Virus record (IMG/VR): IMGVR_UViG_3300037225_000325
Location: 1-54,618 of that record
Reading direction: 5' to 3' (one strand)
DNA from: a virus
DNA length: 54,618 nt
A program made the position numbers and the translations under genes. This document shows, one piece after another, positions 1-54,618 of this stretch. Every line of letters begins with the position of its first letter. Position 1 is the stretch's first letter. The notes under the pieces are model-generated. The model saw only the letters and a program-made list of their open reading frames with translations. It had not been told where the DNA came from and searched no databases.

Positions 1-1767
1 TGGTTTCCCTGTTTCACCGCCTATTTTTGTATCTTTAGGTAAAATGCCGTTCTTCTTCATTTCATCATGGGCTTCTTTGGTGTCGATAGTCCCCGGTTCG
101 CCATTGGGGAGGGTATAGGTAGCATAGGGCTTGGTTGGGCCTGTGGGCTCGCCCTTCCTTTCTGCACCTAGGCCCGGAACCCCTGCTTTCAACACACTGA
201 CCTGAGTATCGAATCTATTCAAGGCACTTAGAGCGTATGCCTTGTTCGGCGTTCTAGGCCCCGGCACTACGTCTGCAATCGCTGCTCGCAGCATATCAGA
301 TCCTTGACCCATTCCAGATATACCTCGAAGAGCAAAGGCGCTTTCACGAAGGTTCTTCACGGCCGTCACATACTCTATTTCATCTGGGGTGAGCGTCTTT
401 GCGATATCGGTGGCAAGGAAGTTTTTAATAGTGCTGCCATCATCCGGCACCTTCAAAACTTGGGCGAATTTGGCAACCTGCTTTTGGGAAAAGTCGCCCT
501 TCAAGTTGTTCAAGGCATCGATAACCTGCTTCGATGAAGTTTGGATCTCATTGAAGGCTGCAAGCCTTGGCTTGACGAATTTAGCTGCTCCCTCTCCGAC
601 ATACATACTGCCAAATCCCTTTCTCTTGTTTTCCTCGTTTGCTTTAACGATCTCCTCTTTAGACTTCAGATCGAAGTCTCCGGTATTCGTGTTATAAACA
701 GACATCGGCGTAGAAAGCATGGCCAGTATTCTTTGCGCCCCGTATGCCTCTTGTCCTGCCGTCTGATAGTGCCCAAAAGCCTTTATGTATTGAGGCGTCC
801 CCCTGAGTTTAGGATCAACCTTGTAAACCATTTCAAACGCCCTGACGTTTGCGGGAATCCCAGCCAGTTCTTCTCTTTTCCCTGCCGCCACATTCGCCTG
901 TGCATTCCTGAGCATTGCTTGGAGCTTAGTGTTGGTTCCCGCCTGAGAAATAAGTCCGCCTATTGCGGCGTTTTTGTCCTCATAGGGCATTTTTTTGTTA
1001 TTCAAGATTTCATTAAGGTCATTCCTGATTTTCTGAGTACGGAATAGAAATTCAGGCTGACCTGGTGCCACCGCTGGTTGAGCTGAAACGGGAGGAACTG
1101 GCGTATCGGGTACGGGGGCCGCCACCGGTGGTTGTGCCCCGCCTCCTATGTTCGTCCCTGCCGCGATCCTGTTCCTTATGGCGTCTACCTGCTGCGGGAT
1201 AGGCTGACCACCCGCTACGGGAGCCGGGGCCGCCGTAGGCTGTGCCGAAGTCCCCGGAGCCATAGTATTCACCGGTTGCTGCGGAACAATGCTCCCCGGC
1301 ATTCCTCCGCCGCCCGTCATGGCCGAGTTGAACATATTCATTCCAGCTTCAGGTTCTCCCGCTGTGACGAAAGCCTTTCCCATTCCGGCCTGCAATTCCA
1401 TCCCCTTCATCGACCGGGCCAACATCATATTCGTAAAAGCCTGCCGTTCTTCCCCTGCCTTCACGGGATGTCTTGTAGTGAAGGAATTCCAGGTCTGTGG
1501 ATTGGCGTATCCTGCTGAGGTCCAAACATCGTCAGAGCTCTCCGGCTTAGGATGGGTGATTTGAGACAGCTCCTTGGTCGCATTTACGTTCTCTTCGCTG
1601 ATGTCATATTGCAACTTAGCCGCTTTATTCTGAATCCCATGAGCCTGCCTCTGGTCCAAAAAGCTGGCAATCTTCATAGCGGTCTCGCCCTGATTCGGCT
1701 GCCAATAGTCGGCAAGGGTCTTAGGCGTCTGCGTGTTAGCTTGAGGAAGAAGTGCCGTCCAATCCAT
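1..1767 (-). CDS. Putative ejection / internal virion protein (partial, runs off window start)
   Basis: An open frame with no stop from the ATG at 1767 to base 1, 589 codons. It starts MDWTALLPQANTQTPKTLAD and has a good ribosome site (GGAGGG) inside the end of the preceding gene. Residues 165-230 are Pro/Ala/Gly rich; the rest is mostly helical and polar, with a coiled-coil-like centre. Its place downstream of the gp10-like gene and next to another low-complexity virion-type protein fits the ejection (gp7/gp16/gp20-type) slot of P22-like phages, but no domain was recognised. If the window is circular, the frame continues at 54618 for 12 more codons to a stop at 54580, giving about 601 residues. 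Confidence 0.8.
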   Translation of the reverse strand, partial: MDWTALLPQANTQTPKTLADYWQPNQGETAMKIASFLDQRQAHGIQNKAAKLQYDISEENVNATKELSQITHPKPESSDDVWTSAGYANPQTWNSFTTRHPVKAGEERQAFTNMMLARSMKGMELQAGMGKAFVTAGEPEAGMNMFNSAMTGGGGMPGSIVPQQPVNTMAPGTSAQPTAAPAPVAGGQPIPQQVDAIRNRIAAGTNIGGGAQPPVAAPVPDTPVPPVSAQPAVAPGQPEFLFRTQKIRNDLNEILNNKKMPYEDKNAAIGGLISQAGTNTKLQAMLRNAQANVAAGKREELAGIPANVRAFEMVYKVDPKLRGTPQYIKAFGHYQTAGQEAYGAQRILAMLSTPMSVYNTNTGDFDLKSKEEIVKANEENKRKGFGSMYVGEGAAKFVKPRLAAFNEIQTSSKQVIDALNNLKGDFSQKQVAKFAQVLKVPDDGSTIKNFLATDIAKTLTPDEIEYVTAVKNLRESAFALRGISGMGQGSDMLRAAIADVVPGPRTPNKAYALSALNRFDTQVSVLKAGVPGLGAERKGEPTGPTKPYATYTLPNGEPGTIDTKEAHDEMKKNGILPKDTKIGGETGKP

Positions 1768-1770
1768 AGC

Positions 1771-2814
1771 CTACCCTCCTGTACCGAAATACCCTGTACT
1801 ACCGCTCAGGTAATCAGACCAGTTGGTTCCGGTTCCGGCGCCAGAAGACATCCCCCCCGTACCAGTCAAATAGGAAGAGGGGTTGCTATTCTGCTTCAGC
1901 GCGTTCAGTATGGCCTGCTGGTTCTGGTAATTCAAGTAGAGGCCCGCCGTGCCCGTAGCCGTGTTCCCCACCCCGGTCAGGGCATTTGTATAGGCGTTGG
2001 ATTGCCCCAAAGTGCCCGCTGCTGTAGCCGATCCCGCTCCCGCCGCATACTGGGCCGTTCCGGTTCCTGAATAGATACCGGCTTCATTCGTCGCCACACT
2101 CTGCCCCGCCCCGCCCGTGTTGCCGGTGAGCATATTATAAAGGTTCTGCTTTGACGAGGTATCTTCGGCGTACATTTCAGGTTGAAAAGTGCCGGAAATG
2201 TAATTAGCGATGTCAGTCGCCTGGTTGCCCGATCCGAACCCCCCACTTGCCGCCCTTTGTGCGGCTATCTCCTGCATGGAGAGGTCAACCATGCCCCCGC
2301 CTGAACCGCCACTCTGCATAGCCGTATTCAAATTGAATGGTTGACTCAGGTATCCGGCAGGAAGCCCACTGCTCCCCGTCGAGGATTGGGCTTGGGTATA
2401 CGCATCAGCCTGCTGTTTCTGCTGTGTGAGTTGGTTTAACGTCTGGACGTCCTGTGCATATTCACCGGCATGGGCTTCTTTAGCCTTTGCACTTCCACTA
2501 CTCTGCCATGCCGAAACCTTTGCATTTGCCGCATCGAGGTCCGCTTGCTGCTGTGCCCCCCATACCGGCTGTGTCCCCATGTTCCCCGTGAGGTAATACT
2601 GGAGCATGTCGTAGAGCTTATTTCCCCCTACCGCATAGGGTTCGAGGGCGCCTACCGCCGACTGTTGACCGCCCACCATCATAGATTCGGCGCCGTACTG
2701 AGACAGGGCGGCTTGGTTTGCGGCATCCTTGGCCGAACTCGATCCTATCCAGGCAGAACCTAAGTTCCCCGCTGCGCTCACTCCCGCTGCTGCCAACATT
2801 GCTGTAAGAGGCAT
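1771..2814 (-). CDS. Putative internal virion / DNA ejection protein
   Basis: 347 residues. The start at 2814 is chosen over a longer frame because AAGGAG lies 7 nt upstream and the preceding gene stops just before it. The N-terminus (MPLTAMLAAAGVSAAG) is a small hydrophobic Ala/Gly segment of the kind seen in phage proteins that enter the membrane during DNA ejection. The body is rich in Gly, Ser, Gln and Ala with few charges. Position after the tail accessory genes supports an internal virion role. No catalytic motif is visible. Function is inferred from composition and context. Confidence 0.65.
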   Translation of the reverse strand: MPLTAMLAAAGVSAAGNLGSAWIGSSSAKDAANQAALSQYGAESMMVGGQQSAVGALEPYAVGGNKLYDMLQYYLTGNMGTQPVWGAQQQADLDAANAKVSAWQSSGSAKAKEAHAGEYAQDVQTLNQLTQQKQQADAYTQAQSSTGSSGLPAGYLSQPFNLNTAMQSGGSGGGMVDLSMQEIAAQRAASGGFGSGNQATDIANYISGTFQPEMYAEDTSSKQNLYNMLTGNTGGAGQSVATNEAGIYSGTGTAQYAAGAGSATAAGTLGQSNAYTNALTGVGNTATGTAGLYLNYQNQQAILNALKQNSNPSSYLTGTGGMSSGAGTGTNWSDYLSGSTGYFGTGG

Positions 2815-2815
2815 A

Positions 2816-3256
2816 TCATAACTCCTTGGAGAACATTGTCTCTTTAGGGACGTATCCCAACGACTCATACATCTTTACATTTTCTTCCGGCATGAGGTGG
2901 TTCCATCCTATGATAAGGACGGTTGCTCCCTTCTCAATGGCCCACGAGTCGAACGCCTTGAGCATCCTGTACCCGAGCTTGCCCCGGGACTGAGGAATCA
3001 CATATCCAAAAAGAAGGGCCGCCATAAGCTCCCCCGTGAGCATCAACGGGAAGGACAGACCGGCAAAAACACCCTTATACCCATCGCCATTGGTGGCAAA
3101 GAAAACAACCCCCTTTCCGGTCGCGATGGCTTCCTCCCATATCTTGACGAAAAATGGTTCGTTCAGTGCTTTCTTTCCCTTGAGTTCCACAAGCATTTCC
3201 TTTACCAGTGGAACGATGAGGGGGACTTCGTTCGGCCTGAGCTTATCGATGATCAT
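2816..3256 (-). CDS. GNAT-fold acetyltransferase-like virion protein
   Basis: 146 residues with the strand-helix order of GNAT N-acetyltransferases. Residues near 88-105 (VIPQSRGKLGYRML) match the acetyl-CoA loop region but are degenerate compared with the usual R/QxxGxG/A. The C-terminal NVKMYESLGYVPKETMF resembles the family's closing helix and strand. T7-like podoviruses carry a GNAT-like internal virion protein (gp13), and this gene sits among likely ejection genes, so a structural role without catalysis is plausible. Stop and next start are almost contiguous (TGA then ATG). Confidence 0.6.
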   Translation of the reverse strand: MIIDKLRPNEVPLIVPLVKEMLVELKGKKALNEPFFVKIWEEAIATGKGVVFFATNGDGYKGVFAGLSFPLMLTGELMAALLFGYVIPQSRGKLGYRMLKAFDSWAIEKGATVLIIGWNHLMPEENVKMYESLGYVPKETMFSKEL

Positions 3257-3260
3257 ATGC

Positions 3261-3482
3261 TCATCCTATGTACTGCCATACGGTCCCCGTCCACCTGTAA
3301 AACCCCGCGCCACTTCCAAAATTCAAATTAACACCATCTGCGTAAACCCTCATTCCGACGTATGGTTTCTGCGGAGTCACTTTTCCATAGTTCGTGTTTG
3401 ATGGATCGTCAAACTGTCCAAGGGCGGTATACCAGTCGAGATAACTGGAAAATACCGGATGAGAAAAGCCCTTATCAGTCAA
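3261..3482 (-). CDS. Small hypothetical virion-cluster protein
   Basis: 73 residues. It starts at TTG inside the last codons of the gp10-like gene (8-bp overlap), which implies translational coupling. The C-terminal half (FGSGAGFYRWTGTVWQYIG) has the look of a short beta-rich tail or fibre segment. No family recognised. Placement between the gp10-like and GNAT-like genes suggests a minor virion component. Confidence 0.55.
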   Translation of the reverse strand: MTDKGFSHPVFSSYLDWYTALGQFDDPSNTNYGKVTPQKPYVGMRVYADGVNLNFGSGAGFYRWTGTVWQYIG

Positions 3483-4965
3483 CGTAGCCCCCGATAATTA
3501 CCCGTTTGCATGGATCGCTTATCATTATCCGTGCTATCATCCCGTAAGGGAAAAGCCCTACCCTTCTCCACACAGCCCTCTTGGCGTACTCTCCGATGGC
3601 CCCGAGGGATGTCCCGTAATCTCCGGACCACGTATGGCCGCCATCTGCCGAGAAGGAAAATACTATATTCCCCCCGACGCCCATTTCAGCATCTACTATG
3701 AGCCGGTTGATCCTGATGCTGTTAAGTTCTCCCTTCTTGTCTGCAAGGATTTGAGCGGTTCTGAAGGCAACGATAGGAGTGCCGCCATCATCCTGGTACA
3801 CAGAATCGGTCATCTGATAGATGTTCCCGCTTTTCCAATCACCCACAAGGTGCATATTGTTGAAATAGGCGTAGCAATTACTAAGGTGGCGGTTCGTCTG
3901 ATATATGTAGGCTGCCCCGTAGCTCGACCGTTCATGCCACGCCATCATGGGATCGGGGATAGTGGAGTCAAAAACAAAGGTCTGGTTCATTGAAGGGGAT
4001 GTTACGACCCAGAAACTATGGCCGTCTGCTTCGTAACAATAGCTGAATGCGTCCGTCCATGGGGTCCATTTCTGCATTTGGAACGTAATGGCGGGAGGGG
4101 AGATAACCTGCACAGCATCACTTGAAATCTGTACGGCTCCTATGAAACTTGGTCCGTCGTTCACCCGCCGCGCTCCGAGCATAAAAAGCCCGCCGTTCCC
4201 CCTCGCTACAGAAGCCGGCGCAGGAGTCCCGTAGTCCATGACGGCGGCTGTCATACGGGAGAATGGGAAGCCTTGGGCGGTAGCTATCCCGGCGTTGTAC
4301 CAAATCTCCGTTGTCACTTGCTTTACAAAGAAGAGCTGCTGCTGTTCGTACCAGATTGATTGAACGGGGTCCGGGGTCGCTTCGATGGACGCTACGGCCA
4401 GCGTACTCCAGTTCAGGCCGTTGTAAAGATCGGAACAGAAGACATTCATCGAATTGGCTTGGGCTACAACAAAATACCCGTCTGCGAATTCGAGGGCAGT
4501 AACTCCTGTCGAGGGGAAGCCGCACGTTCCATAGCCTCCGCTGCCCGCGAAAAAGGCGCTACTGGTAAATGTATACGTGACGACGTTGTAGATGTAGCCA
4601 AGCACCCCATCAACTATCATGAGCTGGTTCCCGCCGACTCCGCCAACGGCCAGCCCGTTGTCCTTCATAATTACCCTGCCGATAGATGTCCCGAGCGATG
4701 CCAACGGGGCGGATACTGTGCCGGAGGTATTGACCGAGTAGAGGTTTGTCCCTGCTACCACGTAGAGAAGCCCGTTAAATACGTGCATTTTACGAACCAC
4801 ATACGCCCCAGCATTGGTCCATAGTGTCGTTCCCGGCGTCCCAACTAGGGAGAAAGGAGATTTTGACCCCTTGGCGTTCATCTCTACGAAAAAATTGACG
4901 AGGCGGGAGGCATCTATGTTTGACGAGCGGCCTATGTAGCCGGGGCCTACGAGCTCAAAGATCAT
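3475..4965 (-). CDS. Tail accessory / packaged DNA stabilisation protein, P22 gp10-like
   Basis: 496 residues; P22 gp10 is 472. The N-terminus (SRLVNFFVEMNAKGSKS followed by LVGTPGTTLW) fits the gp10 family pattern RxVNxYxE ... PG. The rest is repeated beta strands, many with the pattern GLxVVxGxxLY, as expected for a beta-propeller-like tail-hub protein. In P22, gp10 binds below gp4 and plugs the portal so that DNA stays packaged. Start overlaps the gp4-like stop by 4 bp (ATGA). Order gp4-gp10 is conserved with P22. High confidence in the family, moderate in exact role. Confidence 0.85.
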   Translation of the reverse strand: MIFELVGPGYIGRSSNIDASRLVNFFVEMNAKGSKSPFSLVGTPGTTLWTNAGAYVVRKMHVFNGLLYVVAGTNLYSVNTSGTVSAPLASLGTSIGRVIMKDNGLAVGGVGGNQLMIVDGVLGYIYNVVTYTFTSSAFFAGSGGYGTCGFPSTGVTALEFADGYFVVAQANSMNVFCSDLYNGLNWSTLAVASIEATPDPVQSIWYEQQQLFFVKQVTTEIWYNAGIATAQGFPFSRMTAAVMDYGTPAPASVARGNGGLFMLGARRVNDGPSFIGAVQISSDAVQVISPPAITFQMQKWTPWTDAFSYCYEADGHSFWVVTSPSMNQTFVFDSTIPDPMMAWHERSSYGAAYIYQTNRHLSNCYAYFNNMHLVGDWKSGNIYQMTDSVYQDDGGTPIVAFRTAQILADKKGELNSIRINRLIVDAEMGVGGNIVFSFSADGGHTWSGDYGTSLGAIGEYAKRAVWRRVGLFPYGMIARIMISDPCKRVIIGGYVD

Positions 4966-5711
4966 GAATAGTTGCCCGAATATGGCCCGACATATATGTC
5001 GTAGGCGTTCCGGCTCTTCTTCGGGAGATCAACCATCATCGTCCCTGGTCTGGTGTTCATGGCTACGATGTTGCCCATTGCTCGCGCTTTCATGCCCTTT
5101 AAGTGGGGCGGAAAAGGCTTCCCGTCATCACGGTACTGAGGCCACAACACTTCATCAAGGCTGTACCTCAAGGCCATGTAATAAGCCGACTGAAAAATGA
5201 CGGTGTCGGTAGGGACGGAGAATTCCGTCAGGGGCTTCTGCTGTCCAATGAAAAGCGTGTACACAATGGAGGCATCCGGGATCGGGTAGGCGTAGATGAT
5301 GCCCATTTGTGATGTCTGCTGCGTGGGACCGGGATCATAGATAATCTCGGTAGGCCGGGCAGTCGAGATCAGTGAGTCTTCATAGGTGTCGTAGATCCCC
5401 TTATCTATTATATCGCAGGGGTAACGGACATTGAGGGCATCCTGAATGAAAGCGTTGTCTATCTTCGATGGCTTCGAGGTGTTGAAGTCCTGGCCGTACC
5501 CGATGGTATAGATATACTTCCCCGCCGTCAGGGGGAAGTTCTCCATGATCGAAGCAAGTACCATCAGGGATTCTATGGACCACTGGTCGAGGATGTAATT
5601 GAGGTCGTTCAGAGCATCGGCAATTTCAGAGGCGGCGGGAGCCTCATTCATTTTAAGCGCGCCTATGTCGCGGAACGACTTCTTGATGAGATCGCCGACA
5701 AGGACGACCAT
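4962..5711 (-). CDS. Tail accessory factor / head completion protein, P22 gp4-like
   Basis: 249 residues, longer than P22 gp4 (166). Typical family features: an N-terminal helical part with ALNDLNYILDQWSIESLMV, then FPLTAGKYIYTIG and a C-terminal helix with YYMALRYSLDEVL. gp4-like adaptors bind the portal ring and form the head-tail connector; P22 gp4 also has peptidoglycan hydrolase activity, which cannot be judged here. TAATG overlap with the upstream 119-aa gene and ATGA overlap with the gp10-like gene show one coupled translation unit. Confidence 0.85.
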   Translation of the reverse strand: MVVLVGDLIKKSFRDIGALKMNEAPAASEIADALNDLNYILDQWSIESLMVLASIMENFPLTAGKYIYTIGYGQDFNTSKPSKIDNAFIQDALNVRYPCDIIDKGIYDTYEDSLISTARPTEIIYDPGPTQQTSQMGIIYAYPIPDASIVYTLFIGQQKPLTEFSVPTDTVIFQSAYYMALRYSLDEVLWPQYRDDGKPFPPHLKGMKARAMGNIVAMNTRPGTMMVDLPKKSRNAYDIYVGPYSGNYS

Positions 5712-6070
5712 TACGCAGATCCTTCAGCGACCGCCGATTTCTTTTTCTTCAGTTCCTTCAGAGTCAATTCGGTCTCTGCAATCTTGGCCTGAAGTATCTT
5801 GGTTTCGGTGAAGGCAACAGGGGTATCTTCCCACCCGCTCTCCCTGAGCACCAGTTCTTCATCCTCGTTGTTGACCGTCTTGGGTTCATGGATAACATGG
5901 TACATCATCTTCGGGTATGCCTGGTGACGATAGCCGGGCCGCCAGCCTTCCCGGACGGCTTCGGTTTCCTCAGCGTCGTTGTTTACCCTACGGACCCCAT
6001 CAAGCTTATCGTGATAGAGAAATAGGGGCCATTCCTTCTTCATTTTTACCTGACCGATGTTTACAACCAT
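5711..6070 (-). CDS. Hypothetical protein with C-terminal coiled coil
   Basis: 119 residues. The first half contains W and Y-rich motifs (KKEWPLFLYHDKLDGVRRV, WRPGYRHQAYPKMMYHVIHE). The last 35 residues form a charged helix (ILQAKIAETELTLKELKKK), a probable coiled coil. Start chosen from GGGAGGG about 9 nt upstream. Sits in the virion operon directly before the gp4-like gene, so a minor virion or assembly role is likely. Family not recognised. Confidence 0.7.
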   Translation of the reverse strand: MVVNIGQVKMKKEWPLFLYHDKLDGVRRVNNDAEETEAVREGWRPGYRHQAYPKMMYHVIHEPKTVNNEDEELVLRESGWEDTPVAFTETKILQAKIAETELTLKELKKKKSAVAEGSA

Positions 6071-6072
6071 AT

Positions 6073-6222
6073 TTAGTGCCCTCCCTTCTTTTTCTTGTCA
6101 GACCGTTCGATAATGCTCTTCTGGATCATGGCGTTTCGCTTCGTTGTGGACTTGGCCTTAGTTCCGGAAGGGGTAGCTACGCGATAGCGTCCTGACTTTA
6201 ACTTCTTGACTGTCACTGGCAT
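6073..6222 (-). CDS. Small basic protein (49 aa)
   Basis: Starts MPVTVKKLKSGRYRVATPSG and ends SDKKKKGGH. Strongly Lys/Arg rich; preceded by GGAGG with ideal spacing. The short beta-like MPVTVKKLKSGRYRV start is seen in small phage proteins that precede structural genes. One of two tiny basic genes in tandem here. Could bind DNA or an acidic virion partner; function unknown. Confidence 0.6.
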   Translation of the reverse strand: MPVTVKKLKSGRYRVATPSGTKAKSTTKRNAMIQKSIIERSDKKKKGGH

Positions 6223-6256
6223 ACATCCTCCAGAGGGGGAATGAATCCCCCATGAG

Positions 6257-6355
6257 CTACTTCTTTTTGCCTTTCGACTTCACCGTTGTCTTGGCCTTCG
6301 GTGCATAGCCGAAGTGGCTCTGTGTCTTTGACACGCTAGCCTTCTTTTTAGTCAT
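6257..6355 (-). CDS. Small basic protein (32 aa)
   Basis: 32 residues, 12 of them Lys, starting MTKKKASVSKTQSHFGYAPK. Its ATG overlaps the stop of the large glycosyltransferase gene by 8 bp and is preceded by GGAGG, so it is probably translated by coupling. Its tail is KSKGKKK. Function unknown. Confidence 0.55.
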   Translation of the reverse strand: MTKKKASVSKTQSHFGYAPKAKTTVKSKGKKK

Positions 6356-8999
6356 GAGTTCTCACCTCCCTTTTTAACGGGATGAAGTGACGTTCTTTAT
6401 CGAACGGCACGGTTTGGACTATCTTTGTGAGATGATCGGTTTGCCCATACACAAGGTCTTTGTCGAGGTTCCACGCTTCCTTGAACTTATCCCATGCCTC
6501 TATCATCTGGCGGTTGTAAGTAGTGTTGCCCCTCCCCTGCGGGCCACCTGTGTGGTGAATATACATCCCATTATCTATCAGGACCTGCAGTCCGGAAAGG
6601 AAACACCTGATTGTATAGTCTTCATCGTCAAACCCGAATGGCCCGAACGACCTTATATCGCCGATGGTATCAAGACATTGCCTCGTGACAAACCAGAAAA
6701 ATGATGGCATCCTTGATATGCTCCACAACTGTCCTTTGTGGGCGGGGTCATTCGACCATTTCTCAGCGAAGGCTTCGAGGTCCGCTATGTCACCATTATA
6801 GGTGACGGGGATATCTATTTGCTGCGGACCGGACACGTAATTTGAACGAGGACCGATGATGCCGACGTTTGGGATAACGCTAGTCCAATACAGGCATTTG
6901 TCGGCCCAACCTTTTGTCAGAATGACATCATTGTCCATAACAACAACGTCTTTTCCCTTCGCTTCTCCGAAGAGCCTTGACCTTGCGGCAGGGACGCCTA
7001 CGTTCTCGCTCAACTCAATAAGTCTTATATCCGTCTGTTCCCTTAAGTAACCAAGGCTTGCATCGGTAGACCCGTTGTCGAGAACAATAATTTCATAGCT
7101 GTGGTTCCCGATAGTACGTCTTACCGAGTCGAGACACTTCTGAATATGACCATCTCCGTTGTAATTGGGGATCAACAGAGATATTTCAGGTTGTTTTTCC
7201 TCTGAATAAGCTGTGCCGTTCGGGAGGAGGTAGGAAAGGTCAACCTCTTCGTGAACCCCCTTCGGGACATAATCGTCAAACTTGCCGATATCGATCCTGT
7301 AGCCTTTGTCAAAGAGCGCAGCGAGGCGTTCTATGGAGTATCTTGAATCCCTCCCGCTCTTGTTACCTGTAAAGATGGTCTGGACCTTATTAAGCGGGTT
7401 TGCAAAGGCGCGTGAGTTGCCGTCAAAAAGAAGGAGAGGTCTGGTATCCTTGAATTGATCTTTGCTCCAATCAAGGAAAGCTTCAAGAGTATTCGGGTTT
7501 GAGTAGGCAGGCATTTCAAGCAACGGGAGTACATCGGCTACCCGATATATGGAAGATGAGAGATCAAAAGGGTATCCAAAGTCTAAGTCATGATCCGCCC
7601 AGGGATACTTCCATGTTTCCGGCGCTGTTTGAGCCGTGTCCAGCATGTAACAGTGGGTCGTGTTCCAGCCCAGTCGTAGGGATACGACTAGAAGTTTCGG
7701 GTCGTCGTCTAATTCATAAACGCAATCCTTAGCAGAGAAGTCCTTCACAAAAACCGTATCGTCAGTCAGGAACAGGACGTAATCGTAGCCTTCGACGGCA
7801 GAGAGGAGGTCGGATCGGAAGTCGGTATCTCTGGTAAATTGGGCATTGATTGGATACGGTTCTCCTGGAACAGTCCTAGTGGGATTCCAGGTGTTCTGAT
7901 ACTGTTCATGAAACCTTACGCCCGAATCTGTCCATAAAACATGGATCTTCATGCTGTCAAGGTCGCTACAATGTCTCGCCAAGCTTCGTAAGCATCCGTC
8001 CAACTGCATCGCCCTGTCCTTGCTGAATATCACACAGACCGTATCCTTTGTCGGGGCCGTCTTGACCATCATCTCCTCCCTTTTTGGTGCAGCGTATTCG
8101 ATAATCTCCTGGTACAGTGTTTCCCAGGAATACTTTCTCAGGCCTCCGTCCCTTACCCACTGGTCCATCCGATCTCTATAGGCACGTATCCTATCAGTGC
8201 TGCGGAGGAGTTCGGAGAGCCGGGCATCGAGCTCCTTATACGACGTGAAATGCCTGAAGTCGATGAATAGGTTTCGGGGAATGTGGTCAATGATATCTGG
8301 GGCTCCAAGATAGATGGGGATGGTGCCCGCTTCGATGCAGTCCAGAATCTTCTCCGTCACATAACCTTGGGCGAGTTCCGGATGATTCGTGTTTTCAAAA
8401 CATAGGCTGAAGACGTACCTGCTGAGAGTCGTCAGCTTATTCCCCTTTGGTATCTCCCCCCTGTAATTGGGGAGGTTGAAGGAAGGCACGCCGTAAACAT
8501 CGAAGGGTATGTCGGAATTATCATCCCACCACTTAGCCGCTTCAAGGCGCTTGCTGTAAAGTTCGGACGGTACACGGGAAGACTTGTTCCCCGCTATCAT
8601 GCAAATTCCGGTCGTGCGAGGATTGGCAGGATAGAGTTTTTTCCTGCTTGATGCCGACTCGGTCATGGTCCCCTCTGTCGTGGGCCATCCTGATCGCGTA
8701 TAAGGCACGTAGGTGAACTTTTCGGGCTGAAGCAGGGTAAGTGCCTTGAAGTGGGTGAAGATATGGTCGAAGCAATCCCAGAGCGCAAAATTGTACTGTT
8801 CTGGAGTTACCACTACTGGCTCTGACAAGAAAAGGAAATTGAACCCTGGTTGCCTCTGCTTGAAGCTGTATGAGTTCAGATAGAGATACGCCACGCAACC
8901 GGGAATGGCCTCTCTTGAAAACTGAAATGTGTGGCCTCCATATTCGACCGTCCGCTCTTCATCCGGAGCGATATGGGCGTAGACAATGTTTGTTTTCAT
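6348..8999 (-). CDS. Three-domain glycosyltransferase (GT10-like + GT-A-like + GT2)
   Basis: 883 residues, three transferase-like domains in one chain. Residues ~95-300 match the fucosyltransferase GT10 C-terminal domain (FENTNHPELAQGYVTEKI, then AGTIPIYLGAP). Residues ~320-590 look like a GT-A domain that starts VCVIFSKDRAMQLDGCL and has FLTDDTVF (a DxD-like TDD near 412). Residues ~603-830 are GT2: ISLLIPNYNGDGHIQKCLDS, EIIVLDNGSTD, VVMDNDVIL near 688, and a distal FDDEDYT. Lies in the virion operon with a methyltransferase and a second GT2, suggesting glycan decoration of a virion protein or the host surface. The target is unknown. ATGA overlap with the methyltransferase gene. Confidence 0.85.
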   Translation of the reverse strand: MKTNIVYAHIAPDEERTVEYGGHTFQFSREAIPGCVAYLYLNSYSFKQRQPGFNFLFLSEPVVVTPEQYNFALWDCFDHIFTHFKALTLLQPEKFTYVPYTRSGWPTTEGTMTESASSRKKLYPANPRTTGICMIAGNKSSRVPSELYSKRLEAAKWWDDNSDIPFDVYGVPSFNLPNYRGEIPKGNKLTTLSRYVFSLCFENTNHPELAQGYVTEKILDCIEAGTIPIYLGAPDIIDHIPRNLFIDFRHFTSYKELDARLSELLRSTDRIRAYRDRMDQWVRDGGLRKYSWETLYQEIIEYAAPKREEMMVKTAPTKDTVCVIFSKDRAMQLDGCLRSLARHCSDLDSMKIHVLWTDSGVRFHEQYQNTWNPTRTVPGEPYPINAQFTRDTDFRSDLLSAVEGYDYVLFLTDDTVFVKDFSAKDCVYELDDDPKLLVVSLRLGWNTTHCYMLDTAQTAPETWKYPWADHDLDFGYPFDLSSSIYRVADVLPLLEMPAYSNPNTLEAFLDWSKDQFKDTRPLLLFDGNSRAFANPLNKVQTIFTGNKSGRDSRYSIERLAALFDKGYRIDIGKFDDYVPKGVHEEVDLSYLLPNGTAYSEEKQPEISLLIPNYNGDGHIQKCLDSVRRTIGNHSYEIIVLDNGSTDASLGYLREQTDIRLIELSENVGVPAARSRLFGEAKGKDVVVMDNDVILTKGWADKCLYWTSVIPNVGIIGPRSNYVSGPQQIDIPVTYNGDIADLEAFAEKWSNDPAHKGQLWSISRMPSFFWFVTRQCLDTIGDIRSFGPFGFDDEDYTIRCFLSGLQVLIDNGMYIHHTGGPQGRGNTTYNRQMIEAWDKFKEAWNLDKDLVYGQTDHLTKIVQTVPFDKERHFIPLKREVRTHD

Positions 9000-9706
9000 G
9001 CAGCCACCTTCTTATTGAAGAGAAAGCAGCCGCAGCCCGCGATATTCTCGTATTTAGAGGGTAGGTAAACATTCCGGTTAAGGTCGCCAAGCCCAGGATC
9101 ATCGGGGATGAATGCAAATTCAACCAGTCGGAGAGAATCAAGCGCGCGGGTAATCTGCTCGAAGCCAAAGATTCTGTGAGCGTTGTAGAAGATCGTGGGC
9201 TTTCCCATCGGCACGGCAAAAAGCAACTGTCCACCGGGAGCCAACACACGCTGCAACTCCTTCATAGCCTTCAGGTCGCCATCGGGATCAAGGGGATCTC
9301 CGTAGCGCCCCAGACCGACGTGCTCGACGACATGCAGGCAGGACAGAGAACTGATGCTGTCATCCGGGAACGGCAGGGCTTTCAGGTCAGCCTGACCGGT
9401 CTGCAACCCAGGAAGATTGATCGCGGCAGGGCGGAAATCATAGAAGGTCATAGGGACGAACTGGCTGACAATCGTCGCCCATATGAAGAAAGATCCTATG
9501 TCTACGTGTTTCTCCGGGCGTGTCTTTGCCAGAACGCTTGCGGCCCAGGCGGTATGGAGAGTGTACTGTCGGTCATAGCTGGTGATGTTGTTATCCTCAC
9601 CGAGACAGGGCCAGATGACTTGCGGGTCGAAGTCAAATCGTTTCTCTGTCTGTTTGAGAAGACTGGCAAAAAGGTATAGGTTTTGACGGAACTTTTCGGG
9701 ATGGAT
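8996..9706 (-). CDS. SAM-dependent methyltransferase (DUF268-like), apparent non-AUG start
   Basis: The first ATG (9451) would remove the SAM-binding motif. The open frame continues upstream for 85 codons with clearly protein-like sequence, including YTLHTAWAASVLAKTR and the motif-I region KHVDIGSFFIWATIVSQFVP. Downstream are SLSCLHVVEHVGLGRYGDPL and LQRVLAPGGQLLFAVP (post-motifs). This matches the sugar/lipid-type methyltransferases found in polysaccharide clusters. A GGAGG sits 6 nt before an in-frame ATC at 9706; no ATG, GTG or TTG is available there, so either ATC starts translation or the start codon is mutated. 236 residues from ATC. Pairs with flanking glycosyltransferases. Confidence 0.8.
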   Translation of the reverse strand: MHPEKFRQNLYLFASLLKQTEKRFDFDPQVIWPCLGEDNNITSYDRQYTLHTAWAASVLAKTRPEKHVDIGSFFIWATIVSQFVPMTFYDFRPAAINLPGLQTGQADLKALPFPDDSISSLSCLHVVEHVGLGRYGDPLDPDGDLKAMKELQRVLAPGGQLLFAVPMGKPTIFYNAHRIFGFEQITRALDSLRLVEFAFIPDDPGLGDLNRNVYLPSKYENIAGCGCFLFNKKVAA

Positions 9707-9720
9707 GGTGCACCTCCATA

Positions 9721-10707
9721 TTAGTACGCCTTGTCCTTTTTCAGAAAAGGCAAGCCCCTATTCGCAGCACCTTCGGAAAACTCCTGCCACCGCTGTTGAT
9801 TCAGCACGTTCCCCTCACTCCCGCATATCGCAGAGAGCATCTTGGCTGCTTCTTTGAAGTCCGCATTAAATCCCAGGCATTCAAGGAGCAATTCCTTTGC
9901 CCGTTCAATCTCTGTCGTCTGCCCCGCTCCCGCCATGTTGAGATATGCCCAGGCAGTAGAGTGCAACGCATCGGGGTAGTGCTGGGTGAATTTACCCAGC
10001 TTCCTGCTATTGCGCCTGAATCTCTCCCCCCAATAGATCGCGCTCGGGAGATCAACCACAGCAAAATACTCCCTGACGGCAAGATATTGAAGCCTCAAAT
10101 CATTAGGATCAGCAGCAAGCTCCTCTCTCAAGATCGCCAGGTCTCGCGCCGTGTTTGGTCTGGGCTGGTATTGAATCATGATGGGGGGGGAGGGAGTAAA
10201 TGCGGCATACGGCGTGTATCTCGCCTCGTGAATCCTCCCCGCAAAATACATATTGCTGTTGTTTCGGAACGCTTTCTCCCTTGGAAATTTTCCACCACAG
10301 TTGTCGTACAGAACGCAGTTGACCACATCTATCTCGGGAGCCACGGTGTCGATTGCATATTTCAGGGCTGCAATAGCCCCCTTATCGGGGCGCTCGTCGG
10401 CGTCCATAAAAAGAATCCAGTCCGTATTGAGCAAATCGAATGACTTGTTGCGGGCCGCTGAGAAATCCACGCCGGTATAATCAGGCGGGGCCGGCCAGTT
10501 AAACTCACCTACCGATAATCTTTTTATTCCCATCTCCCGGAGAATATCGACCGTTTTGTCGTGCGAACCAGTGTCAACAACCGAAATCTGATCTACTCCT
10601 TTGCAGGCTTCAATACACTGCTTTATCTCGTTCTCCTCATTTTTGACAATCAAAGCCAGTCCGAGCGTCTGTCTCATCCTCCCTTTGCTTCCCTTAACCA
10701 GCTCCAT
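9721..10707 (-). CDS. Family 2 glycosyltransferase with TPR-like C-terminus
   Basis: 328 residues. N-terminal GT-A fold: LGLALIVKNEENEIKQCIEA, SVVDTGSHDKTVDIL, then FSAARNKSFDLLNTDWILFM and DADERPDKG (DxD). The C-terminal 130 residues are helical, with a tetratricopeptide-like pattern (LRLQYLAVREYFAVVDLPSA ... DALHSTAWAYLNMAGAG). This layout is that of SunS-type and other protein glycosyltransferases. GGAGG precedes the ATG. First gene of the glycosylation block that follows the coat and decoration genes, so a virion protein is a reasonable acceptor (inference). Confidence 0.85.
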   Translation of the reverse strand: MELVKGSKGRMRQTLGLALIVKNEENEIKQCIEACKGVDQISVVDTGSHDKTVDILREMGIKRLSVGEFNWPAPPDYTGVDFSAARNKSFDLLNTDWILFMDADERPDKGAIAALKYAIDTVAPEIDVVNCVLYDNCGGKFPREKAFRNNSNMYFAGRIHEARYTPYAAFTPSPPIMIQYQPRPNTARDLAILREELAADPNDLRLQYLAVREYFAVVDLPSAIYWGERFRRNSRKLGKFTQHYPDALHSTAWAYLNMAGAGQTTEIERAKELLLECLGFNADFKEAAKMLSAICGSEGNVLNQQRWQEFSEGAANRGLPFLKKDKAY

Positions 10708-10788
10708 CCAGCCTCCTTTTTATTCGTGATGTGAAGCGGGGAAGGGGGAGGGAAAATCCCCCGCCCCGCCTCGTAGTGTCTGTGTCTG

Positions 10789-12561
10789 TTAGCGCCCGGC
10801 TATGATGCCAGCCGTCTTGAGTGCGTTGATGATTTCGTTCACTGCGTCAAAGACCCCGGCCTTACTGATCCCAATCGACTGGGAGCACGAATTGAAGGAG
10901 CCGTTGTTCGTGATAGGAGAAGGCGTGTTGAACGTCTCAAAGGTGTACATACCCGCGGGAGGTATGATCGCGGTAGCCGTAGCATTGACGAAGTTGACGG
11001 CTACGGTGTTGGCCGCGCTGACTCTGGCGCCCGCGACTGACAACCCGGCAGGAAGCACCGGTGTATTGACATTTGCCGCGCCGTTTGCAACTGTCCCCGT
11101 GACCGTGAAGGGAATCTCGGCTCCGCTGTTCGCTGTGATAGCGTATGTGGGAGCCTCGTACAACTGATAAACGGTTGAAGGAACCGCCGGGTTCTGACGT
11201 AAAACGCCCGAAGAATAGACTTCGTTCTGTGTAGGCGTTCCGGCGAGACCCGCCATGAAATCTACGTAAATGTTGCCCGTCCCGGCACGATAACCAGCCA
11301 GGGTCAACCCTGACTGATTCGAGGGCTTGGACACGCCAAGCACGACATCAGTAGCTAGAATACCGCCGACCGTGATGGTAAACTCGGTCGTCCCACCGGA
11401 TGTGACCCCCGTGCTAAATCCGTTCTGGTACTGATAAAGAAGGATGTTGCTTTCCGGCGGGAACCCGTTCGCTACCAGGAATCGGTAGTTGCCCGAAGGA
11501 GGCGTGACCACCGACGTAGACGGATTGATGAATGTGATACCGATCTGGTTCGGACCAGCCACTCGGACATTTCCGAAACCGCATCCGGATACGACACCAG
11601 AAGCGGCCATGTGAGCTTCCATCCCCACGCTAAAGGTGTTGCCGCCAACAAAAGAGACGGTCGGAGCGGCCTGATAGCCGCTTCCTATGTGGGTCATGAT
11701 TACTCCGACGACACCGCCTCCGGATACAACTGCTATCCCGCAAGCACCTGACCCGTAGGGGTAGGTCGCTGAGGCTGCCGGAGATTCAAGCATAAGCGCC
11801 GTTCCAACCACATTACCAGCCCCGGAGACGTTGGGATACCCGAAATTTGACGAAGACCCCGGAGAGAACGGTGAACCACCGATAATACCGCTAGCTCCCG
11901 ATCCTGGAAGAGCCGAAGTGACCCCGCCCAGAGGGCCACCGCCCGCAAAAACAACCTGGGGAGGCATGTAGTATCCCTGTCCGGCAGTCGTCACATAGAC
12001 ACCTACGACGTGCCCGGAGTTATCCAACACAGCCGAACCTGCCGCGTTCATCCCGCCAATGGTGAATATCTGTTCGGCGGAGGTTAATGATGCAACTGCA
12101 GCGGGGGTGATGGCTGAATACACGGTAGGGAATCCTGTAGCGATGACTGCTGTAAACAAGCCAGCTGCAGGAGTTGCAGCCAGGCCGGTCACGTTAATCT
12201 CATTCCCTATGAGCGTGTTGAGTGATACAGCACTGTTCCTGATGCCCGCGAAGCCAGAGCCAACGCTTATGGCTGAAACGGGGTTGATGGCAAGAAGGAA
12301 GTCCGTGGTAGCCACAAGAGCGCCGGATGTTCCGAGGCTAACGGTAAAAGCGAACTCCTGAGTAGACCCGCTAGCACAGCCGATGGGGGTAGCTCCGAAG
12401 GTGAAGGTGGTCAGTGTGCCCAGAGGCATGTTCTGGATATTCGCCTGCATGGGAGTGGTAAACTGAGGGATGGGGACTGCGCCCCACAAAGCCACTTTGG
12501 CCGAAGACGACTGTCCGAGGACTGTGCCGTCAGTGTTTGAATCGTCGAGAACCTTATACAT
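10789..12561 (-). CDS. Virion decoration-like protein with repeated beta domains
   Basis: 590 residues, rich in Gly, Ala, Val, Thr and Ser, poor in charge. It contains two copies of a GSGY-type motif (VYVTTAGQGYYMPPQVVFAG and VIMTHIGSGYQAAPTVSFVG). Recurring Ig-like beta modules have a shared pattern of GLxxAGxRV...VxVxFxN...PPxGxYxF. The N-terminus MYKVLDDSNTDGTVLGQ is compact and distinct. Located directly after coat, where head decoration or head-fibre genes usually lie. Possible acceptor of the adjacent glycosyltransferases. No enzyme motif seen. Confidence 0.65.
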   Translation of the reverse strand: MYKVLDDSNTDGTVLGQSSSAKVALWGAVPIPQFTTPMQANIQNMPLGTLTTFTFGATPIGCASGSTQEFAFTVSLGTSGALVATTDFLLAINPVSAISVGSGFAGIRNSAVSLNTLIGNEINVTGLAATPAAGLFTAVIATGFPTVYSAITPAAVASLTSAEQIFTIGGMNAAGSAVLDNSGHVVGVYVTTAGQGYYMPPQVVFAGGGPLGGVTSALPGSGASGIIGGSPFSPGSSSNFGYPNVSGAGNVVGTALMLESPAASATYPYGSGACGIAVVSGGGVVGVIMTHIGSGYQAAPTVSFVGGNTFSVGMEAHMAASGVVSGCGFGNVRVAGPNQIGITFINPSTSVVTPPSGNYRFLVANGFPPESNILLYQYQNGFSTGVTSGGTTEFTITVGGILATDVVLGVSKPSNQSGLTLAGYRAGTGNIYVDFMAGLAGTPTQNEVYSSGVLRQNPAVPSTVYQLYEAPTYAITANSGAEIPFTVTGTVANGAANVNTPVLPAGLSVAGARVSAANTVAVNFVNATATAIIPPAGMYTFETFNTPSPITNNGSFNSCSQSIGISKAGVFDAVNEIINALKTAGIIAGR

Positions 12562-12611
12562 GGTTGATCTCCTTGTTATGTTTGTCGTAAAACCTCAGTA
12601 ATTGCAAGTAC

Positions 12612-13868
12612 TTACCCCGTAATTCTGCAGATAAGCTCAGGCCTGGTGCAAGCATATCCGGCCAGCACGTCGGCCCTTGCCGGGAACTGAGTGTTCGTGA
12701 TGTCGTAAGCCCTGACAATGAGGATCGAGATGTTCTGATAGGACTCACGGGCTGCAAAGTCAACGCCCGAAGGCATCACGAGGTCAGCCGTCGCCATAGT
12801 GAAGGCATCGCCGTGGAATGCAAGGTTGACCGGGTAGTATGTCGCGCTCGAACCGGAAAGCAGAGTGATCGCCCCGCCCGTTGCCGGGGAAGCATTGACC
12901 GTGCCGTATGCGGAGCCCGAAACGGCGGGTGTGATCGCCGGGTAGATAGGAATGGTCATGTTCCCGCCGCCGTCCGCCGTAGCGTTTGAGGTCACAACAA
13001 ACGTGGCGTTGTAGCCCGTGTTCGGTTTCTGGTTTTCGGGGTTCACATGGTAAATCCCGGCAACCATGATAATCTCACCCGCATTCAGGACCGAGCCCGC
13101 CGTCCATCCATTTGTGAGAAGGTTGGAGCCGACCTGTGAAGCACCATTTACGAGGACAGTTCCGCTTCGTGTCCCGGTGAGCAGGGTATTGATGTTCTGG
13201 TCCATCGCCCAATCAAAGTCAAGCGCATGGATCATGACGCCCTGCATGTACTGTTCGGCAATTTGTTTACTGGATTCGTAGAGGCCGGACAGACCCTTCA
13301 CCGTAGCCGCCATGGCCCACTGATTTACGATGATTTCCCTTCTCTTGTCCCTTGGCGCCGACATGCCGTCGAGAAGTGCGCCGGCATAGAGAGGCCAGTC
13401 GGGGCTGCTGTAGTCGAGAAGGATATTTGCAACTGGGGTCCATCCTGCCGTTCCCGGAAGCGTACCAGCCGTTCCCATCTGCATGAAGCCGTTATAGCCG
13501 AGCCCGAGGGCATCGATATCCATAGCGGTCGCCATCGCGGGAAGAGCAGGGTCGAGAACCTGTTTCCTGAAGTTCTGGACGGACAGGGAAAGTTCGTTCT
13601 GGGTGAAGTTAAGGCCCACCTGATACTGATACTGCAAAGTGAGCGGCACAGTATCTTCCTGGAAAGACTGAACGACCAGGGCGGACTGCCTGCTGACGGT
13701 AGGTCTCCATGGACGCTTGATGTTGAAGTTTGAGCCTATCTTGGCGCCTTCTTTCTTGAACTCGGCGTTGTACTGCTTGTCGATAACCTGAATCAACTTC
13801 GCATTGTTGTGAAGAACATCGATAGCATTGATTGCTACCTCTGTGCTGGTTAGTGTTTTGTTTGGCAT
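12612..13868 (-). CDS. Major coat protein, P22 gp5-like
   Basis: 418 residues (P22 coat is 430). The N-terminal helix with LTSTEVAINAIDVLHNNAKL and the following KEGAKIGSNFNIKRPWRPTV agree with the P22 coat family. QYQVGLNFTQNELSLSVQNF and RKQVLDPALPAMATAMDIDA continue the match. The central Gly/Ser/Thr-rich part (residues ~230-340) corresponds to the inserted domain of the HK97 fold in this group. Order scaffold-coat is the same as in P22. Confidence 0.92.
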   Translation of the reverse strand: MPNKTLTSTEVAINAIDVLHNNAKLIQVIDKQYNAEFKKEGAKIGSNFNIKRPWRPTVSRQSALVVQSFQEDTVPLTLQYQYQVGLNFTQNELSLSVQNFRKQVLDPALPAMATAMDIDALGLGYNGFMQMGTAGTLPGTAGWTPVANILLDYSSPDWPLYAGALLDGMSAPRDKRREIIVNQWAMAATVKGLSGLYESSKQIAEQYMQGVMIHALDFDWAMDQNINTLLTGTRSGTVLVNGASQVGSNLLTNGWTAGSVLNAGEIIMVAGIYHVNPENQKPNTGYNATFVVTSNATADGGGNMTIPIYPAITPAVSGSAYGTVNASPATGGAITLLSGSSATYYPVNLAFHGDAFTMATADLVMPSGVDFAARESYQNISILIVRAYDITNTQFPARADVLAGYACTRPELICRITG

Positions 13869-13883
13869 ATCGGGTCTCCTTGT

Positions 13884-14810
13884 TTATGCTTTCTGAGCCC
13901 TCACCCTCTTGATATATTCATCGGGGTTGGTCTTGGCGAGTTCCGAAAGGTCGCCGGAAACCACCGTCCCGTTATTTCCACCAACGGGGGTATGGGGAAC
14001 AGGAGCTTTACTTCTGGGTTTTGCGGTTGTCGGGGTATTTTCAAGCGCCCCGATGATTTTTCCAAGTTCCAAAAATACGGTAAAGGGGTTCCCTCCGGGC
14101 TTTTCAACCCACTGTCCATTCTGTTGCACGAGAGGGGCAAGGTTATAAATGCGCTTCGCTTCGTCCCTGTTTTCGTGAAGATAACGGATCAGTTGAGGCC
14201 CTTCCTCCCGCATCATGATTACGGCACGCATAGCGGTTGACATAGGCAAAGTCGGGTCTTCGGCGATTTCCGCGATAGCAGGATCTTCTTCGGCTGCTTT
14301 CTTCATGCGGTCCTGATGCGCCGTAATGACCTTATTGACTTGCTCGGCTTGGCTCGTCTGGGCGATCCTCCCCTGAAGCTCCTGCACCGCCTGGTGTTTG
14401 CCCATTTCGATAAGCCATGTATCCTTGGCGTCCTCGTAGGCTTCCCAGTCGGGGAAATCTTCAGGCTTCGGTTTTGCAGGCGGTCCTGCGGCTGGTGCAG
14501 CCACCTGGGGCGGCTGAACGGTCTGTTCTGCAGGAGGCTTGATCGTACCTTCCGAACGGCCCTTCCAGTATTCCCGCTGTGCGACAAGTTCATTGATGCG
14601 GTCTTCGGCGGTCTTCGGCTTTTTCACCGGTACTGTCGAGGGTGCGGCTTCCTTGGTTTCATCCGTGGTTTCGACAGGGGGTGTCTCTGTTGAGGTTGAC
14701 GGCTCCGCCGTCTGCGGCTGGTCGGAAGTCTGATCTCCCGTTACTTCTGGTCCTGCGGTTGACGGGTCCGCCGTTTCGTCTATCGTGCCATCCTGCACGG
14801 GTTCTGCCAT
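13884..14810 (-). CDS. Scaffolding protein
   Basis: 308 residues (P22 gp8 is 303). Acidic, Pro/Thr/Glu-rich N-terminal 75 residues, then helical charged sequence with AEDRINELVAQREYWKGRSE and VQELQGRIAQTSQAEQVNKV, and a basic C-terminal end (DEYIKRVRAQKA) of the type that binds coat in P22. The position immediately upstream of coat supports the assignment more than sequence identity does. Confidence 0.82.
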   Translation of the reverse strand: MAEPVQDGTIDETADPSTAGPEVTGDQTSDQPQTAEPSTSTETPPVETTDETKEAAPSTVPVKKPKTAEDRINELVAQREYWKGRSEGTIKPPAEQTVQPPQVAAPAAGPPAKPKPEDFPDWEAYEDAKDTWLIEMGKHQAVQELQGRIAQTSQAEQVNKVITAHQDRMKKAAEEDPAIAEIAEDPTLPMSTAMRAVIMMREEGPQLIRYLHENRDEAKRIYNLAPLVQQNGQWVEKPGGNPFTVFLELGKIIGALENTPTTAKPRSKAPVPHTPVGGNNGTVVSGDLSELAKTNPDEYIKRVRAQKA

Positions 14811-14835
14811 AATCGATCTCCTTTGAACAAAAAAT

Positions 14836-14870
14836 AAGGGCTACTCACCACTTTCATGGCGGTAGCCCTT
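14836..14870 (-). terminator. Rho-independent terminator upstream of scaffold gene
   Basis: On the minus strand the 9-bp arms AAGGGCTAC and GTAGCCCTT enclose a 17-nt loop and are followed by ATTTTTTG. It lies between the small genes after the portal and the scaffold/coat genes, so it would end, or partly end, the upstream transcript just after the CRISPR-repeat-like sequence at 14896-14925. Coat genes must still be transcribed, so read-through or an unseen internal promoter is needed. Confidence 0.7.
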
Positions 14871-14895
14871 TGGGTCTCCTATTTTGAGACTTAGG

Positions 14896-14925
14896 GTTCC
14901 AATCCACGCCCCGCTCGGGGGCGAC
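14896..14925 (-). ncRNA. Solitary type I-C-like CRISPR repeat (candidate RNA anti-CRISPR)
   Basis: Read on the minus strand this 30-nt stretch is GTCGCCCC, loop CGAGC, then GGGGCGTGGATTGGAAC. It has the form of type I-C repeats, GTCGC-stem-loop-GCGTGGATTGAAAY: a 6-bp CGCCCC/GGGGCG hairpin and the conserved TGGATTG tag that becomes the crRNA 5' handle. It differs by a shorter loop and one substitution (TTGGAAC for TTGAAAC). There is no second repeat, spacer or cas gene in the window. It starts 7 nt after the stop of the 54-aa gene, on the same strand, and is followed by a small GTCTC/GAGAC hairpin and a terminator. Phage solitary repeat units that act as RNA anti-CRISPRs are known; action here is inferred. 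Confidence 0.6.
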
Positions 14926-14931
14926 TAAAGA

Positions 14932-15096
14932 CTATTCTTTATCTTCCTCCCGTCTGCTGTAAGGCTTCGGCATGTCAACAACAAACATTTTTTTAATCTT
15001 TCCAGCCTCTTCCCTTTCGATGGTTCTGAATGAAGCTGCCCGCTGAAGAAGCATGGCATGTTCTATTTTCAAAAAACATTCTAACACATCATTCAT
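14932..15096 (-). CDS. Small charged protein (54 aa) next to the CRISPR-like repeat
   Basis: 54 residues, starting MNDVLECFLKIEHAMLLQRA and ending SRREEDKE; mostly one amphipathic helix with charged ends. The ATG overlaps the upstream stop (ATGA). Its stop lies 7 nt from the solitary repeat, so both would be on one RNA. Family not recognised; given the neighbour, an anti-CRISPR or regulatory role can be asked but is not shown. Confidence 0.6.
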   Translation of the reverse strand: MNDVLECFLKIEHAMLLQRAASFRTIEREEAGKIKKMFVVDMPKPYSRREEDKE

Positions 15097-15332
15097 TCCG
15101 CCAACTCCCTTAACCTCCGTTGAAGTCCTTGAAGCATTTTGATCAGGTCTACAACGTCTTTTCTCTTCAGTGAGACGCTTACTGTCTCCTTATGGCTATA
15201 CACCCTGTTGGGGGGCAAGTCAAGAAGTTTCTTTGTATCAACAGCATAATCTGACGAACACTCTCGCGAATGCCTGGGAGGAGCGTGTAGAATATTTTCA
15301 AAGTAGTCCAATTGTATTTCCTCCGGAGTCAT
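15093..15332 (-). CDS. Small hypothetical protein (79 aa)
   Basis: Start at 15332 chosen because the ATG overlaps the GroES-like stop (ATGA) and follows GAGGAGG. Begins MTPEEIQLDYFENILHAPPR; ends in a charged helix (RKDVVDLIKMLQGLQRRLRE). Helical and soluble. Function unknown. Coupled to the genes on both sides. Confidence 0.65.
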   Translation of the reverse strand: MTPEEIQLDYFENILHAPPRHSRECSSDYAVDTKKLLDLPPNRVYSHKETVSVSLKRKDVVDLIKMLQGLQRRLRELAE

Positions 15333-15715
15333 GCCAGTACCCTCCTCACCTGTCCCCTTTGCGTCAGATACATGCTTTCTTCCCACTCTTTCCTGGTAGG
15401 ACGGCCTGAGTTTTTCCATGTGAGAACTTCCCCTTCTGAGGTTATGGTTCCCATTATCTCATCCTCGCGCGTGACCATGAGTTCTTCGCCTTCATAGGTG
15501 AGCTGCATGGCCCTGGCAGTGTCGATGATCACCCTGTCGCCCACGTGAAGAGACATGGGGATGAACTTCCCCTTGTCGGTGATACGGCCCGGCCCGGTGA
15601 CGATGATCGTTCCGCTCCATAAGGTAGATTGGTAAACTTCCGGGACGAAAATGCTGCCTATCTTCTCGATGGGGGGGTCACATTTCACAATCACTTTATC
15701 CTGATTCGTTCTCAT
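15329..15715 (-). CDS. GroES-like co-chaperonin (Cpn10)
   Basis: 128 residues; GroES is about 97. The Cpn10 pattern is visible: DKVIVKCDPPIEKIGSIFVP, then SGTIIVTGPGRITDKGKFIP, then LHVGDRVIIDTARAMQLTYE and LMVTREDEIMGTI. The loop between IFVPEVYQSTLWSGT corresponds to the mobile loop that contacts GroEL. About 30 extra C-terminal residues are polar and may be disordered. Phage co-chaperonins such as T4 gp31 replace host GroES during coat folding; the position near coat and portal fits. No GroEL is present, so the host chaperonin would be the partner. Confidence 0.85.
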   Translation of the reverse strand: MRTNQDKVIVKCDPPIEKIGSIFVPEVYQSTLWSGTIIVTGPGRITDKGKFIPMSLHVGDRVIIDTARAMQLTYEGEELMVTREDEIMGTITSEGEVLTWKNSGRPTRKEWEESMYLTQRGQVRRVLA

Positions 15716-15975
15716 GCCGGGTCTCCCTTCTTTAGCGGTAGCACGCTGGCCAACGTCATGTTCTTCTTTTTTTGCTTTCTGGGAAACAGTGCCATCACCT
15801 GTTCATAGGTCTCCTGACACAGGAAGTTCCCGAAGCCTGCAATGGCAATTTTCGATCCAACCAAGTCCCCCGCTTCCGAAATAAGCGGTTCAATGAAGAC
15901 GGGAGCTGTCGGTGGGATGACTATGGAAAAAGGTCTCCCCCCTTGATGCGGTACGGCGGTAAGCTCAACGATCAT
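15712..15975 (-). CDS. Hypothetical protein (87 aa)
   Basis: Starts MIVELTAVPHQGGRPFSIVI; contains ISEAGDLVGSKIAIAGFGNF and a basic patch RKQKKKN. Mixed beta and helix. ATGA overlap with the following GroES-like gene and with the 30-aa gene before it. Not recognised; likely co-expressed with the co-chaperonin. Confidence 0.65.
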   Translation of the reverse strand: MIVELTAVPHQGGRPFSIVIPPTAPVFIEPLISEAGDLVGSKIAIAGFGNFLCQETYEQVMALFPRKQKKKNMTLASVLPLKKGDPA

Positions 15976-16064
15976 TGGGGCCCTCCTTCCGTAATAGACC
16001 TTGCATCAAAGATTAGCGCATCGGCCCTTGTCCGATGATTTACTCCCCAATAAATCACTCCCAT
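15972..16064 (-). CDS. Tiny coupled ORF (30 aa)
   Basis: Begins MGVIYWGVNHRTRADALIFD. Its start overlaps the portal stop (TAATG) with GGAG upstream, and its stop overlaps the next start (ATGA). Such perfect packing on both sides suggests it is translated, but 30 residues with no homology cue leave the function open. Confidence 0.5.
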   Translation of the reverse strand: MGVIYWGVNHRTRADALIFDARSITEGGPQ

Positions 16065-18490
16065 TATTCTCCTCCCGGGGAGAAAACATCGGAGATCGCC
16101 TGCAACGCAATTCTCCTGACTTCCTTGTCGGTCTTATCTGATTCCTTGGCCATCTCCAGCAACTTCGCCTTCGTCTGGAGCATGATGTTTTGTTCCTTAA
16201 TTTTGGCGTTGTTCTGCTTGAGTTCTTCCGTCTTCGCCTTCTGCATGAGGAGTTGCATCTGGGGGGGGACGGGCGGCTGAGGACGGGCGGGTTCCCCTTC
16301 TTTCGGGGGTAGTATGTGGGGCGGGATCATCCGTCTTAGTGTGTCGGCATACTCACCACCGTCAGCGAGGTTCATGTTTTTGACAGTGAAGTATTTATCC
16401 ACGGGGTTCATCTTCTGACCCTGTGTCGCCACAATCATCATCTGTTCTGCCGCCTCTTCCCTGGCTGTGCTGAACGGAGGGCCAACCTTAATAATAACAT
16501 CGTAGTCGCCCTTAGACAAGTCATTGTATTTTGACTTCGGCTCATCCTTCACGTGGGGCTGTAATTCCTTGGGATCAATCCCGGTGTACCGCCCTGGTGC
16601 CTTCTGGATTTTCTTGAACGCTTCCGCATACGGCGTGTTGACCGGCATGAATGAAAGGGTCTGGTCCTCTTCGCCCAGCATCACTCGAACATCTCGTGGA
16701 GTATCGTAGACTTCCGGTATCATCTCGTTTATGATACGTCCCCCGTGGGTAATGCCCCGGTGAAGGTTGTCTATGAACGCGAAAGTTCCAACATCGGAAG
16801 GCGCCCTCTTTCCTCTTACGGCGGCCCCGGTTCGGGAAGGGTCTTCGGAGGCCATGGTATCGGACCGCGACATCCCCACGGCATCCTCTATGTAGGCACG
16901 CACATCCGCCGCATACTGGAACAACTGCACAGGCATCGTACCAACGCCTACCCTCGTGGGAGGGGGGATGAGGTGGCTATTCCCATTATCATCGACCAGT
17001 ACCTGAGCTTTATAGGGCAGCCACGCATAGTTCTGGATGTTAGCAGCCTGATAGAAATGGTCGAAGGGCTGGATCTGTTCCGGCGTTCCTATCCATGGGC
17101 TATGCGGCAACATGGCTGTAAGTTCGCCCTTGCTCGTCTCTACCCAGTTGAGAAGCCTTTGCGGGTCTTTTGCGTTCCTTATGAGGCTTCGGGTGATCGA
17201 CTTGCCATCAAGGTTTTTCTCCGGACCTTTGACGATAATAACCGGGATGTACCGGCCTGGTATATCGTTGGGGCCGTCAAGTATTTGGTCGGGGGCAATA
17301 GCATAATGCTTCACCTTCGGAACCTTCTTCGTGGCCTTCTTGCTTATCTTGAGGCTGTCGGGCAATGGCGGCATGGTAAAATCAGGAGTCGGCGGAACGG
17401 CGTCCGGCATTGGTTTGGGAACGACGGGAACGGGGCTGCCGCCTGTCGGAGGAACCATAGCGGGAGCAGGGCCAGTTGGCATCCCCGGCTGAGGCTGGGA
17501 AGGCACTGGAGAGAAGGAACCCAACCCCAACCGGGACCCGCCCATCCCGGGCTGAGCAGGCGCTCCCAACGCGCCGGCTGGTGGTTGTGCGGGCATGGCC
17601 GAGGTAAGCATCCTTGCCATCTGTTTCATCTCAAGGGCTTCCTTTTGTTTTTCCTCCCACTGTTTCTTCTTCTCCTTCACTTCTTCTTCGAGGAGGATGT
17701 CATCGTTTTCCATGAGGCAAAATGTTTTTTCTTCCTCTTCAACAACATAGTAATCGGCAATCCAAAACGCGTCTTCTTCAAACCAAAGCTCCATACTTGA
17801 GCCGCCGCGAGACTTGAAGTCCTCTACGTCGGGGACTTTCTTGCTGGGGTATCTTTCCTCAAAATCATCATTCGAAATCTTCTCAAGGATGAAAAGGTAC
17901 TTTCCGTCTGAATACACCTGCGATGTGGCATGACTGTCGGGATAGACGAGAAGTGGATTCTTGATTCTCTGCATGTAGATTTCTTGAAGAAAAGGATTGT
18001 CCTCGCAATAGCGGGTAAGGATTCTCCATGCCCCATACCCGCAACTGGCCATCATCTCCCCGGCATAGTCGTAAATCGCATCGGCTTCCGAATCGTATTC
18101 GATGCCATGAATGATCGCCTGCCTCGACTTCGCAATCTGCATGTTGCCTTCGGCGTCCGAGGGGATCACCTTGATGTGGGCCTTGTTAAGCCTCATCTCT
18201 CCGACAAGTTGGTTGACCGGGCGGTTCAGTTCATCCAAGGTAAGGCACGGACGCTTGAGAATCTTTCTGAGGGCTACGTCATCGCTCGACCACTGGTTTT
18301 CTCCGCCCATGAGAAATCTCTGATCATCGGCGGCGGCATCCCTATTCTCCTTGTCGGCCTTTACTTCGCGCTCGTAACGCTTCCGCATCTTCTCAAGAAA
18401 CTTCTTTGCCTTCTCCCCCTTGAGTTCATCTTTCTTCTTCTCCTCGGCTTCCTCTTCGCTTAGTGGCTTGTCTTTCTTGTTGTCATCCAT
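16064..18490 (-). CDS. Portal protein, P22 gp1-like
   Basis: 808 residues (P22 portal is 725). The N-terminus is highly charged (DKPLSEEEAEEKKKDELK), followed by the family region DDQRFLMGGENQWSSDD, LDELNRPVNQLVGEMRLNKA and CGYGAWRILTRYCEDNPFLQ. Later parts have PFDHFYQAANIQNYAWLPYK and AYIEDAVGMSRSDTMASEDP, typical of the P22 portal group. Residues ~290-390 are a Pro/Gly/Met-rich insertion not expected in P22. The C-terminal helix is Gln/Lys rich, like the barrel region. Forms the 12-mer DNA entry ring. Confidence 0.9.
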   Translation of the reverse strand: MDDNKKDKPLSEEEAEEKKKDELKGEKAKKFLEKMRKRYEREVKADKENRDAAADDQRFLMGGENQWSSDDVALRKILKRPCLTLDELNRPVNQLVGEMRLNKAHIKVIPSDAEGNMQIAKSRQAIIHGIEYDSEADAIYDYAGEMMASCGYGAWRILTRYCEDNPFLQEIYMQRIKNPLLVYPDSHATSQVYSDGKYLFILEKISNDDFEERYPSKKVPDVEDFKSRGGSSMELWFEEDAFWIADYYVVEEEEKTFCLMENDDILLEEEVKEKKKQWEEKQKEALEMKQMARMLTSAMPAQPPAGALGAPAQPGMGGSRLGLGSFSPVPSQPQPGMPTGPAPAMVPPTGGSPVPVVPKPMPDAVPPTPDFTMPPLPDSLKISKKATKKVPKVKHYAIAPDQILDGPNDIPGRYIPVIIVKGPEKNLDGKSITRSLIRNAKDPQRLLNWVETSKGELTAMLPHSPWIGTPEQIQPFDHFYQAANIQNYAWLPYKAQVLVDDNGNSHLIPPPTRVGVGTMPVQLFQYAADVRAYIEDAVGMSRSDTMASEDPSRTGAAVRGKRAPSDVGTFAFIDNLHRGITHGGRIINEMIPEVYDTPRDVRVMLGEEDQTLSFMPVNTPYAEAFKKIQKAPGRYTGIDPKELQPHVKDEPKSKYNDLSKGDYDVIIKVGPPFSTAREEAAEQMMIVATQGQKMNPVDKYFTVKNMNLADGGEYADTLRRMIPPHILPPKEGEPARPQPPVPPQMQLLMQKAKTEELKQNNAKIKEQNIMLQTKAKLLEMAKESDKTDKEVRRIALQAISDVFSPGGE

Positions 18491-18508
18491 TGGGTCTCCT
18501 GTTCCCTA

Positions 18509-20584
18509 TCATTCCATCGGCACCGAAAGAGGCGCATCAAGTCTCGCGATGAGTTCTTGATATTGGTCCCCCTTGTCTTCCTCAAGATCGTGGTACTTCA
18601 GCCCGGTCTGACTGAAGCGGCCTATGCACTCAGGAAAGTGACCGCCGTCCGAGGGTTTCCCGTTGTCCTCATAGACCCACCGCTCTATCTGTTTTATGGT
18701 TTCAGTACAATGCGCCTGCACGAAGAACAGCGGCGGCTCGTGAGTCATCCACTCATCGACCTTGGCAATGTAGTTCTTTTCGGCCTTGGACCCTGACCGG
18801 AGTTTGAGCTTGTATTTCTTCAGGAGACGCTGGATTTCGTCAAAGGAATCCTCACTCTGTCCAAATCGGTTTTTGGCATATGACGAATCACCTTTTGCCA
18901 AGGCATCTATCTCTATCCATTCTTCGAGGCGCCACGATTCCCTCTTCCACCTTCTCACTATGTTATCAACTATCTCGCTGTTTCTAAGGTGGTCCCATAC
19001 TTCATCGACAATAAAGTTCCTTCCCCACGGGTCTACCGCACGGAAGGAGATTGCGATGTTCTCGTTCGGATGAAAGTCGATCTGGACATCTACCGGCCAA
19101 TCCGTAGGCACGCTGAAGTCTTTCACCCTGTGAACATCAAGCACAAAGTGCTTCCAGCACCTTCCCATAAGGTGCTTTGGTTCCCCGAACACCCGGGGGA
19201 TGCGCTCTGAATCATCCTCCAACTCCTTGATGAAGCGATGTATCTGGAGCTTCTGTAGGACATAGACAAGGGCATCCTGTATGAACTCCTGTCCGAACTC
19301 GTTGACGAAGGTGACAGTCTTGTTCCCGACCCAATCCTTGATAAGTTTTTCCGTCTCGGGGAGATTCTTGGTTTGGCGGGCTTCCTGCTTCTGCACGACG
19401 AGGATGCTCTTAGCCTGCTCATCTGTAAGCCCAGCCTTCATGAGAACGTTCATATCGTTGTCGTAGAGGTGAGGGGCATCCCAAAGGGAGATATTCGCTA
19501 TCACCTTCACGTCAGCTCTTTGTGCGAGAATGAGTTCATCAAATATCCATGCCTCCTTCAGGGGTGTCATCGACATGAAGACGCGACCTCCCGTCATGAA
19601 AAGACCACGGGACATTCCAACCCAGATAGGCTTCGGAGGCGGCTCATCTGCCCACCATGCCGTTGCTTTAAAAGACTCAAACAAATCCTTATCCTGCCGG
19701 TATGTCCTCAAAGCGAATGTGCTTCCCGTAGGCTTGTGTTTCCAGTCGGTTTCTATTCCTACGTTGTTCTTGCTTGTCTCCCATTCCCCGTCCTTGCTGT
19801 TGTTAGCCCCAACGGCAAACCTCTTTAAAATCGGGACCAGCACCTTCCCTGCGTGCTCTTCCCAATCCTCCCCGGTGATGATGATGTCAACCGGTGGCTT
19901 TATTCCGAGGCTTGACGGCATGAAGAACTTATCCCCTATCCGAACGGCTCCCTTGAAGGTATCGGGCACGGGGTTCCATGGTTCGTACCCCTTCGCCCAT
20001 GAATGGACGAGAGCGGCGCCCGTATACGATTTTCCCACCTTATTGCTCACTGGGTTTATCACTATCAAAAACCCTTCCCGAAAAGCTTCCATGGTAGCCT
20101 GCTGGTACGAATAGGGGCGGAAGAACTCTATCTGGTGAGACTGGATGTAGTCGTTCAGGAATACAATCCTTCCGTATTCCTTGCGCTCGATCTGCTCCTC
20201 TCCTTCCTGAAGGGCGGCCAGCACGCGGGAAAGCTCCTCGGGGTCGTTGTTGATTTGTTGCAGAAACTTTTCGGCAGCATTCTCTTCCTTCTCTGTGGGG
20301 ACTTTGTCGAGAATGTCCATGTGCGGAGAAGAAAGGATTTTCTTTATCGGGGAGGGAATGGTCTTTGCCCTGGCGGGCTTCTTCGGAAGGAGAGCGGCGA
20401 TTTTTCTTCTTTCTTCCCTATTTCTCCTTCTCCTGTCTATCCCCTTTTCCTTCCGGGTCTGCTTCTTTAGGGGTTTGCCGGCGGCCTTGGCAGCGTAATA
20501 TTTTTCCCAATAGCGAGCACGGCCCTCTGCGGCCCTCTGCTTGAGTTCAGGATCTGCAAACCCCGGCCCGTGCTTCTTCGGCAC
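18509..20584 (-). CDS. terL: Terminase large subunit
   Basis: 691 residues starting at GTG, overlapping a TAG. A basic N-terminal extension of ~100 residues precedes the motor. The ATPase domain has a Walker A-like NPVSNKVGKSYTGAA (~178), a Walker B region FKATAWWADEPP (~305-316) and a coupling motif MSMTPLKEAWIFDEL. The nuclease domain has VQIDFHPNENIAISFRAVDP with VDEVWDHLRNSE (~490-530), acidic residues that match the RNase H-like fold. The terL-portal order is conventional. P22-like headful packaging would give circularly permuted ends, consistent with the in-frame closure of the window. Confidence 0.9.
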   Translation of the reverse strand: MPKKHGPGFADPELKQRAAEGRARYWEKYYAAKAAGKPLKKQTRKEKGIDRRRRNREERRKIAALLPKKPARAKTIPSPIKKILSSPHMDILDKVPTEKEENAAEKFLQQINNDPEELSRVLAALQEGEEQIERKEYGRIVFLNDYIQSHQIEFFRPYSYQQATMEAFREGFLIVINPVSNKVGKSYTGAALVHSWAKGYEPWNPVPDTFKGAVRIGDKFFMPSSLGIKPPVDIIITGEDWEEHAGKVLVPILKRFAVGANNSKDGEWETSKNNVGIETDWKHKPTGSTFALRTYRQDKDLFESFKATAWWADEPPPKPIWVGMSRGLFMTGGRVFMSMTPLKEAWIFDELILAQRADVKVIANISLWDAPHLYDNDMNVLMKAGLTDEQAKSILVVQKQEARQTKNLPETEKLIKDWVGNKTVTFVNEFGQEFIQDALVYVLQKLQIHRFIKELEDDSERIPRVFGEPKHLMGRCWKHFVLDVHRVKDFSVPTDWPVDVQIDFHPNENIAISFRAVDPWGRNFIVDEVWDHLRNSEIVDNIVRRWKRESWRLEEWIEIDALAKGDSSYAKNRFGQSEDSFDEIQRLLKKYKLKLRSGSKAEKNYIAKVDEWMTHEPPLFFVQAHCTETIKQIERWVYEDNGKPSDGGHFPECIGRFSQTGLKYHDLEEDKGDQYQELIARLDAPLSVPME

Positions 20585-20647
20585 TATTTTTTCTCCTTTT
20601 TGTCTTTCTTCTTGGCTTTCTTCTTCACGGTCATCACCTCCTCGTAG

Positions 20648-20749
20648 CTAAATGATCCAACAGCACATGAACTGCGGGCCGTATTTCCAGTCATTCCATG
20701 AAAGGAATATATCGTCAAGGGGCTCGCCTTCTTCGTCTGGATGTCTCAT
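20648..20749 (-). CDS. Small ORF (33 aa) before terminase
   Basis: Starts MRHPDEEGEPLDDIFLSWND and ends FMCCWII. The ATG overlaps the stop of the exported repeat protein (TAATG). Acidic first half, hydrophobic Cys-containing end. The neat overlap supports translation; function unknown. Confidence 0.5.
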   Translation of the reverse strand: MRHPDEEGEPLDDIFLSWNDWKYGPQFMCCWII

Positions 20750-21042
20750 TACTGCCACCGCTTCGTAAACGGGTTGTACTTCGGCTGATAACCCGGCTGC
20801 CGGTAGTCGAACTGTTTCTCGTGGGGATTATACTGAAGTCGATCTCCGGGCTGTGTGCGCTGGAACTGGTTTGCATACGGGTTGTACTGCAACTGGTCGT
20901 TCTGCCCGTGATAGCCCGGCCTGGGGGGAACCCCGTTGTCATAGCCGTTGACCGGAGTACCCCCAAGCAGAAGGAGGAGAGATGAGATGATTGATAGAGT
21001 AAGGGAGACCCGCTTGACTCTGTAGAATAGTTTTGGGGTCAT
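20749..21042 (-). CDS. Exported protein with three YNP repeats
   Basis: 97 residues from the ATG at 21042 (GGGAG 9 nt upstream). Residues 1-32 are a Sec-type signal or anchor: basic MTPKLFYRVKR, then hydrophobic SLTLSIISSLLLLLGG. The mature part carries three copies of about 17-20 residues with the pattern QYNPxxxQFxxxQPG (LQYNPYANQFQRTQPG, LQYNPHEKQFDYRQPG, PKYNPFTKRW). Probably periplasmic or surface-exposed in the infected cell. Found beside terL, not in the lysis cluster. Role unknown; superinfection exclusion is one possibility (speculation). Confidence 0.65.
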   Translation of the reverse strand: MTPKLFYRVKRVSLTLSIISSLLLLLGGTPVNGYDNGVPPRPGYHGQNDQLQYNPYANQFQRTQPGDRLQYNPHEKQFDYRQPGYQPKYNPFTKRWQ

Positions 21043-21097
21043 GTCTGAGGTCTCCCTGAGTGGTTGATTTTCCAAGTAAGTACTTCGGTGGGTTGGA

Positions 21098-21430
21098 TCA
21101 ATAGTTCCCCTCCAGAGTGATAAGGTTATTGTCAATGAGCACCTGGGCAAGTCCGTTTGAAAGGCCTTCTATCAGGCGTTCCTTTTCTTCTTCCTTGCCA
21201 ATCTTGTCCATGCAGTAAATTATATCTACGCAGTGTACGATCTCGTGAAAGAAAGTCTCCAGAAGAGCCGAGTCGGGTCTCTGGTTCCCATTGCAGTCAA
21301 CCCCGCTGATTCGTATTTCCTTCAAGGCGTGGTCGGCCTGCCCCTGATAATCATCCCTTTCCCTGAAGTGGTGGGGGTAGATAACCGTGTAGGTGTGGGG
21401 TCCGATCTTGAGGGAAGGGGGGAAGGTCAT
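21098..21430 (-). CDS. HExxH zincin-like protein
   Basis: 110 residues from the ATG at 21430, which overlaps the upstream stop (ATGA). Contains FFHEIVHCVDIIYC with H62, E63 and H66, the zinc-protease motif, preceded by a beta-hairpin region (LKIGPHTYTVIYPHHF) and followed by a helix with LIEGLSNGLAQVLIDNN. SprT-like and other small phage zincins have this layout. May be a metalloprotease or a non-catalytic metal-binding protein. The target is unknown. Confidence 0.65.
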   Translation of the reverse strand: MTFPPSLKIGPHTYTVIYPHHFRERDDYQGQADHALKEIRISGVDCNGNQRPDSALLETFFHEIVHCVDIIYCMDKIGKEEEKERLIEGLSNGLAQVLIDNNLITLEGNY

Positions 21431-21636
21431 GCCGCCATTTCCTTGTAGGTCAGTCGGGCAACTTCCCGGTCCGTGATGTGCTGGTAGGACTTCAGAACAC
21501 CATCCGCCCTGACGTGGTAAATCTGACCGGTAGAGTGAAGGGAGAGGACTGAGCCATCGGGCAGGGTGGTCTCTTCGATGACAGTGAGCCAAGGCTTGAA
21601 GGCATCACAGGAGGGCCCAGACCATCGGGTACTCAT
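21427..21636 (-). CDS. Hypothetical protein (69 aa)
   Basis: Start at 21636 chosen by ATGA overlap with the HTH gene stop. Begins MSTRWSGPSCDAFKPWLTVI; the middle (TTLPDGSVLSLHSTGQIYHV) is beta-rich. Not recognised. Coupled to the zincin gene. Confidence 0.6.
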   Translation of the reverse strand: MSTRWSGPSCDAFKPWLTVIEETTLPDGSVLSLHSTGQIYHVRADGVLKSYQHITDREVARLTYKEMAA

Positions 21637-22055
21637 AGTTCGGCGCCTCCGTCTTGGGTGAAGTCCTTCGGAGTAACCCGGATTATCTTCTTCCATTTTT
21701 TCTTGTCGGTAAGCCAGTAGATGTTCGGCTGGCCCTTCACCCGGTCAACCTTGATAAGTCGGTGAAGTTCGAGTAACTTGATGGATTTGATAACGGTGTG
21801 GGGTCCCATCCCTAATTTTTCTGAGAGAAAGGCAATAGAAGGAAAGCAGGTCTGATCTGCTCCAACGTGGCGGCACAAGGCAAAATAAACCATCGACACG
21901 CCGGATTCGAAGAGCCTCGCCCATCCGTTTAGGTACGCATCGTCAACCATGAAGAACTTGTCGCGTAAGTCCCTGATTTCAAAGGGATCAGTGTTTCCCT
22001 TTTTTAATTCCTTCCTGCGTTTCTTGATTCGTAACTGTATGACTTTACTACTCAT
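21633..22055 (-). CDS. Winged-helix DNA-binding protein (HTH_36-like)
   Basis: 140 residues. A basic N-terminus is followed by a winged helix: SMVYFALCRHVGADQTCFPS, IAFLSEKLGMGPHTVIKSIK, LLELHRLIKVDRVKGQPNIY. This matches the helix-turn-helix of phage and plasmid replication or regulatory proteins. It is the second gene after a strong minus promoter (22204-22232), heading the late operon, so it may control late transcription or packaging. A perfect 16-bp palindrome lies 37 bp upstream of its start. Confidence 0.72.
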   Translation of the reverse strand: MSSKVIQLRIKKRRKELKKGNTDPFEIRDLRDKFFMVDDAYLNGWARLFESGVSMVYFALCRHVGADQTCFPSIAFLSEKLGMGPHTVIKSIKLLELHRLIKVDRVKGQPNIYWLTDKKKWKKIIRVTPKDFTQDGGAEL

Positions 22056-22195
22056 TTTTCACCACCAGTGTCTGAAATGTCACTACTACCAGTGTCTGTA
22101 CAGACACACGAAGGTAACACACTTATGCGCCCTTGAATTCCCGTGTGGTCTTTCTGTGAAGCTATAGTCGAACGACTGGCCTCGGAAATCTTCAT
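22052..22195 (-). CDS. Small protein (47 aa), leaderless start
   Basis: Starts MKISEASRSTIASQKDHTGI, Ser/Thr rich, ends SDTGGEK. Its ATG is 8 nt after the -10 box of a consensus-spaced promoter, so the message would have almost no leader. Its stop overlaps the HTH start (ATGA). The palindrome at 22092-22107 lies inside it. Could be a leader peptide or a small partner of the HTH protein. Confidence 0.55.
   Translation of the reverse strand: MKISEASRSTIASQKDHTGIQGRISVLPSCVCTDTGSSDISDTGGEK
22092..22107. promoter_or_regulatory. 16-bp perfect palindrome, likely operator
   Basis: GTGTCTGTACAGACAC reads the same on both strands. A direct repeat ACCAGTGTCTG occurs at 22064-22074 and 22088-22098, so the half-site is present three times within 45 bp. 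It lies inside the 47-aa gene and just upstream of the winged-helix gene. A dimeric DNA-binding protein, possibly the winged-helix or a ribbon-helix-helix protein of this phage, could bind here. Not demonstrated. Confidence 0.5.
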
Positions 22196-22203
22196 GCTTC
22201 TAC

Positions 22204-22232
22204 CTTGTACGCCATATCGAGGAAGCTGTCAA
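22204..22232 (-). promoter_or_regulatory. Sigma70-type promoter for the late minus operon
   Basis: Minus strand TTGACA, 17-nt spacer, TACAAG. The ATG of the 47-aa gene is 8 nt beyond the -10 box. Consensus -35 and ideal spacing. It would drive the winged-helix gene and onwards to terminase. Confidence 0.65.
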
Positions 22233-22465
22233 GGATAATCTTCGTCTTCGGGGAGGGGGAAGGGACTTTTATGAAAATCGTAAACACGGGGGGACATGAG
22301 AATAATAATCAGGCCGCAAACCGCCACGGGCAGGCCCCGGTAGGGCCAGGGCATCACGGGGGTAGGAGACGGGACGCACGGACCATTGACACGGCTGAGA
22401 GAGGGCCAGGTGACAGAGAGGATGAAGACACGAGACCTCGAAGGTAGAGAGACAATCGTTACCAT
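22229..22465 (-). CDS. Possible small membrane protein (78 aa)
   Basis: An open frame in the right direction to follow the HTH gene at 22583. It contains one hydrophobic stretch (GLPVAVCGLIIILM) and an acidic tail (LPEDEDYP). No clear ribosome site precedes the ATG and the N-terminal half is of low complexity. The opposite strand has a competing frame (22271-22447, starting MKIVNTGGHENNNQAANRHG) that follows a purine-rich GGAGGGGGAAGGGA. Neither is convincing; the 387-bp stretch 22196-22582 may be largely non-coding. An inverted repeat TACCAT/ATGGTA sits at 22460-22475. Confidence 0.3.
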   Translation of the reverse strand: MVTIVSLPSRSRVFILSVTWPSLSRVNGPCVPSPTPVMPWPYRGLPVAVCGLIIILMSPRVYDFHKSPFPLPEDEDYP

Positions 22466-22582
22466 GACAATGGTACAGATAAGGAGTATTATGGTAAAAA
22501 CGCTGTGCTGTATCTACTGGGAATGATTAACGATATTGAATTGCGGTTGACGGCCCTGATAAGTGGGTTGCAATGGGCATAA

Positions 22583-23146
22583 TCAGCCCTCAATTTCCCT
22601 CTTCGGGGTGCCGACTATCCCACTTGTAAGCATCTTTTGAGCTTCCAGCACTACTTTGATCTGAGAAAGGCGGATCTCTTTGGCGGCCCTAAGTTGCTCG
22701 ATCTCCATGGTAACGGCACCGGAATCAACGATGGAGGTAGACTCCCCGCGCTCCAGACGCTCGCTCTGATGGTCGTAGTAGCGGCCTCCCTGCATGGTGT
22801 GGACAATCTCTTTTTGTAATCGCACGTCTTGTTCGAGGAGATTAACCGGGTTAGACAGCCAGCTCTCTACAATCAGGTCCTCTACCGCCTGTTTTTTGGC
22901 CTGGCTCAGAGTGAGTATATCTGCATGGTTGTTAGCATAACACCTGATCTGTAGCCGCAATGGCTCTATGCTCTCCAAATATCGCGTTACCGTAGAGACA
23001 GCGACTCCCTGATGTTTGGCTATGTCCGTAGCCGTGACGCCTTGTGCCGCAAGGGTCTGTGTTTTGTCTCGGTCCAATTTTTGGGCGCGATGGCGTCTCA
23101 GCAGTATTGCGGTCTCTGGGGCAGTATCGGGCAGTATTTTACCCAT
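22583..23146 (-). CDS. HTH protein, candidate small terminase or regulator
   Basis: 187 residues from the ATG at 23146. Helix-turn-helix at ~31-57 (LAAQGVTATDIAKHQGVAVS, TVTRYL), then helical oligomerisation-type sequence (LTLSQAKKQAVEDLIVESWL, LLEQDVRLQKEIVHTMQGGR) and a C-terminal helix rich in Lys/Glu. The layout suits phage small terminase subunits, which recognise pac DNA, and equally a transcription regulator. It has its own consensus promoter with the ATG exactly at the expected +1 and repeated GGGYAGTAT boxes overlapping it, which argues for autoregulation. Confidence 0.65.
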   Translation of the reverse strand: MGKILPDTAPETAILLRRHRAQKLDRDKTQTLAAQGVTATDIAKHQGVAVSTVTRYLESIEPLRLQIRCYANNHADILTLSQAKKQAVEDLIVESWLSNPVNLLEQDVRLQKEIVHTMQGGRYYDHQSERLERGESTSIVDSGAVTMEIEQLRAAKEIRLSQIKVVLEAQKMLTSGIVGTPKREIEG

Positions 23147-23167
23147 TTGGTTATTATAGGGTAGTAT
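23100..23167. repeat. Four GGGYAGTAT-type boxes over a promoter (operator array)
   Basis: Plus-strand boxes GGGCAGTAT at 23119-23127 and 23129-23137, GGGTAGTAT at 23159-23167, and a degenerate AGCAGTAT at 23100-23107. They flank and overlap the -10 box, the start codon and the first codons of the HTH gene. The first two are 10 bp apart, one helical turn. This is the arrangement of repressor or autoregulator sites. Confidence 0.55.
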
Positions 23168-23181
23168 TTTTCCTTTGTCAA
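23153..23181 (-). promoter_or_regulatory. Perfect consensus sigma70 promoter (leaderless HTH gene)
   Basis: Minus strand TTGACA, 17-nt spacer, TATAAT: both hexamers are perfect. The ATG at 23146 begins 7 nt after the -10 box, the usual +1, so the message would be leaderless. No ribosome site lies upstream of that ATG. The strongest-looking promoter in the window. Confidence 0.82.
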
Positions 23182-23240
23182 GTCCCTCGCTCCTCGAAGA
23201 CGCCGATTCCCAGACATACCTGGCCGAGTGCAATCAGGCG

Positions 23241-23477
23241 ATGGAAGCGGCAGGGCTGCATGTTGAGAAAGTAGGCTATTGCCCTTTACTCGTAGCCGAG
23301 CACCTTCTTGTGCAAGCCGAGTGGGCATTGATGGACGTCATGGAATCGGTAACAGGCATCAGCAAGGACGATGTTTACGGCGACATGCGAAAGAAATACC
23401 TTGATTTGATTCTGAGCATGCTATCCCCACTCGTAAAGAATCCACTCAAGAGGAGCGTGAACCATGAACCTCACTAG
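23241..23477 (+). CDS. Hypothetical helical protein, divergent from HTH gene
   Basis: The frame is open from 23175 (TTG in the opposing -35 box); the first ATG is at 23241, giving 78 residues (MEAAGLHVEKVGYCPLLVAE ...). The sequence is a clean helical protein (HLLVQAEWALMDVMESVTGI, YLDLILSMLSPLV). No strong ribosome site at 23241, so the 5' part may be truncated or the start may lie at a non-ATG codon. Overlaps the next gene by 14 bp. Function unknown. Confidence 0.55.
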   Translation: MEAAGLHVEKVGYCPLLVAEHLLVQAEWALMDVMESVTGISKDDVYGDMRKKYLDLILSMLSPLVKNPLKRSVNHEPH

Positions 23478-23655
23478 AACCCAGCGCATCTTGATCTCCA
23501 TGGGCACCCGGGCCCTGGACAAGCAGACGCCGGTCTGGGACACGAAACAAATCCTGACAGTGATTGATGACCTGGCCGCGCAACAAGGAATCACCTTGAC
23601 GATATTGGAAAAAGTGCCTATCGTGATAGAGATAGGAAGGAGATTTGGAGTATGA
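23464..23655 (+). CDS. Small hypothetical protein (63 aa)
   Basis: Starts MNLTRTQRILISMGTRALDK with AGGAG 9 nt upstream, and continues QILTVIDDLAAQQGITLTIL. Looks like a small helical DNA-binding or regulatory protein, but no motif is diagnostic. Precedes a strong plus promoter. Confidence 0.6.
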   Translation: MNLTRTQRILISMGTRALDKQTPVWDTKQILTVIDDLAAQQGITLTILEKVPIVIEIGRRFGV

Positions 23656-23706
23656 ACCACGTTTTCATTGGGATAAAAAATAAGTTGTTTTTTATGAAAA
23701 TAATGC

Positions 23707-23735
23707 TTGACATCCCTGATTATCTGTGCTAATCT
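23707..23735 (+). promoter_or_regulatory. Sigma70-type promoter, plus strand regulatory operon
   Basis: TTGACA, 17-nt spacer, TAATCT. An ATG (23742) lies 6 nt after the -10 box, in frame with the better-supported ATG at 23778. Drives the 94-aa gene and the two ribbon-helix-helix genes. Confidence 0.7.
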
Positions 23736-23777
23736 ATATATATGATCGAGATACAAAATAAAACACCGGAGGGCACA

Positions 23778-24062
23778 ATGAAAAAGGTTTGCAGAATAAA
23801 TCTTTTTGGTGAAGATGTACAGGTTTATCAGAGCGCCCATTTTTGCTATGCGACGACATCCGAGGGTATTTGGACTGCGGACGATCCCACGGCTCCCGAT
23901 GACAGATGGACGCCGCTTGACGAGACCATAGAGCGCCTCCGTGGAGCGGTAACACAATCCTATCGGACCATTACCGAGCTTTGCCGCGACAATGACGATC
24001 CACTTGCCAGCAATGCAGGGCTTATCCGCCCACTGCTCAGACAAGCTGTGCCGGGGCTGTAA
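23778..24062 (+). CDS. Hypothetical protein (94 aa; 106 aa if leaderless)
   Basis: The ATG at 23778 has GGAGGG 4 nt upstream. The same frame also has an ATG at 23742, placed exactly at the predicted transcription start, so two products are possible. Sequence: KKVCRINLFGEDVQVYQSAH, then WTADDPTAPDDRWTPLDETI and a helical end. No family recognised. First gene of a plus-strand operon with ribbon-helix-helix proteins. Confidence 0.6.
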   Translation: MKKVCRINLFGEDVQVYQSAHFCYATTSEGIWTADDPTAPDDRWTPLDETIERLRGAVTQSYRTITELCRDNDDPLASNAGLIRPLLRQAVPGL

Positions 24063-24063
24063 G

Positions 24064-24498
24064 ATGGCTAACACAACTCCCGTCCTTGTCAGACTTTCTC
24101 CCGAAAAACTCGCCTTCCTGGATTCTGAGGCCGCACGTCTCGGGGTCCCAAGGGCAACGGTGATCCAATTGATGATAGAGGATAGCAAAAACCAGAAGGG
24201 GGATAAAATGACATTCAACGGGTCTCCGAAACAAAACAAATGGGCGGCGGAAATACTGAAGAGCGCAGCATTGACAGATGAGCAAATCGACAACCTCCTG
24301 AGATGGGGAGGCCCCACGATGTATAAAGCGGGCGTGATGGACGTAACGATAATCATAGACAACCGTAGCAGGCTCACGGCCTATGCTGATGCCCTCGGAA
24401 AACACTATCAGAAAACGGCTGAGGAAAAACAGGCTGTTGCTAATGAGGCTGCCAACATTGTTCACCACATCGCCGATTTTCACACCGGGAGAAATTAA
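24064..24498 (+). CDS. Ribbon-helix-helix protein with extra helical domain
   Basis: 144 residues. Residues 1-45 are an Arc/CopG-type ribbon-helix-helix: VLVRLSPEKLAFLDSEAARL then GVPRATVIQLMIED. The remainder (PKQNKWAAEILKSAALTDEQ onward) is a separate helical domain. Its N-terminus is almost identical to the next gene, pointing to a tandem duplication with gain or loss of the second domain. Likely a transcription repressor binding as a dimer; candidate target is the palindrome at 22092 or the AGTAT boxes. Confidence 0.7.
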   Translation: MANTTPVLVRLSPEKLAFLDSEAARLGVPRATVIQLMIEDSKNQKGDKMTFNGSPKQNKWAAEILKSAALTDEQIDNLLRWGGPTMYKAGVMDVTIIIDNRSRLTAYADALGKHYQKTAEEKQAVANEAANIVHHIADFHTGRN

Positions 24499-24499
24499 C

Positions 24500-24649
24500 A
24501 TGTCTAACTCAACCCCCGTCCTCGTCCGCCTCTCCCCCGACAAAATCGCGTTCCTGGACTCCGCGGCCGCCCGGCTCGGGGTCCCAAGGGCAACGGTGAT
24601 CCAATTGTGGATCGCCGAGAAACAGTGCGCGGGGAAAAAGGGGAAATAG
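24500..24649 (+). CDS. Short ribbon-helix-helix protein (49 aa)
   Basis: VLVRLSPDKIAFLDSAAARL then GVPRATVIQLWIAEK: the DNA-binding domain alone, paralogous to the first 45 residues of the preceding gene. GGGAG upstream. Could compete for the same operator or form mixed dimers (inference). Confidence 0.7.
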   Translation: MSNSTPVLVRLSPDKIAFLDSAAARLGVPRATVIQLWIAEKQCAGKKGK

Positions 24650-24910
24650 GCGCCTCCGGCGGCCCTTTCTTTTGCCTGTGTCTCAGCATAGAACCTCTTT
24701 CTTTCCTGTCCCTTTTCCGGGTGGTCCGGGGGAAGCAGCCAAAGAGGTTCGATAGTCCAGGGGCCCTAAAGTGAGCTTGGGACAGTCGAGGTCGTCAAAG
24801 ATCCCGGTATGCCGGTTGAGAGAAGACGATGGACCCTCGATGGATTTGATACGACTTCCATATACCCTTTCGGGCGAGGGAGGCGGAACCGCTTAGAACT
24901 CCCCCATAGC
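24650..24910. other. Non-coding block between converging transcripts
   Basis: About 260 bp without a credible gene. It holds 10-bp inverted arms GAACCTCTTT (24691-24700) and AAAGAGGTTC (24741-24750), and a GC-rich GCC/GGC turn followed by CTTTCTTTT near 24650-24672 that may end the plus transcript. On the minus strand 24686-24892 is open for 69 codons and reads protein-like (GSRIKSIEGPSSSL, LDCPKLTLGPLDYR) but has no ATG, GTG or TTG near its beginning. It could be a remnant gene or a second structured RNA. Confidence 0.4.
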
Positions 24911-24914
24911 ACAG

Positions 24915-24947
24915 AAAAACGGGCACCCTGATTTCTCAAAGTGCCCG
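24915..24947 (-). terminator. Rho-independent terminator of the small RNA
   Basis: Minus strand 7-bp arms CGGGCAC (24947-24941) and GTGCCCG (24926-24920) with a 14-nt loop, then five T. Strong and simple. Confidence 0.8.
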
Positions 24948-25042
24948 ATATGCTTTCGGCGTTTGTGGAGAACAGAAGGCACGAGGCTTTTTTGTTCACG
25001 CCGGGGAAGCCTACATCAAATTGTTGTCTACTATTCTCCACA
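24915..25042 (-). ncRNA. Candidate structured small RNA (~125 nt)
   Basis: It begins at the predicted start of the promoter at 25048-25076 and ends at an intrinsic terminator. The first nine bases (TGTGGAGAA, 25042-25034) pair perfectly with TTCTCCACA (24972-24964). Inside, AGGCTT (25012-25007) pairs with AAGCCT (24989-24984). The loop CGGCGT (25003-24998) can pair with ACGCCG (24962-24957) beyond the outer stem, forming a pseudoknot. The 3' hairpin CGGGCAC/GTGCCCG is followed by TTTTT. No gene follows on this strand, so it is not a leader. A competing reading is a leaderless GTG frame (25041-24766, 91 codons), but that would run through the terminator. Confidence 0.62.
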
Positions 25043-25047
25043 TCCTT

Positions 25048-25076
25048 AGTGTAGAGACCTTACGGATGGATGTCAA
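25048..25076 (-). promoter_or_regulatory. Sigma70-type promoter for the small RNA
   Basis: Minus strand TTGACA, 17-nt spacer, TACACT. Expected +1 is at 25041-25042, which is also the first base of the outer stem of the RNA. Between here and the next gene (25196) there is about 120 bp with no convincing feature other than a weaker TTGACA-17-TTTATC at 25164-25192. Confidence 0.65.
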
Positions 25077-25195
25077 GGTTTATTTTGTCCGGCCCGTAAC
25101 CTTACCGCCCTTGGTAGCCTCTCGGCCCCTATACCCAGGCAAATGAGTTTGTGGAGTTGTGGCGATAAATTCTCGGGCCGGACGTTTGTCAAATT

Positions 25196-25504
25196 CTATC
25201 CCTCCACGGGCGCCGCAGGCTCTGCCGGTTTCGCTGCTGCTTCGAGGGTATCTGCCAGAGCATTGAGCTTGTCTACGGCTGTTTCGATGGCCGGGGTGTC
25301 GTCTATTCCGTATGCCTGCGAGACCTGATCGGCCAGGGCCTTAATCTCCGTCACTGCATCATTCACCGCCGTCTGAATCTTGATTACCACTGCCGCCAAA
25401 TCGTCTAACGCTGCCATGATTCGTGCCTCCATGTTTTTGATTTCCTGCAACTCCTGCAGGATTGAAGCCCGGTTCCACCGTTTCCACCATATCGGATATC
25501 CCAA
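25196..25504 (-). CDS. Small helical protein (coiled coil, ~102 aa)
   Basis: Best start is a TTG at 25504 preceded by AAAGGAGGTAAC; an internal ATG at 25417 after GGAGG is also possible (73 residues). The sequence is a long amphipathic helix (LDDLAAVVIKIQTAVNDAVT, IETAVDKLNALADTLEAAAK) with a Pro/Ala tail. It resembles small phage coiled-coil proteins of unknown role. Last gene of the replication operon. Confidence 0.65.
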   Translation of the reverse strand: MGYPIWWKRWNRASILQELQEIKNMEARIMAALDDLAAVVIKIQTAVNDAVTEIKALADQVSQAYGIDDTPAIETAVDKLNALADTLEAAAKPAEPAAPVEG

Positions 25505-25559
25505 GTTACCTCCTTTCCTTGCTCCTGGCGTTCGGTGACGCAACTTTCATAGCGTGAGG

Positions 25560-26042
25560 CTACCTTGTCATTCTTTCCTCTGCAAGCACTGCGACCCCCA
25601 GAGCGGCAAAGTTGTGGTCACTCCACCCCGGCACCGTCAATGAGCCCGACTTGCTCCGTTTGTGGGCCATTCCAAATCTTTCCACCATACATTCTTTGAG
25701 CCACCTGTCCGCACCTTTCTTCTCGATGCTGAACGCCTTCAGGACATCGCTTCGGGGTATCTTCCATACCGGAAGCGTGACGCCCTTAGCGGCCTGCTCG
25801 AAACGTCCTACCCATTCGCAGGTTTCCAGGGTATCATTGCCTACCTGCTGGCCATAGGACCGAATGCGTTCGATAACGACAAGACCTACTTTTGCTATAA
25901 CCCCTTCACGGAAGCTTGGCAGCGATAGAAATTCACACATCTTTTCGTTTTCTATGTGGCCTGGCTCGCCCGTTTGCTTGTCTGTATCCCAAAGGACGTA
26001 CGCGCTCATTGTCTGACCCGGATCGATAGCAAGTAGCTTCAC
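25560..26042 (-). CDS. RuvC-like Holliday junction resolvase
   Basis: 160 residues from GTG at 26042 with AAGGAGG upstream. RNase H-like catalytic pattern: LLAIDPGQTMSAYVLWD (D7), VGLVVIERIRSYG (E58) and PGWSDHNFAALGVAVLAEE (D142, next to H143). These match RuvC-type phage resolvases, which cut branched DNA during replication or before packaging. Located in the replication operon. Confidence 0.8.
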   Translation of the reverse strand: MKLLAIDPGQTMSAYVLWDTDKQTGEPGHIENEKMCEFLSLPSFREGVIAKVGLVVIERIRSYGQQVGNDTLETCEWVGRFEQAAKGVTLPVWKIPRSDVLKAFSIEKKGADRWLKECMVERFGMAHKRSKSGSLTVPGWSDHNFAALGVAVLAEERMTR

Positions 26043-26069
26043 TTTTCCCTCCTTTCCCTCTCGCTTATC

Positions 26070-26294
26070 CTAGCGCTCAGTATCGACGGGGAGACATAGC
26101 GGCACATCTTCATAGTTCTCTGTCCATTCCACATCAACATTCCGGCACGAGGCAACCACCACGAGAACATGGAAGCGCCGGCCGGGGTTATTCCTGGCAA
26201 GCCGTTCCGCTTCCTGGCGCGCGGATTGCTCCGTAAAATGTTTGACTCCCGGGCATCTGCTTCCCTCATTCCAAACCATCCAAAAAGCAGTCAT
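26070..26294 (-). CDS. Hypothetical protein (74 aa)
   Basis: MTAFWMVWNEGSRCPGVKHF, then TEQSARQEAERLARNNPGRR and FHVLVVVAS. A helix between two strands; a type of small phage protein often seen near replication genes. AGGAGGGA precedes the ATG. A frame on the same strand (26039-26269) is a shadow. Confidence 0.65.
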   Translation of the reverse strand: MTAFWMVWNEGSRCPGVKHFTEQSARQEAERLARNNPGRRFHVLVVVASCRNVDVEWTENYEDVPLCLPVDTER

Positions 26295-26325
26295 GTCTTA
26301 TCCCTCCTCTGGGAAATCAGGGTCA

Positions 26326-26829
26326 TCACTGTAGTTTTCTAACCGCCTCTCTAAACGTGATCCCCTCTTTCTTCATTACAAAATCAATCGTATCCCCGTG
26401 CCATCCGCAAGAACCAGACCAACACTTAAAACGGTTGTGCCTTATACTCATGGACGGGCTGTTGTCATCATGAAAAGGACAGAGCATAAGGTTTCTCCTT
26501 ACGACAATTCCATACCCTTCCGCAAGGGCAACGGCATCCTGGGCCTTCGCAATATCCTTCTCGCCTTCCGTCACTTCGTTTCTGATTTCTCCCTTCATGG
26601 CTGCTCCCCGGTAGACGATCTCTTTCAAGTCCTTTCTGATCTGCTTCCCAAGTTCCTGAATATGGTAAATTTCCAAGGCGCGAGGCCAGTTATTGCCTGG
26701 AGGCGTCCTGTCAAACCGAGCGTTATGGCCCCACAAGAGCACGAGGTTATCTGTAATCCTATTCTCCAGATATTCAATCCGGCGCTCGTGTTTCCACTCA
26801 TCGGGAAACTCAGCCTTAAACTCAGCCAT
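26326..26829 (-). CDS. Protein with CHC2 primase-type zinc finger
   Basis: 167 residues from the ATG at 26829, which overlaps the helicase stop by 8 bp (a longer start at 26850 is possible). Residues 1-105 are charged helices. The C-terminal part is a CHC2 zinc domain: C117-P-F-H120, then FKCWSGSCGWHGDTIDFVM with C136 and C141. In DnaG this finger binds template DNA, but the Toprim catalytic domain is missing, so this may be a split primase subunit or a loader. Next to the DnaB-like helicase. Confidence 0.78.
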   Translation of the reverse strand: MAEFKAEFPDEWKHERRIEYLENRITDNLVLLWGHNARFDRTPPGNNWPRALEIYHIQELGKQIRKDLKEIVYRGAAMKGEIRNEVTEGEKDIAKAQDAVALAEGYGIVVRRNLMLCPFHDDNSPSMSIRHNRFKCWSGSCGWHGDTIDFVMKKEGITFREAVRKLQ

Positions 26830-27628
26830 TCTCTCGGTTTGACTTCTCATAGTATCTGTTCTCCATTCGGTTTAGGGTAAGGGGGATTTTTATGTCTATG
26901 ATGCCGCGGCGCCTGTTCTTCGCAATCTTGCACACAGTGAGGCTCTTGTCTTCTGGGTGGCGCCACACGTAAAGGACGGTATCTGCCTCTTGTTCGATGA
27001 AGGATGAATCCCGGATGCTCCCAAGCCCAAGCTCTCCGTCCTGATCCCTTGTTTTCATGGTATGACAGACCAGAAACATAATCATCCGGCGCGTCACGGC
27101 TATCCTTTTGAGGTCCCGCACTACTTGGCCGATGACCATACTCATGTTCTGGCGGGCTATCAGGCCCACGAGAAAGTGAAGGTGATCTATGTAAACCGCT
27201 TTAACGTCATGCTTCACATTGGCTTCAATAACCCTATCCTCTATCCATGCCGAAGTTTTGTCTTTCAAGGCGAGGGGCATGAAGATGTGTCCGTGATAGT
27301 CAAGGTGGATCTTATCGGCAAATTCCTGCTCTTCCATCTCGTACGAGAACCACAGGGGCAGGATGGACTTTTCCATGAGAGATTGGGTGAAGGTCTGGCA
27401 AAGGGTAGTCTTTCCATGCCCGGATATGCCCGACACTACAACAAGCTGTCCGGGATAGAAACCGCCGTCAAGGGCCTTGTCGAGGGAAGCCAGCCCCGAC
27501 TGAACAGGTTTAAGCCGCTCCCGGCCGGCGTACTTCTGGACAAGAATCTCCTTGAGAGAAACAACCCGGTCTTCTCCCTCGTAGGAAGAAAGGGTAAGTT
27601 CCTTGTCTATAGTTTCAGATATTGTCAA
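26822..27628 (-). CDS. DnaB-like replicative helicase
   Basis: 268 residues from TTG at 27628, preceded by GAGG and overlapping the previous stop. RecA-type ATPase: VQSGLASLDKALDGGFYPGQ, Walker A GISGHGKTT (~67), then FSYEMEEQEFADKI, Walker B VKAVYIDHLHFL, and a distal arginine-rich strand DSSFIEQEADTVLYVWR. This is the C-terminal motor of the DnaB family without the N-terminal DnaG-binding domain, a common phage form. Works with the adjacent zinc-finger protein and replisome organiser. Confidence 0.85.
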   Translation of the reverse strand: MTISETIDKELTLSSYEGEDRVVSLKEILVQKYAGRERLKPVQSGLASLDKALDGGFYPGQLVVVSGISGHGKTTLCQTFTQSLMEKSILPLWFSYEMEEQEFADKIHLDYHGHIFMPLALKDKTSAWIEDRVIEANVKHDVKAVYIDHLHFLVGLIARQNMSMVIGQVVRDLKRIAVTRRMIMFLVCHTMKTRDQDGELGLGSIRDSSFIEQEADTVLYVWRHPEDKSLTVCKIAKNRRRGIIDIKIPLTLNRMENRYYEKSNRENG

Positions 27629-28307
27629 GATTGACCTCGGATGCCCATAAAGATTGAGTTGGTTTGGATATGGGTTTATCTGCCCGGTTAAGCCAGTTGA
27701 CAGCGGTGCGTCTGGTACAGGTCCGGCTGTTAGTCTTACACCAAGCCTCACACTTGGCTATCTGAAGGTCTATATCGATGCCTTTATAGGCTGGAGACTC
27801 TTTCAACATGCGTAGCCATTCTTCGTCTGTCATCTTTTTCGGTCGTTTTCCGTTCTTCTTTTCAGGGGGAATAATAGGGGGTTTAGAAGATGAAGAAGAA
27901 GAAGAAGAAGAAGAAGGGGCCGTTACATCATGCGTTACATCTGCGTTACATGCCTTGTCTCTGTAACGGTGTATCCTTGCAAGTCCTTGTTTTCTAACCC
28001 TTTCCTCACGTACCATGCGTCTATTTTCTACCGTTACAATTTCGTTTCCTTCATCGTTACAAAACGTTACATCACCTATATTTAGGGCGGAAATTTCGCG
28101 CAATGCTGTTTGTAATTCTTCATGGTGACAGCCAAACATCTGTGCTAATTGTGGAACAGGACCAGTTAATTTACCCCGGTCAGGAGCATCCCACATGCAG
28201 CACAACATTTCGTGCCACACCCCACGGGTAGACATGGATGCCATTTGAACCTGTGTGTCTCGTCTCCAATCGCCGGGGTAGAACTGAAAAGCAGGTGCTT
28301 TGTTCAT
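27615..28307 (-). CDS. Replisome organiser-like protein (DUF1376 type)
   Basis: 230 residues. The N-terminus AFQFYPGDWRRDTQVQMASM and RGVWHEMLCCMWDAPDRGKL is the winged-helix region typical of DUF1376 replication proteins. A run of ten Ser in the middle is encoded by a GAA-type triplet tract (on the plus strand) and separates it from a C-terminal domain (DEEWLRMLKESPAYKGIDID, RRTAVNWLNRAD). Likely binds the origin and recruits the helicase encoded downstream. Its ribosome site is buried in a leader hairpin (28316-28379). Confidence 0.75.
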   Translation of the reverse strand: MNKAPAFQFYPGDWRRDTQVQMASMSTRGVWHEMLCCMWDAPDRGKLTGPVPQLAQMFGCHHEELQTALREISALNIGDVTFCNDEGNEIVTVENRRMVREERVRKQGLARIHRYRDKACNADVTHDVTAPSSSSSSSSSSKPPIIPPEKKNGKRPKKMTDEEWLRMLKESPAYKGIDIDLQIAKCEAWCKTNSRTCTRRTAVNWLNRADKPISKPTQSLWASEVNLDNI

Positions 28308-28315
28308 AAGATGGA

Positions 28316-28379
28316 CGGGCCTCCCTTTCGCTGTTGCGAGGCAGCTATGGATGAGAGGTTGGTCTCAGCGAGAGGCCCG
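28316..28379 (-). promoter_or_regulatory. Leader hairpin sequestering the replication-gene ribosome site
   Basis: Minus strand arms CGGGCCTC (28379-28372) and GAGGCCCG (28323-28316) pair perfectly; the inner CGCTG (28370-28366) pairs with CAGCG (28333-28329). The only ribosome-site-like GGGAGG (28325-28320) is inside the closing arm, 12 nt before the ATG. Translation of the replisome organiser may therefore need unfolding or a trans factor. Confidence 0.5.
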
Positions 28380-28386
28380 CCGCTTC

Positions 28387-28434
28387 TTAACTTACTTTCA
28401 TTTGTGAACATAATTTATCCAAAACGCCTCGCAT
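28387..28434 (-). CDS. Possible 15-aa leader peptide
   Basis: MRGVLDKLCSQMKVS, with the ATG 6 nt after the -10 of the promoter below and stop just before the hairpin. It fits the leaderless pattern of this phage and could couple translation to folding of the hairpin. Very short, so low confidence. Confidence 0.3.
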   Translation of the reverse strand: MRGVLDKLCSQMKVS

Positions 28435-28440
28435 ACCAAC

Positions 28441-28469
28441 AGTGAAACATACCCCGAGGAGCTTGTCAA
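28441..28469 (-). promoter_or_regulatory. Promoter for the replication operon
   Basis: Minus strand TTGACA, 17-nt spacer, TTCACT (weak -10). Same spacing as the other promoters here, and a start codon 6 nt later. Confidence 0.45.
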
Positions 28470-28483
28470 ACTATTTCTTATTA

Positions 28484-28672
28484 TCAGAGGGTTTTAGCTT
28501 GAAGATCAAAAAAATCCTCCTGCCGCCGGCATATGACTACCTTCCCTTCCCTGTCCATGAGGTAATGCCAACTGTGTGAAATAAAACCCCTACTTCCCCC
28601 GCTGGCTTCTATTGTGCAGGCTCTTCCCGTTGTCCTGGTGTACTCTTTGCAATACTCTTCTTGCCACGTCAT
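28484..28672 (-). CDS. Hypothetical protein (62 aa)
   Basis: Start at 28672 by ATGA overlap with the zinc-ribbon gene. MTWQEEYCKEYTRTTGRACT, then a beta-rich end with SWHYLMDREGKVVICRRQED. Not recognised. Translated with the upstream gene. Confidence 0.6.
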   Translation of the reverse strand: MTWQEEYCKEYTRTTGRACTIEASGGSRGFISHSWHYLMDREGKVVICRRQEDFFDLQAKTL

Positions 28673-29448
28673 CCCTTCCCCTTCATATCCAGACAGTCCT
28701 TGCACGTCACCTCTGACCATATCCCCGTGAGCTTATACGTCTTGGGACATCTTGTCTTGACGCCATCGATCACGCATACCTGAGAATCGCCCCGGTTGCA
28801 GAACGGCCTGCCTTCGATGCCATAGTGGAGCTTTTTCTTATAGTCGTAGTAGGGCAATAGATAGCCTGGATGCCGCTTGAGAAACCTTGGCATCTCTGTT
28901 TTTGTCCTCTTCACCCGGCAGTCATGGCAATACTTTGTTGCTGATGATGTTCTCAAGATAGCCGTGCCACAATCGACACATGGTTGATAAGTGGACGGAT
29001 CTGCCAGCCCTTCAGGTCCGCCCTGGGTTCCGCTGTCTCTTCCTGAAGATCGTGTTGAAGTAACCCCCTCTGAGGGTATGGGCTGGACAACATGATTAGT
29101 CTGGTTTAGGTCATGCGCATCACCCCCCGGTATTGCAACTTTTGATTGCTTCCATATTGCAACTGATTGCAACTTATTCCCGCCCTCCCGGTCGCTCACC
29201 TGTTCGATGCGCATTTTACAGTCGGCGTTATCACCGTCAGGGGCCTTGTCGGCCCACCCCGAACCACGTCTTGGTGACGCAGTGCCCGGTATTGGACGGG
29301 AAATCTTCTTCGTGTGATCGGCGGTCTGGAGCGTCAAGGGGAAGCCGGAGTTGAAGTCCTTGACCAGTTTCCGCCATTGGTCGCTGTCCTTGTCCAGTGA
29401 GCCGAAGGATAGGTTGAGAGATTCGCAATACTGCCTGAAATCGATCAT
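28669..29448 (-). CDS. Zinc-ribbon protein of unknown role
   Basis: 259 residues. N-terminal IDFRQYCESLNLSFGSLDKD with a low-complexity middle (~45-150). Two Cys clusters follow: CVDCGTAILRTSSATKYCHD (CxxC...CxxC) and a C-terminal CPKTYKLTGIWSEVTCKDC preceded by FCNRGDSQVC. Probably binds zinc and nucleic acid. In the same operon as an N-terminally adjacent 65-aa gene; upstream of the replication genes. Confidence 0.6.
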   Translation of the reverse strand: MIDFRQYCESLNLSFGSLDKDSDQWRKLVKDFNSGFPLTLQTADHTKKISRPIPGTASPRRGSGWADKAPDGDNADCKMRIEQVSDREGGNKLQSVAIWKQSKVAIPGGDAHDLNQTNHVVQPIPSEGVTSTRSSGRDSGTQGGPEGLADPSTYQPCVDCGTAILRTSSATKYCHDCRVKRTKTEMPRFLKRHPGYLLPYYDYKKKLHYGIEGRPFCNRGDSQVCVIDGVKTRCPKTYKLTGIWSEVTCKDCLDMKGKG

Positions 29449-29642
29449 TTAGGCGCCTTGAACTTGAACGTCAATTCAGGGTATGCTTTCTCATAGGCAT
29501 CTTTCACAGAAGAAGCTATGAACTCAATCCCACACTTCCCCTGTTCTTCGGCTACCCTGAGAGCAAGCTCTTTATCAACCGTGAACTTGACCCCCCGGCG
29601 AAGGTACGACATGAAGGCTTTGGAATAGATTCGAGTTTTCAT
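29445..29642 (-). CDS. Small protein (65 aa), leaderless start
   Basis: MKTRIYSKAFMSYLRRGVKF, then TVDKELALRVAEEQGKCGIE and FIASSVKDAYEKAYPELTF. The ATG is 7 nt after the -10 box and no ribosome site precedes it. ATGA overlap with the zinc-ribbon gene. Basic N-terminus with a strand-helix character, possibly a small DNA-binding regulator. Confidence 0.6.
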   Translation of the reverse strand: MKTRIYSKAFMSYLRRGVKFTVDKELALRVAEEQGKCGIEFIASSVKDAYEKAYPELTFKFKAPK

Positions 29643-29649
29643 AATAGGA

Positions 29650-29678
29650 AGCGTACACCATAAGTGAAAGGTTGTCAA
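29650..29678 (-). promoter_or_regulatory. Sigma70-type promoter, minus (leaderless 65-aa gene)
   Basis: Minus strand TTGACA, 17-nt spacer, TACGCT, then 7 nt to the ATG at 29642. Divergent from the plus promoter 29731-29759, with about 52 bp between the two -35 boxes. Confidence 0.6.
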
Positions 29679-29730
29679 GCCCTGAATTGTGTACCCGTCA
29701 AACTTTTTTCAAAAATAGTTCATTTGGTGC

Positions 29731-29759
29731 TTGACAAGGGTTCACCCGTAGTGTAAGAT
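29731..29759 (+). promoter_or_regulatory. Sigma70-type promoter, plus accessory operon
   Basis: TTGACA, 17-nt spacer, TAAGAT. An in-frame ATG (29770) lies 10 nt beyond. The spacer contains GGGTTCACCC, a small inverted repeat that could be an operator. Drives the accessory genes from 29.9 kb. Confidence 0.65.
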
Positions 29760-29931
29760 TACCTTAACGATGGAAACAGGAGACACCAAGATGAAATGGC
29801 ATTTGCCCTGGACGACAAATACTTTAAACCACTGGCCCGGGCAACTTAAATCATGCTGCCCATCTCTCAAATCCACACTCTCTCACATCGGCGTATTGCT
29901 CTGTGGGTGGGCGGCAAAAAAGGAGGAAAGA

Positions 29932-30810
29932 ATGGCTACTTTTACGATTATGCACCTATTCAATGATTCAGTCCTGTTTGAGATTGAGGCCGATAGTTTC
30001 ATAAAAGCCGTTGAAGCGGCGCTTAAAGCACGTGCCGACCTTCAGGGTGCCAACCTTCGGGGTGCCAACCTTCGGGGTGCCAACCTTCGGGGTGCCGTCC
30101 TTCGGGATGCCAACCTTCAGGGTGCCGACCTTCAGGGTGCCGTCCTTTGGGGTGCCAACCTTCAGGATGCCAACCTTCGGGGTGCCGACCTTCGGGGTGC
30201 CAACCTTCGGGGTGCCGACCTTCGGGGTGCCGTCCTTCGGGATGCCAACCTTCAGGATGCCAACCTTCAGGGTGCCGACCTTCGGGGTGCCAACCTTTGG
30301 GGTGCCAACCTTCGGGGTGCCAACCTTCGGGGTGCCGACCTTCAGGGTGCCGACCTTCAGGGTGCCAACCTTTGGGGTGCCAACCTTCGGGATGCCAACC
30401 TTCAGGATGCCAACCTTCAGGGGGCCGACCTTCGGGGTGCCGACCTTCAGGGTGCCAACCTTCGGGGTGCCAACCTTCGGGGTGCCAACCTTCGGGGTGC
30501 CAACCTTCGGGGTGCCGACCTTCGGGATTTTCTCAGCACTAATTCCGTCCAAACAGTACTTACTATCACCGATTGGGGGCAACTGCCCGATGATCTTACC
30601 CTCGAACTAATGCGCCACGATGCCGAATCGTGCGGGGAAGAGGCAATGACTGTATGGGCCAAGGGCGGGGCCTGCCCGTTTAATAACAGTGTCCGTGATT
30701 ATAAATTCACCGAGAGCCACGCCCTATGGCAACCAGGTCCGCCCACGATGAGAGGCCGCAAGTTGCTTGAAGCGCTTTGGGTCAGCAAAGGAGGCCGCAT
30801 ATGGGATTGA
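29932..30810 (+). CDS. Pentapeptide repeat protein
   Basis: 292 residues from the ATG at 29932 (AAGGAGGAAAGA upstream); the frame is open back to an ATG at 29770 that lies just after the promoter, so a longer form with 54 extra residues is possible. Residues 1-34 are a short N-terminal domain. Residues 35-199 are 33 uninterrupted pentapeptides of type A(N/D/V)L(R/Q/W)(G/D). The C-terminal ~93 residues (LPDDLTLELMRHDAESCGEE ...) form a separate domain with two Cys. Long pentapeptide helices can mimic DNA and act on gyrase (Qnr, MfpA); here that is only a possibility. Confidence 0.85.
   Translation: MATFTIMHLFNDSVLFEIEADSFIKAVEAALKARADLQGANLRGANLRGANLRGAVLRDANLQGADLQGAVLWGANLQDANLRGADLRGANLRGADLRGAVLRDANLQDANLQGADLRGANLWGANLRGANLRGADLQGADLQGANLWGANLRDANLQDANLQGADLRGADLQGANLRGANLRGANLRGANLRGADLRDFLSTNSVQTVLTITDWGQLPDDLTLELMRHDAESCGEEAMTVWAKGGACPFNNSVRDYKFTESHALWQPGPPTMRGRKLLEALWVSKGGRIWD
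30034..30528 (+). repeat. 15-bp tandem repeat tract (33 copies) inside the pentapeptide gene
   Basis: Units of the type GGTGCCAACCTTCGG with very few variable bases (AAC/GAC/GTC; CGG/CAG/TGG; GGT/GAT). Nucleotide identity is far higher than protein constraint requires, indicating recent expansion. Because the unit is a multiple of 3, other frames and the minus strand also stay open; these are shadows. Confidence 0.9.
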
Positions 30811-31367
30811 GTACGGCAAGCCGACAACTCATTACGGAAGGAACAATAGTGAGTGGCAAAGAAAAAGTTTTCATGGACGAGATAGCAGACAACAAAAAGA
30901 GGTATGTCTACCACCCCTGTACCTTCTACTTTCTCGGCGGAAGTAAGTACACGCCCGACTTCTTCTGCATCGAGGATCGGGAATACATTGAAGTCGTAGG
31001 ATCAAGACAGGCATTTCATTACAATAAAGAGAAATATATCAAAATGGGAGAAGAATACCCCGACATGAAATTTACCATCATCAACCTAAGCGATGACGAG
31101 TACACGTATGCCACAAATCCAGCTAAGGGAAATCATAAGGGCCCGTCAAGGATTTGGGCGGAAGAGACGTCGGTAAAAATGGGGATTTCTTATACAACAA
31201 TTCTTACCTACTTACGCGGAAAAGGAAAGATTTACACGGCCATGTTCCCTTTAGCAGAGGCATTGGCGGCCTTTTCTGGGCTAAAACCAACAGACTATAT
31301 ACATCCCTCAAAACGCATAATATACGAGATATCAAAGGAGACCCTAATGCCCGAGGCCACCCCATGA
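30801..31367 (+). CDS. Restriction-nuclease-fold-like protein with HTH-like C-terminus
   Basis: 188 residues from the ATG at 30801 (GGAGG upstream), overlapping the previous stop by 10 bp. Residues ~45-90 (FLGGSKYTPDFFCIEDREYI, EVVGSRQ) resemble the PD-(D/E)XK core, PDF followed by E-x-x, but the usual catalytic Lys after EV is Val. The C-terminal part (ETSVKMGISYTTILTYLRGK, LAEALAAFSGLKPTDYI) looks like a helix-turn-helix. May be an inactive nuclease used for DNA binding. Low certainty about function. Confidence 0.6.
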   Translation: MGLSTASRQLITEGTIVSGKEKVFMDEIADNKKRYVYHPCTFYFLGGSKYTPDFFCIEDREYIEVVGSRQAFHYNKEKYIKMGEEYPDMKFTIINLSDDEYTYATNPAKGNHKGPSRIWAEETSVKMGISYTTILTYLRGKGKIYTAMFPLAEALAAFSGLKPTDYIHPSKRIIYEISKETLMPEATP

Positions 31368-31433
31368 GACACGCTTTCAAATCGGCTCGCGGCTCAGGTG
31401 GTGGGGGGTGGCACAAAAAAGGAGGAGAGAAAT

Positions 31434-32357
31434 ATGTGTGAGTTCGTCTCGTTTATCGAATACAAAGATGATGTCTGGTTCCTCACAAACGATTGTCTCA
31501 GAACCAAGGAAGGGAAGGCTCTTCGGAAGTATCTCGGAGATCAATTTACCAACGACATTAGGGGGCATGGAGCTATCCGGCGCTACTACGGCATACCAAA
31601 GGATAAGGGGGTGAATGAGGAAATCACCCGTTTTGATACGCCCAATACGTTTCCCCCCAAGATCGTTGAGGCCATCAAAGATGGAGCGTTTTCCATGATT
31701 TCCCCGCTTCCTATGGGTATTTTGAGGCAGCCCCTCTATGCTGACTACTATGCCAAACGGCAGCTCCTCGATGCTGACTATAATGCCAAACGGCAGCTCC
31801 TCGATGCTGACCGCTATGCCAAACGGCAGCTCCTCTATGCTGACCGCTATGCCAAACGGCAGCCCCTCGATGCTGACTATAATGCCAAACGGCAGCCCCT
31901 CGATGCTGACTATAATGCCAAACGGCAGCTCCTCGATGCTGACTATGATGCCAAACGGCAGCCCCTCGATGCTGACTATGATGCCAAACGGCAGCTCATC
32001 GATGCTGACTACTATGCCAAACGGCAGCCCCTCTATGCTGACTACTATGCCAAACGGCAGCCCCTCGATGCTGACTATGATGCCAAACGGCAGCCCCTCG
32101 ATGCTGACCGCTATGCCAAACGGCAGCTCCTCGATGCTGACTATAATGCCAAACGGCAGCCCCTCGATGCTGACTATAATGCCAAACGGCAGCTCCTCGA
32201 TGCTGACTACTATGCCAAACGGCAGCTCCTCGATGCTGACCGCTATGCCAAACGGCAGCTCCTCGATGCTGACTACTATGCCAAGCTGAAGCCCCTCGAT
32301 GTGGCAACATGGAAATTGATAGCCGATAGGGAGAATAGGATTGAGGTATGGCAATGA
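31434..32357 (+). CDS. 11-residue (hendecad) repeat protein
   Basis: 307 residues; the ATG at 31434 follows AAAGGAGGAGAGA. The N-terminal ~99 residues (MCEFVSFIEYKDDVWFLTND ...) resemble an N-terminal domain found before repeats in other phage proteins. Then 17 copies of an 11-residue unit of the pattern (P/L)L(D/Y)AD-xx-AKRQ, followed by a short helix. Hendecads form right-handed coiled coils, so a long rigid rod is predicted. Residues 6-7 of the unit vary among YY, YN, YD and RY. Paired with the pentapeptide gene. Function unknown. Confidence 0.78.
   Translation: MCEFVSFIEYKDDVWFLTNDCLRTKEGKALRKYLGDQFTNDIRGHGAIRRYYGIPKDKGVNEEITRFDTPNTFPPKIVEAIKDGAFSMISPLPMGILRQPLYADYYAKRQLLDADYNAKRQLLDADRYAKRQLLYADRYAKRQPLDADYNAKRQPLDADYNAKRQLLDADYDAKRQPLDADYDAKRQLIDADYYAKRQPLYADYYAKRQPLDADYDAKRQPLDADRYAKRQLLDADYNAKRQPLDADYNAKRQLLDADYYAKRQLLDADRYAKRQLLDADYYAKLKPLDVATWKLIADRENRIEVWQ
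31731..32291 (+). repeat. 33-bp tandem repeat tract (17 copies)
   Basis: Each unit carries CTCGATGCTGACTA, a variable codon pair, and GCCAAACGGCAGC. Variation is concentrated in the first codon (CTC/CCC) and the diresidue codons. The second minisatellite within 2 kb. Minus-strand and alternative-frame ORFs over it are shadows. Confidence 0.9.
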
Positions 32358-32533
32358 ACAATGACTGGACTTCCGAACTCGCCCGGATGAAGACGGAGAA
32401 TGAGAAGTACAGGACGATGCTTGAGCGGATAGCGAGGTGGGGCAGCCCCATCTATGGACCACGGGACTATACCTCCCAGGATGCCCAGGACATGAGGAGA
32501 TGGGCCATAAAAGCCATGGAGGTTAAACCATGA
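32348..32533 (+). CDS. Small helical protein (61 aa)
   Basis: MAMNNDWTSELARMKTENEK, then YRTMLERIARWGSPIYG and a second helix. A coiled-coil-like N-terminal half. A second ATG at 32354 is possible. Overlaps the repeat-protein stop by 10 bp. Common type of phage small protein; no function known. Confidence 0.6.
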   Translation: MAMNNDWTSELARMKTENEKYRTMLERIARWGSPIYGPRDYTSQDAQDMRRWAIKAMEVKP

Positions 32534-32808
32534 CACCACAAGCCAACATCATAATCCTTGCTGCGATCTTTGGAATTGCCTGGGCGATTTATCGCCACGT
32601 AACCAGGCCCCGCTCCACTTCCCCGACGAGTGCCTGGGGGTATCGGCCAAACTGTATTGGGAAGCCAGATAGCCCCGTCGATACCCTCTCGCCCTGTTGG
32701 ATGTTCAAGAGGTTGAGGGAGGCGGGGTATACGCCAAAAACAACGACTGTTTCCATTCATTATGTGGCGTCCATGCCCAAAAGAAAACCGAAGGAGGTAT
32801 TCCCATGA
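32530..32808 (+). CDS. Small membrane-anchored protein (92 aa)
   Basis: ATGA overlap with the previous gene. One N-terminal membrane segment (ANIIILAAIFGIAWAIY) then a basic, Cys/Pro-containing tail. Overlaps the next start by 4 bp. Could face the cytoplasm from the inner membrane. Unknown role. Confidence 0.55.
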   Translation: MTPQANIIILAAIFGIAWAIYRHVTRPRSTSPTSAWGYRPNCIGKPDSPVDTLSPCWMFKRLREAGYTPKTTTVSIHYVASMPKRKPKEVFP

Positions 32809-33125
32809 ACGATGCAGACTTTGACCTTTTAAACCGTCTGGATAAGCTGGCGCGGGACTTTACAGCCCTTTACTCTGACCACATATTCGGCGTAGATAAA
32901 AACAGGGTGCATTTGTCCCCTGAGTGCTTCAAGCGGCTATTTGCTGACAGGCTTGATATTGAATGGGGGATATGCGGGAGTAGTTACGAGGCATCTGTCA
33001 CCATCAACGGTATCAGGTTCCATGCCCTTATGGCCCCTATCTATAAAGAACTTTCCGACGAGACGAAGGCCCAGATGATGGGAAGGCCCGTCTTCGTCGA
33101 GGGACTTGGGGAAGTGGTGCTATGA
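32805..33125 (+). CDS. Hypothetical protein (106 aa)
   Basis: The ATG at 32805 follows GGAGGTATTCCC. MNDADFDLLNRLDKLARDFT, then VHLSPECFKRLFADRLDIEW and a beta-rich CGSSYEASVTINGIRFHALM. A helix-plus-sheet soluble protein, not recognised. ATGA overlap to the zinc-finger gene. Confidence 0.65.
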   Translation: MNDADFDLLNRLDKLARDFTALYSDHIFGVDKNRVHLSPECFKRLFADRLDIEWGICGSSYEASVTINGIRFHALMAPIYKELSDETKAQMMGRPVFVEGLGEVVL

Positions 33126-33346
33126 TTCTCCGTGATGATTTAGGCGAGGCTGAGGACCACACCCCTACACTTACCCTTAAGCGTGAGGAGAAAACGACCC
33201 AGAAGGGCGACAGCGACGAGGTAGACTGGCAAGACAGGGTAGAGAGGCAGAAGGAGACTACCGACATGCAGAATAAGTGGTACTGCCCTCGGTGCAGGCG
33301 GTGGCATCGGGATTATGATTGCAGTTTTTGCAATGGCAACGACTAA
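33122..33346 (+). CDS. Small zinc-finger protein (74 aa)
   Basis: An acidic, polar N-terminus, then WYCPRCRRWHRDYDCSFC: a CxxC...CxxC zinc ribbon in the last 25 residues. May bind RNA or DNA, or a host protein. Immediately before the annealing-protein gene. Confidence 0.6.
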   Translation: MILRDDLGEAEDHTPTLTLKREEKTTQKGDSDEVDWQDRVERQKETTDMQNKWYCPRCRRWHRDYDCSFCNGND

Positions 33347-33356
33347 GGAGGAGAAG

Positions 33357-34292
33357 ATGGAAGAGATAGCAAGGTATGACGCACAGCATGGTGTAGTTAA
33401 TTTCGAGGATTATGCCATGAACACGGCCAGCTTGGTTAAGCAGGTCAAATTGATTCAGGACGTGATGGCCCAGGTAATGAAGGACGGGGAACACTACGGG
33501 AAAATCCCAGGCACCAACAAGCCCACCCTTCTGAAGCCTGGAGCGGAAAAGCTCTGTATGGTCTTCAGGCTCGAACCTGACTACGCGATCATCAGGGAGT
33601 TTAGGGAGGACACCTTTATTGCCTACACGGTGAAATGCACCCTGAAGCATATCCCCACGGGGCAGTCGATAGCTTCGGGTGTCGGCTCCTGCAACAGCCG
33701 TGAAGAAAAGTACCGCTGGCGGTATCAGGAAGATGCAACTGATAAGCAGGTTCCGAAGGAATACTGGGCCGCTCGGACTGCTGGCGACACCAAGGAAATG
33801 AAGCGTCTGATAGGTGAAGGGATGAGGACCGTAAAGGTCGAGGGCGTGTGGTGGATCGCCAATGCCACTAAGGTTGCGAATGACAACCCGTGGGACCTGG
33901 ATAACACCATTATGAAAATGGCTTGTAAGCGGGCCCTGGTTGCAGCCACCCTGAACGCTACGGCAGCATCGGACATCTTTACTCAGGATGTCGAGGACAT
34001 GCCGAGTGACTTAGTGGGCCACCAGAATGGGGATATGAAGAGCAAAGAACCCGTGAAGCAACCGCAGGCAAAGTCATCCACTGACGGCAATTCTACCCGC
34101 CTCTCTGAAGCCCAGATGAGGAAGATTCAAGTCGAGTTTTCCCGCCTGAAGGTGGCCGAGGCCGACAAGCATAAATGGGTCTGTGATGCCCTTGGACTCC
34201 CAGCCCTTGAGAGCATGAAGGATTTGACCGTGGCCCAGGCCATAAGCCTGATTGACACTATGACGAAGATGGAGGCCCCGAAAGGTGAATAG
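33357..34292 (+). CDS. Probable single-strand annealing / recombination protein
   Basis: 311 residues from the ATG at 33357 (AAGGAGGAGAAG). The core has VMKDGEHYGKIPGTNKPTLL, KPGAEKLCMVFRLEP and YTVKCTLKHIPTGQSIASGV, then NTIMKMACKRALVAATLNAT, a pattern seen in phage recombination proteins that sit next to exonuclease genes. The C-terminal ~90 residues are polar and then helical. The next gene is a PD-(D/E)XK exonuclease, which supports a two-component recombination system. The exact annealase family could not be fixed by eye. Confidence 0.68.
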   Translation: MEEIARYDAQHGVVNFEDYAMNTASLVKQVKLIQDVMAQVMKDGEHYGKIPGTNKPTLLKPGAEKLCMVFRLEPDYAIIREFREDTFIAYTVKCTLKHIPTGQSIASGVGSCNSREEKYRWRYQEDATDKQVPKEYWAARTAGDTKEMKRLIGEGMRTVKVEGVWWIANATKVANDNPWDLDNTIMKMACKRALVAATLNATAASDIFTQDVEDMPSDLVGHQNGDMKSKEPVKQPQAKSSTDGNSTRLSEAQMRKIQVEFSRLKVAEADKHKWVCDALGLPALESMKDLTVAQAISLIDTMTKMEAPKGE

Positions 34293-34896
34293 CCCCTACT
34301 CCTTCGACCCAGAAGGACACATTCACCGCCTGAATGGTCACATCGTCCCAGGCGCCACCACGCTCCTACATGATGAGAATTTCGTCGATGACCGATGGTT
34401 TACCACTTGGGGCCGAGACAAGGGAACCGCCTTTCACCGGGCCAAGCAACTTTACAATATGAATGACCTTGACTGGGATAGCGTAGACCTACAGATCGAA
34501 GGCTACTTGAGGGCATATATCAAATGGCTTGAGGAATCCCGGTTCAAGGTCGTCCACTGTGAGGAGCCGGTCTGGTCCCTGATATGGGGCTTTGCGGCCA
34601 TCCCTGACGATGTGGGCTACTTTCCCAATGATTCAGTAATAAGTATCGTTGAGGACAAGACGTGGTCCGTGCAGCCATGGGTGAGGCTACAGACGGCCCT
34701 GTGTCAGATAGGTCTGCAAGAGGTCCACCCTGAGTATACGAGGGTGAAGCGGTACGGGTTGGAATTGAGGGAGAACGGGACGTATTCGATGCCAGAAGAA
34801 TATCGGGACCGGAGCGACATAGGCGTTGCGCAGGCGTTGGTGACGGTTCACAAGTGGAAAGCAAATAATCTCAAGAATGGAGGAAGACATGAGTAG
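34285..34896 (+). CDS. PD-(D/E)XK exonuclease, RecB/Cas4-like
   Basis: 203 residues from GTG at 34285 with GGAGG upstream. Motifs: WGRDKGTAFHRAKQLYN (H51), PDDVGYF (D109), VEDKTW (E123-x-K125) and LQTALCQIGLQ, the QxxxY-like helix of this nuclease group. Such nucleases resect double-stranded ends to feed the partner annealing protein upstream. Together they would support phage recombination and concatemer formation. Confidence 0.82.
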   Translation: MNSPYSFDPEGHIHRLNGHIVPGATTLLHDENFVDDRWFTTWGRDKGTAFHRAKQLYNMNDLDWDSVDLQIEGYLRAYIKWLEESRFKVVHCEEPVWSLIWGFAAIPDDVGYFPNDSVISIVEDKTWSVQPWVRLQTALCQIGLQEVHPEYTRVKRYGLELRENGTYSMPEEYRDRSDIGVAQALVTVHKWKANNLKNGGRHE

Positions 34897-35074
34897 GTTC
34901 ATAGCATCCGCACAACAGGATAGGGACTTCGCATTATCAATTATGCCCGATGTCCTAGAGGACGCCGTTGACTGGATAAGCGGCAATCTAATCCCGGAAG
35001 AGGTTTTCTCGGAAAAAGACCTTGACGATTGGGCCATTTCTTACGGCTACACAAAGGAGGAGCGACATGAGTGA
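34889..35074 (+). CDS. Small acidic protein (61 aa)
   Basis: ATG at 34889 after GGAGGAAGAC, 8-bp overlap with the exonuclease gene. MSRFIASAQQDRDFALSIMP, then DVLEDAVDWISGNLIPEEVF. Helical, acidic. Could be an inhibitor or a DNA mimic, but nothing specific supports it. Confidence 0.6.
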   Translation: MSRFIASAQQDRDFALSIMPDVLEDAVDWISGNLIPEEVFSEKDLDDWAISYGYTKEERHE

Positions 35075-35732
35075 AGCAGCATTGCAGTTGATCGAGACGC
35101 AAGAGGTAGAATCGAAAGCGCTAGCAATCCCTGAACAAGCCAAGGCTATCAAGATCGTGGACGCCGTGACCTATGTCCAGGCCGGGGAGACGTTGAAGGT
35201 TATCAAGGGTATCCGCAAGGAGATTGACGCTACTTTTGACCCGATTATCGAGGCCGCGCACCAGGCCCACAAGATCGCTATTGATAAGAAGAAGAAGGCC
35301 GATGCCCCCTTGGTGGAAGCAGAGAATTACCTGAAGCCTGCTATCTTTGCCTATGCCGTAGAACAGGAGCGCAAGAGGAAGGCCGAAGATGGCCGCTTGT
35401 GGAAGATTGCCCGGAAAGAGGAAGAGGATAGGCGCATGGCCGAAGCCCTATCAGCCGAGGCAGAAGGCAACCATGAGGAAGCTGAAGAGATTATACAGGC
35501 TCCTGTCTATGTTCCCCCCGTGGTGGTAGAGAAGCAGACACCGACAGTATCCGGCGTGTCGATGGTCACCACGTGGAAGTTCCGCATCGTGGACGAACTT
35601 AAAGTACCCCGTGGATACCTCAAGGTTGATGAGATCAAGATAGGGGGCGTAGTCCGGGCCATGAAGGGAGCCACGAGCATAAGTGGTGTGGAAGCGTATC
35701 CAGAGACAGGGGTTAGGAGCGGATCAAGATAA
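35067..35732 (+). CDS. Coiled-coil protein of the recombination cluster
   Basis: 221 residues; start at 35067 after AAGGAGG. Mostly one long helical region (GETLKVIKGIRKEIDATFDP, KKKKADAPLVEAENYLKPAI, RMAEALSAEAEGNHEEAEEI), then a compact C-terminal domain (MVTTWKFRIVDELKVPRGYL). This type of protein is often found with phage annealing proteins and exonucleases. Role unknown, perhaps DNA end handling. Confidence 0.68.
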   Translation: MSEAALQLIETQEVESKALAIPEQAKAIKIVDAVTYVQAGETLKVIKGIRKEIDATFDPIIEAAHQAHKIAIDKKKKADAPLVEAENYLKPAIFAYAVEQERKRKAEDGRLWKIARKEEEDRRMAEALSAEAEGNHEEAEEIIQAPVYVPPVVVEKQTPTVSGVSMVTTWKFRIVDELKVPRGYLKVDEIKIGGVVRAMKGATSISGVEAYPETGVRSGSR

Positions 35733-35743
35733 AGGAGGCCCAC

Positions 35744-36013
35744 TTGAAACACATCACATCCGAGCTTTTACAGGAATTGCCGGCTGATGGTAATTCGACA
35801 CTTCCGGATTCTGCCCCGAAGAAAGGCCACAAGAAGCCCTATATCCTGTTCCCCGCGGATGACCCTACCAACGGGATCGAACAACCCGCCCTCGGCTCCC
35901 GGTGCGAGTCCTGCGATACCGCCACATGGGTAAGCGGCCTCTTCATGGGCTGCAAGTTGCCGGCGGACCAGAAGTGCAAGGATCTGGAGAATCAGCCTCA
36001 CCAAGGGGCATAA
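35744..36013 (+). CDS. Small Cys-rich protein (89 aa), TTG start
   Basis: TTG at 35744 after GGAGGCCCAC. An N-terminal MKHITSELLQELPADGNSTL, then a cluster RCESCDTATWVSGLFMGC with two further Cys, a likely zinc-binding module. Unknown function. Confidence 0.6.
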   Translation: MKHITSELLQELPADGNSTLPDSAPKKGHKKPYILFPADDPTNGIEQPALGSRCESCDTATWVSGLFMGCKLPADQKCKDLENQPHQGA

Positions 36014-36026
36014 AAAGGAGGACGTT

Positions 36027-36479
36027 ATGTCACAGTATTATGTAGGAGTAAAGATCGTGTTTGCCTGGTCGGAAGTGAAGGATGGTAAAGAAGGGTATGC
36101 CGTCAAGTATCCCGATGGCTATACCTCGTGGTCTCCAAAGGACGTTTTTGAATCGGCTTATCTTCCCATGGGTGATGGTAACGATAACTCCGTCACTCAG
36201 GCCATGGTGGACCTGTTCACGGGCAAGGAGTACGTTGCGAGGGATGAGGATGACGGGAAGACAACCGTAGTCCAGTGCAAACTGGCTTCTGGCTTCATGG
36301 AGTACGGGGTAAGCTCCTGTGTTGACCCAAAGAATTACGACTCCATTATTGGGTCAGAACTGGCCCTCAAGAGGATCAAGGATGTTGTCTGGAAGTGCCT
36401 CGGTTTCGTGGTCCAGTGGGGCAAATTCGGCATCAATACAAACATAGGATTGAACGCAAAAGCCCGTAACGAGGGTTAA
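36027..36479 (+). CDS. Gp49-like (Sf6 gp66 family) protein
   Basis: 150 residues. The C-terminal half matches the phage Gp49 family: TTVVQCKLASGFMEYGVSSC, VDPKNYDSIIGSELALKRIK and VWKCLGFVVQWG. The N-terminal ~65 residues (FAWSEVKDGKEGYAVKYPDG) are an additional domain. The family is widespread among phages with unknown function. Its ribosome site (AAAAGGAGGACGTT before ATG) is repeated at two lysis-cluster genes. Confidence 0.75.
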   Translation: MSQYYVGVKIVFAWSEVKDGKEGYAVKYPDGYTSWSPKDVFESAYLPMGDGNDNSVTQAMVDLFTGKEYVARDEDDGKTTVVQCKLASGFMEYGVSSCVDPKNYDSIIGSELALKRIKDVVWKCLGFVVQWGKFGINTNIGLNAKARNEG

Positions 36480-36500
36480 GACCCTCAATAATAAGGCTGT

Positions 36501-36522
36501 ACCCGGTTCGGCCCCACCGGGT
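36501..36522 (+). promoter_or_regulatory. Hairpin CCCGGTTCGGC element, copy 1
   Basis: ACCCGGT and ACCGGGT arms around the 8-nt loop TCGGCCCC, 25 nt before the ATG at 36548. A near-identical element lies at 39266-39286, also shortly before a start codon. No T-run follows, so it is not a terminator. Candidate regulatory RNA element. Confidence 0.5.
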
Positions 36523-36547
36523 TATCAAAAGGGCCAATGGTGAAAAG

Positions 36548-36778
36548 ATGGGTAAGGGTGATCGGTTCTCGTCCATAAGGCGAAAGCAGGCTGCGATTAA
36601 AACGGCAGAAGCTACCGGCCAGATTGCGGATAGCCTTGAGGTACGCATGGCATTGCTGGACCGCATGAAAAACGGAGAGATAACGCTTGAACAGCTTCGG
36701 GATGAACTGAAGAGAATCAAACGGGGAGCGAAGGCGGCGGGAATGACTACCCGAGAACAAGCATACCGGGAGGGGTGA
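36548..36778 (+). CDS. Hypothetical helical protein (76 aa)
   Basis: MGKGDRFSSIRRKQAAIKTA, then SLEVRMALLDRMKNGEITLE and QLRDELKRIKRGAKAAGMTT. All-helical, basic. A GTGAAAAG leader rather than a strong ribosome site, preceded by the hairpin element. Unknown role. Confidence 0.6.
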   Translation: MGKGDRFSSIRRKQAAIKTAEATGQIADSLEVRMALLDRMKNGEITLEQLRDELKRIKRGAKAAGMTTREQAYREG

Positions 36779-36782
36779 AAAG

Positions 36783-36833
36783 ATGGCTGACATTTTATCC
36801 GATTTACGAGATGCCGACGAGAGGGGAAGATGA
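36783..36833 (+). CDS. Possible 16-aa leader peptide of the helicase-methyltransferase
   Basis: MADILSDLRDADERGR; its stop overlaps the ATG of the large gene (ATGA). Purely positional support. Confidence 0.3.
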   Translation: MADILSDLRDADERGR

Positions 36834-39013
36834 ACTATAAGGATTTTCTCACCTCTAAGCGTCTCATTGTAGGATCATCGGGCATATCGGTTTATGATTC
36901 CGACATCCATCAGATGCTATTTCCCTTTCAGCGTGACCTTGTTAGATGGGCCTGCAAGAAAGGCAAGTCTGCCATTTTTGCAGATACCGGCCTTGGCAAG
37001 ACCTTCATGCAACTTGAATGGGCACGGCTCATGGCCAAGAAGGCCTTCATAGTCGCCCCTCTCTCCGTGGCAAGGCAGACAGTCAAGGAAGCGCAAAAGA
37101 TAGGCATCACGGTCAATTACTGCCGTTCCCAGGCGCAAACCACGGACGGCCTGAATATCACCAACTATGAAATGATAGAAGCGTTTGACCCCTCAGCCTT
37201 CGATGCCGTGGTCCTTGATGAATCATCCATTTTGAAATCAATAGCAGGGAAGATAAAAGCCAAAATGATAGAAATGTTCGCGGAGACCCCTTATCGTCTA
37301 TGCTGTACGGCTACCCCGGCCCCGAATGACATAGCTGAGATTGCCAACCATGCGGAGTTTTTGGGTATTATGTCGCGGGTAGATATGCTTGCAACCTTCT
37401 TTGTCCATGACGATGAAGGGTGGCGGCTTAAAGGCCATGCTGAAGAACCGTTCTACCGATGGATGGCATCGTGGGGCATGTCGATCAGAAAACCGTCAGA
37501 CCTCGGATACGATGACGATGGGTACATTTTACCGCCTCTTACGATTGAGCCGGTGTTTGTCGATACGACTGTGGCCCCGGATGGTCAGTTATTCTTTACT
37601 GGCTTGAAGGGCATAACTGACAGGTCTGCGGTACGGAAGGCGACCGTGCATGACCGGATGACTTTGGCCGCGTCTCTCGTCAACGGTGACGGGGAACAAT
37701 GGATTATATGGTGCGGATTGAACGATGAGGCCGATGGAATAGCGCGGCTTCTGTCGGATTCAGTCAACATTAAGGGGTCCATGTCGATTGAGGCAAAGAT
37801 AGCAGGGATTGAAGGGTTTCAAGATGGAATGATAAGGACGCTCATTTCAAAACCAAAAATAGCCGGGCATGGCCTGAATATGCAAATGTGCCATAACATG
37901 GTATTTCTCGGGCTGTCTGATTCCTACGAGGCCTATTATCAGTGCATCAGACGCTGTTATCGATTCGGACAGACCAAGCCCGTAAGGGTCTTTATCGTCC
38001 TGTCTGAAATGGAGCGGGATATTTTCAGGAATGTTCAAAACAAGGAAAGGGAGGCCCGGAAGATGGGAGACCGATTGATCGAACACGTTAAACAGTACGA
38101 GAAGGCGGAGATTGAAGAACTGGGCATGGAGTTTATCTACGAGACGGAGACCGTTAAGCACGATGAATACACGATGATGCTCGGTGATTCCGTGGAGAGG
38201 ATGAAGGAAATACGGAATAACTCCATCGGATTATCGGTGTTTTCGCCGCCGTTCATGTCGCTGTACACCTATTCCCCCACTGAGCACGACGTAGGAAATA
38301 GTCGGGGAGAAGAAGAGTTTTTCGGTCACTTCGGGTTTATCATGGACGAGTTGAAGCGCGTCACCAAGCCGGGACGGTTGTGTTGCGTCCATGTTGCCCA
38401 AGTCCCTGCCATGCTTGTCCGTGACGGGTATATCGGGATGAAAGATTTCAGAGGCAAAACCATCATGGCTTACGAGGACCACGGATGGATTTATCAGGGC
38501 GAGTGTTGCATCGACAAAGACCCCCAAGCCCAGGCCATCAGGACACATAGCAAGGGTTTGTTGTTCGCTCAGTTGAAGCGGGATGCCTCATGGCTACGTC
38601 CCGCCCTTGCCGATTACATTCTGGTATTCAGGGCACCAGGAGACAACGAAAGCGCTATCCTTCCAGACCTTACAAATGATGAATGGATCGAGTTCGCAAG
38701 GCCTATTTGGTATGGAATCCGAGAGACAGACACCTTGAACTTCACTGAGGCCCGTACCGACAAAGATGAGCGGCATATATGCCCCTTACAGCTTGGCACG
38801 ATAGAGCGGTGTATCCGGCTTTGGAGTAATGCAGGCGATACCGTCCTGTCTCCTTTCGCCGGGATAGGGTCAGAGGGGTATCAGGCTTTGAAACTTGGCA
38901 GGAGGTTTGTAGGTATCGAATTGAAGAAGGCGTACTACCAGACAGCCCTGAAAAACCTTGAATTGGCCCTGAAAGAACGGAATGCCGGGACACTCTTCGA
39001 GGCCACTCTATGA
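36830..39013 (+). CDS. Helicase-DNA methyltransferase fusion
   Basis: 727 residues. Residues 1-440: SNF2-type superfamily 2 helicase with Walker A FADTGLGKT (50-58), VVLDESS (motif II, DES), CCTATPAPND (motif III) and YYQCIRRCYRFGQTKPV (motif VI). Residues ~440-727: DNA methyltransferase with VFSPPFMSLY (SPPF motif IV, ~470) and VLSPFAGIGSEGYQALKLGR then RFVGIELKKAYY (SAM motif I, ~675-705), so the catalytic motif precedes the SAM motif (beta-class order). SPP-type motif IV suggests N4-cytosine or N6-adenine methylation. Probably modifies phage DNA against host restriction. No partner nuclease domain is visible. Confidence 0.88.
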   Translation: MNYKDFLTSKRLIVGSSGISVYDSDIHQMLFPFQRDLVRWACKKGKSAIFADTGLGKTFMQLEWARLMAKKAFIVAPLSVARQTVKEAQKIGITVNYCRSQAQTTDGLNITNYEMIEAFDPSAFDAVVLDESSILKSIAGKIKAKMIEMFAETPYRLCCTATPAPNDIAEIANHAEFLGIMSRVDMLATFFVHDDEGWRLKGHAEEPFYRWMASWGMSIRKPSDLGYDDDGYILPPLTIEPVFVDTTVAPDGQLFFTGLKGITDRSAVRKATVHDRMTLAASLVNGDGEQWIIWCGLNDEADGIARLLSDSVNIKGSMSIEAKIAGIEGFQDGMIRTLISKPKIAGHGLNMQMCHNMVFLGLSDSYEAYYQCIRRCYRFGQTKPVRVFIVLSEMERDIFRNVQNKEREARKMGDRLIEHVKQYEKAEIEELGMEFIYETETVKHDEYTMMLGDSVERMKEIRNNSIGLSVFSPPFMSLYTYSPTEHDVGNSRGEEEFFGHFGFIMDELKRVTKPGRLCCVHVAQVPAMLVRDGYIGMKDFRGKTIMAYEDHGWIYQGECCIDKDPQAQAIRTHSKGLLFAQLKRDASWLRPALADYILVFRAPGDNESAILPDLTNDEWIEFARPIWYGIRETDTLNFTEARTDKDERHICPLQLGTIERCIRLWSNAGDTVLSPFAGIGSEGYQALKLGRRFVGIELKKAYYQTALKNLELALKERNAGTLFEATL

Positions 39014-39222
39014 CCTGGCCCTGGTATCACTTCGTTCTGTCCTCCATGGCCGTCCTTGGTGTCTACCTCAACAATCACAAGCGCCGTGGATGCTTCTACC
39101 TTTGGATGGTCACAAACGCCGCATGGGGGGTTATCAATTACAGTCACGGTCTGCCAGTGGAGGCCATGCAGAACACGGTATTCCTTGGACTGGCCTTTCA
39201 TGGATGGTGGAAATGGAAATAG
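39010..39222 (+). CDS. Small membrane protein, PnuC-like fragment (70 aa)
   Basis: Two to three hydrophobic segments: YHFVLSSMAVLGVYLNNHKR, GCFYLWMVTNAAWGVINYSH, NTVFLGLAFHGWWKWK. The pattern NAAWG and FLGLAFHGWWKWK recalls the PnuC nicotinamide riboside transporter fold but only part of it is present. ATGA overlap with the fusion gene. Might serve NAD metabolism or be a holin-like protein. Confidence 0.55.
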   Translation: MTWPWYHFVLSSMAVLGVYLNNHKRRGCFYLWMVTNAAWGVINYSHGLPVEAMQNTVFLGLAFHGWWKWK

Positions 39223-39265
39223 GCTCTCAACGGGCTCTGTGGAAAAGGCCCTTTTTCAATGGTAT

Positions 39266-39286
39266 CCCGGTTCGGCGCCTACCGGG
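39266..39286 (+). promoter_or_regulatory. Hairpin CCCGGTTCGGC element, copy 2
   Basis: CCCGGT and ACCGGG arms around TCGGCGCCT, 28 nt before the ATG at 39315. Shares CCCGGTTCGGC and ACCGGGTTA with copy 1 and similar following bases (GGTGAAA before ATGG). Homologous duplicate. Confidence 0.5.
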
Positions 39287-39314
39287 TTAAAAACAAGGCG
39301 CGTGGGGTGAAACC

Positions 39315-39452
39315 ATGGATTGGATAAAAGTTTCTGACAAGATGCCTGCACCGGGCATGTTTGCTGACCTTCCGTGGTTCGAGGTCTACGAAGGAGATAA
39401 GCTTGTTACTCGCCTCAATGCTGCCCACGTGACAGAGGTAACCTATGCCTAA
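39315..39452 (+). CDS. Small DUF551-like protein (45 aa)
   Basis: MDWIKVSDKMPAPGMFADLP, then WFEVYEGDKLVTRLNAAHVT. The WIKVSDKMPAPG start is the signature of the DUF551 phage family. Follows the hairpin element. Overlaps the next gene by 8 bp. Confidence 0.6.
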   Translation: MDWIKVSDKMPAPGMFADLPWFEVYEGDKLVTRLNAAHVTEVTYA

Positions 39453-39687
39453 ACTCTACCAACCAGCTAACGGAGATGAGGGTGACTACTTCCAGGGCGA
39501 CTGGTGTTGTCGTTGCGAGAAGGACCGGGCCGCATGGCAGGATGACGACTTTGAGAATGGGTGTAAAATCCTTGCGCGGACCTATTACACCAACACCAAC
39601 GATGAGGATTTTCCGCAGGAGTGGCGCTACTGTCTCGACACGCCGGTATGTACGGCATTTGAGGAAGCAACCCATGCCAACAGTTAA
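39445..39687 (+). CDS. Hypothetical Cys-containing protein (80 aa)
   Basis: MPKLYQPANGDEGDYFQGDW, then CCRCEKDRAAWQDDDFENGC: a CxC/Cx..C cluster, plus WRYCLDTPVCTAFEEA. Probably metal binding. AGAGG upstream of the ATG. Type common in phage accessory regions. A 14-aa open frame (39674-39718) follows it. Confidence 0.6.
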   Translation: MPKLYQPANGDEGDYFQGDWCCRCEKDRAAWQDDDFENGCKILARTYYTNTNDEDFPQEWRYCLDTPVCTAFEEATHANS

Positions 39688-39721
39688 GGAGATTATTGAA
39701 GAAGCGGAGGAGGAGTGAGCC

Positions 39722-40000
39722 ATGATTTGGCAATTACACTGGCAATACAAGGATGGGCATACAGAGTTTAAGAGCCAGCATGAGTTTGCGGAAGGCGACG
39801 ACATGCCCAAGGAAGTCACATTGTGGATAGATGCCGCAAGAATATCCTTTCCTCTCCCTGAAGGCGTTCAGTGGCTAATGGTCAGCGAAGAATCGGAATA
39901 CTTCACGAGAGGCTGTCCCTACCCCATAAAAGGCGATGACGGAACAGCCCAGGACTGCATTGACAAGGGGCATTGTGCGTGTGATGAGGGGAAGAAATGA
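39722..40000 (+). CDS. Paralogous protein A (92 aa)
   Basis: Starts MIWQLHWQYKDGHTEFKSQH and ends with a Cys-rich CPYPIKGDDGTAQDCIDKGH. Clearly a paralogue of the gene at 40483 (same start MIWQLHWQ and the same C-terminal cluster with CACxE). GGAGGAGTGAGCC precedes the ATG. Function unknown. Confidence 0.7.
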   Translation: MIWQLHWQYKDGHTEFKSQHEFAEGDDMPKEVTLWIDAARISFPLPEGVQWLMVSEESEYFTRGCPYPIKGDDGTAQDCIDKGHCACDEGKK

Positions 40001-40311
40001 ATAATAAGGACTGCGAAAAAATAGGATTCATCCTTAGTACAAGCAGAACCCAGGAAGAATTAATGGACCGCTTGTTTGAATTAGACACAAGAATAGAGAC
40101 AGAATACAAGGCGTTTGAGGATGTCCAAGGCCGCAGTGACGAGGTAGATGCTCTCGTCGAAAAGAAATTGGTAGATAGACTTGGCCCCAATTATGGCCTT
40201 ATGAAGGCGGCAACAAAAGAGTTGTATAGAGAAATATATAAAGAAGCCCGAGAGTTAGTGTACGGAGAAGACTATCACCCTTCTCTTTTCACGCATAGGA
40301 AACGGAGGTAA
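39997..40311 (+). CDS. Hypothetical helical protein (104 aa)
   Basis: MNNKDCEKIGFILSTSRTQE, then LMDRLFELDTRIETEYKAFE and LYREIYKEARELVYGED. All-helical; lies between the two paralogues. ATGA overlap with the first. Confidence 0.65.
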   Translation: MNNKDCEKIGFILSTSRTQEELMDRLFELDTRIETEYKAFEDVQGRSDEVDALVEKKLVDRLGPNYGLMKAATKELYREIYKEARELVYGEDYHPSLFTHRKRR

Positions 40312-40315
40312 GGTT

Positions 40316-40486
40316 TTGACCGACCAGGCCGCCATTGTCCGCATCCCTATCAAGCCCCGCGTCCGGTTTTGTTGGTGGTGTTCCAGGAGACTCAGGGCCA
40401 ATTATCACGTAGAAGTCGAGGTAGACGGCCACATGAGGGTGATGCACAAGACGTGTAACAAATTACGCATGAAGGAGGAAAGATGA
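40316..40486 (+). CDS. Small CxxC protein (56 aa), TTG start
   Basis: TTG at 40316 with GGAGG 7 nt upstream. The sequence contains RFCWWCSRRLRANYHVEVEV and MHKTCNKL: four Cys/His positions that suit a small zinc finger. The stop overlaps the next ATG (ATGA). Confidence 0.6.
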   Translation: MTDQAAIVRIPIKPRVRFCWWCSRRLRANYHVEVEVDGHMRVMHKTCNKLRMKEER

Positions 40487-40779
40487 TCTGGCAATTACAC
40501 TGGCAATTCAAGGATGGACGCACAAAGTTTAAAACCCAGAAGTGGATGTCTGTAGCTACCCCTGATGTAGTTCGTCCTTGGATAGAATACACTCAGGCTC
40601 GGTTCCCGTTGCCTCCTGACGCACAATGGCTATTGCTCAACCAGGATGACCCCAGATTTGCGGGAGTAGATGAGGATACCGACGATGGCCCCTGCCCCTA
40701 TCCCATCAAAGGCGATGACGGCACGGCTACGGACTGCATTGACAAGGGGCATTGTGCGTGTGAGGAGAGGAAGAAGTGA
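40483..40779 (+). CDS. Paralogous protein B (98 aa)
   Basis: MIWQLHWQFKDGRTKFKTQK ... CPYPIKGDDGTATDCIDKGH, paralogue of 39722-40000, the central parts diverged. Tandem copies separated by two small genes point to local duplication. Confidence 0.7.
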   Translation: MIWQLHWQFKDGRTKFKTQKWMSVATPDVVRPWIEYTQARFPLPPDAQWLLLNQDDPRFAGVDEDTDDGPCPYPIKGDDGTATDCIDKGHCACEERKK

Positions 40780-40946
40780 CCGACCTTGACCACATCCTCC
40801 GCATCCTCAAGATCACCCTCCAGACACCGAGTGTGCATGACAGGTTGCTGAGGGATGCGGCAGAAGCTATAGAGCGCTATTATGAAAAGGAGATTGAACG
40901 CATTTATGGAAAATCAAGCCCGCTTTCACCCAGAAATAAAGACTGA
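40776..40946 (+). CDS. Small helical protein (56 aa), GTG start
   Basis: GTGA overlap with the previous stop. TDLDHILRILKITLQTPSVH, then DRLLRDAAEAIERYYEKEIE. Helical. Its 3' end overlaps the HNH gene by 41 bp, which suggests that the HNH gene is a later arrival. Confidence 0.55.
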   Translation: MTDLDHILRILKITLQTPSVHDRLLRDAAEAIERYYEKEIERIYGKSSPLSPRNKD

Positions 40947-41466
40947 AACACTTATTAAAATGCACAAAGAAGGGTTGTCTGGTAGAGATATCGCCAAAAT
41001 AGTGGGGATTCACAACGCAAGTGTATACAAGAGGCTTAAAGGCGCGGGATACATCATAGAAGATAAGTCTCGCGTTGTGAAGTTGAAGCATAAGAGAGGC
41101 CAATATAAATATTTCAATAGCAAATCTATCCAACAAAGAATTGAAGAGAACAGTATGGCAATCCCGGACACCGGCTGTGTCTTATGGACAGGATGTACCT
41201 CTTATCAAGGTTATGCCCAAACAAGGTTTATGAGGAAAACATTAAATGTGCATCGGGTTGTCTGGGAATTATACAACGGGCCTATTCTGGATGGGTTGTG
41301 GGTTCTCCACCATTGTGACACGCCCGCATGTATTAACCCGCTCCATCTTTTTCTTGGAACTCATCAAGACAACATGCAGGACCGGCAAGATAAGCATAGA
41401 AACTACAAAGGTAAGCACGCCGATTGGACATATCCGTGCTTATTCAAGGGCGGAACATGGCGATAG
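40906..41466 (+). CDS. HNH endonuclease with N-terminal HTH
   Basis: 186 residues from the ATG at 40906 (an upstream ATG at 40882 is possible). HTH: TETLIKMHKEGLSGRDIAKI VGI then SVYKRLKGAGY. HNH core: CVLWTGCTSYQGYAQTRF, LNVHRVVWELYNGP, WVLHHCDTPACINPLHLFLG and THQDNMQDR. This is the free-standing homing endonuclease type frequent in phages. No intron or intein was seen next to it, so it is probably an intergenic homing element. A-rich base composition differs from its neighbours, consistent with recent transfer. Confidence 0.82.
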   Translation: MENQARFHPEIKTETLIKMHKEGLSGRDIAKIVGIHNASVYKRLKGAGYIIEDKSRVVKLKHKRGQYKYFNSKSIQQRIEENSMAIPDTGCVLWTGCTSYQGYAQTRFMRKTLNVHRVVWELYNGPILDGLWVLHHCDTPACINPLHLFLGTHQDNMQDRQDKHRNYKGKHADWTYPCLFKGGTWR

Positions 41467-41942
41467 ATAAAGGGCAGGACCGGAAACGGCCTAATGGCAG
41501 TATACCCTGCCACGGTAATGCGGCATCGAGCGCAGCCCCGCACCAGAGCGCGAACCTGGAGCATGAAGGCACTGGCAAAGCGCAGGAGGGTGCGACCGGA
41601 CCTGCCCCCTTACAAGAAAACCCAAAGCCGGAAATGGACATTCATGAGGCCGGTACAAAGCGGAACAGGCTGCCCGTCAGACACGAAAGGTCAGCAACGA
41701 CAGGGGTCGAATGTCCGGCCCCTGCCCCCACTTGTGATGATTGCGATAGCCAAGAAGGACGGCACTACTGTTTGCTTCACGGGAAGCCGATGACGAACAT
41801 GGACATAACTTGTTGTGCTGAATTTGAGGAAAAAGGGCAGGACCGTATGCTTGAAGGCGTGCTAAGCGGCCTTAGCGACCATGGACAACGCGAAGGTGAG
41901 AGTGTCACTCTTGAAACTACGCCGCGACCGGAGACAGCCTGA
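41457..41942 (+). CDS. Low-complexity protein with Cys cluster (161 aa)
   Basis: Start at 41457, 10-bp overlap with the HNH gene. The N-terminal two thirds are Pro/Gly/Arg/Glu rich with little structure; a Cys/His cluster follows (CDDCDSQEGRHYCLLHGKPM). The opposite frame is also partly open here, so the coding status of the first 90 residues is uncertain. Confidence 0.45.
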   Translation: MAIDKGQDRKRPNGSIPCHGNAASSAAPHQSANLEHEGTGKAQEGATGPAPLQENPKPEMDIHEAGTKRNRLPVRHERSATTGVECPAPAPTCDDCDSQEGRHYCLLHGKPMTNMDITCCAEFEEKGQDRMLEGVLSGLSDHGQREGESVTLETTPRPETA

Positions 41943-42002
41943 TTGAAGGGCCATGCGGCCCCTGCCCTTATAAATTGCCGTACTCATCACGGAGGATTAG
42001 AG

Positions 42003-42209
42003 ATGGACATTGAAAGGTTGAGGGAACAGTGGGAACGCATCACCCATGAGGGCCTTATGAATGGGATTCCATGCCGGGAGATTGTTGATGCTCTCTTGGC
42101 GACGGAGACGGGACGGACCATAATAGATCGGATAGCCTGGGAAAAGAATGGGGACATAAACAACCTTGTTTACCGGCCCCAAACCATCAAAGACGTCCTG
42201 GAGGATTAG
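42003..42209 (+). CDS. Hypothetical helical protein (68 aa)
   Basis: MDIERLREQWERITHEGLMN, then IPCREIVDALLATETGRTII. Start from GGAGGATTAGAG, a ribosome site repeated before the next gene. Helical, possibly DNA binding. Unknown. Confidence 0.65.
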   Translation: MDIERLREQWERITHEGLMNGIPCREIVDALLATETGRTIIDRIAWEKNGDINNLVYRPQTIKDVLED

Positions 42210-42211
42210 AG

Positions 42212-42571
42212 ATGGACAACGCCACGAAATCAATGGAGGATTTAATAGCAGATACTTCTAAGATGTCAACAGAGGAATACAATCTACTGTTTGCAAGGGC
42301 AATGCGTGATTTGGGCTGGCATCACGAGAGTGACGATTCACCGCTGGAAAGGGTATATGATTGTCAACCTTGTGATGACAGTAACATCGCTGATTGTGAT
42401 TTGTCGTTTATGTGTCCTACCTGTCCAAAGCCAACAGATAAAGTGTGGAAGCCCCTCACCTATTCCGAGGCGATGTCAATACTACAAGACATCGTTGAAG
42501 TGGCAGAACACGAGGACCAGTACGGGGATATCGGGAAGCTGTTGAAAGGGATAAGGAGGCAAAGAACATGA
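42212..42571 (+). CDS. Hypothetical Cys-containing protein (119 aa)
   Basis: An N-terminal helix (MDNATKSMEDLIADTSKMST), a Cys-rich centre (YDCQPCDDSNIADCDLSF then MCPTCPKP) and a helical end (YSEAMSILQDIVEVAEHEDQ). Likely metal-binding. Same GGAGGATTAGAG ribosome site as the gene before. Confidence 0.65.
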   Translation: MDNATKSMEDLIADTSKMSTEEYNLLFARAMRDLGWHHESDDSPLERVYDCQPCDDSNIADCDLSFMCPTCPKPTDKVWKPLTYSEAMSILQDIVEVAEHEDQYGDIGKLLKGIRRQRT

Positions 42572-42918
42572 ACCCCCCAGAACGCGACCGGCTGTTGGTA
42601 GAGGCAATGGGTGATTGGATTCGGAGAAATCGTTATAGTGTGTGGAAGACTACTGTGGGTGCAGGGAAATTACCAGCTTTCGATTCAGAGGAACTTTTCT
42701 TACCTCTCTGGACCTGGGCCAAGGATGGAGATCACTCTCAGGACGTAGACACGTTCAAGGGGAAGGTGAAGGGAGGGTGGACATGGGAAGAGTTCATAAG
42801 TGCACAACACATCGTATACTTTTGGCAGGCAATGAAGATTGAACTCATCGGCCCTCAGTTCGCACAGCGGCTGGCAGATTTTCTTGAGACGAGGATAGAA
42901 AAGGAGGATACGTTATGA
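42568..42918 (+). CDS. Hypothetical protein (116 aa)
   Basis: ATGA overlap. PERDRLLVEAMGDWIRRNRY, then LFLPLWTWAKDGDHSQDVDT and WTWEEFISAQHIVYFWQAMK. Trp-rich and mostly helical. Found in phage accessory clusters; no role known. Confidence 0.65.
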   Translation: MNPPERDRLLVEAMGDWIRRNRYSVWKTTVGAGKLPAFDSEELFLPLWTWAKDGDHSQDVDTFKGKVKGGWTWEEFISAQHIVYFWQAMKIELIGPQFAQRLADFLETRIEKEDTL

Positions 42919-43265
42919 AGTATAGGAAGAAACCAATAGAAGTTGAGGCGACACAATGGTTTAAAAATGGAGACCATCCACGGGATAACTCCCAACCGTA
43001 CCGCCCAATGGAAGAGGGAGAAACCTTGGATGATGTTTTGTCTGAAGGGCAAGTTGTTCGTTATTTCCGGCATCCTGAAGTAGAAGGTAGCCGGTCCTGT
43101 GAAAAATGCGGACAGCAAATGCACTATCACGGCTGGATTGATACTCTTGAAGGTGGCCACATTGTCTGCCCTAACGATTGGATTATCACTGGCATCAAGG
43201 GAGAATACTACCCCTGCAAGCCCGACATCTTTGAAGCTACGTATGAACTTGTCGATGAGGATTGA
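42915..43265 (+). CDS. Conserved phage protein (116 aa), MKYRKKPIEVEA type
   Basis: Starts MKYRKKPIEVEATQWFKNGD, a start seen in a widespread phage family. A zinc-like CEKCGQQMHYHGWIDTLEGG pattern follows, then HIVCPNDWIITGIKGEYYPC and KPDIFEATYELV. A beta-rich compact fold; function unknown. Confidence 0.75.
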   Translation: MKYRKKPIEVEATQWFKNGDHPRDNSQPYRPMEEGETLDDVLSEGQVVRYFRHPEVEGSRSCEKCGQQMHYHGWIDTLEGGHIVCPNDWIITGIKGEYYPCKPDIFEATYELVDED

Positions 43266-43282
43266 AAAGTAAGGAGGAAGAA

Positions 43283-43525
43283 ATGATACAAACAGAAACA
43301 CTTGACCAACTCTACCTTGAATGGTCTCAATTTACCGAGGCAAGGACGAAGAGGGAACTAAAGCTACTCAAGGCCGTGCAGTTGGCCTACAGGAAATGGC
43401 ACCTTGACGACCCTAATGTAGGATCGAATCAGTTATCAGAAGCGTTGCTACATGCTATCTGTGAAGCGATAGGTGATGAAGGGTATCAAGAGTGGATGAA
43501 GAGTATAGGACATGGAGAGAAGTAA
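43283..43525 (+). CDS. Hypothetical helical protein (80 aa)
   Basis: ATG at 43283 after AAGGAGGAAGAA. MIQTETLDQLYLEWSQFTEA, then KLLKAVQLAYRKWHLDDPNV and LSEALLHAICEAIGDEGYQE. Last gene of the plus operon. Confidence 0.65.
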   Translation: MIQTETLDQLYLEWSQFTEARTKRELKLLKAVQLAYRKWHLDDPNVGSNQLSEALLHAICEAIGDEGYQEWMKSIGHGEK

Positions 43526-43526
43526 A

Positions 43527-43548
43527 GGGGCCACCTTCCGATGACCCC
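43527..43548 (-). terminator. Terminator between converging operons
   Basis: Minus strand GGGGTCA and TGGCCCC arms (one G-T pair) with an 8-nt loop, then TTTACTT. Weak T tract. It lies exactly between the end of the plus operon and the last minus (late) gene. Confidence 0.45.
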
Positions 43549-43554
43549 TGAGTG

Positions 43555-43710
43555 CTACTTCCCGTCAGTTGCCGCCTTCGTCAACCATCCAAGGATTCCC
43601 GTACACACAGGCAAGAATACATCCTTCCCTGCGCCTGTCCCTGCCGCGAGACAGCAGATAGCCAACAGGACAAAGAGAGCCGCGTAGGTTTCAGTGAGTT
43701 TGGTATCCAT
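43555..43710 (-). CDS. Small membrane protein, holin candidate (51 aa)
   Basis: MDTKLTETYAALFVLLAICC, then LAAGTGAGKDVFLPVCTGIL and GWLTKAATDGK. One strong and one weaker hydrophobic segment with a short basic C-terminus; GGAGGG before the ATG. Its size, topology and position in the lysis cluster suggest a holin. Confidence 0.6.
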   Translation of the reverse strand: MDTKLTETYAALFVLLAICCLAAGTGAGKDVFLPVCTGILGWLTKAATDGK

Positions 43711-43718
43711 GTGCCCTC

Positions 43719-44072
43719 CTACAGCCCCGACCGGTTGATGTCCTGATTGGGGTCTGACTTAAATGCCGCAACTACAGCCGTGTCGATCTCCTTCATGGCA
43801 GCCGTGATCTCCGGCATCTTCGGTGCAATCACCGTGGCATAGGTATTGGCCGCACCGCCTGTTAAGCTCTGGCTCGCCACGATAGCCGCCATTTGAACGT
43901 TCTGCTCAAAGGACACCTGTGCCGTGGCGGGGTCTTCAATCTCCTGTGCTAAGTTGTAGGCGATAGGGATTGCCGAGGCGATGAGTTTGGTTACAGGGTC
44001 CGGATCGAACTGTGCGAAGATAGCTGCCAACTTTGAAAGTCCACTGAAAATAGACATGAAACTGAAAGCCAT
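43719..44072 (-). CDS. Lysis-cluster hypothetical (117 aa)
   Basis: An amphipathic N-terminus (FMSIFSGLSKLAAIFAQFDP), then LIASAIPIAYNLAQEIEDPA and Ala-rich helices. May associate with the membrane. Preceded by the AAAAGGAGGACGTT ribosome site that also precedes the 74-aa gene and the plus-strand Gp49-like gene. Confidence 0.6.
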   Translation of the reverse strand: MAFSFMSIFSGLSKLAAIFAQFDPDPVTKLIASAIPIAYNLAQEIEDPATAQVSFEQNVQMAAIVASQSLTGGAANTYATVIAPKMPEITAAMKEIDTAVVAAFKSDPNQDINRSGL

Positions 44073-44084
44073 AACGTCCTCCTT

Positions 44085-44309
44085 TTATTCTACTGGTGTG
44101 AAGTCCACATAAAACGCCCTGCCAGGGAAAAACTGCTGCAATACCGCTGGATTGGTAATAAACATTTCCATGCTACCACTTGGTGTGGCTGCACAGAATC
44201 TCTGGTCTTCCGGAATGGACTTGTCGTAGGTGCAGTTGAACTTCGCCGTTGCACTCTCTCCCACATATTTTGTGACTGAACTGACTGTGAACTTTGCTCT
44301 TACTGCCAT
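44085..44309 (-). CDS. Hypothetical beta-rich protein (74 aa)
   Basis: MAVRAKFTVSSVTKYVGESA, then FNCTYDKSIPEDQRFCAATP and FFPGRAFYVDFTPVE. A small beta-sandwich-like fold. This type is often seen in late clusters of phages of environmental bacteria. Function unknown. Confidence 0.6.
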   Translation of the reverse strand: MAVRAKFTVSSVTKYVGESATAKFNCTYDKSIPEDQRFCAATPSGSMEMFITNPAVLQQFFPGRAFYVDFTPVE

Positions 44310-44323
44310 AACGTCCTCCTTTT

Positions 44324-44839
44324 TTATGGGACTACCCTTAAGGCATCTTTGAATGATAGATCGTCCCGCAGCATAACAGCGAGACGTATAGCTCTTGATT
44401 TTACCTCTCGTGCATACTCAGAGTCAAGCAAGTGGGCAGCCGCCTCGCGATAGAGTCCGGCGCGGAGGGATGCCAACATGTGCTTGAACTGGAGCACCTT
44501 GCCCACTCCCATGTTAAAGACCATGTCCAGAAGAACGTGCTGTCGGTTTTCGCTGAGGCCTGCATAGCAATCGATGTGGGAGCAGGCACGCTCTGCCACA
44601 TCAATGTCGTCCTCAAGCAGTCGTGTCTCTTCCGCCCGAGTGATGGTGTCTCCTACCTTGGAGATAGGCCTGCCGATAATGAAGTAACATGGAGACGCCT
44701 CGCAATTATGGCCCACGCCCACGCTGAGAATCCCCTTAGTGTCAAGATATGCCACCATACGCTCGCCCTCTTCACAGGTGAGTTGCCGTTCCTCATCGAC
44801 GTGGTAAATCAGTTGGCGCTTAAGTAGATCGGACGTCAT
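44324..44839 (-). CDS. Endolysin, T4 lysozyme-like muramidase (GH24)
   Basis: 171 residues (T4 lysozyme 164). The catalytic region EEGERMVAYLDTKGILSVGV then GHN aligns with T4: E24 for E11, D33 for D20, and Ser for T26. Then LLEDDIDVAERACSHI, VLLDMVFNMGVGKVLQFKHM and VKSRAIRLAVML follow the T4 fold. No signal peptide or SAR anchor, so it needs a holin for export. Confidence 0.9.
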   Translation of the reverse strand: MTSDLLKRQLIYHVDEERQLTCEEGERMVAYLDTKGILSVGVGHNCEASPCYFIIGRPISKVGDTITRAEETRLLEDDIDVAERACSHIDCYAGLSENRQHVLLDMVFNMGVGKVLQFKHMLASLRAGLYREAAAHLLDSEYAREVKSRAIRLAVMLRDDLSFKDALRVVP

Positions 44840-44848
44840 CCTTCACCT

Positions 44849-45190
44849 TCAATCCCCTGTCTTTTGCCTCAACAGAGTCTTTACATCACCCTGGATGATC
44901 TTCACCTCAGACCACAAATCATCTGACTTCTTCAATAGTTCGGCCCTGCTTTCCTTCTGACCTGTTTTCAGTTCTTCTATCTTCGCTGTCAGTCCTGAAT
45001 TTTTCTCCATCACCCCCTCATGGTCATAGCAATGGCCCTGGCACACGGCTGGTGAAGCTAAAGGTCTATTCAGTGCGAGATCAGTTCTTTTCGTGTCGCT
45101 TCCCAGACGCTTAATAACGACAGCCCCGGTGGTGACGATAAATGTGCTGAGAGGAATTGCAAGCAAGAGAGCTTCAGGCATGTCCATCAT
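44849..45190 (-). CDS. Membrane-anchored coiled-coil protein (spanin or holin candidate)
   Basis: 113 residues. N-terminal membrane segment (ALLLAIPLSTFIVTTGAVVI), a Cys/His pair (VCQGHCYDHEG), then a charged coiled coil (LTAKIEELKTGQKESRAELL, KKSDDLWSEVKIIQGDVKTL). This is the topology of an inner-membrane spanin (Rz) or of some holins. It directly precedes the endolysin. No lipoprotein (Rz1-type) partner was seen. Confidence 0.62.
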   Translation of the reverse strand: MMDMPEALLLAIPLSTFIVTTGAVVIKRLGSDTKRTDLALNRPLASPAVCQGHCYDHEGVMEKNSGLTAKIEELKTGQKESRAELLKKSDDLWSEVKIIQGDVKTLLRQKTGD

Positions 45191-45233
45191 AGTGTCTACC
45201 CCTTTCCAGTGTCAGTGTGCGGTCCGCTCAAGG

Positions 45234-45386
45234 TTACATCCCCATTCCTATTCCCATCTGTGGCTGAGACTGATAAGCACCAGCATCGAGGATTACCACA
45301 AGGCTGCCTGCTGTATCGGTTATCCGTACTTTATTTGTTCCATCGAAAACATCTGCCGTACCTGTCCATACTGAGCCGTCGGTCAT
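45234..45386 (-). CDS. Stand-alone copy of the spike C-terminal module (50 aa)
   Basis: MTDGSVWTGTADVFDGTNKV, RITDTAGSLVVILDAGAYQS, ending GIGMGM. It parallels the last ~45 residues of the spike gene just upstream (ANVFDQTGTVRVTDGGG, VVLTDAGGTQS, ending GFGM). So a C-terminal cap or chaperone-like module exists both fused and free. A GTG at 45392 is an alternative start. Could be a remnant of a lost fibre gene. Confidence 0.6.
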   Translation of the reverse strand: MTDGSVWTGTADVFDGTNKVRITDTAGSLVVILDAGAYQSQPQMGIGMGM

Positions 45387-45429
45387 GGTCACCTTACAGG
45401 ATTTCCGTTGTCAATAGTGGGTTCCATGG

Positions 45430-47535
45430 CTACATCCCAAAGCCCACCGCGGATTGCGCCAGGGACTGAGTTCCTCCTGCATCCGTTAGCACGACCTCGT
45501 TCCCCCCTCCATCCGTGACCCTCACGGTCCCGGTTTGGTCAAACACATTCGCCTTTCCCGTGTAGAGTCCGACCCCGGCCAGGAGTCCCCTCGCGGGAGA
45601 GCCGAACATTGTCTTAAAATTGCCGTTTGCAGGGTCAACCCACAGCGGATCACCATAGCGGCTATGAGATTCAGCACTGGCCTGCACTCCGTCGATCCCT
45701 GCCATCGCAACGTCAGCCTGGACCGCTGTTCTGTAGGCATTAAAATCGGTATAACCAGTGCCTTTGAAATTTGCTACATTGCCGCCATTGGGGCACCAGT
45801 ACACGTTATAGTCGATGTAGACACTGTTGATTGTTCCCCCGTTGGAAGCGATTACAACTGCTGTCCCTGAGTCTTTATCTGTGTGAATAGGGGTCCTATT
45901 TCTTATGACGAGTCCAGCCACCTTGACGTTGGCATTAGTCCCCGCCGATGGCTGAACATGAAAAGCGTGGCCGGCATAGGCAGCAGGGGTGTTGGAAGAC
46001 GAGGGAAGGTGGTCTATAGATATGTTTTGGAAGGCATCCTTTGTCACTCCGTTGGCACTTCCGTATGTCCCTACCCCGTTGACAATCATATCGTAGACAA
46101 TTCCCCACGTAAAACTATTACCTCCAGCCGCTCCGGTAACGGCATTGAGGCTCGGGCCTTGATAAGAATTGTACTGTTTGAATCTGGTAAGAGTATTCCC
46201 TGCCGAATTACCGCTAATCGACAGAAGACCACTCCCTCCTCCACTTCCACCGTAAGGATAGAATGACGTGGGGTAGGTAAAGGGCCAACTGCTGTCAGCC
46301 GTATAGCCGAGGTTGTATCCAGTAATATCGCTGAACGTGAAATTATTTCCGACTATCGAAATGCCTACACCTCTGATGTTATGAAAAAGAAGGTTCGAGC
46401 CAGTTGTCCCGCTTGCGCCGGTTGACAGGCCATACGCCCCGTTAGCTGCGCCCAAGTTATAGAATTGCTCATTGGTAAAACTTACAGTACCAGAAAATGT
46501 AGCCGCCATTGACATTCCGTTTAGGGCATCGTGGTACTTATTTCCGCTGGACGTGACCGGTCCCGTAGACGTCCCGTAGTAGTTTACAACGCTGGACCCT
46601 ACAAGTGTGACGGCACTGAAGTCGCTGTTTGTCACAGTTATCCCAGACGATCCAATGTCTCTGAACCAACCTTCATAGTTTGACCCGACGCCAGGTCCAA
46701 CAATGGTGACACCTGATACCGTAGGGCCGTTAGCCTGGTATAGATACAAAACTGTCCCAGCGGCGTACTTTATCGTACTATTTAGATAAGACGTGCTAAC
46801 CATCGCAGTCCCGTCAAAAATAGTAGCAGAATTGCCACCTTCCATATCGAGGTTAATCCACGACCTGTAGTTATGCTGATTCAGGACTGAGTAGTTTTTG
46901 TTGCTTGCGAGTATTGTCCCAGTGGTCGGGTCTTCTCCCACGTTGACATAGAGTAGCGTGCCTGTCGTTTTCCAGCAGACATGATTTGAGGTGGGAGTGG
47001 TGCAGCTTGCGTTGTCTTTCGTGTCAACCGTGAGGAAGATATCTGAACCGGCCTTGCGGTACACAGCGACCTTAACCTCTGTATCTGCCGTTGTATGGTA
47101 GACGTTGCTGCCGTCTGAGGTCCATGACAGGGTAGCAGGATCATAGAAGGCATACAGCTTTGGTTTCGCTCCTGTTCCGTAACTCGTAGTTGTAATCGTA
47201 TCATTACTGGCTGCCGTTCCCCCAGCTCCAGTGGTGGCGTAAAAGCTGTACCAAGTGTCCCCAGAGTTCATATATACGATCTCTCCGTGAGACAGGGTAC
47301 AGGCTTCGTTGCCGGACTTGTTGACGTCTTCAGGATGGTGCAGCCAGGGAGAGGCAAGCGTTCCGCTGTTGCTCGTGGCTCCTGCCGCTGCCACCCAGTA
47401 ACAGCGAGTCACAGTTGCGGGACAGGTTCCCGCGCCGCCAGCCGTCCCGTAGCCACCAGACACACAGGTCGCGGCGTGGCTGAACCCTGCCAGCACCAGA
47501 AAGATTGCAAGAGAAAGAAAGAGTTTGAGTTTCAT
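45430..47535 (-). CDS. Exported right-handed beta-helix protein (spike-like)
   Basis: 701 residues from the ATG at 47535 (AGGAGGGCCACC). A Sec signal peptide: MKLKLFLSLAIFLVLAGFSH with cleavage after SHA. The mature part begins with YWVAAAGATSNSGTLASPWL, as in beta-helix pectate-lyase-like proteins, and continues with regular short Gly/Asn/Ser/Thr strands (TVSGVTIVGPGVGSNYEGWF, GITVTNSDFSAVTLVGSSVV). The C-terminus is the VFD...VRVTD...DAGG module. A spike or depolymerase is likely; a signal peptide on a virion protein is unusual. Confidence 0.75.
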   Translation of the reverse strand: MKLKLFLSLAIFLVLAGFSHAATCVSGGYGTAGGAGTCPATVTRCYWVAAAGATSNSGTLASPWLHHPEDVNKSGNEACTLSHGEIVYMNSGDTWYSFYATTGAGGTAASNDTITTTSYGTGAKPKLYAFYDPATLSWTSDGSNVYHTTADTEVKVAVYRKAGSDIFLTVDTKDNASCTTPTSNHVCWKTTGTLLYVNVGEDPTTGTILASNKNYSVLNQHNYRSWINLDMEGGNSATIFDGTAMVSTSYLNSTIKYAAGTVLYLYQANGPTVSGVTIVGPGVGSNYEGWFRDIGSSGITVTNSDFSAVTLVGSSVVNYYGTSTGPVTSSGNKYHDALNGMSMAATFSGTVSFTNEQFYNLGAANGAYGLSTGASGTTGSNLLFHNIRGVGISIVGNNFTFSDITGYNLGYTADSSWPFTYPTSFYPYGGSGGGSGLLSISGNSAGNTLTRFKQYNSYQGPSLNAVTGAAGGNSFTWGIVYDMIVNGVGTYGSANGVTKDAFQNISIDHLPSSSNTPAAYAGHAFHVQPSAGTNANVKVAGLVIRNRTPIHTDKDSGTAVVIASNGGTINSVYIDYNVYWCPNGGNVANFKGTGYTDFNAYRTAVQADVAMAGIDGVQASAESHSRYGDPLWVDPANGNFKTMFGSPARGLLAGVGLYTGKANVFDQTGTVRVTDGGGNEVVLTDAGGTQSLAQSAVGFGM

Positions 47536-47545
47536 GGTGGCCCTC

Positions 47546-48574
47546 CTAATTCCCCGTCCAGGAACCGTTCTGACCAAGCAAATCCCAATAACCTGTCACT
47601 TCACACCCAAGAGTAATAGCGGTCTGTCGCACAGTTCCAGATATGATACCACCCGTACAGGTAGCTCCTGCCCCCGCCCCTGTGCAACATGCCCACGGAG
47701 CACCGGCGGCAGTACAGGATGTGGCTCCTGCCCAGTTAGTTGCGGCAAAGTAAAAAGTATCTGTCCCGTTTGGCCTTAGCTGAATCGTCTGTGCTGCAAT
47801 CACCATTTTCGATACCACCGTGCCAGCTACGGCTGGAGGCAATCCAATTATCTTGGTTGCCGTGGCTCCTGAGTTATTGCCTATGATAATTTGGGCATTG
47901 GGAACTTTCTTAACGGATACCGAAGATAGGACATAATTCACAGCCTCGCTTGCTACCTGAGAGAATACAGGGTCGGTTGTGTCCGCTGCTCCTGCCTTGA
48001 TATACCAAACCAACGTTCCGACAGTGGGAATGAATGTTGTTCCTGTCACGCCGCCCAAGGACACTCGGAACCCTGTGCCTGGAGTTGTAACGGCACTAAA
48101 GGTGGCCGTGACCATGTAGGTCGCACCCGCTTCGATTCCCATAGCGACGGTTTTGCTGAATGAGTTGGCCCCGTTAGTGGTGTCGTTGATAGTCATAGTG
48201 CCCGCTGCTTCCGCGAAGTACCCTGCACCTACAGTATGATGGACAACCGTATAGGCCGGGGCAGCTCCAAAAGCCGCAGCAAGTTCACTTCCTCTCGTCA
48301 GACCGACAGCAAGAGGGGGAGAGTAGCCTGTATAGGTCGCAAAGCCGCCCGTGGTATTTACCGCAGTAGCAAGCGCCGTCGCCACTCCCGTTCCCGGCGT
48401 GATTCCACCTAACGCTGTCCCACCGCTATTGGTCTGGATGTCGCCTGCAGAGCCGCCGGGGGTGGCAGAGCCGGAAGAGCCGCCACTATCGAACCCCCAG
48501 CCGAAAGCATATACGTTAGATGACGCCCACAGGGTAAAGAATGCGATAAGTATGAAACTGAGTAGTTTTTTCAT
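47546..48574 (-). CDS. Exported fibre-like protein (342 aa)
   Basis: A signal peptide MKKLLSFILIAFFTLWASSN with VYA cleavage, then a Gly/Ser linker and beta-rich sequence (AGDIQTNSGGTALGGITPGT as in fibre proteins; AAFGAAPAYTVVHHTVGAGY). The C-terminal part has CTAAGAPWACCTGAGAGATC, a Cys/Gly-rich knob. Between two other exported proteins. Likely a fibre tip or receptor-binding protein. Confidence 0.65.
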   Translation of the reverse strand: MKKLLSFILIAFFTLWASSNVYAFGWGFDSGGSSGSATPGGSAGDIQTNSGGTALGGITPGTGVATALATAVNTTGGFATYTGYSPPLAVGLTRGSELAAAFGAAPAYTVVHHTVGAGYFAEAAGTMTINDTTNGANSFSKTVAMGIEAGATYMVTATFSAVTTPGTGFRVSLGGVTGTTFIPTVGTLVWYIKAGAADTTDPVFSQVASEAVNYVLSSVSVKKVPNAQIIIGNNSGATATKIIGLPPAVAGTVVSKMVIAAQTIQLRPNGTDTFYFAATNWAGATSCTAAGAPWACCTGAGAGATCTGGIISGTVRQTAITLGCEVTGYWDLLGQNGSWTGN

Positions 48575-48577
48575 GGT

Positions 48578-48937
48578 TTACATCCCCTGGTTCTTGTAGT
48601 AGACAATGCAGGTTGCCCCGGTCCCGGATATGCTTAGAAAAAGCCCTTTGTAGAAAACAGTTGGAAGAGCCGATCCGCCGCTATATGCCGCCCCGATCGT
48701 AATGCCAACGCCGACCACGTTCCCCGATGCAGCCGAGTCGTTGTCGTAGACCGTGCAGGTTGCAGTATTTGTCCCGTTGGTAAGTGCTTGAACCCCGCAG
48801 AGGGTCCCGCCTTTAGTTGTATTCTGAATTGTACCCGAACTCGTCTGAAGCCCGCTTGAGATGCAGGGCGAATCTGCTGCTCCCGCGAGAGACACTGTGG
48901 TCAGGAAAATAACTACGGCAAGGATTATTTTCTTCAT
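48578..48937 (-). CDS. Exported small protein (119 aa)
   Basis: ATG at 48937. Signal peptide MKKIILAVVIFLTTVSLAGA then ADSPCISSG. The mature ~98 residues are beta-rich with four Cys (CTVYDNDSAASGNVVGVGIT, ISGTGATCIVYYKNQGM), suggesting disulfides in an oxidising compartment. Role unknown; part of the fibre cassette. Confidence 0.65.
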   Translation of the reverse strand: MKKIILAVVIFLTTVSLAGAADSPCISSGLQTSSGTIQNTTKGGTLCGVQALTNGTNTATCTVYDNDSAASGNVVGVGITIGAAYSGGSALPTVFYKGLFLSISGTGATCIVYYKNQGM

Positions 48938-48945
48938 GGGGCCTC

Positions 48946-49044
48946 CTATGGTTTCAAAATCTGATATGTAAACGTCTGCCCTCCGGCTGTTAATAAGCAT
49001 TGAGGGCTTCCTGGTTGCCATGTGGGGTCGAAGAAACCTATCAT
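48946..49044 (-). CDS. Possible small ORF (32 aa)
   Basis: MIGFFDPTWQPGSPQCLLTA, then GGQTFTYQILKP. AGAGGA lies 9 nt before the ATG. The surrounding 225-bp gap also has shorter frames at 49110-49160. Could be a degraded fibre fragment. Confidence 0.4.
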   Translation of the reverse strand: MIGFFDPTWQPGSPQCLLTAGGQTFTYQILKP

Positions 49045-49162
49045 ATCCTAATTTCCTCTTAAAATTCTCCAGTTTGTCCCGTTGCTCTGCATATCACACC
49101 ATCTACTTAAAATCCTATCTATAGGCCGCAAATAGAAGGATTAGCATCTGCATAAGTTACCT

Positions 49163-51259
49163 CTAATTAGTTTCAATTTTCCATCCAAAAGTCCATGTAG
49201 TTACTCCTGGAACGGCGGTACAGTTGACAGTAAAATATGTTGCGCCTATCGTGTCTACCCATACAGCCCCAATAGGAGTGGTAGTTGTATTGGTGCCCGT
49301 AATTGTTATGTTTTCTGCAAGAGGTGTGACATCCAAGCCATGAGCAATAACAACTGATGTCGCAGCTGCAGCTATCACGTTTGAGCCATGGGCTGTCGTC
49401 TTCAGTAATCCAGTATTTCTTGTGATGTCATAGGTCAGCAGTTGAGCGTTGGTTAGGCCGGTTGCAAATTTCGTAGCGAATGAGTTAAGGGTTGCGTTGT
49501 TTCCAATGATTTTGAGGTTGCCTGCCGCAGGGACAGCCGATGATGAAAAAAGATAGAATGCAGTCTTTCCAGTCGCAGCACTGGTATCATTAGAGAAGTG
49601 GTTTCCAATTACCTCTGCGTACGTGTCTGTTGTCTGGGGATCGAGTACCAGAGTCTTGTTGCCCGTTGTTGCATTGACAGTCCCGGTCTGCCCTCCGTTA
49701 CTGCAATCATTAAAGGTGACGCCTTGTATCTTGCTGTACTTCGCCTGAGAGTATATCCCATACCCTTCACTGTTGATGTAGGTGCCCATGACCGTGAGCG
49801 AAGTCCCCGGCGCGGCGTATATTCCCTGAGTAATCCATGGTCCTGTCTGATCCAGATACCCAACTTGTTCTATCCGCCCACCCATGACGGTAAGAGAACC
49901 TGCAAGGATGCCAATGCCACGAGTCGCTGTTTTCGTTATGGAGGGGTTATTGACTAAGACATTTCCACTTACGATGTGTATTCCTTCCCAGATAACCGCC
50001 CCAGGGATGTTTGTATGAGAAATCTGAGGAGCATTCAGGATAACCGGGATGTAAGAGTCAATATGGATTGCCGCGCTGATAGCGGGAGTGCCACCCCCAG
50101 CCCAAGGGGACTCAACGAAAACGGGATCACTAACAGTGATGGCTCCTTTTTCCATACCCGCGTAGGTCCCTGTGATGTAAAGCCCGGCATAGACAGCCCT
50201 GTAGGATTGGATGAGGGATAATTGAATCATGTTGGCCCGATCTATCCAATAGTCGTACAGGTTGTGTTCTGCCTGGATGTTATGAACACGGATGTTTGCA
50301 GAAGCAGCGCCGATCTTTAACCCTGCCGTGCAAGAACTTAACCACAGATTGTGGATGGATACCCCGTTAGAGCCTGGGGCGATCTCTAAGGCAATAGTGG
50401 CGGCACCCATTCCACTTGATACATCACCTTGTATTATCTCCATGTCGCTAATGGTAGCCCCATTAGAGGCCATTTTAATAATGCCACCAGTTATCAAATG
50501 ACTACCGGCGAGAACTGTTGCTCCTTCTCCTGCTCCATAAAAGTTGAATCCCTCCCAAACTCCATTAGTAATTAAAACTTGTGAGGCTAAATAGTATCCA
50601 CCGGCGGGAACATAAACGCTTCCTCCAGTCCCGGTAGTCAAAACCGAGGCTATGGCACATTGAAACGCGGTACTGTTATCTGTTCCTACCAACGTAGAAT
50701 AGTTTAGACCAGCAATGGCCCCAAACATAGTTGGTGTGGCATAGGTAAGTCCACGAACTTGGCCGGAAGAGAAGCCGTAGAAGACTTGACAAAGCCCGGC
50801 ATTGAATGAAGCGTCAAAAGTTAATAGTCCAGTTCCGGTTTGTGTAATTCTCCCTGAGCCAGGTGCAACCATAATGGGGACAGTGCTGGTAAGACTTCCA
50901 GTGAAGGTAAGGGAAGAAGTTATAAACAGCCCCTTTCCAGCGGCTACGGCAGCAGTATGAGCAGCAGAAAGGGTAGCGTACATCCCGCTATTCACCATTC
51001 CAGCCAACCCTGGCCATAAATTGCCCAACTGTATTTTTCTGTTCATCGGCACAGTCAAGGGGTTCTTTACCGTCACTACAATGTCAGTGGCGGAAGGCGC
51101 AGTATCCTCAGTCAGTGTTTGTAATGGATAAGGCAAGGCATTACCCGAACATACCCACGAAGTCCCGTTCCAAAAACAAGGCGGGGACTGAGAAAAAGAA
51201 CTGCTGGCAAGAACCATGATCAGTAATGCCGCAATCGATAGTGTCCACAACTTTTTCAT
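49163..51259 (-). CDS. Exported tailspike-like beta-helix protein (pectate lyase type)
   Basis: 698 residues. Signal peptide MKKLWTLSIAALLIMVLASS with SFS cleavage. Then a short adapter (CFWNGTSWVCSGNALPYPLQ) and a beta-helix with TDNSTAFQCAIASVLTTGTG and SVYVPAGGYYLASQVLI, the start seen in pectate-lyase-3 spikes, followed by many short strands (GILAGSLTVMGGRIEQVGYL, YSKIQGVTFNDCSN). The C-terminal ~100 residues (AATSVVIAHGLDVTPLAENI) are a beta domain found in fibres. Likely degrades host polysaccharide. Confidence 0.8.
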   Translation of the reverse strand: MKKLWTLSIAALLIMVLASSSFSQSPPCFWNGTSWVCSGNALPYPLQTLTEDTAPSATDIVVTVKNPLTVPMNRKIQLGNLWPGLAGMVNSGMYATLSAAHTAAVAAGKGLFITSSLTFTGSLTSTVPIMVAPGSGRITQTGTGLLTFDASFNAGLCQVFYGFSSGQVRGLTYATPTMFGAIAGLNYSTLVGTDNSTAFQCAIASVLTTGTGGSVYVPAGGYYLASQVLITNGVWEGFNFYGAGEGATVLAGSHLITGGIIKMASNGATISDMEIIQGDVSSGMGAATIALEIAPGSNGVSIHNLWLSSCTAGLKIGAASANIRVHNIQAEHNLYDYWIDRANMIQLSLIQSYRAVYAGLYITGTYAGMEKGAITVSDPVFVESPWAGGGTPAISAAIHIDSYIPVILNAPQISHTNIPGAVIWEGIHIVSGNVLVNNPSITKTATRGIGILAGSLTVMGGRIEQVGYLDQTGPWITQGIYAAPGTSLTVMGTYINSEGYGIYSQAKYSKIQGVTFNDCSNGGQTGTVNATTGNKTLVLDPQTTDTYAEVIGNHFSNDTSAATGKTAFYLFSSSAVPAAGNLKIIGNNATLNSFATKFATGLTNAQLLTYDITRNTGLLKTTAHGSNVIAAAATSVVIAHGLDVTPLAENITITGTNTTTTPIGAVWVDTIGATYFTVNCTAVPGVTTWTFGWKIETN

Positions 51260-52969
51260 TTACCACCCTCTCCTTGCAACGACCCGTTGCAACCAGTGTG
51301 CCGCCGTTACGGCTCCGTACTGCCATGTTGAATAGGATAATGCGCCCAACGCCCCGCCCCCCGTTTGGTACTTAATACTATTCCGGTTCAAATGGTCAAG
51401 GGTTATGGGGACGTTTACCCCGTAAGCGTTGTTGACATCGCGTATCCACTGCGTTCTCATCCCCGTCGTATAGCCAAGCTCCCCCGTTACATTGACGAAA
51501 TCCAGCGTGGAAAAGAGAGGCATCACCCCTATATTGTGGGTAAAAGTGATGACCTGGCTTGCTGAGATTGTCGAGACCGCGATATCTCCTGAATCGTACA
51601 TCCCCTGATAAGCGTAGGGGATAATCCCTGTAATTGCCGATGCACCTGCCGTCGCCTCTCCTACGAAAACTTTCGTGGTTGGCACGGCAGCAGATCCGTT
51701 GCCCACATACATCTTCATTTCGGATATATTGAAGGTATACTGGTTTGAGGTGACGCTCGGGGTTCCATACCACTGATATACGGGGGCTAGTACCGTTGAC
51801 CCGCATGTCCCGTCAAAGGGATCAATCCAGAGATAATTAAGCCCGGAAGCCGTCAGCAATGTCCATGAAGCAGCCGTAAATGAGCCTACCAGGTCGGTAG
51901 TCCCGAACACCCCGTATGGAAGCCCTCCAGCGGTCCACTTTGTTCCCGTAACGACCAGGGGCACGGCAGCACTTAGATTTTGTGCTGCTATAACCAATGT
52001 GCCGGATGTCGCTGGGAGAAAATTAGGCAGGCCGCCAGTGGTAATGGGGCCAGACAGTACAGTGTGCCGCACTGGGACGAGGTTCTGCGGGAGAGTCAAT
52101 ATTTTCCCGTACCATGATGTTCCATCGCTAAAAATAGTTATCTCATCATACGGGACAAGCGTCGGGTTGACTTTTCCATCGACGGTCGCAATGATCGTGA
52201 CTGTGTACGTCGTGCCGGTATAGGCATTTTTGATCTTCAGCCACGAGCCGGGAGGAACAGTAGAAGCTCCAGGCAGTGTCAGGGTGATGCTCAATGCAAG
52301 TGCGCTGCTCACGACATAGGTCTGAAAAAGGCTTGCATAGGTAAAAACAGTATCAGCCGATAATGGCACTGTGGGGTAAAGGGGCATGGCGCTCCCAGAC
52401 CCTTGAGGATAAATGATACCGGAAGCCACGACCGAGACACTTGAATCAAGGGTGGTCGAGATCCAATTAACAGTCACGGTCGTAACCCCTCCACCCATCG
52501 AAACAGCCGAGACGTACCCGTAAATATACCCGCTCGTGACGGTGGCCTGTACAACCGTGCCAACTGAAAAAATAGACAGGAAGTTCCCCACCATGGAAAA
52601 TTGAGTTGGGCCTACATACAACGGCGCTACCGATTGAACGATGAACTGAAGGGTGGAGGGGACTTCGTTCGGCATTGACGAAACATTATCCTTTGACCAG
52701 ATAAGGTTGCCGTTGATGTCATAAAGCACAAGTTTTGTGTAACCGGTAAGCCACACATCGGCTTCTCCGTTTGAATCGAGGACTATGGGGTCTGTGTTGG
52801 CAGTCCCGCCCGTTGAATCGGTGTAGGTGGCCATAGGGTAGGTGGGAGGCGCCCCGAAAACGACAGCGGTCCCCGGCAGGACCGTGTAGAGATAACCTCC
52901 GGCCAGGGGAATCCCCGTACCAGGGTAAAAAGCCTTAAAGCGAGGTGTGGGGCACAGACTTACTGACAT
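51260..52969 (-). CDS. Tail fibre/spike protein with virion-binding N-terminus
   Basis: 569 residues, no signal peptide. The N-terminus (RFKAFYPGTGIPLAGGYLYT, YPMATYTDSTGGTANTDPIV, LDSNGEADVWLTGYTKLVLY) is the podovirus tail-fibre head-binding type domain. The middle has beta modules including ITLTLPGASTVPPGSWLKIK; the C-terminal ~110 residues contain HNIGVMPLFSTLDFVNV. Abuts the exported spike gene without a gap. Unlike its downstream neighbours it can plausibly attach directly to the virion. Confidence 0.8.
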   Translation of the reverse strand: MSVSLCPTPRFKAFYPGTGIPLAGGYLYTVLPGTAVVFGAPPTYPMATYTDSTGGTANTDPIVLDSNGEADVWLTGYTKLVLYDINGNLIWSKDNVSSMPNEVPSTLQFIVQSVAPLYVGPTQFSMVGNFLSIFSVGTVVQATVTSGYIYGYVSAVSMGGGVTTVTVNWISTTLDSSVSVVASGIIYPQGSGSAMPLYPTVPLSADTVFTYASLFQTYVVSSALALSITLTLPGASTVPPGSWLKIKNAYTGTTYTVTIIATVDGKVNPTLVPYDEITIFSDGTSWYGKILTLPQNLVPVRHTVLSGPITTGGLPNFLPATSGTLVIAAQNLSAAVPLVVTGTKWTAGGLPYGVFGTTDLVGSFTAASWTLLTASGLNYLWIDPFDGTCGSTVLAPVYQWYGTPSVTSNQYTFNISEMKMYVGNGSAAVPTTKVFVGEATAGASAITGIIPYAYQGMYDSGDIAVSTISASQVITFTHNIGVMPLFSTLDFVNVTGELGYTTGMRTQWIRDVNNAYGVNVPITLDHLNRNSIKYQTGGGALGALSYSTWQYGAVTAAHWLQRVVARRGW

Positions 52970-52978
52970 AATGTTCTC

Positions 52979-54583
52979 CTATAGAAAGGGCTTTACGCCA
53001 AGTCCTTCCCCGACCTTTATTTTTTCGATCAGTTCATCGAAGGCAGTTTTTGACCATTCGATCCTCTGGGCATGAACCATCTCTATCCGTTCAAGACAGA
53101 GGTCTGTTGCTTCTTTTATCGTATTCCCTATCCCGATGACAGCCCCAAGGTTATCGCCCTTGTCCTGGGAAATCGAATAAATCTTGCTCTTGTCCCCGTA
53201 TTTGTTCCTGATCTTCACCCACTCTTCTATTTCTTTCGGATACTTGACTTCCACGTCGAAATTATCCTTCCCCGCCGAGGAGTGGAACTTGAGGATAGCC
53301 CCATATTTGGCCCCTATCTCTATCTTGGGCGGCTTCCCTCGGGCTACATCGCAGACGACACGGCTCCAGTTCTTGATGAGCTTACCGCACAGCACTTCAG
53401 ACGAGGGCGACCCGGCCCGGCAGCATATATCGAGCGGGAAGCACTTACCTTTCTTGGTGATGATGCTTTCCATCGAGTAGAGGCCCCGGTAGCCGGCGAG
53501 AGGCATAGTCTTCATGTCGGACGCCTTTTTGATCCCTTCTGCGGTGAAGAATGGAGCCATGCAGTCGTTTACATTCTTGATTATATGAGGTAAATCATCA
53601 TTTTTGTACATCCTTCCGATCAGGGCATCGCCTTTCTTCTCATACCCTATCATACCCCAGTCGCCGAATACGCCGTCCGAATTAACCCCGTCATATCCAG
53701 GCTCGCAGGCGGCGTCGAGGATGCTTTCACAGATGAAGACGATCTGTTCTTTCCTCACCCCGAGGTCATAGGCGAGTTTGTCCATGAAATAAAGGAAGTC
53801 CTCGATGGTATTGTCCACGCCATCAATCACGGTGGTCTCAAAATCTCCGCGATAGCACGATGACTTTATGACCAACTTGGCCCCCTTCGGCTGTTCCTTG
53901 CACCACTCTCTGAGTTCGTCTATCCCTCCCTCGATGATGGTACAGGGGATAACAGGCAGACCGGCTTTATCGAGGGTTTCCTTGAAGAGTATCCGGTCGA
54001 TCTCGTATATTTCTGCCAAACCACTACCAAAGACGAATTTCCCCCTGCTTCTCAGGTCTTCCTGCAGGGCCCCTTTGTAGAAGTCGAAGAAGGTGAACAG
54101 GTCAACGTCTTTGATGCCCGGCTCGAAGTATTCCAGGCGTTCGATGCCCTTAACGCCGTCCCCGATCATGGCCTTGTCGGACGTTGGAAACGAGGATTCC
54201 CACGGGCAGTAATATTCTCTCTTCTTGAACTCCGTCATTTCTTCAAGGATGTACCCGAAGAGTCCGAAGTCGTAGCACCGGACAGTCATATCGGAGATGT
54301 CGTCAGGGGCAGTCTTGATGCCTTTTGCCTCTTGATAATCCCCACTATGGAGTCCTTCTTCCTCGGCCTTATCCTTGATCTTCTGCCATGTAGGGTTATC
54401 GTGCATCTTGAGGAATCCTACGGCCTGCCTGCGGGTAAGGAAGAGCTTACCATCCGGGGAAAATCCTTTCATATCCTCTGTCACGTTCTTGAGTTTTTTG
54501 GCAGAGATAAGGCTCTTGTGCGAATCATTTTCACGGCCCGTGGTGATGGTATCGTCCTGCTTGATGGAGGGTTTTAGGGTCAT
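52979..54583 (-). CDS. ATP-grasp enzyme (PurD-like core)
   Basis: 534 residues. Residues ~200-420 look like ATP-grasp: LFKETLDKAGLPVIPCTIIE, KLVIKSSCYRGDFETTVIDG (the nucleotide-binding Lys), IVFICESILDAACEPGYDGV, MPLAGYRGLYSMESIITKKG and FPLDICCRAGSPSSEVL (metal-binding end, like the ENxRFGDPE region of PurD but altered). The N-terminal ~190 residues do not match PurD. Could ligate an amino acid or sugar acid to a carboxylate. Located between ejection and fibre genes, so virion or surface modification is possible. The reaction is unknown. Confidence 0.72.
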   Translation of the reverse strand: MTLKPSIKQDDTITTGRENDSHKSLISAKKLKNVTEDMKGFSPDGKLFLTRRQAVGFLKMHDNPTWQKIKDKAEEEGLHSGDYQEAKGIKTAPDDISDMTVRCYDFGLFGYILEEMTEFKKREYYCPWESSFPTSDKAMIGDGVKGIERLEYFEPGIKDVDLFTFFDFYKGALQEDLRSRGKFVFGSGLAEIYEIDRILFKETLDKAGLPVIPCTIIEGGIDELREWCKEQPKGAKLVIKSSCYRGDFETTVIDGVDNTIEDFLYFMDKLAYDLGVRKEQIVFICESILDAACEPGYDGVNSDGVFGDWGMIGYEKKGDALIGRMYKNDDLPHIIKNVNDCMAPFFTAEGIKKASDMKTMPLAGYRGLYSMESIITKKGKCFPLDICCRAGSPSSEVLCGKLIKNWSRVVCDVARGKPPKIEIGAKYGAILKFHSSAGKDNFDVEVKYPKEIEEWVKIRNKYGDKSKIYSISQDKGDNLGAVIGIGNTIKEATDLCLERIEMVHAQRIEWSKTAFDELIEKIKVGEGLGVKPFL

Positions 54584-54618
54584 TCTTCCTCTTTCCCCAT
54601 CTTACGCCGTTTCACCCG
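54580..54618 (-). CDS. 3' end of a gene entering from the window edge
   Basis: Twelve codons (RVKRRKMGKEEE) and a TGA that overlaps the ATP-grasp start (ATGA). They are exactly in frame with the gene that leaves the window at base 1, if the two ends are joined. Probably its C-terminus. Confidence 0.6.
   Translation of the reverse strand, partial: RVKRRKMGKEEE

What the first reader, a model, noticed from the sequence alone, without database searches (positions are those of the whole stretch)
24915..25076. Stand-alone structured RNA with promoter, 9-bp closing stem, pseudoknot and terminator
Promoter (TTGACA-17-TACACT), predicted +1 exactly at the first base of the 9-bp outer stem, an internal 6-bp stem, a 6-bp pseudoknot pairing CGGCGT with ACGCCG, and a clean terminator. 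The transcript would be about 125 nt. It matches no riboswitch, tRNA, tmRNA or 6S pattern I know. No gene follows on that strand, so a trans-acting role is plausible, such as regulating the replication or ribbon-helix-helix genes nearby.
Basis: partly seen in the sequence, partly recalled or inferred. Interest (0 to 1): 0.75.

Follow-up and report, generated by a model that had tools for sequence, protein, structure and literature searches.

The report
Orphan phage small RNA gene
A bacterial virus known only from environmental DNA carries what looks like a complete, self-contained gene for a folded RNA of about 125 bases with no known relatives, which may switch off a small DNA-binding regulator encoded next to it; this is predicted from sequence and not yet shown to be made.

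Summary
On the minus strand at 25076-24915 there is a sigma-70-type promoter, a 9-bp stem (12 bp with one G-U pair) starting within about 1 nt of the predicted +1, a 6-bp hairpin, a possible 6-bp pseudoknot and a 12-bp terminator with GAAA loop and T5 tract. It is the only such promoter-terminator unit in this tailed-phage contig. The joint arrangement appeared in none of 150 shuffled strands, and the fold is an outlier (z about -4 to -5). The pseudoknot alone is weak (about 4% by loop shuffling). Rfam has no match. The 91-aa overlapping ORF does not look coding. No homologue was found, so covariation could not be tested: the nearest relatives' contigs end before this region. Most likely it is a stand-alone phage regulatory RNA. 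The best candidate target inside the phage is the second of two tandem ribbon-helix-helix genes (start 24500), where the hairpin loop and 5' linker pair collinearly with the ribosome-binding site and start (most unusual of 69 start regions by shuffles, P 0.0025; 0.7% of random genomic segments do as well). That link is suggestive only. Functional analogues are P22 sar RNA and pMV158 RNAII; membership is not shown. New member of a known kind.

The parts
25048..25076 (-). sigma-70-type promoter TTGACA-17-TACACT; +1 expected at about 25041-25043
   Evidence: 10 of 12; the only promoter-like site in 24400-25600
24915..25042 (-). predicted small RNA E1, about 125-128 nt
   Evidence: only promoter+terminator unit in the contig; fold z -4.1
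25031..25042 (-). P1 5' arm UGUGGAGAAUAG (9 perfect pairs, 12 with one G-U)
   Evidence: pairing probabilities 0.81-1.0
24964..24975 (-). P1 3' arm CUGUUCUCCACA
25013..25030 (-). J1/2 linker UAGACAACAAUUUGAUGU; its UAGACA can pair with UGUCUA at codons 1-3 of the second RHH gene
   Evidence: inference
24984..25012 (-). P2 hairpin AGGCUU/AAGCCU with 17-nt loop CCCCGGCGUGAACAAAA
   Evidence: pair probability about 0.55-0.59
24998..25003 (-). possible pseudoknot 5' strand CGGCGU; the same loop is the proposed target-binding seed
   Evidence: sequence; -9.1 kcal/mol as a duplex; 4% by loop shuffles
24957..24962 (-). possible pseudoknot 3' strand ACGCCG
   Evidence: sequence
24920..24947 (-). intrinsic terminator: 12-bp stem, GAAA loop, followed by T5 at 24919-24915
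24500..24649 (+). second RHH gene (49 aa), candidate target; ribosome-binding region UUCACACCGGGAGAAAUUAACAUG
   Evidence: 73% identical over 48 aa to first RHH protein; beta-alpha-alpha model, best PDB matches CopG, MazE, Arc; pairing
24064..24498 (+). first RHH gene (144 aa); GCCGGGG before its start is complementary to the P2 loop CCCCGGC
   Evidence: not significant against random genomic segments
24650..24675 (+). likely terminator of the RHH operon (GGCGCCTCCGGCGGCC then CTTTCTTTT)
   Evidence: read from sequence; bulged hairpin, not found by the automatic scans
25087..25183 (.). second structured element E2: 10-bp inverted repeat GTCCGGCCCG/CGGGCCGGAC, 77 nt apart, just upstream of the E1 promoter; no terminator; role unknown
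   Evidence: (z -4.5 for 25080-25192)
24691..24750 (.). third inverted repeat E3: GAACCTCTTT/AAAGAGGTTC, 40 nt apart; role unknown

Best explanation
A stand-alone small regulatory RNA gene of a tailed phage. Host sigma-70-type RNA polymerase transcribes it from the promoter at 25076-25048; the RNA starts at the base of stem P1 and ends at the intrinsic terminator (inferred from sequence, strong). P1 and the terminator hairpin protect the ends, while the P2 loop and the 5' linker present unpaired sequence (predicted). These act as an antisense-type seed that pairs with the ribosome-binding site and start codon of the neighbouring ribbon-helix-helix gene at 24500, and perhaps its paralogue at 24064, and lower their translation (inferred, weak to moderate). 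The possible pseudoknot would mask the same loop, so it could act as a lock that opens on target binding (speculative).
For: Promoter, stem at +1 and terminator together: 1 in the window, 0 in 150 shuffles. It is the only promoter-terminator unit in the contig and has its strongest terminator. Fold z -4.1, with 1 of 872 tiles as stable. The overlapping ORF does not look coding. Target: with E1 positions 13-53, the start region of the second RHH gene is the most unusual of 69 by dinucleotide shuffle (P 0.0025, z -3.9). Counting target opening cost, the P2 loop ranks the two RHH sites 2nd and 3rd of 69, a rank sum matched by 1 of 120 loop shuffles. The pairing is collinear: UAGACA with UGUCUA, then CCCCGG-C-GUGAA with UUCAC-A-CCGGG over the Shine-Dalgarno region. 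The neighbour really has an RHH-type fold.
Against: There is no expression evidence and no homologue, so no covariation. Against 15,252 random genomic 41-nt segments the RHH2 pairing is at 0.7% and the RHH1 pairing at 32%, so RHH1 is not convincing, and 0.0025 over 69 regions is not significant without the prior focus on neighbours. Using the whole RNA, the RHH genes are not at the top. P2 is only about 57% paired. Host targets could not be searched because the host is unknown.
Confidence: 0.5

Rival explanations
1. A stand-alone phage small RNA whose real target lies in the host (as for lambda PreS acting on dnaN) or which sponges a host sRNA or protein; the RHH complementarity is chance.
For: The transcription unit is strong, while the phage-internal target evidence is modest. 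Phage RNAs with host targets are known (PMC12197685).
Against: The host is unknown, so no host target could be scored; the neighbouring RHH2 site scores better than any other phage start region by shuffle P.
Confidence: 0.27
2. Only an operon end: the strong hairpin at 24947-24920 is the terminator of the minus-strand replication operon (helicase, resolvase, 115-aa gene), and the promoter-like site and inverted repeat upstream are chance or 3'-UTR structure.
For: The operon ends at 25196 with no terminator of its own before this one, and the two gene sets converge here. 9-bp inverted repeats are at chance level in the window as a whole.
Against: The 10-of-12 promoter with optimal spacing and the stem starting at +1 are not explained; the joint arrangement is absent from 150 shuffles.
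Confidence: 0.15
3. A DNA-level element: inverted repeats of a replication origin or packaging (cos/pac) region, not a transcript.
For: Three perfect inverted repeats with 9-10-nt arms lie within 500 non-coding bases, where about 0.13 are expected, and terminase and replication genes are near.
Against: No iterons: only one 10-nt direct repeat. The small terminase gene is about 1.7 kb away with other genes between. Promoter and terminator point to transcription.
Confidence: 0.08

Closest known systems
Phage P22 sar RNA in the immI region (with RHH repressors Arc and Mnt)
   Same: Small phage RNA with its own promoter next to RHH repressor genes; proposed action by pairing with a translation start (PMC2629481, PMC12197685). 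The capsid protein here also matches P22-type coat proteins at 34-38% identity.
   Different: sar is cis-antisense to ant mRNA; here the RNA lies about 270 nt beyond the convergent RHH genes and complementarity is partial, so trans-type. No antirepressor gene was identified and no sequence relation shown.
pMV158 copG-repB module with antisense RNAII
   Same: RHH regulator (CopG is the top structural match of RHH2) combined with a small RNA that blocks translation initiation (PMC4485353).
   Different: RNAII is encoded opposite to its target, repB; here the candidate target is the RHH gene itself and pairing is partial.
Phage lambda OOP RNA and PreS
   Same: Short phage sRNAs; OOP acts on a phage regulator mRNA, PreS acts in trans (PMC12197685).
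   Different: OOP is perfectly antisense to cII; PreS acts on host dnaN and depends on Hfq. No sequence or structural relation shown.

Membership tests
Any Rfam 15 family (riboswitches, 6S, tmRNA, SRP, phage RNAs) | Match at the family's gathering score | tested here: not met
   none in the whole window; only chance-level hits up to E 10
cis-acting riboswitch or leader | A gene downstream in the same transcript, and switching overlap between aptamer and terminator | tested here: not met
   No convincing minus-strand gene until the small terminase, about 1.7 kb away; the terminator stem does not overlap P1, P2 or the pseudoknot strands
Phage-encoded stand-alone regulatory sRNA (general kind) | Own promoter and terminator, non-coding, structured | tested here: met
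   by sequence only
Phage-encoded stand-alone regulatory sRNA (general kind) | Transcript detected, with regulatory effect | not testable with these tools
   No RNA data are available
P22 sar-type or pMV158 RNAII-type cis-antisense RNA | Full complementarity because it is encoded opposite its target | tested here: not met
   The RNA lies beyond the RHH operon; the longest matches of 9 or more pairs to the operon, allowing one G-U, are 9-10 bp and lie outside the RBS; RBS pairing is partial
Trans-acting base-pairing sRNA on RHH2 | Seed pairing over the RBS, better than chance | tested here: inconclusive
   Shuffle P 0.0025 and best of 69, but 0.7% of random genomic segments do as well
Conserved structured RNA | Homologues with compensatory changes in P1, P2 and pseudoknot | tested here: inconclusive
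   No homologue found, so no covariation count possible; the relatives' contigs may simply lack the region

The most novel reading that the evidence does not exclude
A new RNA family in which a loop-3' pseudoknot spanning a closing stem hides the seed, and the RNA controls tandem RHH regulators in trans as part of a phage decision circuit.
Probability: 0.15. Interest if true: 0.6.

Novelty: new member of a known kind. Interest (0 to 1): 0.4.

Why it matters
Few regulatory RNAs have been worked out for phages outside model systems. A compact promoter-RNA-terminator unit in an orphan phage, with no match in Rfam and a testable neighbouring target, is a clean candidate for a new phage sRNA. If confirmed it would be another case of an RHH regulator combined with a small RNA, as in P22 and pMV158, this time in trans.

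Tried and rejected
Coding reading: ORF 25041-24766 scores -0.033 per codon, against a mean of 0.161 and a minimum of -0.027 for 90-codon pieces of confident genes; rejected.

Known RNA families: rejected. E3 contains GGTCCGGGGGAAGCAGCC, which reminded me of the SRP RNA tip, but no SRP family match appeared even at E 10; dropped.

Homologue hunting: all 8 viral-contig scans and 2 genome-contig scans, phage and plasmid blastn and a single-sequence covariance model found no relative of the RNA. Five viral contigs share the outer 9-bp stem by chance, without the loop, pseudoknot or terminator. Hits to GTAGACAACAATTTGA include a coding VDNNLM stretch of other phages, judged chance. The match of the model to window 24876-24949 + (E 0.0027) is largely the terminator hairpin read on the opposite strand.

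The idea that both RHH genes are targets was weakened by the genomic-segment control. A first target scan that included opening energies gave long, gapped duplexes and was discarded. A first genome-wide fold scan timed out.

Full report
What the window is. The window is a whole 54,618-base virus record. It carries tailed-phage genes: large terminase-like and portal genes, a capsid protein resembling P22-type coat proteins at 34-38% identity, a DnaB-type helicase, a DnaG-type zinc ribbon, a Holliday junction resolvase and a small terminase. Its nearest relatives found are two viral contigs with 63-68% identical large terminase. The finding lies in a 547-base non-coding stretch (24650-25196) where the minus-strand replication operon and a plus-strand operon with two ribbon-helix-helix (RHH) genes converge.

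The observation. Promoter TTGACA-17-TACACT (10 of 12) at 25076-25048; P1 9 bp at 25042-25034 / 24972-24964, extending to 12 bp with one G-U; P2 6 bp with a 17-nt loop; potential 6-bp pseudoknot between the P2 loop and the bases just after P1; a 12-bp terminator with GAAA loop followed by TTTTT. Minimum free energy is -45.3 kcal/mol with z -4.1. Only one of 872 non-overlapping 125-nt tiles on both strands reaches z -4.1.

Which parts are beyond chance. A 9-bp inverted repeat on its own is not: 16 were found where 18.7 are expected. The pseudoknot on its own is weak: a 6-bp helix between the P2 loop and another loop arises in 4.3% of loop shuffles. P2 itself is only about 55-59% paired in the ensemble. 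What stands out is the arrangement: promoter, stem starting at +1 and terminator soon after the closing arm occur together once in the window and never in 150 shuffled strands. A wider scan finds no second promoter-terminator unit in the contig, and this terminator is the strongest in it.

Not coding. The 91-aa frame over the region scores -0.033 per codon against the phage's own codon usage; pieces of confident genes average 0.161 with a minimum of -0.027, while the neighbouring 115-aa gene scores 0.157.

No relatives. Rfam 15 gives nothing at gathering score and only chance hits at E up to 10. Blastn against phages found nothing and against plasmids only chance fragments. All viral-contig and genome-contig scans failed to bring a homologue of the RNA, as did a covariance model of the single sequence. 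Both related contigs with terminase end before the corresponding region: one stops inside the small terminase gene. Absence there is therefore uninformative, and covariation could not be tested.

Likely mechanism. I scored the unpaired parts of the RNA against the start regions of 69 genes of the phage. The P2 loop pairs with GCCGGGG before the first RHH gene (start 24064) and with UUCAC-A-CCGGG before the second (start 24500); after subtracting the cost of opening the target these rank 2 and 3 of 69, and 1 of 120 shuffled loops gives as low a rank sum. In the second gene the 5' linker UAGACA also pairs, collinearly, with UGUCUA at the start codon. By dinucleotide shuffling this start region is the most unusual of the 69 (P 0.0025, z -3.9). 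A harsher control, random 41-nt pieces of the phage genome, puts the second gene at 0.7% and the first at 32%. I conclude that the second RHH gene is a fair candidate and the first is not supported by itself. The two RHH proteins are 73% identical over 48 residues; the model of the second has the beta-alpha-alpha layout (the strand is not called in the monomer model; two helices are) with CopG, MazE and Arc among the best structural matches, at weak E-values but probability up to 0.97.

Comparison. P22 has two RHH repressors, Arc and Mnt, and a small antisense RNA, sar (PMC2629481); sar pairs with ant mRNA and hinders its translation (PMC12197685). Plasmid pMV158 uses the RHH repressor CopG together with antisense RNAII (PMC4485353). 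The present RNA would work like these but is not a member: it is not encoded opposite its target and shows no sequence relation.

Other features. Two further perfect inverted repeats lie in the same 500 bases: 25087-25096/25174-25183 and 24691-24700/24741-24750. At the window's rate of such repeats (spacing 30 or more) about 0.13 would be expected in 500 bases and three, including P1, are there. The upstream one folds with z -4.5. An origin or packaging role for this stretch is a minor rival; no iterons were found.

Verdict. Shown by sequence: a complete, non-coding, structured transcription unit that is unlikely by chance. Inferred: that it is transcribed and acts as a regulatory RNA. Suggestive only: RHH2 as target, and the pseudoknot.

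Noticed in passing
25087-25183: 10-bp inverted repeat GTCCGGCCCG/CGGGCCGGAC enclosing 77 nt directly after the 115-aa gene and just before the E1 promoter; folds with z -4.5 as minus-strand RNA, but has no U-tract.
   Followed up: partly
24691-24750: 10-bp inverted repeat GAACCTCTTT/AAAGAGGTTC around a hairpin with GGTCCGGGGGAAGCAGCC, superficially like the SRP RNA tip; no Rfam support.
   Followed up: partly
24961-24970 and 25147-25156: Shared 10-mer GTTTGTGGAG: the P1 arm of E1 is repeated in the loop of the upstream inverted repeat, so the two could pair. Possibly chance.
   Followed up: no
23992-24649: Two tandem RHH genes, a recent duplication (73% identical over 48 aa), with the first carrying a C-terminal extension; no Pfam or PHROG family recognises them.
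   Followed up: yes
29791-30810: Pentapeptide-repeat-like protein (long run of ANLRGADL repeats) in the phage.
   Followed up: no
36830-39013: Fusion of a SNF2/DEAD-type helicase with an N6/N4 DNA methylase in one 727-aa protein.
   Followed up: no
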